This document shows, piece after piece, positions 1-64,000 of a stretch of DNA of 64,000 bases (the stretch's first letter is position 1; each line of letters begins with the position of its first letter). Origin of the DNA: Promethearchaeota archaeon (GTDB lineage Archaea > Asgardarchaeota > Lokiarchaeia > Sigyniarchaeales > SOKP01). Position numbers and translations under genes: made by a program. The notes beneath the pieces are model-generated. The model saw only the letters and a program-made list of their open reading frames with translations. It was not told the origin of the DNA and ran no database searches. The stretch covers positions 62,001 to 126,000 of the forward strand of contig JAEOTP010000043.1 in NCBI GenBank assembly GCA_016839765.1, given 5' to 3'.

Positions 1-738
1 TACAGGTTTTTTTATTGTTGTTTTTTTTAATTCTTCAAAAAAAATGTGCCCGTTACCTGAACCAAAAGACTCTAAGTATGCAGCTATGACTTTAGTTTTA
101 ATATCTGAACTATAATGTTTAATGAAATCAATACAATTCAAATCTATTTGATTGCCGAATGAAACCCCATATCTAAGTCTCATATCTCTTTTAGAACTAG
201 CTTCTATTAATTGATTTAAATGACCTCCCGATTGAGACATAAATGATATAGATCCAGGAACTACAAAAGGAGTGCTAAATGAGAATGCCATTCCTGTATC
301 TGCGTTATAAGGCCCTAAACAATTAGGGCCAATAATCCGGGTTTCAGATCCATTAATTATATCTTTTATTTCTTGTTCTAATTGTAACCCTTCAAAATCA
401 CCTGTTTCTGAAAATCCTGATGAAAAGATAATTACCCATGCAACTTTTTTCTCAACACATTCTTTTAAAACCTTAGGGATGATTTTTGTTTTTACAGAAA
501 TATATACGGTATCAATGGGATAAGGTATATCTAATATTGAAGCATAACATTTCCAATCTAGAATTTTATCATACTTTGGATTAACTGGGTAAAAGGTTGT
601 CGTCCATTTTGATTCTTTAAAAACACTTAAATACAACATTGAACCAAATTTGGAGTTTTCAGAGGCTCCAATAAAGGCTATATGCTTTGGGTAAAATAAG
701 GTGTTAAATTTTTCAAAGTTGTATTCTGTTGAAACCAT
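1..738 (-). CDS. Acyl-CoA/acetyl-CoA synthetase (NDP-forming) alpha, CoA-binding domain; truncated by window start
   Basis: Manual minus-strand translation from ATG at 738: MVSTEYNFEKFNTLFYPKHIAFIGASENSKFGSMLY...IIGPNCLGPYNADTG...SFMSQSGGHLNQL; GASE, GPNCLG and SQSGG motifs of NDP-forming acyl-CoA synthetases. Not in the ORF track because it runs off the edge. Confidence 0.85.
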   Translation of the reverse strand, partial: MVSTEYNFEKFNTLFYPKHIAFIGASENSKFGSMLYLSVFKESKWTTTFYPVNPKYDKILDWKCYASILDIPYPIDTVYISVKTKIIPKVLKECVEKKVAWVIIFSSGFSETGDFEGLQLEQEIKDIINGSETRIIGPNCLGPYNADTGMAFSFSTPFVVPGSISFMSQSGGHLNQLIEASSKRDMRLRYGVSFGNQIDLNCIDFIKHYSSDIKTKVIAAYLESFGSGNGHIFFEELKKTTIKKPV

Positions 739-963
739 TTAACTAGAAAAAATATCGAATAGTTAAATTCTTTTTGATAGAATTCAGATACAAGTTAAAA
801 TTCATCAATAGGAGGTTTTACTTTTCGAGTTAGTTTAATATTTTAACTTAATACTATTTAGGTTTTACATATTTATGTAAAAAACCAAATTTTTAATGTT
901 AAATATAATTAGAGTACACATAATATTTCAAAATACAATAATTAAAAATAGTGAAGTTATAGA

Positions 964-2421
964 ATGGCAAGACCAAGCCCATTAGAAGTTTATGCCCTTC
1001 TTGATAAATCAAACTGTAAGGATTGCGGATACGATACTTGTATGGCATTTGCTACAGATTTACTCGAAAGAAAGATTAGGGTAAAAGATTGTACTCATTT
1101 AATTCAAGATCCTAAACAAGCAAAAAATCTTAATAAATTGATAAAAGTAGTAACTCCTCCTCAAAAACCCGTAATAATTGGTACAGGAGAGAGACAATGT
1201 GAGATTGGAGGTGAAGAAGTGTTAATGCGTCATCAACTCACATATTATAATCCCACTGCCCTATTTTTAGAAATAGCTGATGAGGATCCTAATATAGAAG
1301 ACACAGCAAAATATTTAACAGATTTAAAGATTGAAAGAATTGGTGATGTTTTAACTCTTGATGGTATTGCATTAAGATGTGTATCCGGGGATTCAGAACA
1401 ATTTAAACTAGCTGCTAAAAAATTAACAGAAGCTTCAAACCTTCCAATTATGTTATGTTGCTTAGATCCGGATTTATTATTAGCAGCAGCTGGAGAAATT
1501 AAAGAAAAAAAACCTTTGTTATATGCTATTACAAAAGATTCTTGGGAAAAAATAGGAACTTTTGCAGTTCAAAATGGTTTGCCTGTAGTAGCAGTCTCAA
1601 ATAATTTGGATGAATTAATATCTATCAGCGCTACATTGAAAAAATTAGGGGTTAAGGAAATAGTTTTAGATCCTGGTACTTTTTACGGCCCAGGTAAATT
1701 AGCTTACACCTATGATAAAATAATGCAAATTAGAAAAGCAGCGATAGATAATGAAGATGTTAATGCGGGATGGCCAGTAATGGGAGTACCTGCTGCATAT
1801 TGGAGTCAAGTTAAAGTAGAAAGCGATAAAGACCTTTGGTTACATCAATATCAAGAAGTAATTATGGGTGCAATCATGGAATCAATCGATACATCTTTAA
1901 TCGTACTACATACAGGCCAGAAAAAAGAGGAAATCTGGGCTTTATTAGCTCTGATGACTTTAAGACAATCTGTTTTCAGCGATCCTCGTGTGTATCCTGC
2001 TGTAGATCCGGGATTATATAAAATTGGAGAACCTGATGATATGGCACCTATTTTTGTCACTAGTAACTATCGGATGACGAAAATTCCTGTCGAACAAGAT
2101 TTACAAGGCGCAAATCTCAATTGTTGGTTGCTAGTAGCTGATACAGAAGGTATAGGAATTGAGAGTGCTGTAGCAGGAGGTCAATTTAACGCTGGTGGTA
2201 TAGCAGAAGCTGTAAAGGAGTTTAAAGCCTTTGATAATGTAAAACATAGAATATTAGTTCTTCCTGGTATGGCTGCAAGGTTAAGTGGAGCTTTAGAGGA
2301 CGAAGCAGACGCTTTTGTCGTTGTGGGTCCAAGAGATTCGAGTGGTATACCAAAATTTATGGAAATTCAATGGAAACCCGAAGAATTCATGAAAGAATAC
2401 GAATCCTGGTCAAAAGAATAA
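964..2421 (+). CDS. cdhE: Acetyl-CoA decarbonylase/synthase gamma subunit (corrinoid Fe-S protein large subunit)
   Basis: N-terminal 4Fe-4S motif NCKDCGYDTCMAFA plus TIM-barrel/corrinoid-binding architecture typical of CdhE/AcsC. Confidence 0.85.
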   Translation: MARPSPLEVYALLDKSNCKDCGYDTCMAFATDLLERKIRVKDCTHLIQDPKQAKNLNKLIKVVTPPQKPVIIGTGERQCEIGGEEVLMRHQLTYYNPTALFLEIADEDPNIEDTAKYLTDLKIERIGDVLTLDGIALRCVSGDSEQFKLAAKKLTEASNLPIMLCCLDPDLLLAAAGEIKEKKPLLYAITKDSWEKIGTFAVQNGLPVVAVSNNLDELISISATLKKLGVKEIVLDPGTFYGPGKLAYTYDKIMQIRKAAIDNEDVNAGWPVMGVPAAYWSQVKVESDKDLWLHQYQEVIMGAIMESIDTSLIVLHTGQKKEEIWALLALMTLRQSVFSDPRVYPAVDPGLYKIGEPDDMAPIFVTSNYRMTKIPVEQDLQGANLNCWLLVADTEGIGIESAVAGGQFNAGGIAEAVKEFKAFDNVKHRILVLPGMAARLSGALEDEADAFVVVGPRDSSGIPKFMEIQWKPEEFMKEYESWSKE

Positions 2422-2459
2422 AAATCTTTTTCCTTTTTTTATATTTTTAAAAATTATAT

Positions 2460-3125
2460 TTATTCTAAAAGTGAATAAATCTTTTTCAGAGTTATTTCTC
2501 CTATACTATTTAGAACTAGTCCCTTTCCCTCCTTTAGTTCCTTTAATTGATTAGCTGAATGATGTCCCGTCAATACACCAATAAAGGGACAATTGAGGTT
2601 ATTAGACAATAGCACATCCTTAGGGTGATCTCCAATAACAATAATGTTATATCCTGAGTATTTATCTTGTAAAATCGTTTTCAATTTTGGATCTAATTTT
2701 CCTAACTCCTTTCTTTCCTCAGTTTCTCCTAAAATATAGTTAAAAAATTTCTTAATCTTTAGTATTTCAAGAATTCTTTCTGCCAATTCCTGTTTTTTAG
2801 AGGTAATTATGCCCATAATAAAGTTATTTTTCTTAAGCTCCCTTAATTTCTTCTTTACACCTGGTAGAAGATGCGATTGATAAATTCCTTTAGAACCATA
2901 ATATTCTCTAAAAGCAGATGATAATAGTGAGGGATCTAAGTTTGTTACCTTAGCAAACATTTCATTCAATGGTATTCCAATCATAATTTCTATTTTGGAT
3001 CGTTCTATTTCTGAAAAATTAAATTTTCTTAAAGCATAATTAAAAGAATTGGTTATACCTTCCTTATTGTTAATGAGAGTATTGTCTAAATCAAAACTTA
3101 AAATAATTTTTTCTCTTTCAATCAT
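2460..3125 (-). CDS. HAD-superfamily hydrolase (phosphoglycolate phosphatase-like)
   Basis: FDLDNTLINN motif I, GIITSKK motif II, VIGDHPKDVLLS motif IV. Confidence 0.8.
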   Translation of the reverse strand: MIEREKIILSFDLDNTLINNKEGITNSFNYALRKFNFSEIERSKIEIMIGIPLNEMFAKVTNLDPSLLSSAFREYYGSKGIYQSHLLPGVKKKLRELKKNNFIMGIITSKKQELAERILEILKIKKFFNYILGETEERKELGKLDPKLKTILQDKYSGYNIIVIGDHPKDVLLSNNLNCPFIGVLTGHHSANQLKELKEGKGLVLNSIGEITLKKIYSLLE

Positions 3126-3231
3126 AAAGATCTAAAGATCTCAGGTAGTATTTTTAATATTTAATAAAAAGTAAAAATTTAAAAAAAAGATATTTTAATA
3201 ATTTCAATAAACCAACGTAATTACATTGTGT

Positions 3232-4461
3232 TTATGTCATATATATTGTTAATAGCGGGTCTCCAAATATTTTCATTCCATATACTTCTTCCCAATGATG
3301 AAGTGGGATAATTTCTGGTCCATAAAACCAATCTTTAAAGGCTTCTCCGAAAATTTTTCCATTTTTAAGAGAATCATAGAATGGTTGATAGAGACTCATT
3401 CCTCCTGATCTAGCACATCCTATTACATTTAGCGCTTGACCACTAAAAAGATAATGCGTGGCGATATTATTTTGTATCATCAGATTAGCTGAAAAGCAGG
3501 AATATAAATTAAAGAATAGAGGTTGCGGTGCAGCATTATAGATATCATTATATGTTAATATACCATCATCAGCACTAGGAGAACCCCCTTGGTAAACGTT
3601 AATACCAAATTGTTGTTCAGTACCATTACAGTGAGCCATTACATGTACTAGTTCATAATTCGTAAAATTTGGATGTGTAGTGTCTGATATATTTGAAAGG
3701 AAATTTGCTGCATTGGTAGCATCATTACTAAAATAATTATAGTCAGACTCACAGGTAAGATTAGTTAATGTATACGCTGTGAAATTACTAATCCATTCAT
3801 CTCTATAACTTGCCCATTCATCATCGATATAAAGTAATGCTTTATGAGAACGGTTTGTAAGACCAATCCTTAAATTATGATCTCGAGAAAAGAAATTACT
3901 TAATGAAGTAATAGGATTAAACCCAATCTTAGATATTGTATATGGACTAATACGAGCAACCCAGATTTCTGGAAGTGCATCTGCAGTGCCGTTATTATGT
4001 TCTACATTATTGTCTGCGGCTCCAACATCGTAAAAACTATTTCCATTTACATCAGTCCAATTACCATCTAAATCCATCAAATAATAATCGCATGAGAAAT
4101 TGCGATACATAGACCAGGCCGAGTCCCAATACCTTGCTTTTGCAAATGGAAGCTTTCCTATTAAAATCGCACCTGTTAACCCATTTGTATAAGCTGTAGT
4201 TATATTATTCTTAAGTTGGCTAACATCATTAATTGACCAATTAATTACATCTGCATTATATCCTTGAGCTATAATATCTTGTTTATATTGATTGATTTCT
4301 ACAGATAAACTAGAATAAATTGTGGAATTGACATAAATATTAACTTTTAATCGAGTTTGACTTGGTTCTTCTTTAAAATATGGTAAGATAAGTGCTAAAG
4401 ATATGGCAGTGCCAAATAAGATTATTGTGGTGAGTATAATGGCTTTAACATTTTTTCTCAT
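3232..4461 (-). CDS. Secreted/membrane-anchored putative clan CD (gingipain/C25-like) cysteine peptidase
   Basis: N-terminal hydrophobic segment; HVMAHCNGTEQQFG followed by LFFNLYSCFSANLM resembles the His/Cys dyad regions of the caspase-gingipain fold. Confidence 0.5.
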   Translation of the reverse strand: MRKNVKAIILTTIILFGTAISLALILPYFKEEPSQTRLKVNIYVNSTIYSSLSVEINQYKQDIIAQGYNADVINWSINDVSQLKNNITTAYTNGLTGAILIGKLPFAKARYWDSAWSMYRNFSCDYYLMDLDGNWTDVNGNSFYDVGAADNNVEHNNGTADALPEIWVARISPYTISKIGFNPITSLSNFFSRDHNLRIGLTNRSHKALLYIDDEWASYRDEWISNFTAYTLTNLTCESDYNYFSNDATNAANFLSNISDTTHPNFTNYELVHVMAHCNGTEQQFGINVYQGGSPSADDGILTYNDIYNAAPQPLFFNLYSCFSANLMIQNNIATHYLFSGQALNVIGCARSGGMSLYQPFYDSLKNGKIFGEAFKDWFYGPEIIPLHHWEEVYGMKIFGDPLLTIYMT

Positions 4462-4593
4462 ATTTTAAACCCTTAATTATTTTTAGATTAAAAAATCTTA
4501 ATCAAATCTAAAATTGATCTTTATAATTACATAAAGTTTGAAATATATATTTATATGGTTAAGTGATCTGTAGGTGTTAAATTTAGAATGTTG

Positions 4594-6201
4594 TTAGGTG
4601 GCAATTTTAAAACCTTTAAACAACCGTAACAAGTACATTATTTCTTCACTACCTTGAATGATTCTTTGTATTCCATATGGAAAGTCTTGGAATTCAACTT
4701 GTTTCCCTTGAGAAACCCATCCTATAATTAACTGTACCATTTCCTTATATTTTTTTACCGTATGCCCTTTGGATTCAATTTCTGAAATAATTTTTTGAGC
4801 TTTCTTTATTTTACCATTTAAAATTGAAGATATTGCTGCTAAAACGTAAGATTGTACGATATGAGAATACCTTATTTTTTTTAGATTGGCTGCCTTGTAA
4901 TAATATTTATAAAGATTATTAATCATTTCATTAAGTAAAAAATCTTTTGCTGTATCAAGTTGCTGGTAAAATTTAATGGATTCTAAAATGAGTGTAGCTG
5001 CTGTATAAAATTCTTTATTCTTTAATCCTTCTTTCGCAATTATATATAATCCCCTAACTATTTGGTTAAAAATGCCAAATCTATTAAATTCTAATCGTCC
5101 TTCGATAGCAATGTCATAAGCATAAAGATAACTCTCAGTTGAATCATTTACATTTTCTGTTTTCCAATAATCGTCACCAGCTTTAACATAATGCTTATAG
5201 GCCATTTCTAAATTATTTAGTTCTTTAAATGTTACCGCTGCATTGAAAAAATTTGTAGCTGCATCTTCATATTCTTCAATTTTTTCTAAGTAATTACCAG
5301 CTAATACAAAGCATGATGCTGATTCAATGAGATTATTATTAATTTCTTGATAACATAAAGCAGCTCCACGATAAAATCGTGCAATTTTTTGAAAATTTTC
5401 CTTACTTTTTTCTAAGTTTTCTGCAAGGTTTATATAGGCTCCAGCTTCCTTTTTTGAGTAATGAATAAATTGATCCTCATCTTCGATTGATTCATATAAT
5501 TTCTTCAAGACTTGACAAATTTGAGCTATTATAAGATTATCATTTTCTCCTTCAATACTTTCATATAATCCATTAAAATACTCAACTGCTTCTTGAAGAA
5601 TATTTTTAGATTTACCTATTTCATCCAATTCTTCATAGCAAAAAGAGATTTGTTGGTAAGAATATGATGATAAATCATAATACTGATATTCTTTTGATAT
5701 ATCTATAGCAGAATCATAATATTTTATAGCTCTCTTAAAGTCATTAATTTTAAGATATAATTCAGCAATATTCTGATAATTTTGAGCAAACTTTCTAGTT
5801 TCATCAAACTCCTTTAAAAGCTTACTTTCTTGTTTAAGAAAATCTATACTATTAATTATGTTCTTTCTTTCTAATTTAGAATCACGCAATTTTTCTGCAT
5901 ATATATCTGCTATTCTTAAATAAATTTCCGCAATTTCATGCAACCTTGCCTGTAATTTGTATGTAATTATTTGATTTTCCCATAGTTTAATTGAAAATTT
6001 ATACAGTTTATTTGAATGATTGTTATTAAAATCTTCCAATAATTCAGCTGCGGTGTATAAAAATTCACCGGCTTCAAAGTAATCTCCAGATCCAACTATT
6101 TCATTAGCATACTCAATAGAATCTTCAATTAATTCTTGAATTTTTCTATCTCTCTCTTTTTGGACTTTTAAAGACTTGATACTTGTTACAAGCTCACTCA
6201 A
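4594..6201 (-). CDS. TPR / alpha-SNAP-like helical repeat protein
   Basis: Repeated helical units such as AIKYYDSAIDISKEYQYYDLSSYSYQQISFCYEELDEIGKSKNILQEAVEYF; SNAP-like spacing. Confidence 0.6.
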   Translation of the reverse strand: MSELVTSIKSLKVQKERDRKIQELIEDSIEYANEIVGSGDYFEAGEFLYTAAELLEDFNNNHSNKLYKFSIKLWENQIITYKLQARLHEIAEIYLRIADIYAEKLRDSKLERKNIINSIDFLKQESKLLKEFDETRKFAQNYQNIAELYLKINDFKRAIKYYDSAIDISKEYQYYDLSSYSYQQISFCYEELDEIGKSKNILQEAVEYFNGLYESIEGENDNLIIAQICQVLKKLYESIEDEDQFIHYSKKEAGAYINLAENLEKSKENFQKIARFYRGAALCYQEINNNLIESASCFVLAGNYLEKIEEYEDAATNFFNAAVTFKELNNLEMAYKHYVKAGDDYWKTENVNDSTESYLYAYDIAIEGRLEFNRFGIFNQIVRGLYIIAKEGLKNKEFYTAATLILESIKFYQQLDTAKDFLLNEMINNLYKYYYKAANLKKIRYSHIVQSYVLAAISSILNGKIKKAQKIISEIESKGHTVKKYKEMVQLIIGWVSQGKQVEFQDFPYGIQRIIQGSEEIMYLLRLFKGFKIAT

Positions 6202-6475
6202 CTTTTCTAAGTAATCTCCATAATCTATATAGCTATCTTCTCGGAGGATCTATAATCAACCCTTTAGTTTATGCCAAATTCTATGTATAAAAATTAATAT
6301 ACACATAAAAAATACATGGTTTTTTAGAAAAATTTTAAAAGACATATTTGAAATGTCAATTAGCTTATTAATCCTCATATTTCATTTAAGACTATTTTAC
6401 AATTTTGAGATAAAACACTTTTTAAATTATGGAAATAGCTTTAAATATTAAAATAGTCTTATTAATATTAATTAA

Positions 6476-6727
6476 AATCAAAGTATTGATATAAATAAAA
6501 AATCAAGGTGTGTTAAAATAAAGCAAGTATCAGAATTGTTAGAGACAGGATTGTATGAAACATTTAAGCCTGAGAAGAGAATGGTAGTAAGAGACCTTCT
6601 TAAAGAGTTAAACCTGGAGGGAAAATTTTTTGGAATCCTAGTTAACGGAAAAAAGGCTACCGAAGACACAGTTATTAGGGAAACAGACGAAATTATCATC
6701 CTACCCCACATTGCCGGGGGAAGTTAA
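6476..6727 (+). CDS. Ubiquitin-like small modifier / MoaD-ThiS family protein
   Basis: ...ETFKPEKRMVVRDLLKELNLEGKFFGILVNGKKATEDTVIRETDEIIILPHIAGGS; VNG, DEI and terminal GG(S). Start uncertain: the open frame runs from 6476 and the first recognised start (TTG) is 6536. Confidence 0.7.
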   Translation, partial: NQSIDINKKSRCVKIKQVSELLETGLYETFKPEKRMVVRDLLKELNLEGKFFGILVNGKKATEDTVIRETDEIIILPHIAGGS

Positions 6728-6808
6728 AATTTATTAATTTTTTTAGAGAATCTCTTTATTTTTAATCGAATTTAGGTTAATAAACCTTCAATTTAATTTT
6801 TAATAAAA

Positions 6809-7789
6809 TTATTTGAGATCGATTTTTAAAAGATCTTGTGCTAAAATTGTATTAGGAAAAATTTCTTGAGCGTCTTTTAACAATTTTTCAGCATCTTCTT
6901 GATATCTTGAGGAAATATGAGTTAATATTAGCCGTTTTGCGTTCATTCTCAAGGCCATATTTGCGGCATCAACCGAAGTTGAATGTTTCTTTTCTTTAGC
7001 AATGTGATCTAATTCCTTTGAAAAGGTAGCTTCATGTATCAATATGTCTGAACCCTCACCAATACCTATTAACGAATCACAAGGAACTGTATCTCCTGAA
7101 TAAGTCACTTTTCTACCTGGACGTTTAGGGCCAACAATTTTCTCCTTAAACGGGTCTATTTTTTTTCCTTTAAAATCTATAATTTCGCCTTCTTGTAATT
7201 TCTTCCAAAGGTGACTTGCTGGGATTCCTAGTTCTTGTGCTCTCTCAGGATTAAATTTACCACTACGAGGTTTTTCTATAAACGAATAAGCAAATGTTAA
7301 TACTGAATGTTCAACTAAAGTATATTTTAGTATGTATCTTTTACCTTCAAAAATAATATTATTTTCAATTTCAATTTCTTTAGAAGGCTTTTCTGAATCT
7401 AAACCTTTGAATTCAATTAATTTTTTTTGCAGATGATCAATTTCAATAATCTTAATTGGATAATCTGCTTTTAATCCAAGAATTTTTCTATGCAAATACA
7501 AATATAAGTAAAGATTTCTGGGACCATAAATGGTGAGCGGAGCAGTCCTTTCAATTAAACCAAAGCGGAATAGAAGACCCGGAAGTCCTATTATATGATC
7601 CCCATGAAAATGAGAAATTAAAATATTTAGTGGTTTGTTAAATTTTAAACCCGCTTGATTTAAACGCCGTTGAAGATCTTCACCACAATCAAAGAGGATT
7701 AATTCATTTTTATATTTAAGAGCAATTGAGGGCAAGTTCCTTTCTTTGATGGGGATTGCTGCAGAAGAACCTAAAATAATTATTTCCAT
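6809..7789 (-). CDS. rnz: Ribonuclease Z
   Basis: LFDCGEDLQRRLNQAG and SHFHGDHIIGLPGLL metallo-beta-lactamase motif; YSGDTVPCDS; HSTSVDAANMA. Confidence 0.92.
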   Translation of the reverse strand: MEIIILGSSAAIPIKERNLPSIALKYKNELILFDCGEDLQRRLNQAGLKFNKPLNILISHFHGDHIIGLPGLLFRFGLIERTAPLTIYGPRNLYLYLYLHRKILGLKADYPIKIIEIDHLQKKLIEFKGLDSEKPSKEIEIENNIIFEGKRYILKYTLVEHSVLTFAYSFIEKPRSGKFNPERAQELGIPASHLWKKLQEGEIIDFKGKKIDPFKEKIVGPKRPGRKVTYSGDTVPCDSLIGIGEGSDILIHEATFSKELDHIAKEKKHSTSVDAANMALRMNAKRLILTHISSRYQEDAEKLLKDAQEIFPNTILAQDLLKIDLK

Positions 7790-7795
7790 ATTTCA

Positions 7796-9115
7796 TTATA
7801 TAGTTTTTCTTAGCCGATCAATTTCTAGCCTTTGCTCAATATTCTGTTTGGTCAAGTCTTCAATAATTGTTTTTAATTCTTCAATTCTTAATATAAGCTT
7901 AGGGTTTTCAACTTCTTGGGTCTGAATATGAGTTTGGGCTGCTATGCTTAATTTATTTATATCATTCATTAATTCTGAAACTTTTTTATCCTTTAAACTT
8001 ATTTGATTTTCAAGGTCTTCATAACTTCTTTTAATCCTAATTGCTTCATTTTTTATTGTCGTAATTTCCTCATCTTTGGTCTTTAGGGCATTTTTCGCTT
8101 CATCTAATTGCTTTTGTAAAAAACTAGCCATTTCTCTCTGAATTTTTAAATTACTATCAATATTACTTTGAGGAACTGCTTCACTAGGCACTTTTTGATT
8201 TCCAGATGCCTTTAATTGTTCTTGAAGTATTGAGATTTGGGATTTAGACTTATTTAACTTAGTTTTTAACTCTTCGACAACCTGTTTAAGTGTTGGAGAT
8301 TGAGATGGGTCGTCCACTAAGCTTCTTTGTTCTCTTAATTCCTGAATTTCTGTTTCTTTATTCTCTAATTTAATTTTAAATTCCGCAATTTTATTTTCAT
8401 AGTCTTTAATTTTATTTTTAAACTTACTTTTATCTTTATAAGATTCTAATTTTTGTTTTAACTCATTATTTTCCCTTTTAGTCTTATTTAGTTTATTTTG
8501 TAGTTCTTCCAAAAGATTTTTGGAAATATTAGTACTGGTTACTGCTGCACTATCGTTGACAACTATTTCTGAAACGGATTCGTTTTTTTCGAGTTTTCGA
8601 TTTGATTCTGTCAATTGCAATTTTAAAGATTCAATTTCTTCTTCTTTTTCTCGTAAAACTTCGCTGAAATCACTGCTTCCAATATTCTTAAGTTTTAATT
8701 TCCGTATTAAAGATTCTTGTTTATTTATTTTATCCTGAAGTTCTTTTACTAAAATATTGAGGGGTGCTTTTTCTCTAAGATCCTCAACTCGAATAACAGA
8801 AGTAGATTTTTCTAGCAATTTTATATTATCAAGTTTTTTTTGGGCTTCAAGTTTATCTTTTCTTAAGAAGCCCATTCTATCCTTTAGTTCTCTAATCTCC
8901 CTATTCTTAGCATCTAATTCACTTTGTAATTTTGATTCTTTTACTTTTTTACTTTTCTTTTTAGAGGGTTCTTCTGACATAAGTTCATGCAATTTCATTA
9001 TTTCTTCTTCAAGATTGTCAATTTTATCGACATATCCTATGATTTCATTATCTTTTTTGTCAAGATCCTTCTTTAGTTCGTCAAGTTTCTTAAGTAATTT
9101 TTCTTCTTCTGTCAT
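7796..9115 (-). CDS. Long coiled-coil protein, function unknown
   Basis: Almost wholly heptad-like K/E/L/I-rich sequence. Confidence 0.75.
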   Translation of the reverse strand: MTEEEKLLKKLDELKKDLDKKDNEIIGYVDKIDNLEEEIMKLHELMSEEPSKKKSKKVKESKLQSELDAKNREIRELKDRMGFLRKDKLEAQKKLDNIKLLEKSTSVIRVEDLREKAPLNILVKELQDKINKQESLIRKLKLKNIGSSDFSEVLREKEEEIESLKLQLTESNRKLEKNESVSEIVVNDSAAVTSTNISKNLLEELQNKLNKTKRENNELKQKLESYKDKSKFKNKIKDYENKIAEFKIKLENKETEIQELREQRSLVDDPSQSPTLKQVVEELKTKLNKSKSQISILQEQLKASGNQKVPSEAVPQSNIDSNLKIQREMASFLQKQLDEAKNALKTKDEEITTIKNEAIRIKRSYEDLENQISLKDKKVSELMNDINKLSIAAQTHIQTQEVENPKLILRIEELKTIIEDLTKQNIEQRLEIDRLRKTI

Positions 9116-9190
9116 AGTTAGTTCAAATTGTTTAATTAGAAATTAATCCTATATATATCATCTTGCAATATATATTTTAATCTTTTTTAT

Positions 9191-11104
9191 TCAATAGATT
9201 TCAAAATCTTTAATAGAAAAATTCTTTTTAATTTTCTTTATTACGGGAAACAGACCTAAGAAATTAAGTAAAAGAAATACACCCAATAATATACCCATTA
9301 TTATAAAAGGTATTGAGATATGTGGTAAATGAACTCTATCGAATAAAACGATGGAATTTAAGATCATTCCTATCCCTAAACTTAATATTATTGATGGTAT
9401 TAATACATACAGTGTTTCTAAGAATAGAATTCTCCTTAAGGAGCGGAATTTTGAGCCAATAGCCCTCATGATTAAGAAATCTTTTGCTTTTTCGATAACA
9501 CCTCCTTTATGATAGTTATATACTGAAAGAACAGAAATTACTGCCATAATTACGATTAAAAATGTAGGATAGAGAGAGATATTTGTAATATAAGCTAAAT
9601 TGGTATCAAATGTTAAGTCAAGATTGATGAATGTAAACTCAGACCCTAGAGTACTATTTAGAATTGTTTCTAAATTAGATTTTAACGTAATATAAGAACC
9701 AGATTCGTATTTTAGCAATAATAAATTAATGTTTTCATTACTCAAATGTAATTCGTTCCTAAATATTTCAATATCTATATATCCAGTATAACCACAATAA
9801 AAACTATCGATCACTACTCCGCATGGATGAAAAGAATGGTTTAAATCTTCTAATAACATGCTTTGATCAAGTGCATAATCAAAAAAATTATAAGCTAGCC
9901 CATCTCCAATAACCATATAAACATGGGAATCACTGTCATTAAAAAATCTACCTTCTATTTCAAAATCATGTATAAATTTTGTGGAATTTATGCCCACTAT
10001 AGGAAATTTTCCACTTCTTTGCTGGCCTACACTAATACAAGTCCCATCCTCATAACAATGAGTCCCATATAATTCTTCAGCGTCGCTAAAAAAAATTAGT
10101 CTTTCATCGATTAGATCAATTTCTGTTAAATTATATAACTCCTCAATGTCTGATGTATTAAATAAATATTCAGGTTTTAAAAAATCAATACTATTTGAAT
10201 CAACAATAATATTTGGGTTTGAGAACATATTATACATCAACGTGTAATTAGATATCACATCCTTATGGCCAATTGCAACAATATTATCACCTTGAGATTT
10301 ATTTACCCATTCTCTCGAGGACGATCCTAAAACTAGAATTCCTAATGCTAATGTGAAAATTATGAGTGTGATGGTTGAAAACACAAAAAGATATCGCTTA
10401 AATTCTCCCTTTCTTCTTAAAGTGTTAACAATAGATATTTTAAAGTTATATCCAATTTTAGATAACCATTTGGGAATAAAGGTTAACCCTTTTCTTGCAT
10501 CATAATCATAAGGAATCTCTTTAGAAAAACTTTTAATGATTTTTTGATTCCCAAATTTTCTTAACATGTAACCAGGAATGATAAAAATACCACCTAGACA
10601 TGAAATAAACAAGATAAGTGTATAGAAATAATCAAATTTAAAAAATACTGAAGCTCCAAGAGAGGACGAGATTAATGCAAAGATTCCAAAAGAGAGTAAT
10701 CCGATAATAAAACCGATTATGAATCCGATTAGAAAGATTAGATAAATTTCAGTCAAATAATATCCATATAACTTTCTAGGAATAGATCCTAAGGCTCTCA
10801 TTATAGCAATATCTCGCTTTTTAGATACAATTAAAGTACTACTAATAATAATTACAATGATAAATGCTAATCCTATCATTAAACTTACAATTAAAATGCT
10901 GTAATTAGTGTAAATAATACTAATACCACCAGAGAAGAAATATGGATTTTCGAATTCATAAATAATAAAGCTGTTTAATCCTGTAGAGGTTGTTAAATAA
11001 ATTAAAAAAGTTGTAGCTGCTATAACTAAAATAACCATAAATAAATATGGAAATGATATTTCTCTCTTCCTGTAGAAATCCTTTAGTGCAAAATCAAGGG
11101 ACAT
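9191..11104 (-). CDS. ABC transporter permease, FtsX/MacB-like
   Basis: Multiple TM segments, RDIAIMRALGSIPRKLYGYYL and AKDFLIMRAIGSKFRSLRRILFLE FtsX signatures, large extracellular domain. Confidence 0.85.
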   Translation of the reverse strand: MSLDFALKDFYRKREISFPYLFMVILVIAATTFLIYLTTSTGLNSFIIYEFENPYFFSGGISIIYTNYSILIVSLMIGLAFIIVIIISSTLIVSKKRDIAIMRALGSIPRKLYGYYLTEIYLIFLIGFIIGFIIGLLSFGIFALISSSLGASVFFKFDYFYTLILFISCLGGIFIIPGYMLRKFGNQKIIKSFSKEIPYDYDARKGLTFIPKWLSKIGYNFKISIVNTLRRKGEFKRYLFVFSTITLIIFTLALGILVLGSSSREWVNKSQGDNIVAIGHKDVISNYTLMYNMFSNPNIIVDSNSIDFLKPEYLFNTSDIEELYNLTEIDLIDERLIFFSDAEELYGTHCYEDGTCISVGQQRSGKFPIVGINSTKFIHDFEIEGRFFNDSDSHVYMVIGDGLAYNFFDYALDQSMLLEDLNHSFHPCGVVIDSFYCGYTGYIDIEIFRNELHLSNENINLLLLKYESGSYITLKSNLETILNSTLGSEFTFINLDLTFDTNLAYITNISLYPTFLIVIMAVISVLSVYNYHKGGVIEKAKDFLIMRAIGSKFRSLRRILFLETLYVLIPSIILSLGIGMILNSIVLFDRVHLPHISIPFIIMGILLGVFLLLNFLGLFPVIKKIKKNFSIKDFEIY

Positions 11105-11128
11105 GATAAAATTCCTCTTAGTGATTGG

Positions 11129-11881
11129 TTATTTCTGATCTACTTTAATAATACTTCCTTCCTCAAATGTAATAACCTTATCAGCAAGTTCAATTAAATA
11201 ATCATCATGAGTCGCAATAATTATTGTTTTTCCCTTATTTTTCATATCCTTAAAGAGATCCCTAATAAACAAGCTAGTCTTTTGATCTAAATTTGCTGTT
11301 GGCTCGTCTGCTAGTATTATAGGAGGATTATTAGCTAATGCGCGTGCTATTGCTACCCTTTGCTGTTCACCCGCAGAAAGCTGAAAAGGAAGATGTTCTC
11401 TTCTTTCTCCTAGACCAATTCTTTTTAATAGTTCAACAGATCGTTCTCTTTGTTCTTTTAGAGTCATCCCTGCTAAATTCATAGGGAATATTACATTTTC
11501 CTCGGCAGTCAAGGTGCTAATAAGATTATAATTCTGAAAGATAAAACCGGAATTTATTAATCTAAAAGTAGCTAAAGTTTCCTCCTCCATATCAGTAATA
11601 TTTACCCCACTATTATAAATAGTTCCTGAATTTGGAGAATCTAAACCTCCAATTAAATTTAACAGCGTAGTTTTCCCAGCACCAGAGTGTCCTTTAATAA
11701 CAATAAATTCGCTCTCTTCTACATTTAAAGACACATCATTCACGGCTCTAACTACAAAATCACCAATTTCATAGTCTTTAATTAGGTTTTTGGCGATAAT
11801 TATGGTATTTCCTTTTTCTAATTCTGGTTTAAAATTAGGCTCTTCCATTCTGTGCTCGTTGACTATTATATCTTTTTCCAT
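11129..11881 (-). CDS. ABC transporter ATP-binding protein, LolD/MacB-like
   Basis: Walker A GHSGAGKTTLLN, signature LSAGEQQRVAIARAL, Walker B IILADEPTANLD. Confidence 0.93.
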   Translation of the reverse strand: MEKDIIVNEHRMEEPNFKPELEKGNTIIIAKNLIKDYEIGDFVVRAVNDVSLNVEESEFIVIKGHSGAGKTTLLNLIGGLDSPNSGTIYNSGVNITDMEEETLATFRLINSGFIFQNYNLISTLTAEENVIFPMNLAGMTLKEQRERSVELLKRIGLGERREHLPFQLSAGEQQRVAIARALANNPPIILADEPTANLDQKTSLFIRDLFKDMKNKGKTIIIATHDDYLIELADKVITFEEGSIIKVDQK

Positions 11882-12036
11882 ATCTATTATATAATTTAAT
11901 ATTTTAAAGCTATTTTTCTAATAATTCATAGCTACTTAAAAATATTAATTGAAGGTTTTTGAATACATTTCAATATTATTATGTTTTTGGATATAATAAA
12001 TAAGATTTATATATCATCTTTTCATATTTCATCATT

Positions 12037-12208
12037 AGAGGGAAGTCGTGGATAAGTGTAAAAATATATAATATCCCCTAATTTCCTAATTAAACATCCA
12101 CGCGATTCGCGTGGCAAGGGTTACATGGTAACTAAGTCTTAGGTTTTATCCCCAAACTTAACCTCCTCGGAGGTTTCCTTTTCCCGACTCCTCTCTTCTC
12201 CTTTTTTT
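12037..12208 (+). ncRNA. Putative structured non-coding RNA (multi-hairpin element, family not recognised)
   Basis: Perfect hairpins CCACGCG-ATT-CGCGTGG (12098-12114), GTTAC-ATG-GTAAC (12120-12132), CTAAG-T-CTTAG (12132-12142), AACCTCC-TC-GGAGGTT (12160-12175); closing helix 12037-12056 with 12178-12196; TATA-like TTTATATAT at 12006-12014; T7 tract at 12202-12208. GC-rich helices in an AT-rich intergenic gap. Confidence 0.55.
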
Positions 12209-12314
12209 AAAGCTTCGTATAAACAAACCATTTTGTTAAAATTTATACATTATTAAGATTTTTAATAGTTAAGGTATATAATTATACAACGCAATTGAAT
12301 TAGGGATAATTATT

Positions 12315-12950
12315 ATGGATTTTGAGAAATTAACCGAATTAATTATAGAGTTAGAAGTAGATGATATTGCAGATGCTGTGAAAGAAGCTTTAGAAGTAGA
12401 TGATAAGGATCCATTTGATGTATTAAATGCATTAACAAAGGGTATGGATGAAGTTGGGAGAAGATATGAGGAAAAAGAGTATTATTTAACTGAATTAGTT
12501 CTAGCTGGAGAGACGATGAAAGAAGCATTTAAAATACTTCAACCAGCTTTAGCTACGTCTGACAAATCACAGGTTAAGACTAAGATCATTTTGGCTACAG
12601 TAAAGGGAGATAACCATGATATTGGCAAAAATATCCTTGGATCCTTGCTTTTGAGCTCAGGATTTGAGATTTATGACCTTGGAATGGACGTTGACGAAGA
12701 TACTATAGTGCAAAAGGTTAAAGAAACGGGAGCAACCATTGTAGGGTTAAGTACACTTCTAACTATGACTGTAGAACACATCAAAGTCGTTCATGAGGCA
12801 TTAAAAACAGCGGGGTTACGAGAACAAGTCAAGCTCATCGTCGGTGGTGCGCCACTCAACATGGAACTTGCCAAGAAACTCGGAGCTGATGACTTTGCAG
12901 ATGATGCTGTCGAGGGTGTAAAACATATTAAAAATTTTGCTGGAATGTAA
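12315..12950 (+). CDS. Corrinoid (B12-binding) protein of methyltransferase systems, MtbC/MttC-like
   Basis: DNHDIGKNILGSLL (DxHxxG B12 motif), N-terminal methionine-synthase cap-like helices, GLSTLLT and VGGAPL. Confidence 0.88.
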   Translation: MDFEKLTELIIELEVDDIADAVKEALEVDDKDPFDVLNALTKGMDEVGRRYEEKEYYLTELVLAGETMKEAFKILQPALATSDKSQVKTKIILATVKGDNHDIGKNILGSLLLSSGFEIYDLGMDVDEDTIVQKVKETGATIVGLSTLLTMTVEHIKVVHEALKTAGLREQVKLIVGGAPLNMELAKKLGADDFADDAVEGVKHIKNFAGM

Positions 12951-13159
12951 AAATAAAAAAAGATATTTCTTATTCTTTTTTCTTTAGTTTTAAATTGGTA
13001 TAAGAGCAAATTTATAGATAATTTATATTTTATAAAGGTTGTTTATTAGATACATTAATTTCTGCTTATAGTCCTTGTTCTTTTCTACTAAATTATAATG
13101 TGAATATTTAATTGTGTAAGAAACTGTAAATATATTGAATTTAGTAATTAATATGTATT

Positions 13160-13420
13160 TTGAAGGTGTTATTTAATTTGACACAAGAAATAGAATATGA
13201 TGATGAGTTAGATACCAGAGGTTTATATTGCCCTGAACCTTTATTTGAAGTTAGAAATTTTTCAGAAACATTGGAGGCTGGAATGTGTTTCAAAGTATTA
13301 TCAGACGATCCAGCTGCCGAAGAGGATTTAAAGAGATGGGCAAAAAGAACTGATACTGAGTTAGTTGAATTTCATAAAGAAGGGGAAGATTTAATTTTTT
13401 ATTTCAGAAAGAAGAAATAA
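13160..13420 (+). CDS. TusA/SirA family sulfur carrier protein
   Basis: LDTRGLYCPEPLFEVRN CPxP motif. Confidence 0.85.
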   Translation: MKVLFNLTQEIEYDDELDTRGLYCPEPLFEVRNFSETLEAGMCFKVLSDDPAAEEDLKRWAKRTDTELVEFHKEGEDLIFYFRKKK

Positions 13421-13433
13421 GAGGTAGAAAAAA

Positions 13434-13793
13434 TTGGAAGAAAAATATATTTTATATGTTCAAACAACGGATGCTCCAGAGAGACAATACTCGCCTTTAA
13501 TTTTAGCACAAACAGCTAGGGCAATGGATATTAAAGCAACAATATATTATCTCGGAATGGGTTTAAAAATCTTAAAACCTGGCGTAGCAGAAAATATTCA
13601 AGTTGGGGAATTTCCTACAGTTAAAGAGATGATAGATAAATCACTTGATATGGGTGTTGAGATATTAGTATGCGAAGCATCAAAAAGGATGTTAGGTTGG
13701 GAAAAAGTTGATTTAATTCCTGGAGCAAAAATCGTGGGCGCAGCTACTTTAAATGATTTAGTATTAGAAGCAGATGCTACTCAATGGTTTTAA
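13434..13793 (+). CDS. DsrE-like sulfur-relay protein
   Basis: Size and fold-like pattern (YVQTTDAPERQYSPLILAQTARAMDIKATIYYLGMG...GVEILVCEAS); adjacent to TusA. Confidence 0.7.
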   Translation: MEEKYILYVQTTDAPERQYSPLILAQTARAMDIKATIYYLGMGLKILKPGVAENIQVGEFPTVKEMIDKSLDMGVEILVCEASKRMLGWEKVDLIPGAKIVGAATLNDLVLEADATQWF

Positions 13794-13862
13794 ATATGGT
13801 GAGATCTTTTAAAACGATGTTAAATTGTTTTAAATATTAAAAAAGTTAGGAGGTTAATTAAT

Positions 13863-15053
13863 GTGAGCATATACTTGGATAACCAGGCAGCTAAACCTGT
13901 GGATGAGAGAGTTATTTCAGAAATGTTGCCATATTTTAGAGATAAATTTGCGAATCCTGCTTCTTTACATGCTGATGGTGATATAGCCACTGACATTTTA
14001 GAGAAGTCAAGGGAGATGGTGGCAGATTTTATAAATGCTCCGAATCCATCAGATATTATTTTTACTTCAGGAGCAACAGAGTCAAATAATTTAGCAATAA
14101 TCGGTGCTGCTAACTTTTATAAAAGAAAAGGAAATCATATAATTATTTCTGAGATAGAACATATTTCTATTTTGAATATTGCAAAATATTTGGAAAAGCA
14201 AGGATTTAAAATAAGTAGAATCCCCGTTGACAGATATGGTATAATACGTTTGGATAAATTAGAGAATTTGATCAATGATAGTACAATTTTAATATCTGTT
14301 GCATCAGCTAGTAATGAAGTGGGTTCTATCCAACCAATTGAAGAAATAAGTAAAATTGCAACTAAAAACAAGATTCTTTTTCATACAGATGCAATTCCTA
14401 GTGAAAGTACTTTATCAATTGATGTCCAAAGTGTTCCTATTGATATGATTACTTTATCTTCTAATGATATTTATGGACCACGTGGAGTTGGAGCCCTATA
14501 TTTGAAAAAAGGAGTGAGAGTTAATCCAATTATTATAGGAGGAGGTCAAGAAAGAGGTTTCAGATCAGGTTCTGAAAATATCCCCGGTATCGTTGGATTT
14601 GCTAAAGCTGCTGGTATTATGAAGAATGAAATGCCAAAAGAGGTCGAATATCTTAAAGGGTTAAGAGATAAATTAATCAGTGGAGTGCTTGAAATAATAC
14701 CAAATTCCCATTTAAATGGTCATCCAGAAAAACGGCTGGCCAATAATGCTCATTTTAGATTCGATTATATCGAAGGAGAATCTTTAATCTTGCAATTAAA
14801 AGAACATAATGTCGCTGCCGCTACGGGATCTGCATGTTCTTCTAAAACTTTAGAACCTTCACATACTTTAATAGCAATGGGACTACTCCATGAAGAGGCA
14901 CATGGAAGCTTGTTAGTCTCCTTAGGAAGAACAACAAAACTAACTGACATTAACAAAATAATTGAGGTATTACCCGGAGCAGTAAAAAGATTAAGAATAA
15001 TGTCTCCTTTAACTCCTCCTGAATTATTAAAAAAATATAAAGAGGTGAAATAA
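13863..15053 (+). CDS. iscS: Cysteine desulfurase (NifS/IscS family)
   Basis: YLDNQAAKPVDERV, SGATESNN, HTDA, GSGSENIPG-like GFRSGSENIPG, ATGSACSSKTLEPSHTL catalytic Cys loop. The usual SxHK PLP-lysine region reads LSSNDIYGPRGVGALY, so the Lys is not conserved as expected. Confidence 0.85.
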   Translation: MSIYLDNQAAKPVDERVISEMLPYFRDKFANPASLHADGDIATDILEKSREMVADFINAPNPSDIIFTSGATESNNLAIIGAANFYKRKGNHIIISEIEHISILNIAKYLEKQGFKISRIPVDRYGIIRLDKLENLINDSTILISVASASNEVGSIQPIEEISKIATKNKILFHTDAIPSESTLSIDVQSVPIDMITLSSNDIYGPRGVGALYLKKGVRVNPIIIGGGQERGFRSGSENIPGIVGFAKAAGIMKNEMPKEVEYLKGLRDKLISGVLEIIPNSHLNGHPEKRLANNAHFRFDYIEGESLILQLKEHNVAAATGSACSSKTLEPSHTLIAMGLLHEEAHGSLLVSLGRTTKLTDINKIIEVLPGAVKRLRIMSPLTPPELLKKYKEVK

Positions 15054-15057
15054 AAGA

Positions 15058-15852
15058 ATGAAATCAACTCAATATTCTGAAAAAGTTCTAGACCATTTTC
15101 GTAACCCAAGAAATGTCGGAGTTATCGATAATCCAGATGGTTATGGAAAAGTTGGAAATCCAGTATGCGGGGATCTTATGGAGATTTTTATTAAAGTAAA
15201 AAAAAATGAGGCTGGAGAGGATATTATAGATGATATTAAATTTAGAACTTTTGGATGTGGTTCTGCCGTTGCTACATCTTCAATGGTAACAGAAATGGCT
15301 ATGGGTATGAAAGTTGCTGATGCCTATAAAATTACTAGAAATGATGTTGCAGATGAATTAGAAGGTTTACCACCAATTAAGATGCATTGTTCAAATTTAG
15401 CTGCTGATGCATTAAAGGCTGCAATCGATAATTATAGGCTCGGTACTACTTCTGAAGTTGAAGTTGCAACTTCCTGTAGTATACCTGATATCAAAGTTAT
15501 TCTTGGTTTAGAAGATTTTGTTGGAAAAGGTGTTTTTAAAGAAGTAGATGATTTATTTAAATTTAAAGATAAAAGAGTTTTAATATTAGACACAGGAGAT
15601 AAATCACTTGAACTTGCTCTGGAATTAATAAAATATACAGGGAGAGTCATTTTATTAACATCTGCTAAAAATACGCCTGGTTCAGAAGAATTAAAGAAAA
15701 AATTAAAGAAATCTGATGTGAAAATACTGTATGAGTCTGAATTACTTGAAGTAAAAGGAACTGACGATGTTGAAAAGGCTGTGATTCATGACTTTGATGA
15801 GGATGAGAATTATGAACTTTTTATTGATACAGTAATTTATTTAGAAAACTAA
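15058..15852 (+). CDS. IscU/NifU-type Fe-S scaffold with C-terminal TrxR NAD(P)-domain-like extension
   Basis: IscU motifs NPVCGD, TFGCGSAVATSS, IKMHCSNLAADAL; C-terminal RVLILDTGDKSLELALELIKYTGRVILL...LYESELLEVKGTDDVEKAV resembles a TrxR Rossmann half. Confidence 0.85.
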   Translation: MKSTQYSEKVLDHFRNPRNVGVIDNPDGYGKVGNPVCGDLMEIFIKVKKNEAGEDIIDDIKFRTFGCGSAVATSSMVTEMAMGMKVADAYKITRNDVADELEGLPPIKMHCSNLAADALKAAIDNYRLGTTSEVEVATSCSIPDIKVILGLEDFVGKGVFKEVDDLFKFKDKRVLILDTGDKSLELALELIKYTGRVILLTSAKNTPGSEELKKKLKKSDVKILYESELLEVKGTDDVEKAVIHDFDEDENYELFIDTVIYLEN

Positions 15853-16093
15853 TAAAACTAAATTATTATTTTTCAATATTTTTTAAAATATTTTTGTAAA
15901 ATTCTATGCTTTTTCTTAATTTATTTTTTTATAATTTTTAATTCATAAATTCTAAACAAAATAAGTTTGATTATATTAGATAATATTTTAATTTGTGATA
16001 TAATTCATAAAGATGAGGTTTATATGAAACATTTAACTTGAATTATTAAGTTATGATATCAAATTACACAACCTTAAAATAGTTGAGTAAAAT

Positions 16094-18484
16094 ATGCAAA
16101 GAGTTGTAATTATTGGTGGAGTTGCTGGAGGGGCTTCGGCAGCAGCTCGTTTAAGAAGATTAAGGGAAGATTTTGAGATAATTGTTCTTGAAAAGGGCCT
16201 TTTTGTTTCATTTGCGAATTGTGGTTTACCTTATTATGTAGGAAATGTGATTAAAGCGCGTGAACAATTAGAACTGATGACTCCTGAAGATTTTTTCGAT
16301 AGATATAATATCGATGTGAGAATAAACCATGAAGCATTATCCATCAATAGAGAAGAAAAAACTGTAATTATTAAAAATCTTGAAATTGATAAAGAATATA
16401 CTTTAGAATATGATTATTTAATCCTTTCTCCTGGCGCATCTCCTATAGTTCCCCCTTTTAAAGGGTTGGAAAAAGTTCCAAGTTTTACACTTAGAACAAT
16501 ACCAGATGCTGTGAAAATAAGAGAGTTTGCCGAGAAAAATAAAGTGAAACATGTCACTATAATTGGGGGTGGATATATCGGTTTAGAAATGGCTGAAAAC
16601 TTGAAAGAAAGAGGAATAAGAGTCAAAATAGTTGAGATGCTTGATCAAGTTCTTTCACCATTAGATAAAGAGATGGCTCAATTTGTACATCAAGAATTAA
16701 TTTTAAATGGGGTATGCCTTCAATTAGGAGATGCTGTAGATTCATTTGAATGTGATAAAAATAAATGTAATTATGTGATACCAAAGAGCGGTAAAAAAGT
16801 TAAAACTGACATGATAATCTTATCTATTGGAGTTAAACCTGAAAATAAGTTAGCAAAAGATGCGGGTTTAAAACTTGGACCAAAAGGGCACATAGTAGTA
16901 GATGAAAATATGCGGACTTCAGATCCTTATATTTTTGCTGTAGGAGATGCAGTTCAGACTGTAAATTTTGTTACCAATGAACCAACAGCTATTCCTTTAG
17001 CAGGTCCTGCAAATAAACAAGGAAGAATCGCAGCTGATAACATTGCTGGAAGAACTTCTAAATATAAAGGCGTTTTAGGAGCTTCTGTTTTAAAAGTCTT
17101 TGATCTAACAGTTTCTTTTGTAGGATTAAGCGAAAAACAACTAACCAATACAGATATTAAATTTGAAAAAATATATGTGCATCCAAATAATCATGCTGGT
17201 TATTATCCTGGGGCCATTCCAATCACTTTAAAGTTGCTTTTTGAAGCTAAAAGTGGTAAAATCTTAGGAGCTCAAGCAGTTGGAGGTCCAGGGACGGAAA
17301 AACGTATAGATGTGATTTCAACTGTAATAAAGTTTGGTGGAACTGTATTTGATTTGGAAGAGTTAGAACTTACTTATGCGCCTCCGTTTGGTTCCGCAAA
17401 AGATCCTCTCAACATGGCAGGGTTTGTTGGAGCAAACATTATAAAAGGCGATCATCCCATATGGCATTGGGAAGATTTACCAGAAATACAACAAAATAAC
17501 AGTTTCCTTCTTGATGTCAGGACTCCAGAAGAATATGCAGTAGGAACTATAGAAAATGCAGTAAATATAAATGATTTAGAATTGAGAAACAGATTAAGTG
17601 AGATACCAAAAGATAAAGATATTTATGTGTTCTGTGAGGTTGGGTTTAGAGGGTATTTAACAACGAGACTATTGGTACAAAAAGGTTTCAATAATGTTTA
17701 TAACCTTACTGGGGGATATAAACTATTTAAGACTGCAGCTGCTACTACACAGGAAATTGCCGAAGCTTGTGGACCACCAGAAGAAATCATCGAAGAAATG
17801 ATTGATAGAAAGACTATTGAAACCGATGAATTTATGGAAGTTGATGCATGTGGTATTTCGTGTCCAGGTCCATTAAATGCTCTCATACAAGGGCTTGAAA
17901 GTCTGCCTCAGGGTAAAAAGCTAAAGATTTATGCTACTGACCCAGGGTTTAAATCCAGTGTAGAGGCTTATGTTAAGTTAAATGGAGGGGTAAATTTAAT
18001 AAAAATAGGTAAAGAAGAAGGTAAACTAGTTACGATATTAGAAAAGGGTGAATTAACTTCCGATGAACTAGAAGGTCCTGTTAAAGCTAATAAGAGGACA
18101 AGAGCAGAATTGAGAGCTCTAGATACTCCTTCTTTATCAATAATCAGTACTGATGAACTTTTTGAAAGAATTGATACAGAAGATTGTCCTGCAATTTTAT
18201 TAGATGTACGAACACCACAGGAATTTCATGGTATAAAAGGTCATATTAAAAATGCGAAATTAATACCATTAGGAGAGTTAATGAACCATGTGGACATGCT
18301 AAATGAGTATATAGATAAAGAAATTGTAGTAATATGTGAAGCTGGTGGCCGCTCAATGATGGCTGCTCAACTTTTAGTAAGAGCAGGCTTTAAGGATGTA
18401 CGAAATTTATCAGGCGGGATGAGAGTTTGGCACAGAAAGGGATACCCTATAGAAGGAGAATATAAATATCATTATAACATTTAA
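16094..18484 (+). CDS. CoA-disulfide/polysulfide reductase-like FAD oxidoreductase fused to rhodanese-TusA-rhodanese
   Basis: VIIGGVAGGASAAARLRRL, FVSFANCGLPYYVG (CoADR Cys), then LDVRTPEEYAVG...FCEVGFRGYLT, then DACGISCPGPLNAL (TusA), then LDVRTPQEFHGIKGHI...ICEAGGRSMMAA. Confidence 0.92.
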   Translation: MQRVVIIGGVAGGASAAARLRRLREDFEIIVLEKGLFVSFANCGLPYYVGNVIKAREQLELMTPEDFFDRYNIDVRINHEALSINREEKTVIIKNLEIDKEYTLEYDYLILSPGASPIVPPFKGLEKVPSFTLRTIPDAVKIREFAEKNKVKHVTIIGGGYIGLEMAENLKERGIRVKIVEMLDQVLSPLDKEMAQFVHQELILNGVCLQLGDAVDSFECDKNKCNYVIPKSGKKVKTDMIILSIGVKPENKLAKDAGLKLGPKGHIVVDENMRTSDPYIFAVGDAVQTVNFVTNEPTAIPLAGPANKQGRIAADNIAGRTSKYKGVLGASVLKVFDLTVSFVGLSEKQLTNTDIKFEKIYVHPNNHAGYYPGAIPITLKLLFEAKSGKILGAQAVGGPGTEKRIDVISTVIKFGGTVFDLEELELTYAPPFGSAKDPLNMAGFVGANIIKGDHPIWHWEDLPEIQQNNSFLLDVRTPEEYAVGTIENAVNINDLELRNRLSEIPKDKDIYVFCEVGFRGYLTTRLLVQKGFNNVYNLTGGYKLFKTAAATTQEIAEACGPPEEIIEEMIDRKTIETDEFMEVDACGISCPGPLNALIQGLESLPQGKKLKIYATDPGFKSSVEAYVKLNGGVNLIKIGKEEGKLVTILEKGELTSDELEGPVKANKRTRAELRALDTPSLSIISTDELFERIDTEDCPAILLDVRTPQEFHGIKGHIKNAKLIPLGELMNHVDMLNEYIDKEIVVICEAGGRSMMAAQLLVRAGFKDVRNLSGGMRVWHRKGYPIEGEYKYHYNI

Positions 18485-18643
18485 TATTTAATTTTCTTTA
18501 ACTGTTATTTTTTAAATTATTCAACTTAGTTGCGTAATATCTATAGTTTATAAGTATAAAAGTTAAAATAAGCCAAATAATTATAAACTCAACAAAATTC
18601 ATTTGTTACTAAAATTCAAAATTAAACATAAGAGGGTAGAATT

Positions 18644-19234
18644 ATGAAAGAAACTGCTAAAAAATTATTTACCGCCTATGTTGGTGAGTCTCAAGCAAGA
18701 AACAGATACACTTTCTTTTCAAAAGTTGCTAAAAAAGAAGGATATGCTTTGGTTTCTAATATATTTCAGGAAACAGCAGATCAAGAGAAGGAGCATGGAT
18801 CATGGTTTTATAAAATGCTTCAAGGCTTCAAAAAAGAAGAATCATTTGATGAAATGAAAGTATTACCTGATGCAGAATTCCCTACAACCCATGGAACCAC
18901 TGTCGATAATTTAAAATCTGCAATAGCAGGAGAGAACATGGAGTGGCAAACACTTTATCCCGATATAGCTGAAACTGCAGAAAAAGAGGGTTATCCTGAC
19001 ATTGCAAAAAGAGTACAAGCAATTATACGTGCAGAAAAGCATCATTCAGAACGATATGGAAAACTACTTAAATTAGTCGGTGACGATGCGTTCTTTAAAC
19101 GAGGCAAAAAAATCGTTTGGATCTGCATGGAATGTGGTTATGAGGTAGAAATGGATCATTTACCAGAAGATTTCAAATGTCCATCATGTGATCATCCGAG
19201 GTCATATTATAGGAAGAAATGTGAAGATTTCTAA
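18644..19234 (+). CDS. Rubrerythrin
   Basis: ESQARNRYTFFSKVAKKEG, ETADQEKEHG, EKHHSERY, C-terminal WICMECGYEVEMDHLPEDFKCPSCDHP rubredoxin domain. Confidence 0.93.
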   Translation: MKETAKKLFTAYVGESQARNRYTFFSKVAKKEGYALVSNIFQETADQEKEHGSWFYKMLQGFKKEESFDEMKVLPDAEFPTTHGTTVDNLKSAIAGENMEWQTLYPDIAETAEKEGYPDIAKRVQAIIRAEKHHSERYGKLLKLVGDDAFFKRGKKIVWICMECGYEVEMDHLPEDFKCPSCDHPRSYYRKKCEDF

Positions 19235-19313
19235 AATAAGTATAAAATTTTTAATTTAAAATCAAAATGGTTAAATAATAAACTGAATGAGATAAGAACA
19301 ACAATTTATTAGA

Positions 19314-19718
19314 GTGAAAATTTATATGCAACAAAAGGAAATATATAAATGTGCTATTTGCGGAAAAGTTATGGAAATTCTAAATCCTGCTGCTCCAGAG
19401 ACAATCTGCTGTGGACAGCCTATGCAGTTAATGGAACCACAATGGAAAGAATGGAAAACTGAAAAACATGTTCCTAAAATTACTGTTGACGTAAACAAAG
19501 TAACTGTTGATGTCGGAATCTCAATGGGTACCCCACACCCTATGACAGAAGAACATTGGATTATGTGGATTGAAGTTATTTGTAAAGATAGTTGTTATGA
19601 GAGACGATTTTTAAATCCTGGTGATGAACCTAAAGCAACTTTTACTTTTGCTAATCCTGAGGGCCTAATAGCAAGAGAGTATTGTAATCTTCATGGACTA
19701 TGGATTTCTGAAAAATAA
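19314..19718 (+). CDS. Desulfoferrodoxin (superoxide reductase)
   Basis: YKCAICGKVMEIL...ICCGQPM, MTEEHWIMWIEV, EYCNLHGLW. Confidence 0.92.
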   Translation: MKIYMQQKEIYKCAICGKVMEILNPAAPETICCGQPMQLMEPQWKEWKTEKHVPKITVDVNKVTVDVGISMGTPHPMTEEHWIMWIEVICKDSCYERRFLNPGDEPKATFTFANPEGLIAREYCNLHGLWISEK

Positions 19719-19774
19719 TTTAAAAATTTTTCTTATTTTTTTATTTTTTATTTTTAATTTTAATTGAGTTAAAG

Positions 19775-20323
19775 ATGGTAAAGAATAAAGCAATTATTTT
19801 AGATAGAGACGGCACATTAATCGAAGATAAAAATTATGCATATAAAGTAGAAGATTTTGAAATTTTACCAGGGGTAATTGAGGGTTTAAATCAACTTAAG
19901 GAATTATTCTTGTTTTTTATAGTGACCAATCAATCTGGTATTGGAAAAGGCTACTACTCCGTTGAGGATTTTCATAATTTCAATAATCATTTATTAAATA
20001 CACTAGACAAGAATAATATAAAAATAGAAAAAACCTATTTCTGCCCCCATTTGGCAGAAGATCATTGTGAGTGCAAGAAACCTAAACCTAAATTTATACA
20101 ATTAATAGCTAAAGAACATAATATTAACCTAAAAGAATCATGGGTTATTGGAGACCATCCATCAGATATTCTTTTTGGTTTGAATGGAGGATATAAAACA
20201 GTTTACCTTCGAACAGGACATGGAGAAAAACATATAGAGGAATTAGAGCAAAAAAGTATTAAGCCTGATATTATCACTGATCATTTTTTAAAAGCTAGTC
20301 AATCAATACTTAAAAAAATCTAA
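19775..20323 (+). CDS. HAD-IIIA histidinol-phosphatase/heptose bisphosphate phosphatase-like (GmhB family)
   Basis: ILDRDGTLIEDKNY, VTNQSGIGKGYY, CPHLAEDHCECKKPKP, VIGDHPSDILFG. Confidence 0.85.
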   Translation: MVKNKAIILDRDGTLIEDKNYAYKVEDFEILPGVIEGLNQLKELFLFFIVTNQSGIGKGYYSVEDFHNFNNHLLNTLDKNNIKIEKTYFCPHLAEDHCECKKPKPKFIQLIAKEHNINLKESWVIGDHPSDILFGLNGGYKTVYLRTGHGEKHIEELEQKSIKPDIITDHFLKASQSILKKI

Positions 20324-20419
20324 TTAACTTATTCTAAGCTTACTAATAATAACAATTTCGTAATATAATAGTTATTAAAAAATAATAAGAAAAAATAAGA
20401 ATGATTAAAAATTTACGGA

Positions 20420-21598
20420 TTATCTATCTCTTTTAAACACGCTTGGCATAGCGTGTTCATATCTTTTCATTGCAAATCTAGATATGATGATTCTTTGAAT
20501 TTCGCTTGTTCCTTCATAAATTTGATATAGTTTTGCATCTCTAAATAATTTCTCAACTGGATAAGTTCTTAAATATCCATATCCTCCATAAATTTGAACA
20601 GCTTCTGTGGTTACATTCATAGCTACATCAGAAGCAAATGCTTTCGCTATTGAAGAACTCATGTTATTATCTAAACCTTGATCTGCTTCCCAAGCGGCCT
20701 TATGCGTCAATAATCGTGCTGCTTCTATATCTTTATACATATTTGCAATCTTTTCTTGTATAACTTGATAATTTCCAATAGGTCTCCCAAAAACCTCTCT
20801 TTTTTGGGCATAATCGATTGAGTATTCCATCGCTGAACGCGCACATCCTACAGCAAAAGCTCCAATAGCAGGTCGTGTGTTCGCAAAAGTTTGCATAGCT
20901 AAAACAAAACCTCTTCCTGGTTTTGCTAAAATATTTTCTTTAGGTATTCTCACATTTTTCAAGCTTACTGCTACTGTATTTGACGATCTTTGACCAAGCT
21001 TTGGAATATGTTTCCCTAATCTTACACCCTCGGCTTTAGTATCAACAATAAACGCTGCTATCCCCTTATGTTTTTTTTCTGGATCTATAGTGGCAAATAC
21101 AGTGATATAATCTGCATAACCGCCATTTGTTATCCAAAATTTACTACCATTTAAAATATACTCATCTCCATCCTTTTCAGCCTTGCACTTCATTCCAGCA
21201 ACATCAGATCCCATAGCTGGTTCAGAAGTAGCAAATGCGATTAATTTAAACTCACTTGTTAATTCGGTTAAAATTCTTTGCTTTTGTTCGTCATTTCCTC
21301 CGATCACTATTGGTTCTGCTCCAAGATTATTATCAAATACTGATGTTGCTATACCAGGACAAGCTGATGAAATTTCTTCAACCACAATACACGAGTCTAA
21401 TAATCCATATCCAGGACCTCCATATTCTTTAGGAATTCCTAAATTAAGTAAGCCTTCTTCCCAAGCCTTTTTAATAACAGGTAAAGGAAATTCTTCTGAT
21501 TCATCATATTTTCTTGCTACAGGTAAAACCTCTCGGATTGCAAATTCTCTTGCTTTTTGTTGAAGTGCTATTTGCTCTTCAGTTAATTTAAAGTCCAT
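20420..21598 (-). CDS. Acyl-CoA dehydrogenase
   Basis: AFATSEPAMGSDVAGMKCKAEKDGDEYILNGSKFWITNGGYAD, QIYGGYGYLRTYPVEKLFRDAKLYQIYEGTSEIQR. Confidence 0.95.
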   Translation of the reverse strand: MDFKLTEEQIALQQKAREFAIREVLPVARKYDESEEFPLPVIKKAWEEGLLNLGIPKEYGGPGYGLLDSCIVVEEISSACPGIATSVFDNNLGAEPIVIGGNDEQKQRILTELTSEFKLIAFATSEPAMGSDVAGMKCKAEKDGDEYILNGSKFWITNGGYADYITVFATIDPEKKHKGIAAFIVDTKAEGVRLGKHIPKLGQRSSNTVAVSLKNVRIPKENILAKPGRGFVLAMQTFANTRPAIGAFAVGCARSAMEYSIDYAQKREVFGRPIGNYQVIQEKIANMYKDIEAARLLTHKAAWEADQGLDNNMSSSIAKAFASDVAMNVTTEAVQIYGGYGYLRTYPVEKLFRDAKLYQIYEGTSEIQRIIISRFAMKRYEHAMPSVFKRDR

Positions 21599-21613
21599 CT
21601 CAATTCACTCTTT

Positions 21614-22822
21614 TTATCCCATCTTTTCAACTAATTTGTCAATTATACTTTTAAAATCCAAATCTTCTGGTCTTGGAACAAATTTTAACTCTATTTTTTC
21701 ATCCAAAACATCAATACCGGTGGTTTTCAGTTCTTTAATTATTTCTTTAACTGCCCCTCCACCCCAACCATAAGATCCAAAAGCCATACCTATTTTATTC
21801 ATAGGTTTTAATCCTCGTTGATAGCTTAAATACTCTGCAACTAAGGGATATAGACCATTGTTTAGTGTTGGGCTTCCTACTAAAATAGCTTTAGCTTTCA
21901 TTGCCTCAGTAATAACATCAGAGTAATCTGCATTTGTTAATCTAAATCTCTTTACTGTTATGCCTCTATGGCTGATCTCTTTAAATAATTCTTTAGCAAT
22001 TTTTTCAGTACTACCCCACATTGTATCATACACAATCAAGACACTTTTTCCATCAATTTCTCCTGCCGACCATTTTTTATATGCTTCCACAATTTTGCCG
22101 ATGTGGGTTCGCCAGCAAACTCCATGGGAAGGGCAAATAATATCAATAGGTAAGGCTCCAACTTTTGGTAATACTTTTGCTATAAGTCCCGATAAATGGA
22201 GCAAAATATTGGCATAATATTTCTCTGCTTCCCACATTATTTCAGAAATATCATTTTCATCATCCCATCGCATCGATGTAGCTAAATGTTGTCCAAAAGC
22301 ATCATTTGAAAATAAAATATTTTTTCCATTTTCATCTATCATAAAAGATACCATTGAATCAGGCCAATGAATCATAGGTATTGGTACAAATGCAAATTTC
22401 TTACCGTTTCCAATATCTAATGTATCACCTTCCTTGACTGCTCTAATCTTATCAAATACTTCAGATTCTACTTCTTCATGGAAGTGAAGTCTTAAATTAT
22501 CAACTCCTCTTGTTGAAGCGATAATTTCAGCATTCGGTAAATGCTTAAGTAAAAGGGGAAAAGAACCAGAATGATCCATCTCAACATGATTTATGATTAA
22601 ATAATCGATTTCTTTTGGATCACACACATCTTTTATGTTTTTTAAGTAGTATTCAAAATAAGGACGCTTTACTGTATCAATTAAGACTGTTTTATTCCCT
22701 GATTTAACTATATACGCATTATAGGAAGAACCTTTATGTGTTGAGTATCCATGGAAATTTCTAACTTCAAAATCGATATATCCAACGAAATTTACATCTT
22801 TCATTAATTCTAAATGTGTCAT
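21614..22822 (-). CDS. Flavodiiron protein (A-type, FprA-like)
   Basis: NHVEMDHSGS metallo-beta-lactamase diiron motif, CPSHGVCWR, C-terminal flavodoxin VLIVYDTMWGSTEKIAKEL. Confidence 0.93.
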   Translation of the reverse strand: MTHLELMKDVNFVGYIDFEVRNFHGYSTHKGSSYNAYIVKSGNKTVLIDTVKRPYFEYYLKNIKDVCDPKEIDYLIINHVEMDHSGSFPLLLKHLPNAEIIASTRGVDNLRLHFHEEVESEVFDKIRAVKEGDTLDIGNGKKFAFVPIPMIHWPDSMVSFMIDENGKNILFSNDAFGQHLATSMRWDDENDISEIMWEAEKYYANILLHLSGLIAKVLPKVGALPIDIICPSHGVCWRTHIGKIVEAYKKWSAGEIDGKSVLIVYDTMWGSTEKIAKELFKEISHRGITVKRFRLTNADYSDVITEAMKAKAILVGSPTLNNGLYPLVAEYLSYQRGLKPMNKIGMAFGSYGWGGGAVKEIIKELKTTGIDVLDEKIELKFVPRPEDLDFKSIIDKLVEKMG

Positions 22823-23016
22823 TATTCAATTCATCAATTTTTTAGGATTTATTTTATTATCTATGTTTAGTTTCATCACGATTATAAATTTAATTTCTAT
22901 ATCTCATAAAAAGTTTTTAAGATTGAATTATTTGGATTATAAATTAATGAATTATGTTGTTTCTAAAAAAATTCCCCCTAAAAATTAAAAAAAAGAATTA
23001 GTATTAATGTATACTT

Positions 23017-23157
23017 TTAATCTGAGATTTTTGTGAAGAAACTCTTATCTACTCCACATACAGGGCATACCCAGTCATCAGGTAAATCCTCAAATTTAGT
23101 ACCTTCGGCATCTTCATCATATACATAGCCGCAAGCACCACATTCCCATTTTGCCAT
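23017..23157 (-). CDS. Rubredoxin
   Basis: Manual minus-strand translation [46 protein letters not shown]; two CxxC knuckles. Below ORF track cutoff. Confidence 0.93.
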
Positions 23158-23275
23158 GGTATAAACAACCTCTTGTTATAAAAATTAATTTTAAATTGTT
23201 TGGATTTGTTAATCGAATATTTATTAAAAATATTAATTTAATATTTTATAAATACGAAACTATTCTGATTGTTGA

Positions 23276-24337
23276 ATGAGCTTAGATTCAAAAATAACTT
23301 CGAATAAAAATAAGGAAAACATAAAAGAATTCGACATTTTAAGAGGATTTGCTATAATATTTGTTGTTATAATCCATACTTTTGGTTTAGTTTATCACTA
23401 TAATGAAGGGATTGAATATCTTCTAACATATGGTATTATTTTCATTATAGCACAATCAGCTGTACCAATATTCCTTTTTATTTCTGGTTATTTTTTGCGT
23501 TTAAAATATGTAAATCAAAATTCTTTAAAATCAATTTTTAAATCTAGAGTTAAAAAAATAATTCTGCCGTATCTATTATTTTCAATAATTTATCTTTTAT
23601 ATAATAACTGGAGATTCAATCTAAATACGAATTTTTTAGAAGGGATTTATCAAATATTAACATTTTCTGTAGAATTTCATTTCTGGTTTCTTGGGTTATT
23701 AATTTCTTTTTATATATTCTTTCCGTTAATAAATAAATGTTTTGAAAAATTTAATAAGGTTAAGCTTTTAGCTGGCTCATTTATTTTACAAGTAATATGG
23801 GTTGTTCTTGAAATTAGCACATATAAACAATTTTTATTTAATCCAGATATGCAAGTATTAATTTTTTTTATTAAACACACTTTTATCTCTTATATCTTTT
23901 ATTTTATTTTAGGTATGTATTTTGCTGAGAATTATAACCAGATTGTGGATAAATTAAATAATAAGAAGAGACTTTTTATAGAAATACTAATTTTAATCCC
24001 TTCAATTTTGTTAAGCTATTATTATATCATGGATTTAGTATATTTTAAATTAATAACCTTGCCTTTAAGCATACTAGCAATATTGATTTTTTATAAAGTA
24101 AGTCTTTATTTGAAAGAAAGGAAAATAGGAAATTTACTTGGTTTTTTTGGAAGATATTCATATGGCATTTATTTAATCCACCCCTTAATCACTAGTTTGA
24201 TAGGACAAATATTTGAAATTGGAGCTCTGTTCTACTTAATATTGTTTATTAATGTATGTGTTTTTAGTTTATGCATAATTTACCTCATCAATCTTTTACC
24301 TTATAGTGAGATTTTAATAGGAAAAGTTAGGAAATAA
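23276..24337 (+). CDS. Acyltransferase 3 family membrane protein
   Basis: EFDILRGFAIIFVVIIHTFG, multiple TM segments, YSYGIYLIHPL. Confidence 0.85.
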   Translation: MSLDSKITSNKNKENIKEFDILRGFAIIFVVIIHTFGLVYHYNEGIEYLLTYGIIFIIAQSAVPIFLFISGYFLRLKYVNQNSLKSIFKSRVKKIILPYLLFSIIYLLYNNWRFNLNTNFLEGIYQILTFSVEFHFWFLGLLISFYIFFPLINKCFEKFNKVKLLAGSFILQVIWVVLEISTYKQFLFNPDMQVLIFFIKHTFISYIFYFILGMYFAENYNQIVDKLNNKKRLFIEILILIPSILLSYYYIMDLVYFKLITLPLSILAILIFYKVSLYLKERKIGNLLGFFGRYSYGIYLIHPLITSLIGQIFEIGALFYLILFINVCVFSLCIIYLINLLPYSEILIGKVRK

Positions 24338-24385
24338 CTCCTTAAATCCTATTTTAAATCCTATTTTAAATAAAAATCTTATGTA

Positions 24386-24529
24386 TTATTCCAAGTCCTT
24401 TTTAATAAAAAAATTCTTAGATGAACGACACTTCGGACATCGATAATTATTTTCTAATTTTTCAAAAGGAATCTCTTTCTCTCCATTAATATATAAATAA
24501 TTGCATCTTTTACAGCGATATATTGTCAT
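24386..24529 (-). CDS. Small rubredoxin-like protein
   Basis: Manual translation MTIYRCKRCNYLYINGEKEIPFEKLENNYRCPKCRSSKNFFIKKDLE*; CxxC...CPxC. Not in ORF track. Confidence 0.85.
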   Translation of the reverse strand: MTIYRCKRCNYLYINGEKEIPFEKLENNYRCPKCRSSKNFFIKKDLE

Positions 24530-24539
24530 AATTTAAGCC

Positions 24540-25880
24540 TCAATTTTTAATAAATTCATCTTTAGAACCACCACATCCCACACATTTGAAATCAGCTGCT
24601 AAATCTTTGAACAAAACTTCCATTTCTGTCTCATCATATTCCCATCCACAACTAGGACACCTCCAAATATACAATTCAAGTAACTCTTTCATCATATCTT
24701 TATTAATTTCTTTGTTCATATTTTGACTTACAAAACTGAGATTTTTACTCTCCCCAAATAAAATCGCACCCTTTAGTTTATTATCTTTTAGTACAATCTT
24801 CTGATAACAACAATCTTTCTTATCAGCTTTTCTTAAAATTTCCCAAGCTCCGCTTTCTTCTTCAGGAGGGTTAATTTGTCCGATTGAAGTTAAATTAATT
24901 CCTACAATTTTTAGGGTATTTTTGGGAGTTGTGCCACTATACTTTATCTTTTCTTTTCCTAGAATGTAAGAAGCTAATATCTTAGATTGCTCAACACATG
25001 CGGGAATAATACCGTAGATTTGATTATTATATTCTATACAATCTCCTAATGCAAATATATCTTCCATACTAGTTTCTAGGAACTGATTTACTACTATGCC
25101 TCTATTTGTATTAATTCCCGCATCTTTAGCAATATCAATTGTTGGTCTTATGCCTGCTTGAATTAACACTATCTCACTTTTAAAAATTCTGCCATCCTTT
25201 AATTTAATTCCCTCAACTTCCCCATTTATTAAAATTTCTTCCGTTTCTGCACCTAATACAACTTTAATACCCATTTTCTCTATTTCTGCCTTAAGCATTT
25301 CTCCACATTCAGTATCTAATTGACGTGGTAAAAGGCGTGGAAAAAATTCTACAACTGTAGTATCTAAATTACAATCTTTTATTTGACGAGCTAATTCTAG
25401 TCCTAATAATCCGCCTCCTATGATAATAGCCCTTTTTACTTCGTTTCCTTTAATATATTCTCTGATATTTAAAGCATCATCAATAGATCTTAAAGTAAAG
25501 ACCCCCTTTCCAACCATACTAACAGCATTTTTAATAGAGGATGGTATGTTTGGGATACTACCCAGAGCAAGAACTAATTTATCATATGATACTGGTTCTT
25601 TTCCGCTTTCAATAATTAGTTCTTTCTCACTAGGTTTAATTTCAACGATTTTTTTTCCCAAATAAGAATCAATTCTGTTATTTGTATACCAATCCTCATT
25701 ATAAACTATTAAATCTTTTATTTTTATTTTTCCGGGAATAAGTTCTGGCGTTTTTATTCTCCAATAATAGGGATAGGGTTCTTGAGAATAAATATCAAGT
25801 TCAACTTCTTTATCTAAAGCTCTGATATTTTGAGCAGTGAAAATCCCAGCAATCCCGTTTCCAACAATGACAATTTTCAT
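24540..25880 (-). CDS. FAD-dependent NAD(P)H:rubredoxin reductase-like protein with C-terminal rubredoxin domain
   Basis: KIVIVGNGIAGIFTAQNIRAL, AIIIGGGLLGLELARQIKD, IFALGDCIEYN; C-terminal WRCPSCGWEYDETEMEVLFKDLAADFKCVGCGGSKDEF. Confidence 0.88.
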   Translation of the reverse strand: MKIVIVGNGIAGIFTAQNIRALDKEVELDIYSQEPYPYYWRIKTPELIPGKIKIKDLIVYNEDWYTNNRIDSYLGKKIVEIKPSEKELIIESGKEPVSYDKLVLALGSIPNIPSSIKNAVSMVGKGVFTLRSIDDALNIREYIKGNEVKRAIIIGGGLLGLELARQIKDCNLDTTVVEFFPRLLPRQLDTECGEMLKAEIEKMGIKVVLGAETEEILINGEVEGIKLKDGRIFKSEIVLIQAGIRPTIDIAKDAGINTNRGIVVNQFLETSMEDIFALGDCIEYNNQIYGIIPACVEQSKILASYILGKEKIKYSGTTPKNTLKIVGINLTSIGQINPPEEESGAWEILRKADKKDCCYQKIVLKDNKLKGAILFGESKNLSFVSQNMNKEINKDMMKELLELYIWRCPSCGWEYDETEMEVLFKDLAADFKCVGCGGSKDEFIKN

Positions 25881-25970
25881 AGAATTAATAGGTTATTCAC
25901 CGTATTTTAAACTTATTATTATAGGTTGAAAATTCTTCATGCTTCAATTTAATTTTCAATTTTTAATTTC

Positions 25971-25990
25971 AATTAGAACATGTTCTAATT
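25971..25990. promoter_or_regulatory. 20-bp perfect palindrome AATTAGAACATGTTCTAATT between divergent genes, upstream of cooS
   Basis: Direct reading; core GAACATGTTC recurs at 29687-29696. Confidence 0.6.
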
Positions 25991-26091
25991 TAATTTTAAA
26001 TCAAAGCGAACATTTGTTATGTTTAGTTTATAAGAACCAAATTTATTAATTAAATTATCTTAAAAAACAAAACAAAAAGAGGTTATGAATC

Positions 26092-27996
26092 ATGGAAGGA
26101 GAAAGAATTTCTTATCATAAATCTGTTCAAAAAGTATATGAACGCATAAAAAATGATGGAATGGTTAGTATTTGGGATCGCTTTGAAGCACAAGGATTTG
26201 GAGGAAATCCTGATAAACGATGTCCATTTTGTCTAAAAGGTGCTCGCTGTGATTTATGCTCTAATGGCCCTTGTCGCGCTGATGCTTCTATTGATAAAAG
26301 GGGAGTATGTGGAATTACTGCAGATGGAATGGCCATGCGAATGATGCTTCTTAGAAATGTAATGGGAACTTCAACCTATCATTATCATACCGAAACTACT
26401 CTAAGAACATTAAAGGCTACAATTGAGGGAAAAACCCCTTTTAAAATAAGTGAACCTGAAAAGTTAAAAAATTTTGCAAATCGTCTTGGAATTGATACTT
26501 CTGGTGATATTAACCAGATTGCGTTGAGATTACATAATTTTGTTAAAGAAGATTTTAATCGCTCTTATATCGAACCAAGTAAAATTGTGGAAGCCTTAGC
26601 TCCAAAAGAAAGGCAAGAAGTATGGAGAAAATTGGGTATATTTCCGGGCGGCGTTTACGGAGAAATGATGTTTTCGACAAGCTCATGTTTAACTAACGTA
26701 GATGGTTATTATGCTAGTCTTGCCTTGAAAGCCATGCGTTTAGGAATAGCTATGGCATATCAAAGTCAAATTGTGAATGAATTCATCCAAGACATTTTAT
26801 TTAACGTTCCGAGACCCCATAAAATGCGGGTAAATCTAGGAGTGTTAGATCCTGATTATGTTAACATCTTACCTAATGGTCATGAACCATTCTTAGGATT
26901 TGCCATGGTTCAATTAGCACGTAAACCCGAATGGCAAGAAAAAGCGAAGTCTGTGGGCGCAAAAGGATTAAGAATTATAGCTAATATAGAAACTGGTCAG
27001 GAGATGATCCAAAGATGGGAAATGGATGATGTATTTTATGGTTTTACTGGAAATTGGATTATGCAGGAAGCAGTTTTTGCAAGTGGATGCATTGATGCAT
27101 TTGTTTGTGATATGAATTGTTGTATGCCTATTGATCCTCTATATGCAGAAAAGTACAAATTCAAATTAATCCCTGTATCAGAGGTGGTTGTTTTTGAGGG
27201 AGTTGATGAAAGAGTTGATTATATTCCAGAAAAAGCAGAGGAACAAGCAGCTAAATTACTTCAAATGGCAATAGATAACTTTAAAGAACGACGTGCTGAT
27301 ATTGAGCCTGTTACTGGACTCGATATCAATGAAGCTGTGGTTGGATTTTCTGCTGAAAGCATATTGGAAGCATTAGGAGGCACACTTGAACCATTATTGG
27401 ATGCTATTAAAGATGGAACAATCAGAGGGATTGCAGGATTAGTATCTTGCACAACTCTTCGTGATAATGGTCAAGATGTCCATACTATTGATATTGCAAA
27501 AGAATTAATAAAGAGAGATGTTTTAGTGTTATCAATGGGATGTGGAAACGGCGGACTCCAAGTTGCTGGTTTATGCTCACCAGAAGCAAGGGAGTTAGCA
27601 GGACCAGGACTTAAAGCTCTTTGCGAAAAACTCGGCACTCCACCAGTTTTAAGTTATGGAACTTGTACAGATACCGGTCGCGTGGCAGATCTTGTTGCAG
27701 CGGTGTCAAATGCCTTAGGAGGTGTTCCAATCCCCGATTTACCCGTTGTTGCTGTTGCACCAGAATATATGGAGCAAAAGGCTACGATTGATGCTATTTT
27801 TGCCTTAGCATTTGGACTTTACACTTATGTTAATCCGGTTCCTACAGTTACAGGAGGTCCGGACTTAGTTAAACTCTTAACTATAGATTGTAAAGATATA
27901 ACTGGCGGTATATTACACGTTGAAACTGATACGAAAGAGGCTGTTGATGCTATGTTAGAGCATATCGAATCAAATAGGAGAAAACTCGGAATTTAA
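26092..27996 (+). CDS. cooS: Anaerobic Ni-CO dehydrogenase catalytic subunit
   Basis: RCPFCLKGARCDLCSNGPCRADA cluster B/D ligands, VCDMNCCMPI, LSMGCGNGGLQ, GTCTDTGR. Confidence 0.95.
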   Translation: MEGERISYHKSVQKVYERIKNDGMVSIWDRFEAQGFGGNPDKRCPFCLKGARCDLCSNGPCRADASIDKRGVCGITADGMAMRMMLLRNVMGTSTYHYHTETTLRTLKATIEGKTPFKISEPEKLKNFANRLGIDTSGDINQIALRLHNFVKEDFNRSYIEPSKIVEALAPKERQEVWRKLGIFPGGVYGEMMFSTSSCLTNVDGYYASLALKAMRLGIAMAYQSQIVNEFIQDILFNVPRPHKMRVNLGVLDPDYVNILPNGHEPFLGFAMVQLARKPEWQEKAKSVGAKGLRIIANIETGQEMIQRWEMDDVFYGFTGNWIMQEAVFASGCIDAFVCDMNCCMPIDPLYAEKYKFKLIPVSEVVVFEGVDERVDYIPEKAEEQAAKLLQMAIDNFKERRADIEPVTGLDINEAVVGFSAESILEALGGTLEPLLDAIKDGTIRGIAGLVSCTTLRDNGQDVHTIDIAKELIKRDVLVLSMGCGNGGLQVAGLCSPEARELAGPGLKALCEKLGTPPVLSYGTCTDTGRVADLVAAVSNALGGVPIPDLPVVAVAPEYMEQKATIDAIFALAFGLYTYVNPVPTVTGGPDLVKLLTIDCKDITGGILHVETDTKEAVDAMLEHIESNRRKLGI

Positions 27997-28081
27997 AATT
28001 CTTTTTTTTTATTTCTTTTTTCATTTTTATCTAATACAATAATCATTTACAAAATCATCAACTTTTTTTTGGATGTAGATT

Positions 28082-28119
28082 TTCGAATATGTTCGAATTT
28101 AGTGTTCGAATTTTTGAAC
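28082..28119. promoter_or_regulatory. Repeated GTTCGAA/TTCGAA inverted half-sites upstream of NosD-like gene
   Basis: TTCGAAtatgTTCGAA (28082-28097) and GTTCgaatttttGAAC (28104-28119). Confidence 0.4.
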
Positions 28120-28177
28120 AGAATGCGTTAAGAATAGTATTAAAAAGTAGGAAATAAAAGAATTATTTAGAGAAAAA

Positions 28178-29638
28178 ATGAAAAAGAAATCCAAAACACA
28201 TATTATAATTTTTATGACATTAATAAATCTTTTCGCTTTATCGTCTCTAATTATTAATTATAATCTCACTTTTAATGTGGGAAATGGTGGTAGTAGTTCA
28301 GAATATTACGATAAAGCTAATTTAGATAATGAAAGTTTAAAGCTCTCAAAAATATCGGGAAACATTCATATCATCAATAATTCAGGGTGGGCAGATTTCA
28401 GAAACGATGGAAATTGTACGGGTTCAGGCACGTATTCCGATCCTTATGTAATTAAAGATTTGGTAATCGATGGCGGAGGTTCGGGAAGTTGCATCTTAAT
28501 TGAGAATTCTAACGTATATTTTAGAATTGAAAATTGTACTCTTTACAATTCGGCAGGTGAATTCCCTAATGCGGGAATCCGATTATCAAATGTTGATAAT
28601 TCTCAATTAATTAATAACAATTGCTCATTTAATTACTATGGGATATATTTAAAAGAAAGTAAAAATAATCAGATTTCAGGAAACACTGCAAATAATAATG
28701 GTTATGGGATAGAAATAGCTTGGAGTAATTACAACATGGTTTCAGGAAATATAGCAAATAACAATTATGATGGGATAGGTTTAGTAATAAGGTTGAGTAA
28801 TTATAACACCATTTCGGGAAACACCGCTAAATACAACAGGACGGGGATATGGGTATTAGACAGTAATAAAAACAACATTTCAGGAAACGATGTAAATTTC
28901 AACAGCTATAATGGCATTTTTTTATATCGTAGTGATAATAACGAGATTTCAGGAAACACCGCAAATAACAATGATTATGGGATACGAATAGAATTTTGTA
29001 ATAATAATCAGATTTCGGAAAATATAGCAAGTCACAATAATGATTATGGGATATATTTAGAAAATAGTGATGATAATCAGATTTCGGGAAACAATGCAAG
29101 CTACAACGCTGATGATGGAATAAAATTAGAGCATGGTAATAATAACATCATTTCGGGAAACACCGTAAATAACGATTATGATACTGGGATACTTTTATTT
29201 TTTAGTAGCAACAACATCATTTCGGGAAACACCGCAAATAACAACGGCAAGGATGGGATATATTTATCTCTTAGCGATTATAATACGGCTTCGGAAAATA
29301 GTGTAACTAACAACACCACTGGGATATATTTATCTCTTAGCGATTATAATACGGCTTTGGAAAATAGTGTAACTAACAACACCACTGGGATATATTTAAG
29401 GGAAAGTAATAATAATATTGTTTCAGGAAATAAATTAACTGGAAATGATGAATGCATCGTAGAAGAAAATTGTCAAGGAAACAAATTTAGTGGTAATGGT
29501 GATTGCATTTATGGTCAAGGTGATGGTGAAGGATTTCCTTTAGAATTGATTATAATAATCTCGATTATCAGCGGAGGGGCAGTTATTGGCGTAGCAACCC
29601 TCCTGTTAATAAGACGCAAAAAAATTAGGAAAAAATAA
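28178..29638 (+). CDS. Surface-anchored NosD-like parallel beta-helix repeat protein
   Basis: N-terminal hydrophobic segment, about 22-aa repeats NNxISGNTANNNxxGIYL, C-terminal TM anchor LIIIISIISGGAVIGVATLLLIRRKK. Confidence 0.9.
   Translation: MKKKSKTHIIIFMTLINLFALSSLIINYNLTFNVGNGGSSSEYYDKANLDNESLKLSKISGNIHIINNSGWADFRNDGNCTGSGTYSDPYVIKDLVIDGGGSGSCILIENSNVYFRIENCTLYNSAGEFPNAGIRLSNVDNSQLINNNCSFNYYGIYLKESKNNQISGNTANNNGYGIEIAWSNYNMVSGNIANNNYDGIGLVIRLSNYNTISGNTAKYNRTGIWVLDSNKNNISGNDVNFNSYNGIFLYRSDNNEISGNTANNNDYGIRIEFCNNNQISENIASHNNDYGIYLENSDDNQISGNNASYNADDGIKLEHGNNNIISGNTVNNDYDTGILLFFSSNNIISGNTANNNGKDGIYLSLSDYNTASENSVTNNTTGIYLSLSDYNTALENSVTNNTTGIYLRESNNNIVSGNKLTGNDECIVEENCQGNKFSGNGDCIYGQGDGEGFPLELIIIISIISGGAVIGVATLLLIRRKKIRKK
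29255..29386 (+). repeat. Two near-identical 66-bp tandem units inside the beta-helix gene
   Basis: Units 29255-29320 and 29321-29386. The second copy encodes GIYLSLSDYNTALENSVTNNTT; the TCG/TTG (S/L) change and start-of-unit boundary can be compared directly. Confidence 0.8.
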
Positions 29639-29684
29639 CTTTTTTTTAAAGATTGGTTGCTCATATAAGAAACTAATATATCTC

Positions 29685-29699
29685 TTGAACATGTTCGAA
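29685..29699. promoter_or_regulatory. TTGAACATGTTCGAA palindrome upstream of ferredoxin gene
   Basis: Contains the same 10-bp core GAACATGTTC as 25976-25985; about 37 nt before the ATG, just upstream of a TATA-like AAAATATATAAT. Confidence 0.6.
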
Positions 29700-29735
29700 A
29701 TTAAAAATATATAATCACTTCCATTTTTTTTAAAC

Positions 29736-30521
29736 ATGACTGAAGTAAAACAACATAAATTAATAAAACGAAAAATTATCAAGATCGATGAAGATCTTTG
29801 TACAGGATGCGGTAATTGTGTCCTAGATTGTGCAGAGGGAGCTTTAAAAGTAATCGATGGAAAGGCTAGGGTTATAAATGAAGTTTTCTGTGATGGTCTG
29901 GGTGCGTGCATTTCTGGTTGTCCTGAGGGCGCGCTTGAAATAATCGAACGAGAGGCTCTGGAGTTTGATGAGGAGGCTGTTGAGAAACATTTAGAGACTA
30001 TGAAACATAACGAAAAAGTTGAAACAGACCAATTGAAAAAAATTGTTGCTGAACATGCTCATCAATGCGGTTGTCCTTCAGCTCAAACGATGGTATTCAG
30101 TGAGCCAGAAACTAACTCAGAAGTAACAGGAAAGATTTCCTCAGCTCTACGGCAATGGCCTGTTCAAATGCATTTAATCAATCCACGAGCTCCATATTAT
30201 CAAGGGGCGGATGTATTATTATCAGCGGATTGTGTTGGTTTTTCCTATGGTGATTTTCATAGAGACTTCTTAAAGCAAAAATCGATTGCGATTGCTTGCC
30301 CTAAACTTGATCAAGGTAAAGAGATTTATATTGAAAAAATTAAATCATTGATTGATGACGCTAAAATAAACACCCTTACCGTTGCGATTATGGAAGTTCC
30401 TTGTTGTTCAGGCTTATTAGCTTTAGCTCAAGAAGGTGCTAAACGAGCAACCAGAAAGGTTCCTATCAAATATATTGTTGTAGGCGTCCAAGGGGATATT
30501 TTAAAAGAAGAATGGATATAA
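29736..30521 (+). CDS. 4Fe-4S ferredoxin-domain protein, probably a CODH-associated electron carrier
   Basis: LCTGCGNCVLDCAEGALK and FCDGLGACISGCPEGALEI; downstream conserved domain with CGCPS and CCSGLL; near cooS. Confidence 0.8.
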   Translation: MTEVKQHKLIKRKIIKIDEDLCTGCGNCVLDCAEGALKVIDGKARVINEVFCDGLGACISGCPEGALEIIEREALEFDEEAVEKHLETMKHNEKVETDQLKKIVAEHAHQCGCPSAQTMVFSEPETNSEVTGKISSALRQWPVQMHLINPRAPYYQGADVLLSADCVGFSYGDFHRDFLKQKSIAIACPKLDQGKEIYIEKIKSLIDDAKINTLTVAIMEVPCCSGLLALAQEGAKRATRKVPIKYIVVGVQGDILKEEWI

Positions 30522-30538
30522 TTTTTCTATTATTTTTT

Positions 30539-31192
30539 TTAAGATTGAAACATAACTTTTTTTTTAATAATTTTTCTTAACATAACTGATAAAGCAGATT
30601 TTGATTTGCCCAATTTATTAGCTAGTTCTTCTAATGATATTTTTCGAGGGATTTCAAAAAACCCTAAGCTTAGAGCTTTATCCAGAATTTGGGATTCTTC
30701 CAAACTTAATTTATATCTTTCATCATCAAGATCATAAGGGGCTTTTCCAATTCTCAATAAATCATAAGAAATATTTTTTTCTTCAAAGAGCGTTAACAAT
30801 TTATCAATTCTCTCTCTGCTCGAAATTAGCCTCCAGTAAGCATATCCTTCTTTGACTCTAACTGGAAAATTAACCAGTACCCCACATTGAATTACAGCAT
30901 ATAATAAGTAGGGATCCTTTGTTTTTACATTAATTCTAACTTTGGTTTCTTCCTTTTCTAAAATACCAAATTCGAAAACTGAGGCATGATTTTTAATTTT
31001 TTCTATAATAGAGTCTATATTATAATGCATGATCTCAATTATTGCATTTCCGATTGACTTTTCAAGATCGTATGGTAAAAAATATTCAATTTCCATTCTA
31101 ACGTCCTGAAAATTATTGAAAATATCTGCGAACCACAGGTCTTTCGGAAATTTAATTTTGATTCTTGCTAAACTTGTTTTGCTTGAATCCAT
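30539..31192 (-). CDS. Bat-like HTH_10 transcriptional regulator
   Basis: LEESQILDKALSLGFFEIPRKISLEELANKLGKSKSALSVMLRKIIKK. Confidence 0.8.
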   Translation of the reverse strand: MDSSKTSLARIKIKFPKDLWFADIFNNFQDVRMEIEYFLPYDLEKSIGNAIIEIMHYNIDSIIEKIKNHASVFEFGILEKEETKVRINVKTKDPYLLYAVIQCGVLVNFPVRVKEGYAYWRLISSRERIDKLLTLFEEKNISYDLLRIGKAPYDLDDERYKLSLEESQILDKALSLGFFEIPRKISLEELANKLGKSKSALSVMLRKIIKKKVMFQS

Positions 31193-31277
31193 TGAAGGTG
31201 GTAGTCTTGAAGAATTTAAAATATTTTTTAGAAATAATTGGTAATTATAAATAAGAAATAAAAATAGTAATATTATT

Positions 31278-31883
31278 ATGGAAGAAAATAAGACCCTTCT
31301 GTTAGGAATTTGTGGAAGTCCCAGAAAGCAAGGTACTGAATTTTCTGTTCAATATGCTCTAAATTATGCAGCAGAGAAATTTAATTTTGAGACCGATTTT
31401 TGGACTGTTAGAAATAAAGAGATTAAATTTTGTATTCATTGTGATTATTGCATCCGTGAAAAAAAAGGGTGTGTTCATGAGGATGATTTACAAGAATTAT
31501 ATCCTAAGTTAGAACGAGCAGAATTCTTACTTTTTGGCACTCCTGTCTTTCAAGGAAATTTGTCTGGTCAGTTAAAGACTGTGATGGATCGTTGTCGAGC
31601 ACTAGTAGCAAAAAATCCGGGTGTTTTTAAAAATAAAATTGGAATGGCATTAGCAGTTGGTGGTGATCGAACCGGCGGACAAGAGATTGCAATTAGGAGT
31701 ATTTTAGACTTTTTCCAGCAAAATCATATTATTACTGTTTCTGGAGGGGCATTTGGTGCAAATTTAGGAGCAAGCTTATGGACAAAAGATAAAGGAAAAG
31801 AAGGAATTGAACAAGATGAAGAAGGTCTAAGATCCATAAGAAAAGTCATTAAGAGATTAGCCGAATTTAAGAATAAAATCTAA
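31278..31883 (+). CDS. NADPH-dependent FMN reductase / iron-sulfur flavoprotein
   Basis: GICGSPRKQGTE, CIHCDYCIREKKGCVHEDDL, FGTPVFQGNLSGQLKTVMDR. Confidence 0.88.
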   Translation: MEENKTLLLGICGSPRKQGTEFSVQYALNYAAEKFNFETDFWTVRNKEIKFCIHCDYCIREKKGCVHEDDLQELYPKLERAEFLLFGTPVFQGNLSGQLKTVMDRCRALVAKNPGVFKNKIGMALAVGGDRTGGQEIAIRSILDFFQQNHIITVSGGAFGANLGASLWTKDKGKEGIEQDEEGLRSIRKVIKRLAEFKNKI

Positions 31884-31957
31884 CAACTATGTTCTATAAT
31901 TAATTATATCTTACGAAAAATCTTGAAATAAAAAAAAAATAAAAAAACAATAACACT

Positions 31958-32254
31958 TTAATTAAGATCAAATAATTTTTCAGCTTCTTTTTCTCTGAGG
32001 CCAGAGATACCCCATAACTCCTTAAACCAGTATTTTCCTTTATGAATAACTACAGGAGTATTGACAATACATCCATCAGCATCACAGAACGTTGTAAGAA
32101 AGTTGTCATCGTGTAGAAGTTCATGTACAAATTCCTCGTCATTAATGTCCCTTTCAACATATTTAGCATTACGTTGATCTAACCATTCCTTTAACTCATG
32201 GCAGCGTGAACAACCTTCTTTCGTAATCAAAATAGGTATTTTCATTTCAGCCAT
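31958..32254 (-). CDS. Glutaredoxin-like protein
   Basis: ILITKEGCSRCHELKEWL, VERDINDE, VNTPVVIHKG. Confidence 0.75.
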   Translation of the reverse strand: MAEMKIPILITKEGCSRCHELKEWLDQRNAKYVERDINDEEFVHELLHDDNFLTTFCDADGCIVNTPVVIHKGKYWFKELWGISGLREKEAEKLFDLN

Positions 32255-32388
32255 AATCTTTTACCTTCTTAATATGAATATCATTTGATATTACTAAGAT
32301 ATCATTTAGAAATAAAAAAGGTTTATATTCTAATTTATTAATTGGAAATACAAGAATATGATAATAGAATACGAATTATGTGGAATTA

Positions 32389-33465
32389 TTATATTAATTG
32401 CTGTAATATCCATCTTAAAGCTTCAACGACTTTTTCATCTTCAGTTAAAACATTAATAGCGAAATATTTGACTAACATACCACACTCTGCTAATTCATCT
32501 AAATCAAAATTCTTATAGATAAAATTAGGATCCACTTTCTCTTTATTATAAAATTTATTTCCAATAATTACAATTGGCATGTATTCCCCTTTATCTAGGC
32601 ATCTATTTAACACTAATTGAAATATATCAATAGCGTCTTTTAAAGAATCTTCATTTGAAGCATTAAAAATAAGTATAAAGCCTTGGGCGTTATCCATACA
32701 TTCATCATAGAGTTTAGCATATTCTCCTTTACTTTCATCCTCAATACATTCGTAGGTTAAAATTTCTATATTTTCAATGATAAAATCGTAGATCTTACTG
32801 ATCATATCTCTTTTTTTATCATTGTCTTTATACTGTAAAAATTGTATGACTTCTAAATTCTTTAGCAATGTTGTTTTACCTGACTTAGGAGGTCCAAATA
32901 TGTATAGCTTTTTTAATTCTCCCTTTGCAATAATTGGTGTTGGCACAGCTATTTCTGGGGATATTATCTGATAATATTTATAAAAAATTTCTAAAAATTG
33001 ATTTTGAAATTCCTCTGAACCCAAACTCAGTAAATCCTGCTGGCTTTTTCGATTTTTCTCAGTATGAAGAATTTCAGTCAATTCTTTTAAATTACTTATT
33101 TCTTTTGCAAAATTTTCTAGTTCTGGTATTTTTGATTCTAAATATCTATATACATCTGTAATTTCATCCTTAAAATAGGCTGCTCTTATCATATATGTAA
33201 TCATTAAAAGATCCTTACCACCTCTAGCGAATTCTGAATCAATATAAAAAATATTATTGATTGTTTGGTATTTACGATAAGAAAAAATAAAACTACCTTC
33301 ATGTTCTTGAAATTCAAGGATTCTTCCTAAATCAGGATGCTCTTTAGTATCGATAGGTGAACTACAATAAAAATTGGATGGTCCAATTATTGAATCAAAA
33401 TATGATAAACACAAAATTGATTCGCTTGAAACATTTAGTGAAGAGGGAATGGACTTACTTGACAT
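32389..33465 (-). CDS. Small GTPase-domain protein with about 180-aa N-terminal extension (Asgard-like)
   Basis: GPPKSGKTTLL (P-loop), FILIFNASNEDSLKDAIDIF, VIIGNK; N-terminal SILCLSYFDSIIGPSNFYCSSP. Confidence 0.75.
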   Translation of the reverse strand: MSSKSIPSSLNVSSESILCLSYFDSIIGPSNFYCSSPIDTKEHPDLGRILEFQEHEGSFIFSYRKYQTINNIFYIDSEFARGGKDLLMITYMIRAAYFKDEITDVYRYLESKIPELENFAKEISNLKELTEILHTEKNRKSQQDLLSLGSEEFQNQFLEIFYKYYQIISPEIAVPTPIIAKGELKKLYIFGPPKSGKTTLLKNLEVIQFLQYKDNDKKRDMISKIYDFIIENIEILTYECIEDESKGEYAKLYDECMDNAQGFILIFNASNEDSLKDAIDIFQLVLNRCLDKGEYMPIVIIGNKFYNKEKVDPNFIYKNFDLDELAECGMLVKYFAINVLTEDEKVVEALRWILQQLI

Positions 33466-33598
33466 TATTCTAGAAAATGATAGTGCATCAGTCTAAATTA
33501 TATAAAAGACATGGTCAATTTTATATCAAACGATTTTAGTTAAAAAAAATCTAAAATTTTATAAAACAAACTCAAATAATAATGATTCTTAATCATTC

Positions 33599-34873
33599 TC
33601 AATGGGCTTGCTGAAATAGAAATTCAGCTCTTTCCAATATTAATTGGTTAATTGATGGTATAAAGCTGTTGATTAACTTTTCGTCATATATAAGAGCGGA
33701 ACCACGATTAAACATTAAAATTACGCCAAAAGCACCTTCGTTATCTTTTTTGAAATACATATTAGAACTGAAGCCTGGAGTTGCCCCACCATGCCCTTTA
33801 AAATTTTCTGAGTAAAGGAACCATCCTAATCCATAGCCTTCCCAATTAAAACCTTCCACTGAAGTTCCAGTAAGTGATACATGATTAGAGTGTATTAATT
33901 CAACACTTTCAGGATTTAATAATTGAGTTCCATTATATTCACCTTGATTCATATAAGAAATCAAATATTTTGCCATATCTGGTATTGTACTTCTTAAACA
34001 ACCTGCTCCCGTTACGTTAATATTGTAGAGAGGATATTCAAAATTCCCATTATCCTTCCATTCATAAGGAATGGCATTTTTTTCAGCAAAATCTGCGTAT
34101 TCAAATCCACTACTCGTCATATTTAATGGATTAAAAATATTTTCTTGAATATATTCTATCCAAGTTTGATTTGTAACTTTTTCAATTAAATACCCAAGTA
34201 ATTGAAAGCCTGCATTAGAATAATGGAATTCCGATCCGGGTCGCCAATGCCAATTATAGTGATCATAATATAGACCATTAGGGTTTAAACTGCCGTTTAG
34301 AAACTCTTCTAAAGAAGGTCTATCATCCCATTTAATGATTTCCCCTCCCAAATCCAGATTCTCATTAATCCAATCAATTGTTTGATTATCAAAGTAATAC
34401 TCGAGAGACCAAAAAAGGTTGGTTTGTAAACCTGCTTTATGAGTAACAAGCATACGAGTTGTAATAGGTATATTTGGGTAATTAGGATGTCTTACCTCAA
34501 ATGGGAGATAGTTGTTGATATCACCGTCTAAATTAACCAAATTACTTTCATTTAGTTGAAGGATTGCGGTTGCTGTAAATGTTTTAGTGATGGAACCAAT
34601 CATATATACGGTATCTAAGTCAGGTTGTTCACCAAAGCCTCTTGCCCAAACTATACTATCATTAATAATGATCCCTGCTGCTAATGATGGAATTTCATAT
34701 TCTGCCATAATCTTTTGAATTTTAGACTCAAAAGATTCTTGTGGGGGTGGAAGGAAGGTTATAATGAGAATAACTGTGATTCCAGCAGAAATTACACAAG
34801 CAATTATAATTAATCCTATAATAATCTTTTTATTCATTTTCATTTTACCTTCATTTCTAATAGTTAGATTCAA
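33599..34873 (-). CDS. Serine beta-lactamase-like hydrolase (class C/PBP fold), membrane-anchored
   Basis: N-terminal TM, MIGSITKTFTATAI (SxxK), HYSNAGFQLLG (YxN), GHGGATPGF. Confidence 0.92.
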   Translation of the reverse strand: MNLTIRNEGKMKMNKKIIIGLIIIACVISAGITVILIITFLPPPQESFESKIQKIMAEYEIPSLAAGIIINDSIVWARGFGEQPDLDTVYMIGSITKTFTATAILQLNESNLVNLDGDINNYLPFEVRHPNYPNIPITTRMLVTHKAGLQTNLFWSLEYYFDNQTIDWINENLDLGGEIIKWDDRPSLEEFLNGSLNPNGLYYDHYNWHWRPGSEFHYSNAGFQLLGYLIEKVTNQTWIEYIQENIFNPLNMTSSGFEYADFAEKNAIPYEWKDNGNFEYPLYNINVTGAGCLRSTIPDMAKYLISYMNQGEYNGTQLLNPESVELIHSNHVSLTGTSVEGFNWEGYGLGWFLYSENFKGHGGATPGFSSNMYFKKDNEGAFGVILMFNRGSALIYDEKLINSFIPSINQLILERAEFLFQQAH

Positions 34874-35009
34874 CTCGAATTGGATAGAAAAAATACTGAA
34901 TAAGTTATTAATTTGATATCATAGAAAACTATTAAATCATTTTGTATTGAACTAAATTTTAATAATTTATAAAAATCAAATTTTAATGCTCCAAATATCT
35001 TAAAATTAT

Positions 35010-35459
35010 ATGGATTCTAATACACAAATCAATGAATTCAACTTTGCTATTAAAAAGCTTTTCCATGGAAGAGTAATGGAAAGAGTTACAGCCGCTAGAA
35101 CACTTGGACATCTTAAAGAGGGTCGTGCTACAAACTTACTCATTAAAGCATTAAATTCAGAAAGAGATTCAATTGTAATTAATAGAATTATTGAAGCAAT
35201 GGGAGAAATAAAAGATCCTAAAGCCACAATTCCAATAATTAACTTCTTAAAAAAAGAATTAGAAAAATCTGAAGATGAGCAAGATAAAACTCGTTTATTC
35301 TTAATAATAGAGACATTAATGAAAATAGGAGATAAAAGAGCTTTAGAACATTTAGGTATACTCTTAGAGTCATGTGATGCAGATATTAGAAAACTAACTG
35401 AGCAAGCTTTTGAGTGTATAGATCCTAGTTTTAAGGAAAATTTAAAACAAAGTAAATAA
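35010..35459 (+). CDS. HEAT-repeat protein
   Basis: RVTAARTLGHLKEGRATNLLIKALNSE...IVINRIIEAMGEIKDPKATIPIINFL. Confidence 0.8.
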   Translation: MDSNTQINEFNFAIKKLFHGRVMERVTAARTLGHLKEGRATNLLIKALNSERDSIVINRIIEAMGEIKDPKATIPIINFLKKELEKSEDEQDKTRLFLIIETLMKIGDKRALEHLGILLESCDADIRKLTEQAFECIDPSFKENLKQSK

Positions 35460-35505
35460 ATAAAAAACTAAACATTGAAATTGAAAAATTAAATCGTAAA
35501 CGAAA

Positions 35506-35832
35506 GTGAATATTATGTTTCCAGAATTTATTTCAGAGCTTTTTCAAGAAGTAAATGGCAAGAATGATAAACAAGATGTGTCCATTTTCACATTGTCGAC
35601 TTGCATGTGGTGCAAAAAGTGCAAAAGATATCTTAATGAAAAGGAAATCAAGTATAAATATATAGATGTTGATCAAATTACATCAGATCAGAAATCAAAA
35701 ATTTTACAATATTTAAGAGAAAATTACAAACCAGATAGAATCTCATATCCTTTCTTAATATGCGATGATAAATTCGTCGTAGGATATGATCCAAATAGAT
35801 ATGAAGAATTAATGAGGGAGGGTGATAATTAA
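35506..35832 (+). CDS. Glutaredoxin-like protein
   Basis: FTLSTCMWCKKCKRYLNEKEIKYKYIDVD; YPFLICDDKFVVGYD. Confidence 0.85.
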   Translation: MNIMFPEFISELFQEVNGKNDKQDVSIFTLSTCMWCKKCKRYLNEKEIKYKYIDVDQITSDQKSKILQYLRENYKPDRISYPFLICDDKFVVGYDPNRYEELMREGDN

Positions 35833-35833
35833 A

Positions 35834-36199
35834 GTGAATATGGAAACATATGAGGGTATGCTTGAATATATTAAACAGGTTAGTAAAAAGAATAACTGGA
35901 TTTTAAATAGTCACCAAGATACATTAAATGAATTGATTGACGGCTTAGTAGAAAATAAAAAGAAACATACATATCAATCTTGCCCATGTCGTCTTGCTTC
36001 TGGTGTAAGAGATTTAGATAGAGATATTATTTGTCCCTGTGATTATGCTCCTTTGGATATAAAGGAGTATGGAGCTTGTTATTGCAATCTATATATGCGT
36101 AAAAATTTCTACGAAATTATAGGAAAGGAATATGTTAATATCCCAGAAAGAAGACCTGTTGAAAAGGAAAAAGCAGTACTAGAATCTTTTAATAAATAG
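35834..36199 (+). CDS. Ferredoxin:thioredoxin reductase catalytic subunit-like protein
   Basis: SCPCRLASGVRDLDRDIICPCDYAPLDIKEYGACYCNLYM: CPCR, CPC and CxC FTR ligand pattern. ORF track start 35822 overlaps the preceding gene; GTG at 35834 is plausible. Confidence 0.9.
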   Translation: MNMETYEGMLEYIKQVSKKNNWILNSHQDTLNELIDGLVENKKKHTYQSCPCRLASGVRDLDRDIICPCDYAPLDIKEYGACYCNLYMRKNFYEIIGKEYVNIPERRPVEKEKAVLESFNK

Positions 36200-36288
36200 T
36201 ATTTTTTGTTGTTTTTAAGAATTGAATAATTAGAAACCAATTTTTTATAAATAAAACTCTTAAATATTATTTTTTCTCTTTTTATATT

Positions 36289-36447
36289 ATGCCAGATGAA
36301 GAAATTAATGATGATGAATTAAAAGAAGAATTAGATAGGGCTTTTAAGGCTAATGAAGCAAAAAAAGACCACTGTGGAACTGCTCTACCTAGTAATAAAG
36401 AAATAGGTATTCAAAGAACGAACGTAAAATTAAAAAAAGAGGATTAA
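36289..36447 (+). CDS. Small acidic hypothetical protein (52 aa)
   Basis: MPDEEINDDELKEELDRAFKANEAKKDHCGTALPSNKEIGIQRTNVKLKKED*; isolated in an AT-rich gap with TATA-like upstream sequence. Confidence 0.5.
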   Translation: MPDEEINDDELKEELDRAFKANEAKKDHCGTALPSNKEIGIQRTNVKLKKED

Positions 36448-36600
36448 ATTAAAATAATTTTTTTTTATATTTCTTTTCTAATTTTTTTTGATAAATAACT
36501 TCTCAACAATTATAAATAATTACTTTAAAATTCAAAAATTAATATTTTAATATAAATCATTAAATGATGTCTTTATAAGATCATATCTTATAATTGAAGA

Positions 36601-37593
36601 GTGTTTGTTATGAAAGAACGAATTAAAGGAAGAGAAAATTTTCCCACTAAAGAGATTGACCCAGATAATTTCATAGAGGATGAAGAAGTAAAAACTATGG
36701 TTGAAAATATCGATAATATCAAATTTAGTCAGGAGGATTATTATAAAATTTATAATTGTGTACATTGTGGAGAATGTGAATCAGAAGAAGAACGTATTAC
36801 CTTGAAACAAAAATTTCTAAAAGATGGGAATATGGTTGAGGGTCTTGATCAGATGATTGAATGTTTTGAAAAATATCGGACACCTTATCCAACAAATAAA
36901 ATGAGGATAAAAAAGCCGAGAGGGTTAGCAAAAAATTCTAATACCCTATTTTTCATGGGATGTCTTTCTACCATTAGAATACCACGGTATACCGAACATG
37001 CTCTTCAATATCTTATGAAACAAAAGATAGATTTTACCATTTTGGATAAAGAAATATGTTGTGGTTGGCCGTGGTTTGCTAGTGGTTCAATGCGTGAATT
37101 TGAAATTTGCCAAAAGGAAAATCTTGAAATCTTCAATAAATTTGATAAGATCATTTGCTTATGTCCAGCATGCTACTTTTTATTTAATAAGTTTTATAAA
37201 CCAGCTATGGATAAAGATATTAGATTTGAATATATAGTTGATTACCTAAAACCATCCAAAGACCAAAAGCAAGGAGCAGTTGGGGTACAACATTTATGTC
37301 AACTTATGAATAGGGGAAGAGAAGGTGTAGATAAATTTGTAGATAAAATTCTAAAAAAGTCTGGCTATAAAGTAATTGATGTCCCTCATTGGTGTTGTGG
37401 AGGGGGTTTAGGGTATATGCATCGAACTGATATAATCGAAGCTATTGCAAATAAAAGAATGATTGATTTTGATAGAGAAGATATTGATTATATTACAACT
37501 TATTGCGTTAGTTGCTGGTGGATATTAAAACGGTTTAGCAAATTAAGTAAAATAAAGCCAAAAGCTGTAGATTTTTTTGAATTAATCCTATAA
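36601..37593 (+). CDS. CCG-domain (HdrB/GlpC-like) Fe-S oxidoreductase, copy 1
   Basis: CVHCGEC; EICCGWPW...CPACYF; HWCCGGG...CVSCWW. Confidence 0.88.
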   Translation: MFVMKERIKGRENFPTKEIDPDNFIEDEEVKTMVENIDNIKFSQEDYYKIYNCVHCGECESEEERITLKQKFLKDGNMVEGLDQMIECFEKYRTPYPTNKMRIKKPRGLAKNSNTLFFMGCLSTIRIPRYTEHALQYLMKQKIDFTILDKEICCGWPWFASGSMREFEICQKENLEIFNKFDKIICLCPACYFLFNKFYKPAMDKDIRFEYIVDYLKPSKDQKQGAVGVQHLCQLMNRGREGVDKFVDKILKKSGYKVIDVPHWCCGGGLGYMHRTDIIEAIANKRMIDFDREDIDYITTYCVSCWWILKRFSKLSKIKPKAVDFFELIL

Positions 37594-37628
37594 TTAGAAT
37601 TTCCTTTAAAGATTTAATAAATAAAAAA

Positions 37629-38588
37629 ATGACTTTAAAAAGAAAATACCCCACTCAAGAAGTAAATCCAACTAATTTTTTAACTAATGAAGAAGTATTA
37701 AATCTTCTTGAAACTAAGCACACTTATAAATTTAAACAAAAAGATTTTCACAAACTTTATAATTGTGTTCATTGCAGAGAATGTGGCACCTCTGATGAAA
37801 GAATTTTATTAAAACAGAAATTTTTAAAAGATGGAAATAAAATTGAAGGTTTAGAAGAAGTAAAAAAGATTTATGAAAAATATGGAACTCCATATAAGGA
37901 TAGTAAAAACCGGATTAAATTCCCTAATGGTATCCCTACTAAAAGTGATACACTCCTTTATTTCGGGTGCTTTACAAGTGTTAAAAATCCTAGATATGGG
38001 GAAAATGTTGCGAACTACTTATTAAAACATAATGTTGAATATACCATTTTAAACAAAGAGATATGTTGTGGTTATCCCATTTTAGTCACTGGAATAATAG
38101 ATACCTATTATAAGCTTGTTGAGCGAAATAAGAAGATTTTCAAAGAAAGAGGGTTTAAAAGAATAATAACTGTTTGTCCCAGTTGTTATATGGTCTTTAA
38201 AAAACATTATAGTGATACAGGTATTAAGATAGACTATTTTACTGATTATCTAAAACCAGCTTCTAATAGGAAATCTGGAGATGTCTGTATTCAACATGCC
38301 TGTCCATTGGTATATGACTGTAAACCAGGGATAGATAAACAGATTGAAAACATTTTAAAAAAATCTGGGTATAGGGTTATTGATATTCCTTATTTTTGCT
38401 GTGGTGGCGGTGGAGGGATGCAATTAATCGAAGATACAATTGAAAAGATTGCAAAATTAAGGATGGGTGATTATAGAGGAAATTTCACCACCTACTATTG
38501 TCCTGACTGTGGATGGTTTATTAAGTTTTTCGGAAGAAAGCTAAAGATTAAACCAAAGCCAAAAGATATATGTGAACTTCTACTTTAA
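37629..38588 (+). CDS. CCG-domain (HdrB/GlpC-like) Fe-S oxidoreductase, copy 2
   Basis: CVHCREC; EICCGYPI...CPSCYM; FCCGGGGG...CPDCGW; colinear with the upstream paralog. Confidence 0.88.
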   Translation: MTLKRKYPTQEVNPTNFLTNEEVLNLLETKHTYKFKQKDFHKLYNCVHCRECGTSDERILLKQKFLKDGNKIEGLEEVKKIYEKYGTPYKDSKNRIKFPNGIPTKSDTLLYFGCFTSVKNPRYGENVANYLLKHNVEYTILNKEICCGYPILVTGIIDTYYKLVERNKKIFKERGFKRIITVCPSCYMVFKKHYSDTGIKIDYFTDYLKPASNRKSGDVCIQHACPLVYDCKPGIDKQIENILKKSGYRVIDIPYFCCGGGGGMQLIEDTIEKIAKLRMGDYRGNFTTYYCPDCGWFIKFFGRKLKIKPKPKDICELLL

Positions 38589-38603
38589 TTGAAAATATTA
38601 GTG

Positions 38604-39671
38604 CTAAATCATAGATATTTGGTAAGAATCTTCATGATGAGTATCTATCAGCCGATAAGCTAAATTTTTGAAACAATTTTCTATATTTTCTCCTGTTAAA
38701 GCAGAAGTTTCAAAATATTCAACATTTAATGCCTTTGCTAATCGTATGGCATCCGATTGGCTCACAATTCTTTCTTTGATCAAATCGATTTTATTACCTA
38801 TTAAATAACCTTCAATTTGAGGATTCTTTACAAAATATTTATCAATATCTTGATGCCAGTTAGAGATATGAGCAAAGGATAACGGTTTCGTTACATCATA
38901 AATTAATATAAAAGCACTTGCGGCTTCATAGAACTGCTTTCTTATTGCTTCAAACTTAGTTTGTCCTCCAATATCCCATAAAACTAACTCAACAGAATCA
39001 TCTTGTACATAAAATCTCTTTTGTGTTATGTTAAGTCCCATTGTGGGAACATAAGCCCTCATAAATACATTATCTGTGAATTTTAGAACTGTAGATGTCT
39101 TACCCACTGTTGGATCGCCAAGAATTATGACTTTAAACTTTTTTAAATCTTTTTCTTCAATCTCTTCTTTAATATCATATTCCTCATTAGCTTCTATTAG
39201 GATATTACTCTTGGAACGTAAATAATCAACTGTTTCACACAAGTTATTGCATAATATGATAATTTCTTCAGATAGTTTTTCTTTATCAAGATTATTTTCT
39301 TCAAATTGAATGATTTTTTGAGTTGTCTCATTAAAATATTTATCAATATAACTCATATATCTATAAAAAATAATATCATCTTTTTCATTAAACAAGAAAG
39401 CTAAAGCTGATTTAGCAGTTCCATTCTTTTGAGAAGTAATCTCTCGTTCAAAATATTTAATTACGATTTTTATTTTTAAATGTTTAAAAGGGTAAATTAA
39501 TAATATTTCAGGGATAAATGCTTGATCTCCAGAAAGGAGATTGTTACATTTTAATTCAATAAGGTTTCTAAATTCCCCTGGAATGTCTGATGGATACCAA
39601 AAAACAGATTTTGGCTCATTTACATCATCTAGATTAATATAAAAAATAGCAGGTATGAAATTTAAACTCAT
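38604..39671 (-). CDS. Rab/Ras-like small GTPase with about 170-aa N-terminal domain
   Basis: KVIILGDPTVGKTSTVLKFTDNVFMRAYVPTMGLNI, LVLWDIGGQTKFEAIRKQFYEAASAFILIYDVT, IGNKIDL, ETSALTGENIE. Confidence 0.92.
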   Translation of the reverse strand: MSLNFIPAIFYINLDDVNEPKSVFWYPSDIPGEFRNLIELKCNNLLSGDQAFIPEILLIYPFKHLKIKIVIKYFEREITSQKNGTAKSALAFLFNEKDDIIFYRYMSYIDKYFNETTQKIIQFEENNLDKEKLSEEIIILCNNLCETVDYLRSKSNILIEANEEYDIKEEIEEKDLKKFKVIILGDPTVGKTSTVLKFTDNVFMRAYVPTMGLNITQKRFYVQDDSVELVLWDIGGQTKFEAIRKQFYEAASAFILIYDVTKPLSFAHISNWHQDIDKYFVKNPQIEGYLIGNKIDLIKERIVSQSDAIRLAKALNVEYFETSALTGENIENCFKNLAYRLIDTHHEDSYQISMI

Positions 39672-39855
39672 TTTACCTAATTTTAAGATTATCTTAGTAA
39701 ATTTTTTGGTATGATAAAGAATTATTTATTATTTATATTTGATTTAGATGAATGTTATTCAGGTGATATCAGAATGATACTGAAAATGGAAATAAATATA
39801 AAATTTATTGTTATAAAGAAAGTAGATTATAGAAAAAAAAGATTTTAAGGTTTTC

Positions 39856-40338
39856 TTGGTGCCAAAGGACTTTACTATACGTTTAGCAACGATAAAAGAT
39901 GCTAAAGCAGTTCATGAGGTTTTATTAGCTGCTTTTGAAGAATATCGTTGTTTTTATTCTCCAGAAGGATTTGCAGACACTGTTTTATCAGAAGAAAAAG
40001 CAAAAGATCGTATTAAAGAAACGAAAGTATATGTAGCTGTTGATCAACACCGTAAAATAATTGGGACTATTGGTTGGCAGAAATTAAATGAAAATGAAGG
40101 ACATATTCGAGGAATGGGAGTAATACCAAGTCAGCAAGGCAGAGATAGTCCTGCAACATCGCTATTAAGACAAGTAGAAAGAGCTGCTCAGTTAGAAAGT
40201 TGTAAAATCTTGACTCTTGACACAACTGAAATTCTTAAAAGAGCTCAAAACTTTTATGAAAAAAATGGTTTTCAGAAAACTGGGAAAATTGGGGATTTCT
40301 TTGGGTCAATAATTTATGAATTTGCAAAGATATTATAA
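39856..40338 (+). CDS. GNAT family N-acetyltransferase
   Basis: IRLATIKDAKAVHEVLLAAFEEY, IRGMGVIPSQQGRDSPATSLLRQVE, NFYEKNGFQKTG. Confidence 0.85.
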   Translation: MVPKDFTIRLATIKDAKAVHEVLLAAFEEYRCFYSPEGFADTVLSEEKAKDRIKETKVYVAVDQHRKIIGTIGWQKLNENEGHIRGMGVIPSQQGRDSPATSLLRQVERAAQLESCKILTLDTTEILKRAQNFYEKNGFQKTGKIGDFFGSIIYEFAKIL

Positions 40339-40476
40339 AAAAACACCAATTTTTAAACTATTAGTTATTCATAACTTAATTTTAATTTTAACGTTAATTA
40401 GCTCAATTTAATTTATAATTTATACAAAAAAAAATTTTAAATCTAAATTCAAATATTCATAATAGATGGTGATTTA

Positions 40477-41169
40477 ATGTTATTTTCCCAAAATGAGATT
40501 GATAATATTAAAAGAGAAATGAGTAAATTGAAGAATAAGGTAATCCTGAAATTGTTTACAGACTTTAAAACTCAAGAAAATAATACGAAAGTACGTAATT
40601 GTATGGGTTGTGAGGGTACTTATGAATTATTGAATAAATTAGTAGAATTTTCAGATGGAAAGTTAATGATTGAAGAGTATTCTATTGAGGAAAACAAAGA
40701 TGAAGCTAAAAAGTACGATGTTAAAAGGATACCTGCAATTTTGTTTGTCGATGAGAATGGTAATGAAGTAATTAGATATTCAGCACACCCAACTGGAGCT
40801 GAATTTGTACCTTTTCTCAATAGCATCCAATACTTTTCAGGAGTAAGACCTTATTATGCCGATCAAATCCTTACACATCTTAAAAAGATTGATAAATCAA
40901 AAATGAAGATTTTTATTACACCTACATGTCCATATTGTCCTGCAACAGTTCCAGTTTTAACTTTGTTCGCGATTATATCCAAAGGAAAGATTTCAGCAGA
41001 AATAATTGACGTTAATTTAAATCCTGACCTTGCTATGAAATACCAAGTTCAGGGAGTCCCTCACACGGTTGTTAATGAAACTGAGAATATTTATGGAATG
41101 TTTACGCCTCAGGATTTACTAGATAAACTTACCAAAGGAAAAAGAGATTTTGGAGGAATGTATGCTTAA
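40477..41169 (+). CDS. Protein disulfide oxidoreductase-like (double thioredoxin fold), copy 1
   Basis: CMGC in the N-terminal half and FITPTCPYCPATVP in the C-terminal half. Confidence 0.88.
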   Translation: MLFSQNEIDNIKREMSKLKNKVILKLFTDFKTQENNTKVRNCMGCEGTYELLNKLVEFSDGKLMIEEYSIEENKDEAKKYDVKRIPAILFVDENGNEVIRYSAHPTGAEFVPFLNSIQYFSGVRPYYADQILTHLKKIDKSKMKIFITPTCPYCPATVPVLTLFAIISKGKISAEIIDVNLNPDLAMKYQVQGVPHTVVNETENIYGMFTPQDLLDKLTKGKRDFGGMYA

Positions 41170-41180
41170 TCTGAATTAGG

Positions 41181-41873
41181 GTGTTAAGAATGTCGCAAGA
41201 TGAAAAATATAAGGAAATTATTAAAAGAGAAATGGCAAAATTAAATAGACCTGTTAAACTTAAAGTAGTTACTTCTCAATCAGCTAAACCAGACGGAACT
41301 AAAATACGAGCATGTATGGATTGTGATCAATTTTTGTCTCTTTTACGAGTATATGAAGAAAATTCAAATGGTCTATTAACTATTGAAGAATTATCAATTG
41401 ATGAAAACCCTGATTTCGCCAAACGGTATGATATTCAACGAGTTCCTACAATATTATTCATTGATGAACAAGGAAGGGAATATATTCGTTATTTAGCAGC
41501 CCCTCAAGGCGGTGAAATCCAACCATTTATCCAAGCAGTCTTTACATTTGCAGGAGCTCCCAATTATTACGAAGCCACAATAAAGAAGAATCTAGATCGC
41601 ATATCTCCCTCTACACTGAAAATCATGATAACTAATCAATGTCCCTATTGCCCTCAGGTTGTTACTATTGCAAACCAATTTGCAATTGCGTCTGAAGGAA
41701 AAGTTAGAACTGTTGTTGTAGATATTATGGCAAATCCAGATATTGGTCAGTATTATGATGCGGCAGGGGTTCCTTACACTATTATAAATGACCAAAAAAC
41801 ACTGGTTGGTATGATTGGACCCAATGAAATCCTAAGGGCATTAATTGGAGGTAATATTCGTGTTCAATATTGA
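41181..41873 (+). CDS. Protein disulfide oxidoreductase-like, copy 2
   Basis: CMDC in the N-terminal half and ITNQCPYCPQVVT in the C-terminal half; VPTILFIDEQG. Confidence 0.88.
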   Translation: MLRMSQDEKYKEIIKREMAKLNRPVKLKVVTSQSAKPDGTKIRACMDCDQFLSLLRVYEENSNGLLTIEELSIDENPDFAKRYDIQRVPTILFIDEQGREYIRYLAAPQGGEIQPFIQAVFTFAGAPNYYEATIKKNLDRISPSTLKIMITNQCPYCPQVVTIANQFAIASEGKVRTVVVDIMANPDIGQYYDAAGVPYTIINDQKTLVGMIGPNEILRALIGGNIRVQY

Positions 41874-41874
41874 T

Positions 41875-42804
41875 ATGGAAGGTATTGATTTAGAAAAAAT
41901 ATATGATTTAATTGTCCTAGGAGGAGGACCAACTGCAATTGGTTGCGCGATTTATGCCGCAAGATTCGCAATGGATGTTTTGATTATAGGAAAGATCTTT
42001 GGTGGCCTAATTGCGACAACCCATCTTGTGGAGAATTATCCAGGAATAACCTCAACAAGCGGTCAGGGGTTAATGGAAATGTTCAAGGATCATATGGATT
42101 CATTAAGTATACCATATATATCGGATGAGATAAGAAGTATAGAAAAAATAGACGACTATTTTGTTTTACACTCTTTTTTTCAACAGTTTAAAGCATATAC
42201 AGTTTGTATCGCAACTGGTTCAGAAAGAAAAAAGTTGGGAATTCCAGGTGAAGAAGAATTCGCTGGAAGAGGGGTATCTTACTGTGCAACTTGTGATGGC
42301 CCTTTTTATAAGGATAAAACTGTGTGTGTAATTGGTGGGAGTGATTCAGCTGCAAAAGAAGCTTTATTTTTAGCTCAGAACGTTAAGAAGGTATATATTA
42401 TTTATCGTGGCGAAGAAATTAGAGCCGAGCCAATTAATAAAAAAAGAGTGTATGAAAATGATAAAATTGAAATCATAAATAATACCAATATAGTAGAAAT
42501 TAAAGGAGATACTAAGGTTAAATCAGTTATTTTTGAAAGTGGAAAAGAATTTAAAATAGATGGTGTATTCATCGAAATTGGATCGCTTCCAAATTCAGAT
42601 TTAGCAAAAAAATTAGAAGTAGAAACAAATAAAAAAGGAGAAATTAAGATTAACCGAAAGTCTGAGACTAATGTACCTGGAATATTTGCTGCTGGAGATG
42701 TGGCAGATGCTCCCTTTAAACAAGCGATTACAGGAGTTTCTGAAGGTGTAATTGCCGCTTATTCTGCTTTTGATTACCTAAAGCAAACAAAAATAGAGTA
42801 TTGA
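41875..42804 (+). CDS. trxB: Thioredoxin reductase
   Basis: YDLIVLGGGPTAIGCAIYAARF, SYCATCDGPFYKDKTVCVIGGSDSAAKEAL, GIFAAGDVAD. ORF track start 41845 overlaps the upstream gene; ATG at 41875 fits the family start. Confidence 0.93.
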   Translation: MEGIDLEKIYDLIVLGGGPTAIGCAIYAARFAMDVLIIGKIFGGLIATTHLVENYPGITSTSGQGLMEMFKDHMDSLSIPYISDEIRSIEKIDDYFVLHSFFQQFKAYTVCIATGSERKKLGIPGEEEFAGRGVSYCATCDGPFYKDKTVCVIGGSDSAAKEALFLAQNVKKVYIIYRGEEIRAEPINKKRVYENDKIEIINNTNIVEIKGDTKVKSVIFESGKEFKIDGVFIEIGSLPNSDLAKKLEVETNKKGEIKINRKSETNVPGIFAAGDVADAPFKQAITGVSEGVIAAYSAFDYLKQTKIEY

Positions 42805-43029
42805 TTTCATTTTCTGTTTATTTATTGAATTATTAACTTTAGTTTTTCATTTCGTAATATTAATTTTTGAAATCTAATTCTAAGACAGAGAAAGTAAGGA
42901 TAATAGTGGGATCATAAGTAATCTTTAACATTAAGCAATTTTATTTTGCTTTCTTTTATTTATTCTTTAAGAAGCTCTTATCTTTATTAATTCATAGTTA
43001 GCACTAAAAATTTGACAAGCTCGTTGAAC

Positions 43030-43045
43030 TTACGAAATATCGTAA
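43030..43045. promoter_or_regulatory. Inverted repeat TTACGA-AATA-TCGTAA upstream of ZIP transporter
   Basis: Perfect 6-4-6 inverted repeat upstream of a ZIP / DtxR-like pair. Confidence 0.45.
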
Positions 43046-43107
43046 AATTCAAATATTCTTTTATACTAATTACAATAAAAAAAAGTGAAAGTGATTAAAT
43101 TATTTTA

Positions 43108-43854
43108 GTATGGATTATTGTCTTTAGCATTTTAGGAAGCTTAGGAGCTATTTGTGCAGCAGCAATATTTATACTCTTTAATGAAAAAGTTCAAAAATTA
43201 ATGATTTCTATCCTACTTTCTTACGCTATTGGAGTTTTACTTACAGCATCTTTATTTGGTTTAATACCTGAAGCAATAGAAAGTGTAGGAGAACCTCATC
43301 TTATAATGCTATTTGTCTTAGGTGGAATATTGTTCTTTTTCATCTTAGAGAAGATCATAATTTGGCGTAATTGCCAAGATGAGGTATGTGATATACATAA
43401 CGCTGCTGGGCCTCTTGTCTTAATAGGTGATGCAGTACACAATTTTACTGATGGTGTTGTTATTGCTGCGGCTTTTTTAACCGATTTTTCAGTTGGTATT
43501 GTAGTTGGTCTTTCTATTCTGATACACGAAATCCCACAGGAGACGGGTGATTTTGGTATTTTGTTACACGGTGGTTATTCACGAAGCAAGGCATTTTTAT
43601 TAAATGCTATTTCAAGTATGGCTACAATTCCATCTGCAATTATTAGTTATTTTGTATTAGATGTGTTCTCCATAGCTGTACCTTATTTATTAGCAATTTC
43701 TGCGGCTAGTTTTATTTATATAGCTTTAACCGATCTTACTCCTCAACTTCACCAAAGGGCTAATCCCAAATACTCAATTCGCCAAATAGTTCTAATCTTA
43801 ACAGGTATAACAACTATGATACTTATCATAATGCTCACTATTCACCAACATTAA
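43108..43854 (+). CDS. ZIP family metal transporter
   Basis: VHNFTDGVVIAAAF and HEIPQETGDFGILL; coding sequence VWIIVFSILGSLGAICAAAIFILFNEKVQKLM precedes the track start at 43201, with no standard start codon seen upstream. Confidence 0.88.
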   Translation, partial: VWIIVFSILGSLGAICAAAIFILFNEKVQKLMISILLSYAIGVLLTASLFGLIPEAIESVGEPHLIMLFVLGGILFFFILEKIIIWRNCQDEVCDIHNAAGPLVLIGDAVHNFTDGVVIAAAFLTDFSVGIVVGLSILIHEIPQETGDFGILLHGGYSRSKAFLLNAISSMATIPSAIISYFVLDVFSIAVPYLLAISAASFIYIALTDLTPQLHQRANPKYSIRQIVLILTGITTMILIIMLTIHQH

Positions 43855-43897
43855 AACAACTCATTATTCTTTCATAAATTTCATTTGTGGTTGAAAA

Positions 43898-44320
43898 ATG
43901 CTTGATATTGATAGTAAAGTGTTAAAATATCTATATAAGTATCCAACACAAAAAGTGGGGGAAATTGCAAGAAAATTTGGATTAGCTCATTCCACAATAG
44001 GGAGTTCTGTTAAAAGATTGGAAAAAGAAAATTTAGTTAAATATAAAAGATATCAATTGGTTGAACTTACAGAGAAAGGCAAAGATTTAACTATTGAATT
44101 ATCTAGACACGCGCAATTACTTGAATTATTGCTTTGTAACGAATTAGGAATTACAGCAGAACACGCCCATCAAGAAAGCGAGAAGTTTAATCTGCTATTT
44201 TCATGCGAGACTATTAACAAAATTTGTGAAAAGTATAATCATCCAAAAACATGCCCCTGTGGAGATGTAATAAATAATTCTCCTAATTGTTTCTGTGAAG
44301 AATATACAAGGGAATTTTGA
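43898..44320 (+). CDS. DtxR-like metal-responsive transcriptional regulator
   Basis: wHTH VGEIARKFGLAHSTIGSSVKRLEKENLVKYKRYQLVELTEKG; dimer region RHAQLLELLL...HPKTCPCGDVI. Confidence 0.8.
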   Translation: MLDIDSKVLKYLYKYPTQKVGEIARKFGLAHSTIGSSVKRLEKENLVKYKRYQLVELTEKGKDLTIELSRHAQLLELLLCNELGITAEHAHQESEKFNLLFSCETINKICEKYNHPKTCPCGDVINNSPNCFCEEYTREF

Positions 44321-44396
44321 TTGTTTTAGATTAAGAACCGAATTATTATAGAATATAATCTAAATAGATAAAAATTAATTTATTTTAGCATATTTA

Positions 44397-44636
44397 ATGA
44401 GTGAAGTAAATAATCAACCTAATATTGAGAGTTATAGATTTCACCATATAGATACTAATAAATGTAAGCAGTGTAAAGATTTTTCATGTGAAGAAGCTTG
44501 TTTCAGAGGAATTTATGAGGTTATTAATAAAAAAAATCAACCAAAATGCATTGTCATTGAAGAACGGGAAGATCGATGTGTTAAATGTCATATTTGTACA
44601 ACTACTTGTAAATTAAGAGCAATTACTATAGATTAA
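44397..44636 (+). CDS. Small 4Fe-4S ferredoxin-like protein
   Basis: CKQCKDFSCEEAC and CVKCHICTTTCKLRAIT. Confidence 0.8.
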   Translation: MSEVNNQPNIESYRFHHIDTNKCKQCKDFSCEEACFRGIYEVINKKNQPKCIVIEEREDRCVKCHICTTTCKLRAITID

Positions 44637-44808
44637 TCTTTTTTACCTATTTTTAATTAGCTTGAATTTCAAAGTAGTAAAGTCATCATTTTTAAGTTAT
44701 TTTTTTCCGATACTTAACGTATTTTATGATTGAAAAATTATAAACAATAAATTACAAAAATTATTATTCAAATTATAAAATCAAAATAATTTTTAGAAGG
44801 AATAGTAT

Positions 44809-45348
44809 ATGATTTCAGAAAAATTAAAACTTGATGATATCGATCGACAAATAATTACTCTAGTACAAGAGGATCCAAATCTCACACATACTCAGATTGC
44901 TGAAAAGATCAATCGATCCCAACCTACAGTAGGTATGCGGATAAAAAAGCTTGAAAAAGAAGGAATACTTCAATTTCAACCAGGAATTAACTTTAAGAAG
45001 GTGCAGCTCCATTTAGCGACTGTTGAAATTAATACCCGTAATCCTGAAGAAGTTTTGGAAATGGGAACGTGTTGCCCATTTATGTTAAATGCTTTTAGGT
45101 TAAGTGGAGATCATAATATTTGTATACTCCTTACTAGTAGTAGTTTAAGTAAACTTGATGCTATTGTTAATTATCATTTTCGAAAAAATCCAGAAGTGAG
45201 TTCAGTATCAATGGAAATAGTTACAGATATAGCAAAAGATTTCGTATTACCTATTGATTTTGATTCTGAACATCATGAGCCTAATGATGAAGTAGGTTGT
45301 GGAGAGAAATGTAAATATAAACTAGCTAAAATGAGAGGAGACATTTAA
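44809..45348 (+). CDS. Lrp/AsnC family transcriptional regulator with C-terminal CGEKC
   Basis: LDDIDRQIITLVQEDPNLTHTQIAEKINRSQPTVGMRIKKLEKEGIL; C-terminal VGCGEKCKYKLAKM. Confidence 0.85.
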   Translation: MISEKLKLDDIDRQIITLVQEDPNLTHTQIAEKINRSQPTVGMRIKKLEKEGILQFQPGINFKKVQLHLATVEINTRNPEEVLEMGTCCPFMLNAFRLSGDHNICILLTSSSLSKLDAIVNYHFRKNPEVSSVSMEIVTDIAKDFVLPIDFDSEHHEPNDEVGCGEKCKYKLAKMRGDI

Positions 45349-45403
45349 TAATAAATTATTCTTAATTAACTCATTAAATTTGAATAAAAAAAAAGATTTT
45401 AGG

Positions 45404-45973
45404 CTATTTTTCTTTCTCTATTTGATCAAACTTATATTTAGGAAGATTTACATTAAGGTTGCAATTTGGTCCACAATTATCTGAATGAAAATCAAACCTT
45501 TCAATTTGAAAATCAATAGGGACAACAAAATCGTGTACAGATTCTATTAGTACATTCGTTTTTACATTAATTACATTTGGATCTTTTCTAAAGCATACAT
45601 CCACTAGTCTTTCAATTGTTTGGAGATCTGAAGCAGATATAAAACATAATAAATTAAATTCACCAGAAATTTTAAAAGCATGATTAATAAAAGGACAATT
45701 CTTAATTTTTTTAACCACCGATTCGACATCTTTAGTAGATATAAACACTATAGCCACTTTTATATCAACCTTTTTAATATTAAATCCAACTTGTTTTGTT
45801 AATAAATTTTTACGCTCTAATTTAATAATTCGAGCGCCAATTGCAGGCTGACTTTTCTCCACTTCGATAGCAATCTGGCTATGAGTAATATCTGGATCAT
45901 TTTCAATCATTTCAATGATTTTGTAATCGTCATCATCAATATTTAATAATTCCTTAAAAGTTTTCTTTATCAT
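45404..45973 (-). CDS. Lrp/AsnC family transcriptional regulator, convergent paralog
   Basis: DDDYKIIEMIENDPDITHSQIAIEVEKSQPAIGARIIKLERKNLL; C-terminal SDNCGPNCNLNVN. Confidence 0.85.
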   Translation of the reverse strand: MIKKTFKELLNIDDDDYKIIEMIENDPDITHSQIAIEVEKSQPAIGARIIKLERKNLLTKQVGFNIKKVDIKVAIVFISTKDVESVVKKIKNCPFINHAFKISGEFNLLCFISASDLQTIERLVDVCFRKDPNVINVKTNVLIESVHDFVVPIDFQIERFDFHSDNCGPNCNLNVNLPKYKFDQIEKEK

Positions 45974-46251
45974 CTTTCTAATCTTCTACCTTTTTGGATT
46001 TTGATTAATTATTAATTGATTTATTCCTTGTACCTAGAGAGGGATTTCTAATTTAAATTTTGTTTCTATGAATATAAAATTTAATTATACTTATTATTAA
46101 GAATTATGAATAGTTATGATTAAGATCTTTTATTTTATAAATTATTATCTGGAACACCTTATATTGATAAAGGTTTGTCATTTAAAAAGAGTTAAATCGG
46201 AATAATTTTTTAGCTAAAAGAGACATCTATATATTTATTATGTTTTTGACA

Positions 46252-47223
46252 TTAAAGAATACTGATGAAAAGATTTAATATTACAATGATAATAATAAAT
46301 CCAATCATTCCTATCAAAAATTTTAGAGGTTCTCCTTTTTCTTTCTCAGGAATGACTTCTCTTACAATTATATATAAGATTATTCCTGATATAAAAGAGA
46401 ATGCGATAAATAAAAGCTCAGTGTTAAGATCGATAAAGATTTTAATAATAAACCCAATAAGAATACCAGATATAGCTGAAGTTGCTAATAAATATTTCTT
46501 AATCGATCTGGTATCAATTTCCGGCTTTTCATAAATATCCAAATCAGTAAAAATGATATGGACTTCTGATCTGTTTGTTATAATTGTTCGGAACCAAGCA
46601 AATATAAAAAAGAGTATTCCATCTACAATATTAATTAATAATAATCCTACTAAAATAATACCCACTAGAAAATGATAAATATAATCAGTAAGATATCGAA
46701 ATTTTGATAAATCCTCATTTATATGGTTTTGAATTTTGATCTTATATTTTTGGATTTCATTAATCACGTCTTCTTCTTGTTGATTCAAAGTTGATAGGGT
46801 TTGAGCGATATCTCTTAAAGTATATTCATCTAAATCGCTCTTTTTTAGCTCATTAGTCAATATCTTTTCCATATTTTTTTCAACTGACTCTAAAATCTTT
46901 TCTTTTTCAAGTAATTTTCTCATTCTTTTTTGCGAACGACTCTCTACTTTTTGTAATATCAATTTTTCACTAATATGGATAAAACAAAATCCTAATAAAA
47001 CGAATAGGTATTCTAAAAATTTTAAATGAAAAGGATATTCAGGTAAATTTCCTGCTATTTCAGGTAATACAATTATAAAGAAGTACGCTACTGAAATACC
47101 AGCTATTAATGAGACATGTAATTTAAGATGTTTTTGTTCGTAAAAATCAGCGATAAAAAATAGAACACCAAATACTAAAGATAAAATTAAAACGGTTATT
47201 AAATCAACTAACATTAAATACAA
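46252..47223 (-). CDS. Multi-TM membrane protein with central cytoplasmic coiled region (ZIP-like topology)
   Basis: TM segments flanking KRMRKLLEKEKILESVEKNMEKIL; no HNxxDG or HExPxE motif. Confidence 0.5.
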   Translation of the reverse strand: MYLMLVDLITVLILSLVFGVLFFIADFYEQKHLKLHVSLIAGISVAYFFIIVLPEIAGNLPEYPFHLKFLEYLFVLLGFCFIHISEKLILQKVESRSQKRMRKLLEKEKILESVEKNMEKILTNELKKSDLDEYTLRDIAQTLSTLNQQEEDVINEIQKYKIKIQNHINEDLSKFRYLTDYIYHFLVGIILVGLLLINIVDGILFFIFAWFRTIITNRSEVHIIFTDLDIYEKPEIDTRSIKKYLLATSAISGILIGFIIKIFIDLNTELLFIAFSFISGIILYIIVREVIPEKEKGEPLKFLIGMIGFIIIIVILNLFISIL

Positions 47224-47268
47224 TGATTTAATTATAATTTTTTAAAGTTGTCATTATGATTTCTTTAT

Positions 47269-48225
47269 TTGAAACGATTTAAATTATTAGCTTTAGTGAA
47301 AAATATCTACTACCTGAAAATAATGGATTTTTTAATTATATTTTCTTCCAAAGATACTGCTTCAATGAATATGTATGATAAATTATTAAATTCTGAGTCC
47401 TTTTCATTTGGAAATGCCGATTTCGAATGGAATGAAAAACCAGTTTTTAAATTAGAAAAATTTTTAATAGATCAGAATAAAAATTTATATCTCAATGATA
47501 TAGGGATATATCTTGGATTAACAGATGAGAGATTAATATTTTTAGATGAATTAAAATTAAATAAATCTGTTTTTAATCCTGATTTTCTCATATTTGCCAG
47601 CCGTCATACATCTAAGACAGCAAGACCGGCTCTATTAACCCATACTACGGGAAATTGGAGTGACAATATCGAATTTGGAGGACAACCACAAGAAATTTCT
47701 AAATCTAGTGCATTACTTCATAAGGCAGGATTTTTTTCTTTAATAGAACAAGCTACAATTTGGTCTTTAGAAAATTTTGTTATAGATATCGAAGTAACTC
47801 ATCATGGTCCTACAAGTTTAGAAAAACCTTTAATATACATGGAACTTGGTAGTAGTAAAAAAGAATGGGGAGATAATAACGCAGGTGAAATTCTTGCAAA
47901 TGCAATATTAAATACAATTTTTAAATATATACAATTTAAAGAAGGGAGTCAAAATAAAATTGGATTAGGCTTTGGTGGAACTCATTATGCTCCAAATTTG
48001 AATAGATTAATTAGAACAAAAAACATAGCTATATCATTCATTTGTCCAAAATATTTCATTCAAAACTTAAATCATGAAATGATAGAAAAAATGATTCGGA
48101 ATACATTTGAAGATATTGACTTTTTCATAATAGATTGGAAGGGTACAAATTCTGATGATAAAAAACATTTAATTCCAATGTTAGAAGAATTTGAAATTCC
48201 AATAAAAAAGACAAAAGATTTCTAA
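47269..48225 (+). CDS. dtdA: Archaeal D-aminoacyl-tRNA deacylase (DtdA/GEK1 family)
   Basis: SSKDTASMNMYDKLL, FASRHTSKTARPALLTHTTGNW, IEVTHHGPTSLEKPLIYMELGSSKKEW, GLGFGGTHYAP. Confidence 0.92.
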   Translation: MKRFKLLALVKNIYYLKIMDFLIIFSSKDTASMNMYDKLLNSESFSFGNADFEWNEKPVFKLEKFLIDQNKNLYLNDIGIYLGLTDERLIFLDELKLNKSVFNPDFLIFASRHTSKTARPALLTHTTGNWSDNIEFGGQPQEISKSSALLHKAGFFSLIEQATIWSLENFVIDIEVTHHGPTSLEKPLIYMELGSSKKEWGDNNAGEILANAILNTIFKYIQFKEGSQNKIGLGFGGTHYAPNLNRLIRTKNIAISFICPKYFIQNLNHEMIEKMIRNTFEDIDFFIIDWKGTNSDDKKHLIPMLEEFEIPIKKTKDF

Positions 48226-48248
48226 AAATAAGGTTAATAATAAGGAAG

Positions 48249-49181
48249 CTATTTCAGGTCTGCTTTTATTTTTTCGTAATATTTTACCAAATTCTTAAAT
48301 ACATAATGAGATGCAATATATCCTTGAGTCGCTGCTTTTTCTAATATCTTATTTAAGAATTCAGGATATTCAATGTTTCCTTCTACACTAACATTTAATT
48401 CTCGTATATTATAATAACTCCTCCAAAAAAGGGTAGGCCATTCAACTAAAGGACGAAGAGATTGATTGTATTTTTTATTACCAGTTTCACTCAGTTCTAA
48501 TTCCTTATCAGTTATGTAATAAATTAATTTTCTTTTCTTCGGTCTTTTAGCAACTTCACTTAATTCTGATTCCTTATCGGTGCCGTAATAAACGTATCGT
48601 ATCGTTCTTTTAATAATTCCATCCGTGATGATTTCTTTCAAAAATTTACGTAACCTTGGTAGAGTGATATCAATATTTACCTTTTTCAAATTTTCAAGAA
48701 TTTCTTTTTCTCTCAATCCATTTAACTTTATCCTTATATAACTTCTTGCAATTATATTGTATTTTAATGGTACTGAATCATGATCCAATTGATTATATTG
48801 TACTAAATCACCAAGAATCTTTTTTGCTACAATGTAATTTAAGAGTAATTGATCATGATTCGAAAAATCTTCTTTAAACTGCTTTGAATCATTAAAATAC
48901 AATTGAAATAAAGTAGTTAATAAAGATTTTATAGAATGAAACCCATCTTCAAAAGATAGTCTCACCTCATCTAATACTTTAATCCTATAATCAATATCTT
49001 GTAAAAACTTATCTTTTTCAACAGGGATTTGACGTACAAGATGGGGTTTTTTATTTAATTTTTTTAAATTTCCATCCCATTCCTTTTCAAATCGATAAGA
49101 TTGGGTTTTTGAGATTCCCGAGAGTTTGAAAACAACTTCATAAAGTTTATTTAGAAATCCTTCTTCATCAAGCTTTGTCAT
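48249..49181 (-). CDS. Hypothetical protein
   Basis: 310-aa ORF, no recognised motif; possible HTH-like segment EKEILENLKKVNIDITLPRLRKFLKEIITDGII. Confidence 0.6.
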   Translation of the reverse strand: MTKLDEEGFLNKLYEVVFKLSGISKTQSYRFEKEWDGNLKKLNKKPHLVRQIPVEKDKFLQDIDYRIKVLDEVRLSFEDGFHSIKSLLTTLFQLYFNDSKQFKEDFSNHDQLLLNYIVAKKILGDLVQYNQLDHDSVPLKYNIIARSYIRIKLNGLREKEILENLKKVNIDITLPRLRKFLKEIITDGIIKRTIRYVYYGTDKESELSEVAKRPKKRKLIYYITDKELELSETGNKKYNQSLRPLVEWPTLFWRSYYNIRELNVSVEGNIEYPEFLNKILEKAATQGYIASHYVFKNLVKYYEKIKADLK

Positions 49182-49423
49182 TCAATAAGAACCCTAACCT
49201 TATTCATTCAAAATTTAGTAGATTAATATTTATTAAACTCAAAAATTTTTAAATCTTCATTAGTTTATCAACAGAAAAAAATAATGTATTAATAATTAAA
49301 AACTAATTTATTTAAGGAATAGATAAAGTAATTTTCTTATTTTTATATCTAAAGTATTTTTCTTATACTAAAAGAAAAAAAAATAATAAATTTGAATAGA
49401 TTTTTATAAATTTATTAAGAACT

Positions 49424-49903
49424 TCACTTAATTTCAGTTGGTCTTCGAAATAATATAATAAGACTATATATACATATCGCAATTACAATACTATCAGCAA
49501 CTATACGCACTGGTAAGACTATACTACTATATCCTGCTATTGATAAGAAGACAACTGCCCGAATTCCAAGAATTAAAGTAAAACTTGCTAATATGAGGAC
49601 TATAATAGTGATAGCTTTACTTCTTTTAAGTACGAGTGTTAAAACACCGAAAGTTACTGAAAAAGCGAGATATATCACACCTATAATAATCATTCCTATT
49701 ACAAAAAATAGGCCAGCTAAAGCTGCCGCAATTCCAAACGCTATAGCTTCTGCGAGATTAGAGGCTGAAACGTCAATTCCAAAATTAAAAAGAACTGCTA
49801 ACGCATTAATCTCAGAAGGCATGAAAGCCATTACTAAAATAGTCATAGAACTTAAAAGTATAATGATACCAGCGACAATTTTTAGACTATCAACTACTGC
49901 CAT
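49424..49903 (-). CDS. Hypothetical four-TM membrane protein
   Basis: Hydrophobic segments throughout. Confidence 0.6.
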   Translation of the reverse strand: MAVVDSLKIVAGIIILLSSMTILVMAFMPSEINALAVLFNFGIDVSASNLAEAIAFGIAAALAGLFFVIGMIIIGVIYLAFSVTFGVLTLVLKRSKAITIIVLILASFTLILGIRAVVFLSIAGYSSIVLPVRIVADSIVIAICIYSLIILFRRPTEIK

Positions 49904-50117
49904 ACTAAATAATCACTTTCTTTTTATTTTGTTAAAACTTAAAAATTGAAATTTTATAAAAATAATTTAAGATACATCTTAATTTATAAATTTCTAAAAA
50001 AATGTTAAAATTAAATTTTTCTCGGGCTAGATAGAAAATAAATTGAAATAATAAATTTTTATGACATATTAAATAATTTTAGATCATAGAATCAAAACAA
50101 AATAAAAGGTTAGAATT

Positions 50118-50498
50118 TTGAGAATTGACCATATTGCCGTTGCTTCTAACTCAGAAAACTCCTCTGATAAATTCTTTATTGATTTATTAGGATTAAGAAA
50201 AGTTAGAACTTTTATAGTTAATGAAAATCTGATGGAAAAATTTTTTGGAGTTAAAAAAGAACAGGAAATAATAAGATATTCTGACGAAAAAATCGATATA
50301 GAAGTATTTATTACTAAAGATAATAGCAATGTTAAAGATATTTTCACTCATTCTTGTTTAATTATTGAAGATAGAGATAGATTAGTGTCTAAAGCAAGAT
50401 TAATGGGTTATGATGTAATTAAAGTACCACGAGAAAATAGTGATATTTACTATCTTTTCATTAAAGACTCCTATGGAAATTTATATGAAATTAAATAA
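50118..50498 (+). CDS. Glyoxalase/methylmalonyl-CoA epimerase-like (VOC) protein
   Basis: MRIDHIAVASNSENSSDKFFIDLLGLRKV...YYLFIKDSYGNLYEI. Confidence 0.75.
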   Translation: MRIDHIAVASNSENSSDKFFIDLLGLRKVRTFIVNENLMEKFFGVKKEQEIIRYSDEKIDIEVFITKDNSNVKDIFTHSCLIIEDRDRLVSKARLMGYDVIKVPRENSDIYYLFIKDSYGNLYEIK

Positions 50499-50556
50499 CA
50501 GTAAAACTTTTTAGTCTGAATAATTATTTGAGGAATAGGATAGGATTATTAACTTT

Positions 50557-51366
50557 TTGCCTTATGAATGGAGGAAACTAAAAATGCCAAAATCTTACAA
50601 GCTAAAACTTATACTAGGGGGGGCTAAAGGCTCAGGAAAAACTTCATTCATAAATAACAATGTTGAAAATGATACACCAATTGGAGTTTCCTTTAAACCT
50701 ATAGAATGTTATGCAAATGAATCTGATTCCTATAAATTTGTTATTTGGGACTTAAAAGATAGAGATCGCTTCAAGTTTTTATTCCCATTATTTTGTAGAG
50801 GCGCTTGTGCAGGATTGTTATGTTTTGATATATCAAATAGAAATTCTTTCCTTGAATTGGAAAGTTGGATAAAACTTTTTAAAGAAAGTGCTGGAAATAT
50901 TCCAATTGTTTTAATTGGAACTAAAAATGATTTACAGAGACAAGTCTCAGATGAAGAAATTAAGAAAGTAATTCATCAATTTCACTTAGAAGGTGTATTT
51001 TTTACATCGATTTACGAGGAGAATGATAAAAAAATAGAGATTTTTAAGTATATTGTAGAAAAATTAGAACCTGATTATCCAATAGAAAATTTTACTTTAT
51101 TTACTCCAAAACAACTTGATTCAGAAGAATTTAAAAATTTTGTTAATTACTTTTCAAGATGTCCAATTTGTAAAAAGGAAAATCATTTTGAAAGTTTAAA
51201 GAACCTCTATTTAAGTAGAGATCCAAAAGTAATTGATTTAAAAGAACAATTAGTATATCTTCTTTGTAATTTGGAGGTTTTTAACAGAAAAAATTTAAAA
51301 AATCTATCAATTGGAATACCCTGTTGTAATTGTTATAAAAGCATTTTTGAAGAGAATTACTGTTGA
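50557..51366 (+). CDS. Divergent Ras-like GTPase with C-terminal cysteine-rich (putative zinc-binding) domain
   Basis: LILGGAKGSGKTSF, VIWDLKDRDRF, GLLCFDISNRNSF, VLIGTKNDL; C-terminal CPICKKE...PCCNCYKSIFEENYC. Confidence 0.85.
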   Translation: MPYEWRKLKMPKSYKLKLILGGAKGSGKTSFINNNVENDTPIGVSFKPIECYANESDSYKFVIWDLKDRDRFKFLFPLFCRGACAGLLCFDISNRNSFLELESWIKLFKESAGNIPIVLIGTKNDLQRQVSDEEIKKVIHQFHLEGVFFTSIYEENDKKIEIFKYIVEKLEPDYPIENFTLFTPKQLDSEEFKNFVNYFSRCPICKKENHFESLKNLYLSRDPKVIDLKEQLVYLLCNLEVFNRKNLKNLSIGIPCCNCYKSIFEENYC

Positions 51367-51778
51367 TTTTTTAGAATTCCTGAATATTTAATAATTTTAA
51401 AATGATCAAAAGCTAATTTTTTAGAATGTAACTCCTCTAATTTAACAATTTCAATAGTAGCCGCGTCATCTTTTGCGAGAGGTTTCTCGTTTTTAGATGC
51501 TGGTTCACACAAAAATGCAACTGTTACGTTATGACCCCTTGGATCTCTTTTGGGATTTGAAAAAACTCCAACTTTTTTATTTTCACTTTAATATTTGTTT
51601 CTTCATAAGCTTCTCGAATACACGCATTTTCAACTGTCTCTCCGATATTAACAAAACCACCAGGTAAAGCTAGTTCTCCTTGAAAGGGAGGATTTTTTCT
51701 ACGAATTAGAACAATTTTATCTTTCACATAAATAATCAGGGCATCAACAGTTAGGAGTGGAGTTTCTGGTTTTGGCAT
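51357..51778 (-). pseudogene. NUDIX hydrolase (ADP-ribose pyrophosphatase-like), frameshifted
   Basis: N-terminal frame has the Nudix box GGFVNIGETVENACIREAYEETNIKV. The other frame continues as VGVFSNPKRDPRGHNVTVAFLCEPASKNEKPLAKDDAATIEIVKLEELHSKKLAFDHFKIIKYSGILKNQQ*. The shift lies near the A6/T6 run at about 51570-51585. Confidence 0.85.
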
Positions 51779-51810
51779 TAAATAAATATACCTCCCAATA
51801 TTACTGTAAT

Positions 51811-52617
51811 TTACTCATCCCATACAGGGGAGTGTAATAAATGTTCTATACGCGTGCGTCTAGGGCGTACGAATCTTGTATGACCCTCTTTGCGTTCTAA
51901 AAGAAGTGTTTTTTCTAGATTAGTCGAATTCACCATATATACTTCTAGATCTCCCTCATGAAGGAAGATATGATTAAAGCATGGAGTATCATCAGCACGG
52001 ACTTTTTTTGATGTAGAGGTACCACAATAGAGGAAAGTTGTAGGTCCTATCACATAGGCATGAGGTACATGGCGATGACCCATTAAGACCAAATCAATTT
52101 CGAATAATTGAGTAAACTCCAGTAACTCCCCCGCATCTTTAACAGTTGTGAACTTTTGACCAGACATTGGAATTGGAATTAAATGATGATGAAGTGCAAT
52201 AACTCTATTTTCTAAAACTCTGTTAAATTGGCGGCCGAGCCAGTCTAACTGTTCATCTCCGCATTCTCCATGACCGATGTCATCTCTAGCACTACAGATT
52301 CCTACTAAAAGGGTATCTTTTTCATCTAAAATGATTTTAGAGCGTCTAGGGCCAATTATTTTCTCAAAGTAAATTAATCCTGAATTCTTTGCATCATGAT
52401 TTCCTGGAACTGCCATGAATTTAGTAATCTCTTTAATTCGCTTCAAAAATGGTGAAAATGATTTAAACTGAACAGTTCTTCCCTTATGTACTATATCTCC
52501 TGTACATACTACTACATCAGGGTGAGAAATTTCTATGTATTTAATTACATTCTCCATGTATTCGGGAACAAATTCACTTCCATAATGAAGATCGGAAATG
52601 TGAATAATTTCAACCAA
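51811..52617 (-). CDS. Calcineurin-like metallophosphoesterase (Icc-like)
   Basis: IIHISDLHYGS, VVCTGDIVHKG, VPGNHDAKN, ALHHHLIP, MGHRHVP. Confidence 0.9.
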   Translation of the reverse strand: MVEIIHISDLHYGSEFVPEYMENVIKYIEISHPDVVVCTGDIVHKGRTVQFKSFSPFLKRIKEITKFMAVPGNHDAKNSGLIYFEKIIGPRRSKIILDEKDTLLVGICSARDDIGHGECGDEQLDWLGRQFNRVLENRVIALHHHLIPIPMSGQKFTTVKDAGELLEFTQLFEIDLVLMGHRHVPHAYVIGPTTFLYCGTSTSKKVRADDTPCFNHIFLHEGDLEVYMVNSTNLEKTLLLERKEGHTRFVRPRRTRIEHLLHSPVWDE

Positions 52618-52765
52618 AATTTAACACCTTTATATATTTCCTCTTCAGAAAAAATAATTTTTAAGTTTTAATAACTTAAGAATTAAATAATAAGTTCTTA
52701 ATTTAAAATATTTTTAATGAGAATAATTTAGCCTTAAAAATAAATTATATAGAAATTGTTTAATT

Positions 52766-52921
52766 TCAGTTAAATTTTTTGATGGAACTTAAATCTTTTT
52801 GAGTTTGGAATATATTATTTAAAATTTTTTTATCTCTACATTCAATACACATATCATTTACTTTTAAAATTCGAATTTGTCCACATTCGGTGCAAAAGAA
52901 TTCTTGAAAGATTGGTTTCAT
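52766..52921 (-). CDS. Small zinc-ribbon protein (51 aa)
   Basis: Manual translation MKPIFQEFFCTECGQIRILKVNDMCIECRDKKILNNIFQTQKDLSSIKKFN*; two CxxC pairs. Not in ORF track. Confidence 0.75.
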   Translation of the reverse strand: MKPIFQEFFCTECGQIRILKVNDMCIECRDKKILNNIFQTQKDLSSIKKFN

Positions 52922-53229
52922 TACATCACCATTTTTATTATCATAATAAGTTGAAGAATTTTTTCAATTTCCATATTTCTTTGATTAATTATGTAAATAA
53001 TTGATTTTTCAAGAGGAATTTGAGAAACTTCATATTTTAATTTTAATCCTCTTTTCTAGTACTTAAAATCTCTTTATACACTTTTTATCAATTTTAATTC
53101 ATCTAAACTTATATGAATAATACATTTACAAAGATATAAGCAATTTCGCCATAAGATATAGATGCTATATATTCTACATAGAAAATATTTGATGATTAAT
53201 TATTCCTTTTTTATTATCCTTATTTATTA

Positions 53230-56220
53230 TTATCCTTTTTTATTAAAAAATAGTTTTTTAAAGAAGTGCTTTACTACTGTGTCTGTATTTGCAAATTTCT
53301 TTTCAATAAATCCTTGACCATAATCGTATTTTCCGCCCCCTTTACCTTTTAAAAAGCTAGTCTCCTCTTTTATAAAATTTCCCATATGAAAATCTGAATT
53401 TTTTGCAGCTATCGTATCAATCATCCCTGTAATAGCTGTTCCTTTATCATTTTCATTAAAGAAGAGAGTAATTACATTATCTGAATATTTTAAAATATTA
53501 GAGCTAATATTTTGAACTTCTTTTTGATCTAAATTATTGAAGGTAGCAGTTACTAACTTTGAGTTTCCAAAAGATTTAGCATTCTTAATTAGGCTTTCTA
53601 TGTAATCCGTACTTAAATATTTTTTAACTCGATTTAATTTTATCTTTGTTTCATTCCATTCAGAGTAGAATTTCTTAATTTTTGAAGATACTTTTTCTTT
53701 CCTAACATTGAGAAGTCGTGATAATTCTGTTAGTATATCTCCTTCAAAATCTTCTTTTGAAGTTAATTCTAAATCTTCTTTATTATATTTGCCAGATTGG
53801 AGAGCTTTATTTAACTTTTTCCATTTATCTATTAATTCATTTACCCGTCCTACGATACTTGTTTGAGGAACTCTTAATATAGTTTCTAATTCCTTAATAG
53901 CGCTAGCTTCAAGTTTCTTGAGTTCTTCAGTCGCTTTTCCTGCGGTAAAGGTTAATCTTACAATTCCATCTTGAATTTTTTGTGATTTGGTAATTTTTAT
54001 TTTTCCAGTTTCAGAGGTGTTATTTAAATGGGTACCTCCACATGCCTCTACATCAATTCCTGGGACTTCTACTATCCTTAAATACTTCCCAGGAACAGCA
54101 CCACCTTGATAGATTGACATACCATACTCCCGTTCAGCTTCTGATCGTGGTATAAATGATAACTTTAAATCAATTTTTTTATCAACTATTTCATTAGCTT
54201 TATTTTCTATTTCTGTAAGTTTATCATCAGGAATCTGATTATAATGAGTAATATCTAAGTGAGAATTTTTGAGTGTTTTTTTTGCTCCAGCTTGATTCAC
54301 ATGTTCTCCTAGGATTATTCTTGCTGCTGCATTGACAATATGAGTCGCTGTATGATGTTGAGAGAGTTGAGTTCTCCATCCTTTTTCTACTTCTATTTTA
54401 ACGATATCTGCTTCCTTGAATGTTGGTTCTTTTTCCATTACATGGACAATATAATTTCCTTGTTTAAAGACTCCTTTAAATGATTCTCCATTTATTGTTC
54501 CAATATCATGTAGTTGGCCTCCTGAAGTTGGATAGGCTACAGATTGATCCAATATCACATATTTATCAATAATTTTAAGTACCTTAGCTTCATTGGAAAT
54601 TTCATTATAATCATAATAGTAAAGAGATTTAGTTTCGGGAATTCCAGACAAATCTAATTCAATTTCCTTTTCAGTAGCATGGATTTGTTCCTGTTTTTCA
54701 TGCCTTTCAACAACTAGGCTATAGAAATCATCGGGTATTTTTATTGAAATTCCATAGTTCTTTGCTGACTCTTTGACCAACTCTGGACTAATACCCTTGG
54801 AGTCATATAATTCTATTAATTTTTCTGTTGATAATATTCCTTTCTTCAGTTCTTTATCTAAAATTCGTTTTGCTTCTTTCTTGTTCAAATAATACTTTTC
54901 TTTTTCGAAATCCAAGATTTCTTTAATTTCATCTAAATGTAAGGAAAGCTCTGGAAATAATTCCTTTAATTCTAACGCATGCCAAGTACAGACATCTGCC
55001 ACATCTATATTCCATTGGAACTGATCAATAAAACTTATAGCACGTCTGAAAATAACTCTTAAATTATACCCGCCTCCTACATTTGAAGGGAGTTTTCCAT
55101 CATTAATAGCAAAAAGTAAACTTCTCGCATGCTCAGCAATAGAATAAATCGCTGTCATTGGCAAAATATTGTTTTTTAAATCATTTACCTTAAACCCCAG
55201 TTCATTGGCGACTTTTTGCCATGCAGCATCCATATCCTCAACTTCATCAATATTTAAATAAGCAGAATACTTTGAAAATTCATTATATAAATCTAAGTCT
55301 AACTTAATTTTAGTAATTTCTCTTAATTTATGAATTACTTGAGGAAATGTTGCCTCATACATATTTGGAGTCCCTTGAGAAAACCAAGAAACTCTTTCTT
55401 GACCCATTCCCATATCAAGGACTTTTAGTTTTAGTTCTCGTGGGCCTTCAGGAGTTTGTTCATACATTGTGTATACTTGATTAAATAGTTCTACTCCCCG
55501 ACTAAAGAATTCTAGAGAACACCCAAATGAACCACCACCAGCCCATGAATCTTCATGAATAGTTATCTCTTCTTTAGCTAATCCTACACCTTCATAGATA
55601 AAATAATGTATATCCATAAAGAGTTCTCCTTGATTCCATTCTTCTGGTGGAACAAAGGTATGCTGACCAATCATCACGAATCCTGTACAATGACTCCCAG
55701 TAACTCCCACATTTTCTATATCATTGAACCTTAAACAGAATTGGGGTATTATCAACTTTTTAGCTGGGGGTTCAACTTCACCAGTAATTACATATGGTTG
55801 AAAAGCAGAAATTGAAGCTATTGTGAATTCAGAAGTAGGATTCCACCTTGCTACACATGGATATCTATTAATGGGCTTATAACCTCTGGGTTCCAAGATT
55901 TCCACAATTTTTTTCCATACTCCTATAAATGAAAGTTTGACTTGTGAAGGATTATCAACAACTACTTGAAAGCCACCAGAACATGTAGGATCACCGCATA
56001 CTTTTCTTTCTTTAAGTACGGTCCAGAAAAAAGTACCACAACAATCACATTGCTTTCTTATATATCCTAATGCTTGAAGTTCCTCCGTGGGAAAAAAATC
56101 ATCAGGTTTTTTAGAAGCAATTTCTTTAAAGATAGATTTTAATTGCTTGTCAGTTTGAGCTTTCTTAAGTTCTTTCTGGTCCTTATCTGATAGCATCGCA
56201 TTCAATAATGGTTTTTTCAA
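53230..56220 (-). CDS. alaS: Alanyl-tRNA synthetase, archaeal type
   Basis: CCGTFFWTVLKERKVCGDPTCSGGF, HTATHIVNAAARIILGEHVNQAGAKK, VEACGGTHLNNTSETGKIKI, KGKGGGKYDYGQGF. Confidence 0.96.
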   Translation of the reverse strand: MKKPLLNAMLSDKDQKELKKAQTDKQLKSIFKEIASKKPDDFFPTEELQALGYIRKQCDCCGTFFWTVLKERKVCGDPTCSGGFQVVVDNPSQVKLSFIGVWKKIVEILEPRGYKPINRYPCVARWNPTSEFTIASISAFQPYVITGEVEPPAKKLIIPQFCLRFNDIENVGVTGSHCTGFVMIGQHTFVPPEEWNQGELFMDIHYFIYEGVGLAKEEITIHEDSWAGGGSFGCSLEFFSRGVELFNQVYTMYEQTPEGPRELKLKVLDMGMGQERVSWFSQGTPNMYEATFPQVIHKLREITKIKLDLDLYNEFSKYSAYLNIDEVEDMDAAWQKVANELGFKVNDLKNNILPMTAIYSIAEHARSLLFAINDGKLPSNVGGGYNLRVIFRRAISFIDQFQWNIDVADVCTWHALELKELFPELSLHLDEIKEILDFEKEKYYLNKKEAKRILDKELKKGILSTEKLIELYDSKGISPELVKESAKNYGISIKIPDDFYSLVVERHEKQEQIHATEKEIELDLSGIPETKSLYYYDYNEISNEAKVLKIIDKYVILDQSVAYPTSGGQLHDIGTINGESFKGVFKQGNYIVHVMEKEPTFKEADIVKIEVEKGWRTQLSQHHTATHIVNAAARIILGEHVNQAGAKKTLKNSHLDITHYNQIPDDKLTEIENKANEIVDKKIDLKLSFIPRSEAEREYGMSIYQGGAVPGKYLRIVEVPGIDVEACGGTHLNNTSETGKIKITKSQKIQDGIVRLTFTAGKATEELKKLEASAIKELETILRVPQTSIVGRVNELIDKWKKLNKALQSGKYNKEDLELTSKEDFEGDILTELSRLLNVRKEKVSSKIKKFYSEWNETKIKLNRVKKYLSTDYIESLIKNAKSFGNSKLVTATFNNLDQKEVQNISSNILKYSDNVITLFFNENDKGTAITGMIDTIAAKNSDFHMGNFIKEETSFLKGKGGGKYDYGQGFIEKKFANTDTVVKHFFKKLFFNKKG

Positions 56221-56395
56221 TTTTAATTCATGTATTAAATGAATAAATATGCATTCTCCAAAAACTTTTTGTTTAATTGAATTAAATCCTTAATTTTTAT
56301 ACTTGACATTAAAGTAAAAATTTTTATTTACATAAGAATTGAATTTATTTGCAAAAAAAATTTAGTCTTGAATTAAAAATTGAGGTAGAAATCAA

Positions 56396-56698
56396 ATGGC
56401 TCATATTTTAGTTACGGCATTTAATCCCCCAAACAAGTCAAAGGAATTATTAAAAGTTTATATGTCAAAAGATAAACCTGCATACCCCGATTTCGTAAAA
56501 AAAATACATCATTGGACATCAATGTCTTCAGATGGTCGACATAAAGTCTATGCAGTATATGAATGTCCAGATGATAAAATAATGGAGACTATGAAAGCTA
56601 TATCTAGAAGATATATTATATATGCTTCAGTAGAAGGTTACAGATATTATGGCGAAATATTATTTGATGCTGAGGAAGCTATGAAACTTTTATTTTAA
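56396..56698 (+). CDS. Conserved hypothetical small protein
   Basis: 100-aa compact ORF; MAHILVTAFNPPNKSKELLKVYMSK...YRYYGEILFDAEEAMKLL. Confidence 0.65.
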   Translation: MAHILVTAFNPPNKSKELLKVYMSKDKPAYPDFVKKIHHWTSMSSDGRHKVYAVYECPDDKIMETMKAISRRYIIYASVEGYRYYGEILFDAEEAMKLLF

Positions 56699-56723
56699 TA
56701 ATAAATTATAAATCACTTTTTTT

Positions 56724-57188
56724 TTATAATTCTAAAACTTGAAGTCTTGAATATCCATCTTTTATAAAATCATAATCAAGAAGTTCAAGTTTTTCAGGTA
56801 TTATTTTTAGGATTAATTTTCTCTTTCCTCGGACAATCTTTTGCGCTTTTTTGAATCCATCATCTCCTTCTTTTAAAAAAATTAATTTTTCTCTTCCAGA
56901 TGCTGTAATTTGCATTCCTTGTATTTTTCCTTCTGACATTGGCGTATAGATGCCAATACTAACAATTAGATTTTCTTTAATATTTTCAACTTTCTTTCCA
57001 GGAGCAGGCCCTACATATATATGAAAATTATCAGTATTTTTTTCGATATAAAAGTCCATTGGAGTTGCTCTTGGTACATTCTTTGAGCAAGTACACAATA
57101 CAAGAACCTTTCTTTTCTCTAAAAACATTCGAATCTCCTTTCTCAATTCATTTTCTGGCATTCTATTGCTCATAATAAATTCAACCAT
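56724..57188 (-). CDS. Pyridoxamine 5'-phosphate oxidase-like FMN-binding protein
   Basis: FLEKRKVLVLCTCSKNVPRATPMDFYIEKNTDNFHIYVGPAPGKKVENIKENLIVSIGI. Confidence 0.8.
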   Translation of the reverse strand: MVEFIMSNRMPENELRKEIRMFLEKRKVLVLCTCSKNVPRATPMDFYIEKNTDNFHIYVGPAPGKKVENIKENLIVSIGIYTPMSEGKIQGMQITASGREKLIFLKEGDDGFKKAQKIVRGKRKLILKIIPEKLELLDYDFIKDGYSRLQVLEL

Positions 57189-57274
57189 TTAATTTAATGC
57201 AATTAAATTATTAATTTATAATACAAGAAAATTGAGAAATTTTTAAAAGTTTTTTAATGCTAATTGAAAAAAAG

Positions 57275-58414
57275 TTATAGGGTAGTAAAATCAGGCTGAG
57301 GAAAATCTGTTCCATTCATAGAAGCTTGGACATAGGGAGATATAGGCCCTCGTCCTAAAGCCATTATTCTAACTTTTGATTTTAAGGAGGGATCCAAAGC
57401 GGTTCCAAATTTGAGTGAAGCTTCCTCAGGAATTTCATCTGTAATAGTGGCAATTATCTTATCAATTTTAGATAAGGATAATTTATGATCACCTGATACA
57501 GAGACTATACATTTATCAACCTGCATAGGATCAGGCTCTAATAGAGGATTATGTAGCGCTAATTTCGCCTTTTTTATCAAATCTGATTCCTCTCCATAAG
57601 ATTCTGTTATTCCAATCAAACCACCGGGAAGCTCACCCTTTTTTTCAAAAATTTTCTTTACATCAGCATAATCAATATTTATCAATCCACAGTTATTAAT
57701 TAGGTTGAGAATTTCGCGAATACACCTGATTAACACTTCATCCATTATTTTAAAACCAGTTAAGATTGGTATTTTTTTATTGAATCTTAAAAGATTATCA
57801 TTAGGTATTGGGATTAAACAATCAGTGTTTTCAATAATTTCCTTTAATCCAGTTTTTGCTCTATTCCTTCTCTCTTTACCTTCAGATGTAAAAGGAATTG
57901 AACAGAATGTAACCACTGTCGCTTTGTTCTTTTTAGCTTCTCTTGCAATGATAGGAGCTGCTCCAGTTCCGGTGCCTCCACCTAAACCAAAAGCTAAAAA
58001 GACCACATCTGCTTTTAATACTTCAGAAATTCTTTCTATATCTTCCTCGGCTGCTGCAGCTCCAATACTAGGGTCATTTCCAGACCCTAAGCCATTACAT
58101 ATTTCTTTACCTATTAGAAGTTTCTTATTCGCATTGGAATAATATAAGTCGTGAGCATCAGTATTAATATTTAAGGTCTCAACGAATTTGCTTCCAATAT
58201 CTTGCATTCTCGATACAGTATTATTCCCAGCACCACCAATCCCTATTACCAAACTTTTGATTTTTAATATTTTAAGTAAGTCTGATAAATATTTATCGTC
58301 ATCTAAATTGGAGGTTTGATTTAGTTTATTTTGACGAGCTATTTCTGTAAATCTTGATCTAACTGATATTCTTGATTTCGCAATTTCAGTTAAATCAAAT
58401 TCCTTATCACTCAT
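57275..58414 (-). CDS. ftsZ: FtsZ cell-division GTPase
   Basis: VIGIGGAGNNTVSRM, LGGGTGTGAAPIIAREAKK tubulin/FtsZ signature, NINTDAHDL. Confidence 0.92.
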   Translation of the reverse strand: MSDKEFDLTEIAKSRISVRSRFTEIARQNKLNQTSNLDDDKYLSDLLKILKIKSLVIGIGGAGNNTVSRMQDIGSKFVETLNINTDAHDLYYSNANKKLLIGKEICNGLGSGNDPSIGAAAAEEDIERISEVLKADVVFLAFGLGGGTGTGAAPIIAREAKKNKATVVTFCSIPFTSEGKERRNRAKTGLKEIIENTDCLIPIPNDNLLRFNKKIPILTGFKIMDEVLIRCIREILNLINNCGLINIDYADVKKIFEKKGELPGGLIGITESYGEESDLIKKAKLALHNPLLEPDPMQVDKCIVSVSGDHKLSLSKIDKIIATITDEIPEEASLKFGTALDPSLKSKVRIMALGRGPISPYVQASMNGTDFPQPDFTTL

Positions 58415-58462
58415 TTAACTAGCCAAGTCTAATTTATTAATATATAATATCAGTATTATATC

Positions 58463-58488
58463 AGAATAATATAAGAAAGTATTATTCT
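58463..58488. promoter_or_regulatory. Inverted repeat AGAATAATA-N8-TATTATTCT upstream of ftsZ
   Basis: Perfect 9-bp arms about 50 nt upstream of the ftsZ start. Confidence 0.35.
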
Positions 58489-58806
58489 TGTATTATAGAA
58501 ATAATACATCAACTCTTATACACCAGGGAAATTGATTTAAATAGAATTTAAGCATGGTTACATTTTTAAACCTCTAAAGTAAATAATAATAACTTCAAAG
58601 TTTAGGACAAATAAAGATACGGACAAATAAAAGAGGATATAATAAATTTACAACTTTAAATTGATATCTTTTAAAGATAATATAATTCTTAGAAGATTTG
58701 TTAAAATATTTCAATTTGTTCATGAGAATAATAGGACAAGTTATATAAGAATTAAATTTATAAGATTAAATTTTCATGTGTAAGATAATAAGGGGTTTTA
58801 ATTAAA

Positions 58807-59049
58807 ATGGAAATTGATTACAATAAAGACAGCAGTAGACCATCCGTAGATAGCTCAGAAACTAAAGGATCACTTATAAAAGTTAGAGCTATTATAAGTT
58901 GTCCGACTTGTGGGTATATTAAGAAATTCAGAAATCAATTTCCTAGAGAACAATTAGAGTTAATGACTGTTGCTGTAAAAGTTTTTGATTGGATGGTTTG
59001 CTCTAAATGTGGAGAAATACTTAACTTAAATTTAGAGTTTAATATATAG
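58807..59049 (+). CDS. Small zinc-ribbon hypothetical protein
   Basis: ISCPTCGYIKKFRNQFPREQ...MVCSKCGEILNL. Confidence 0.7.
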   Translation: MEIDYNKDSSRPSVDSSETKGSLIKVRAIISCPTCGYIKKFRNQFPREQLELMTVAVKVFDWMVCSKCGEILNLNLEFNI

Positions 59050-59086
59050 TATTAACTCATTTTAGTTTTTCTCAAATATTAGATTC

Positions 59087-60397
59087 TTAAAGATCAAATT
59101 TAATTTCTCCGTAGGATCCTCCTCCGCCGGGTGTATATTGGATTTCATTATTCCTAAAAGCATTTATAACAGAAGCAATATTTTTATCAAATTTTTCGAT
59201 GCCTGTTATCGGTATATCAATTAAAATCGAAAATTCAGTGCCAAATTTTTCAATTAAACTATTATATTCATTTAATACAGTTTTACTATTAGCACTTTTA
59301 ATCCCTCTTACAGATCGAATTATGTCGATTAGAGGAATAGCGTTAATATACGGAGGGCGATGTTCTGGATGTTTTGGTTTCTCATAGGAAGAAATCGTTT
59401 CAATTCTCTCACTCACACCTAATCTAATTTTAAAATTTTTACCAACTGCTTCCTTACAGCCGGGACAAATCATTTTTTCTTTTGCTACTTGTTTAATGTA
59501 ATCTATTCTCGATTTTAAAGGATCATTTGAGAAGAATAGAATAAAATTATCAGTTATGGTATATTGAGAAAAAATCTCTGAAATACCGCTTTTACTTTTT
59601 TTAAATAAAATCCTTCTCCTACATTTATTACAAAACATATTATAATATTTTCCAAGTTTAGGATGTAATCCTACATTGAGTGTTACTTTCCTCCCTTCTT
59701 TTCTTCTCAAGGCAAGTTCAATCTCATCGAAGGAGGGATTATCGATATCTAATTGATTGAATTCTCGGCCTAAAGAACGTGGATCTTGAGAATGAGCATC
59801 ACTATTACTTAGAAATGTGACATTTTTTAAAGATTCTAAACGATCAGCCAATTCTGTATTAGCAGATAATCCTAATTCCAGAAAAGTTACTTTTTTTACA
59901 GTATCTTGGTAGCAACTTTCTAATGTATTATATTTATTTTGGCGAAATATTGCTTTAAATGGAGTAAATGCATGGGCAGGTCCAATCAAACCACCAGAGT
60001 CGGTTATTAAATCTACTAACTCTGCACCAAATAGATTCACCCTTGGACGCCCTCCCCATTCATCAAGAATATTTTTAGAGTAAGGCTTCAGTTTATTTTG
60101 TATTTGTTTAACAGAATCAAAATTAGGAAAAAGCACCACATGATGGACACTATCTTTATCTTCAATTTCAGTTTGTAAAATAAACGAGATATCCTTATAA
60201 TAATATGCTCTATCACTGTTACGCCTTAAGTTTTCTTCTAAATATTTAAGCCAGTCTGGTTGTAGAGCATCACCAGTACCCAAAATATGAAGCCCTTTCT
60301 TTTTACAGGTTTCTCTCATTGTATCTAAATTTAATGATTTAGATACTGCAATAGAATGTGGTGAATGAATATGAAGATCACAATTAAACAAATCCAT
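59087..60397 (-). CDS. PHP-domain endonuclease Q-like protein
   Basis: NCDLHIHSPHSIAVSKSLNLDTM, LGTGDALQPDWLKYL, FLSNSDAHSQDPRSLGREFN, Zn-finger CNKCRRRI...CPGCKE. Confidence 0.88.
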   Translation of the reverse strand: MDLFNCDLHIHSPHSIAVSKSLNLDTMRETCKKKGLHILGTGDALQPDWLKYLEENLRRNSDRAYYYKDISFILQTEIEDKDSVHHVVLFPNFDSVKQIQNKLKPYSKNILDEWGGRPRVNLFGAELVDLITDSGGLIGPAHAFTPFKAIFRQNKYNTLESCYQDTVKKVTFLELGLSANTELADRLESLKNVTFLSNSDAHSQDPRSLGREFNQLDIDNPSFDEIELALRRKEGRKVTLNVGLHPKLGKYYNMFCNKCRRRILFKKSKSGISEIFSQYTITDNFILFFSNDPLKSRIDYIKQVAKEKMICPGCKEAVGKNFKIRLGVSERIETISSYEKPKHPEHRPPYINAIPLIDIIRSVRGIKSANSKTVLNEYNSLIEKFGTEFSILIDIPITGIEKFDKNIASVINAFRNNEIQYTPGGGGSYGEIKFDL

Positions 60398-60450
60398 TGT
60401 AATTCAATTATTTTAATAAAATAAAAAAGTTAAGAAGACTAATGATTTGT

Positions 60451-61506
60451 TCATTTAAAACTCATTTCTCTGCATTTATTAGCTTTTTCATACAGATGTA
60501 ATTTTTCATAACAAAAAGCTAAAGTTTCACAGAAATCTAAATTTTTAGGTTTCAATTTAAGAAGTTTTTCAAAATGTTGAATTGCTTTTCTATAATCTCT
60601 TTTAATATCGCAATAAATTTCTCCTAACTTCATTCTTGTAGAAGTATTATTAGGATTTTTTAGTAAAGCTTTCTTATAATAATAAACTGCTTTATCGTAA
60701 TCCTGTAATGCATAATAACTAAATCCCAAATTATCATATAATATTGGATCATCTGGTAAAATTTCTAAAGCTTCTTGAAAGCATGTTATGGCTTCTTTAT
60801 ATTTTTCTTTTACGTTATAAGATAGCCCTAAATCATTTAAAGCCTCAACACAAAACGGATCAATCTCTATTGCTCTTTTGTAATAATTTATCGCTAAATC
60901 ATAATTTTCTAATTCAAAAAGAATATCTGCTAATTCACACCATAAATCAGCATTATCAGAATCTAATTCTAATGCTTTTTTATAATAAAGAAGAGCCTTA
61001 TCATAATCTTGTTGATCGTAAGAAAGTATAGCAAGATTATTGTAAAGTAAAGAATCATCTGGATTAATTTTTAAGGCTCTTTCATAGCAATCAGTCGCCA
61101 TATGATACTGCTTCTCTCCTCTATATAATAAAGCCATATTATTTAAAACATCGGTATTACTAGGGTCATATTCTAAAGCTTTCGTGTAATATTCTAATGC
61201 GTTAGGATAATCTTCTTTATCTTCATAAGCAAAACCAATATTGTAGTATACAGTAGCATCTTCAGGTTCCAACTCAAGAGCCTTCTCATAATACTCAATC
61301 GCTTTATCTGATTCTCCTTTCATTGAAAGAGCTAATCCAATATTATTCCAAACTTCAGAAAAATAAGGATATATCTCAACAGCTCTTTGATAACACCTAA
61401 TTGCATTATCAAAATCATTTTCATTATAATAGGCATCCCCTAAATTAATCCACGCATCAGGATCGTCTGAATCTAGCTCAGTTGCCTTAATATAACGTTC
61501 AATCAT
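60451..61506 (-). CDS. TPR-repeat protein
   Basis: About nine consecutive 34-aa TPR units, e.g. AIEYYEKALELEPEDATVYYNIGFAYEDKEDYPN. Confidence 0.93.
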   Translation of the reverse strand: MIERYIKATELDSDDPDAWINLGDAYYNENDFDNAIRCYQRAVEIYPYFSEVWNNIGLALSMKGESDKAIEYYEKALELEPEDATVYYNIGFAYEDKEDYPNALEYYTKALEYDPSNTDVLNNMALLYRGEKQYHMATDCYERALKINPDDSLLYNNLAILSYDQQDYDKALLYYKKALELDSDNADLWCELADILFELENYDLAINYYKRAIEIDPFCVEALNDLGLSYNVKEKYKEAITCFQEALEILPDDPILYDNLGFSYYALQDYDKAVYYYKKALLKNPNNTSTRMKLGEIYCDIKRDYRKAIQHFEKLLKLKPKNLDFCETLAFCYEKLHLYEKANKCREMSFK

Positions 61507-61575
61507 AGTTTTTGTTTCTTAATTCTATAATTTATAATGAGGGATGCCTATTATTTTTTTAGATTTTACTTAATT

Positions 61576-62616
61576 TTATTCTAAAATCATCATTTTATCT
61601 TGTTTTTGATCTGTTAATAATATTCTAAAATATTCCTTATTATTCCTAAAAATGACTTTTTCCAACTTTCCCTCAACAAGAACAGTTTCTCCTTTAATTG
61701 CATGTTCACAGAATCTTCCTCTGAAGGAATTTATCGTAATAATATCATCCAATTTAATATTTTTTGAAATGCATATATTATTGTAGGCTTTTATGCATTC
61801 TATTTTATAGGAACAAGGTGTAAAGATAGCATTGGAGTCATCAGTGATTTTTGCTTTTAATTTTATTCTTCCCATATTTTTATATGAATAATCATAGTAA
61901 GTTCCTTTCCAATCTTTAGGACTTTTTATATATCTTATAAAAAATTCAAATCTCTTATACATGCCCTGATGGAGTTTCCTTCTCTCACTTTTTAAAAAAT
62001 TTTCAAATGGTATTCCTGAACCTCCTACTCTCCATCCATAATGAGTGCGGTATTCTTCTTTGGAATATTTTCTACAATATTTATCTTTTTCCAGGATAAT
62101 AGCAAGCTTATTTTGGAAATCTCGGCTTATGTCTGTTCCATAAACAATCAAATCAATATCAGATTGATTTTTGCTTAATCCAACCATTTGTGAACCTGTT
62201 ATACCGATTGAACCATATGGGAGTAATGAATTCTCGATAAGTAATTCACAAAGCTCTTTAGAACATTTTTCAAGATGGTTAGGATTAAATTTCTGAGATA
62301 ATTCTTTATAGTATTCTCGTGGGGTATAAATTTCTTTAATATCCTCATTTTTAACACATTGTAGCTCTAAATCGAATTGTTTAGAGAAGAATAAATAATT
62401 TGGATGATTATTTCTTAGGAAGGAGAATCTTTCTTGTAAATCGTAGATCTTTTTAAATTTCTTTCCATTTTTGATTCGATCTCCATCTAGATGAGGATAA
62501 AAACGTATAAAACAAATTTTTCGATCAGAAGGGTGATGGACCCCTTTCACATCGAAAAAAAAGTTATCATTTTTAGTTTCTATATAATCTCCTTCAATTC
62601 CTTTAGGAATTTTCAT
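61576..62616 (-). CDS. Nucleotidyltransferase-domain protein
   Basis: YGSIGITGSQMVGLSKNQSDIDLIVYG (GSxxxG...DxD). Confidence 0.75.
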   Translation of the reverse strand: MKIPKGIEGDYIETKNDNFFFDVKGVHHPSDRKICFIRFYPHLDGDRIKNGKKFKKIYDLQERFSFLRNNHPNYLFFSKQFDLELQCVKNEDIKEIYTPREYYKELSQKFNPNHLEKCSKELCELLIENSLLPYGSIGITGSQMVGLSKNQSDIDLIVYGTDISRDFQNKLAIILEKDKYCRKYSKEEYRTHYGWRVGGSGIPFENFLKSERRKLHQGMYKRFEFFIRYIKSPKDWKGTYYDYSYKNMGRIKLKAKITDDSNAIFTPCSYKIECIKAYNNICISKNIKLDDIITINSFRGRFCEHAIKGETVLVEGKLEKVIFRNNKEYFRILLTDQKQDKMMILE

Positions 62617-62636
62617 AAATCTCCCATTAGTAATAA

Positions 62637-63740
62637 TTAATATTTTGAAGGAGTTTTAGATTTGATTTTATATTTTGGTATCTCTTGAACTTTTTTCAAT
62701 TCTTTCTCAAAATCTCTTTTTTCTCTAAGGAACCTCTCTTTATCTCTTTCTAATTTTTCTCTTTCTCTTCTAATAGCATTTTTTTCAGTGTCTATCATCG
62801 ACTTTTCTTTTACTAAATGCTTATAATCATTATTTAATCTTTTTTGTTTATCTTCCAAATCACGAATCTTGCGTTCTAATGAATAATAAGTATCTTCCGC
62901 TTTAGGAACTTTCCTATTTAGCTCTTTTAATCTTGTTTCTTGTTGTTGTTTCTTTTTTTCCAAATTTCTTACATCATTTTCAATTTTATCTCTAAAGTTT
63001 TCCAAATCTTCTTTTTTTTTATCAATTTCACGAGCTTTAAGATTTAGATCTTTTTTTTTAATACGATTTTTTTCTTTTTCATCTTTTAATTTTCTTTTTT
63101 CATCATCAATCCGGTTTTTTTCATCAAAAATGTTTTTTCTTAGATCATTGATTTCTTTATTTAAATTATCCCTTTCTTTTGAAAGATGTTTGATTTCATT
63201 TCTCAACTCCATTAATTCATTTTCTAATTTTTCAATTGTTCTCTCTAATGCATTTTCTCTTCTTTCCATTCCAGGTATTTTGGTTTTAATCTCTTTAACA
63301 CGAACTTCTGCTCTTGCTTTTTCTCTTTCTAAATATTTTTTCTCACTTTCTAAAGCGTCTTTTAGTCTATCTAACTTTTCTTGATATTTATCTAGGTCGG
63401 CATTTTTTTGATCTAACTCTCTTTCTTTTAAACTTAGATTATTTCTATGTTGCTTTATTCCATTTTTCATTCTTTCTAATTCACTTTTTAACTTTTCACG
63501 TTGGTTTAGAAGATTTTTGACTTCAAGTTCTTTCTCTTTTCTCTTTTTTTCAAGTTCTTTTATATTATCTTGATACCCTTCAAGTTTTTTAATAACCTTT
63601 TCCCAATCGCTTTTTTCTCTGTTTAACTTTATCCTTTCTTCCTTTATCTTTTTAAGTAGTCTTGTATCTTGAATAATTTCGATTTCTTCTTCTGGCGTTT
63701 TCTCTCGAATTTGATACTTAGGAATTGGTTTATCATTCAT
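62637..63740 (-). CDS. Long charged coiled-coil protein
   Basis: Nearly uninterrupted K/E/R/L heptad-like sequence. Confidence 0.75.
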   Translation of the reverse strand: MNDKPIPKYQIREKTPEEEIEIIQDTRLLKKIKEERIKLNREKSDWEKVIKKLEGYQDNIKELEKKRKEKELEVKNLLNQREKLKSELERMKNGIKQHRNNLSLKERELDQKNADLDKYQEKLDRLKDALESEKKYLEREKARAEVRVKEIKTKIPGMERRENALERTIEKLENELMELRNEIKHLSKERDNLNKEINDLRKNIFDEKNRIDDEKRKLKDEKEKNRIKKKDLNLKAREIDKKKEDLENFRDKIENDVRNLEKKKQQQETRLKELNRKVPKAEDTYYSLERKIRDLEDKQKRLNNDYKHLVKEKSMIDTEKNAIRREREKLERDKERFLREKRDFEKELKKVQEIPKYKIKSKTPSKY

Positions 63741-63944
63741 GATATTTCTTTAATTCATTTAATTTCTTAATTAAATTATATTAATATTAACTCTAAAGTG
63801 TTTGCAATTTGAAATTAGGCTCTTTTTGTATTTCTTGTAGATTCTATTTATATATTATAACTTCCATTATTTTTATTAAGAAATTACAAAAAATAATTAA
63901 AAAACTCAATAAAATTAATAATTCGAATAATTAGGTGTTTTTTT

Positions 63945-64000
63945 ATGGAGTTTGATGAAGAATTTGATGAAGAGTTTGATGATGAATTTGATGAAGAACT
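63945..64000 (+). CDS. Start of acidic (FDEE)n repeat protein, truncated by window end
   Basis: MEFDEEFDEEFDDEFDEE... Confidence 0.55.
   Translation, partial: MEFDEEFDEEFDDEFDEE

Follow-up and report, generated by a model that had tools for sequence, protein, structure and literature searches.

The 64,000-nt stretch of DNA analysed here (the window) carries at 12037-12208, on the + strand, the founding member of a previously undescribed family of noncoding RNA genes that belongs to one Lokiarchaeia family. The invariant, pyrimidine-rich stretch of this RNA is complementary, in genus g8, to translation starts of drug-efflux-type transporter genes, so the RNA is probably an antisense regulator. 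Specifically, we put at about two in three the probability that it is an independently transcribed antisense sRNA whose core would mask the ribosome-binding sites (RBSs) of target mRNAs, which in g8 would be those of MFS exporter genes. Among the titles and abstracts listed by full-text searches on Asgard and archaeal small RNAs, none describes the RNA.

An earlier note on this locus had proposed that it is a stable RNA gene in its own right, some 170 nt long, with four short hairpins between flanks that pair over long range, a TATA-like box upstream and a T7 tract at the end. Every sequence it named, the hairpins and pairing flanks included, lies on the + strand where it was placed, and the proposal of an RNA gene is borne out by a conserved promoter, a T-tract and covarying structure (43 aligned homologues). 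The 181-nt region adopts a multibranch minimum free energy (MFE) structure, closed by AGAGGG/CUCUCU-type pairing, with an MFE of -47.1 kcal/mol. Dinucleotide shuffles average -33.3 +/- 3.7 kcal/mol (z = -3.7; 0 of 200 shuffles equally low). The reverse strand also folds (z = -4.2), so the strand cannot be assigned from folding alone; the TATA box at 12006-12014 and the T7 tract at 12202-12208 favour transcription of the + strand. The TATA box, TTTATATAT, lies 31 nt 5' of the closing stem, and 42 of 44 homologues have a YTTAWA motif at a distance of 28-36 nt upstream, most often 29-31, compared with 5% at control positions. The T7 tract is the presumed terminator, and at least four T residues occur within 18 nt past the end of the model in 38 of the 44 copies. 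These signals mark the RNA as a separate gene that has a promoter and a 3' T-tract of its own, the arrangement expected of an antisense sRNA.

Two helices of the RNA are conserved. The closing stem P1 (5' arm AGAGGGAAGTCGTGGATAAG, 12037-12056; 3' arm, 12177-12196) is the long-range pairing of the flanks; it has changes on both sides at 12 of 12 modelled pairs, many of them compensatory, and 91.7% of its cells are paired. The 3' hairpin P4, AACCTCC-TC-GGAGGTT (12160-12175), is kept across the homologues with many compensatory changes: all four modelled pairs have double-sided changes, and 73.7% of cells are paired. These statistics come from 43 homologues aligned with a covariance model, an alignment that leans towards the modelled structure: 90% of modelled cells are paired overall and 39-70% with the partners slid, and shuffling lowers the number of double-change cells from 137 to 49 and the covariation score from 0.369 to 0.187. 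An alignment fitted to a model favours that model, yet the covariation of P1 was visible already in the first RNAalifold run, in which 7 of its 12 pairs were compensatory. A further candidate helix, P3 (GGUAA/UUAUCC), was rejected, being mostly invariant and having no covariation support.

The most conserved part of the element is one that the earlier note had missed, the stretch AATATCCCCTAATTTCCTAATTAA at 12070-12093. The mostly unpaired core, rather than most of the small hairpins, is the conserved part of the RNA. Within it AATATCCCCTA is exact in 42 of 44 homologues and TTTCCTA in 40 of 44, so that in the RNA AAUAUCCCCUA (42/44) and UUUCCUA (40/44) are the most invariant segments. The conserved pair of core segments, AAUAUCCCCUA and UUUCCUAAUU, is pyrimidine-rich and mostly unpaired; the predicted mean unpaired probability is 0.82 for AATATCCCC (AAUAUCCCC) versus 0.44 overall. 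Downstream lie a conserved ATGGTAAC block at 12125-12132 (ATGGTA in 44/44 and ATGGTAAC in 35/44 of the homologues matched by model R1, described below) and a second AUCCC segment, TTTTATCCCC, at 12144-12153, where TTTTATCC is found in 23 of 44 homologues. A peptide encoded by AUGGUAAC was considered and discarded, as the spacing to the next block spans all three frames. The diverged g7 homologue (L248) keeps both core segments and P1 and has lost the ATGGTAAC block (AUGGUAAC). The proposed antisense part would therefore be the most constrained, and the pattern suggests that function resides in the core.

Of the four hairpins listed in the earlier note, AACCTCC-TC-GGAGGTT is conserved, and the three in the middle are lineage-specific inserts. 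CCACGCG-ATT-CGCGTGG (12098-12114) is missing from most homologues and lies within an insert that a few relatives share, in modified form only. GTTAC-ATG-GTAAC consists of the conserved ATGGTAAC paired with a lineage-specific partner, and CTAAG-T-CTTAG was seen in the window's own genome only. There are two insertion sites, one within the core after CCCCUA(A) and the other between AAUU and AUGG, and in several lineages a hairpin of ~17-34 nt has been inserted within the core.

The window's genome holds a single copy of the element. Homologues number at least 49, roughly one to a genome, and all of them fall within one Lokiarchaeia family, of which 66 genomes were searched. The covariance model R1, made from 15 homologues, matches once each in 46 of the 86 genomes searched in the class, and these 46 belong without exception to the GTDB family of the window. 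A second model (R2) gives one copy per genome in 47 of 232 genomes searched across the phylum, again all in one GTDB family; its weak members in G087 (g2) and G030 (g7) were confirmed by synteny, and a further member in G005 is truncated at a contig end. In single-contig genomes from f2, the neighbouring family, nothing matched at E <= 1. Exact core matches in public records belong to Candidatus Lokiarchaeota/Lokiarchaeia metagenome-assembled genomes. BLASTN and covariance-model searches of related Asgard genomes yield homologues with compensatory changes in P1 and P4, and the stretch that BLASTN matches best in these relatives is the core (query ~31-65), not the hairpins. A possible paralogue, L365 (G087:C53:21729-21840, - strand; also L254), occurs at a different locus of the g2 genome with a model E = 0.33. 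This candidate has a long closing stem, AGAGAGAAGAU/AUCUUCUCUCU, that encloses AAUAAUAUCCCCAAAUAA and is followed by T-rich sequence.

The element belongs to none of the known RNA families tested. Rfam has no gathering-level match in the window and allows no confident family assignment, a permissive search of the region gave matches at chance level only (best E = 0.71, far below threshold), and a tRNA/tmRNA search of the window found none. Like archaeal RNase P RNA (RF00373) and SRP RNA (RF01857), this is a single-copy structured archaeal RNA; unlike them, it lies at a locus that neither family matches. The earlier note did not recognise it as tRNA, 5S, SRP or RNase P RNA, which the analysis supports. 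In this genome the RNase P RNA is elsewhere, at G000:C6:6091-6415, above the cut-off, and an SRP RNA candidate is at G000:C33:47569-47807 (E 5e-16, below the cut-off). Guide RNAs were also rejected, with C and D boxes together in 0 of 44 homologues (box C/D) and an ACA near the 3' end in 0 of 44 (H/ACA).

The complementarity to transporter start sites emerged from an exact scan with a 17-mer of the core, for which the chance expectation from base composition is ~0.001 per genome. Several g8 genomes have second matches, and reversed-pattern controls are near zero. These are not extra copies of the RNA, as they lie mostly on the antisense strand of MFS 5' UTRs. In the g8 UTRs AATTAGGAAATTAGGGGATA is followed by a spacer of 2-4 nt and then ATG, and further g8 genomes have the same site with small changes. 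The core is complementary to these RBSs over ~20 nt, perfectly or nearly so. The proteins are Mef/TIGR00900-like, with scores below the curated cut-offs, and their genes are often in tandem. Paralogues are mutually 47-82% identical, yet the motif persists, and the flanking UTR varies whereas the motif is kept. Since these paralogues share ancestry, their sites are not independent events; the motif was still kept as the UTR changed. Duplexes between the RNA and the MFS UTRs of its own genome have a mean z of -6.15 for 14 g8 genes, compared with -0.41 for 13 g1/g2 genes. On these sequence grounds antisense pairing has good support in g8. One g8 genome, G078, has the MFS sites and no match to the RNA. 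Tandem Mef-like MFS exporter paralogues were seen at L145 (G083:C24:36000-44000) and L146 (G078:C126:1-5000), each with a start-site motif of its own, either AATTAGGAAATTAGGGGATA or closely similar to it, and some g8 UTRs contain a second copy, ATTAGGA(A/G)ATTAGG, upstream.

The proposed mechanism would begin with an independently transcribed, structured RNA of ~105-170 nt, restricted to the one Lokiarchaeia family. The long terminal stem P1 and the 3' hairpin P4 may present the mostly unpaired, pyrimidine-rich AAUAUCCCCUA...UUUCCUAAUU core, which could then pair with the purine-rich RBSs of target mRNAs and block or modulate the initiation of translation. In g8 the targets would be Mef/TIGR00900-type MFS exporter genes with the 5' UTR arrangement AAUUAGGAAAUUAGGGGAUA-N2-4-AUG. 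We infer that the RNA is transcribed, that the pairing takes place in vivo and that the sign of regulation is repression by RBS masking.

Outside g8 the search for targets gave a sparser picture. The window's genome yielded no long complementary target: a 20-mer scan allowing up to three mismatches gave one other match, G000:C15:3297, with exactly three mismatches, and the only MFS homologue sits so near the edge of its contig that just ~20 nt of upstream sequence is left. MFS homologues of g1 and g2 are without the site, and the g4, g5 and G089 genomes tested, in which the core is kept, have no homologue of this MFS at E <= 1e-20. An accessible region complementary to an RBS is accordingly found in g8 and was not found in g1, the window's genome included. 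The short RBS pattern TTAGGGGAT-N-ATG has ~117 matches outside g8 versus 67 for the control, a modest excess. True starts among these matches are sporadic, with few recurrent genes, among them one for an SIS-like protein (three g1 genomes) and one for an acyltransferase-like membrane protein (two genomes), both named by inspection. Matches to GAAATTAGGGGATA in g6 and g3 were dropped as targets since no start site comes after them. In three g1 genomes, G004, G011 and G016 (L266, L267 and L276), TTAGGGGATTATATATG recurs at the genuine start of a gene whose 372-aa products are orthologous; this gene lies just upstream of MFS genes and is a weak candidate for a target outside g8.

Antisense pairing would presumably be the job of the RNA also where no target was found, the window's genome included. 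A version that spans the whole family, in which an ancestral RBS-complementary core controls a set of mRNAs (MFS efflux genes in g8 and others elsewhere) and some lineages carry a variable hairpin in mid-core, is one that we advance tentatively and with the odds somewhat against it. The main rival to the antisense mode is a core that binds protein or has another role. This would be a structural or housekeeping noncoding RNA whose core is bound in every genus by a protein or by some other RNA; the match to MFS genes in g8 would be a later, secondary recruitment. It would explain why the core is invariant in genomes with no target found, and it fits the near one copy per genome and the stable synteny. 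However, the g8 MFS match spans exactly the core, the g7 homologue retains the two antisense segments while dropping the AUGGUAAC block, and the RNase P RNA and the SRP RNA candidate have loci of their own in the genome. We regard this explanation as unlikely.

The genes around the RNA bear on a second alternative, that it is a cis-acting 5' leader, either a riboswitch or an attenuator, of the gene downstream. The usual setting is an intergenic region between a divergent pair of ABC exporter genes and a gene for an MtbC-like corrinoid protein, after which come TusA, DsrE, NifS and NifU-like genes. In the window the exporter genes are on the - strand at 9191-11881 (FtsX-type permease, 9191-11104; LolD/MacB-like ATPase, 11129-11881), and the corrinoid gene is on the + strand at 12315-12950. 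Its product is predicted to bind B12 (Pfam PF02310 and PF02607; the closest NCBIfam family is MtbC, below its cut-off). At most homologous loci the RNA adjoins the exporter pair and the corrinoid gene lies downstream, so in most genomes the RNA is upstream of that gene and co-directional with it, as a leader would be. In G022, G017 and G025, however, the RNA is inverted relative to the neighbouring genes, and in g4 other genes lie downstream; the RNA is therefore no obligate leader of the corrinoid gene and has no fixed 5' UTR position. Oligo-T directly after the stem, the lack of an Rfam riboswitch match and the absence of pairing to the corrinoid gene start region (mean z -0.33) also argue against a leader, which we consider very improbable. 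The neighbouring genes as a group give no signal as pairing targets, with mean duplex z near 0. At 12295-12320 of the window the corrinoid gene start region contains GAATTAGGGATAATTATTATGG, which looks like the MFS site of g8 and gives a duplex z of -2.3; relatives do not conserve this resemblance.

If the shared 20-mer were instead a DNA-level element, for example a transcription-factor site present in the RNA gene and before the MFS genes, no RNA pairing would be needed, and both copies are indeed double-stranded DNA of which a DNA-binding protein can read either strand. However, in the MFS genes examined the motif is antisense and sits 2-4 nt before the AUG, the proper position for an RBS, and in the RNA gene the motif is internal, ~33 nt into the transcript, which makes such an element highly improbable. 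The suggestion of a miniature mobile element can be dismissed: the closing stem does resemble the terminal inverted repeats of MITEs and IS200/IS605 PATEs, but the element is single copy, lacks a flanking direct duplication, is syntenic across several genera and has its own promoter.

An antisense sRNA that masks RBSs has known archaeal counterparts. In Methanosarcina mazei sRNA162 a single-stranded, unstructured region masks an archaeal RBS (PMC3510493), and sRNA41 and sRNA154 of the same species are further RBS-masking sRNAs (reviewed in PMC5867862). Like these, the Lokiarchaeia RNA is an independent archaeal intergenic sRNA gene with a single-stranded region, here predicted, that would pair with RBSs. 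Unlike in sRNA162, the antisense core is common to several genera and, at several MFS paralogues, is almost perfectly complementary over ~20 nt. The likeness to sRNA162 is one of the mode of action proposed here, and sequence relation was examined via Rfam. The haloarchaeal sRNA132 of Haloferax volcanii is also an intergenic sRNA with a putative transporter target, a phosphate ABC transporter operon (PMC6560208).

The RNA gene is well delimited and comes with a covariance model, a precisely placed antisense core and a specific start-codon target site in g8, so the hypothesis can be tested without culturing every host. To our knowledge, RNA-based gene regulation is poorly understood in Asgard archaea. 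The position of this RNA beside a MacB/LolD-like ABC exporter, together with its match to the RBSs of Mef-like MFS exporter genes, is a hint that efflux may be under RNA control.
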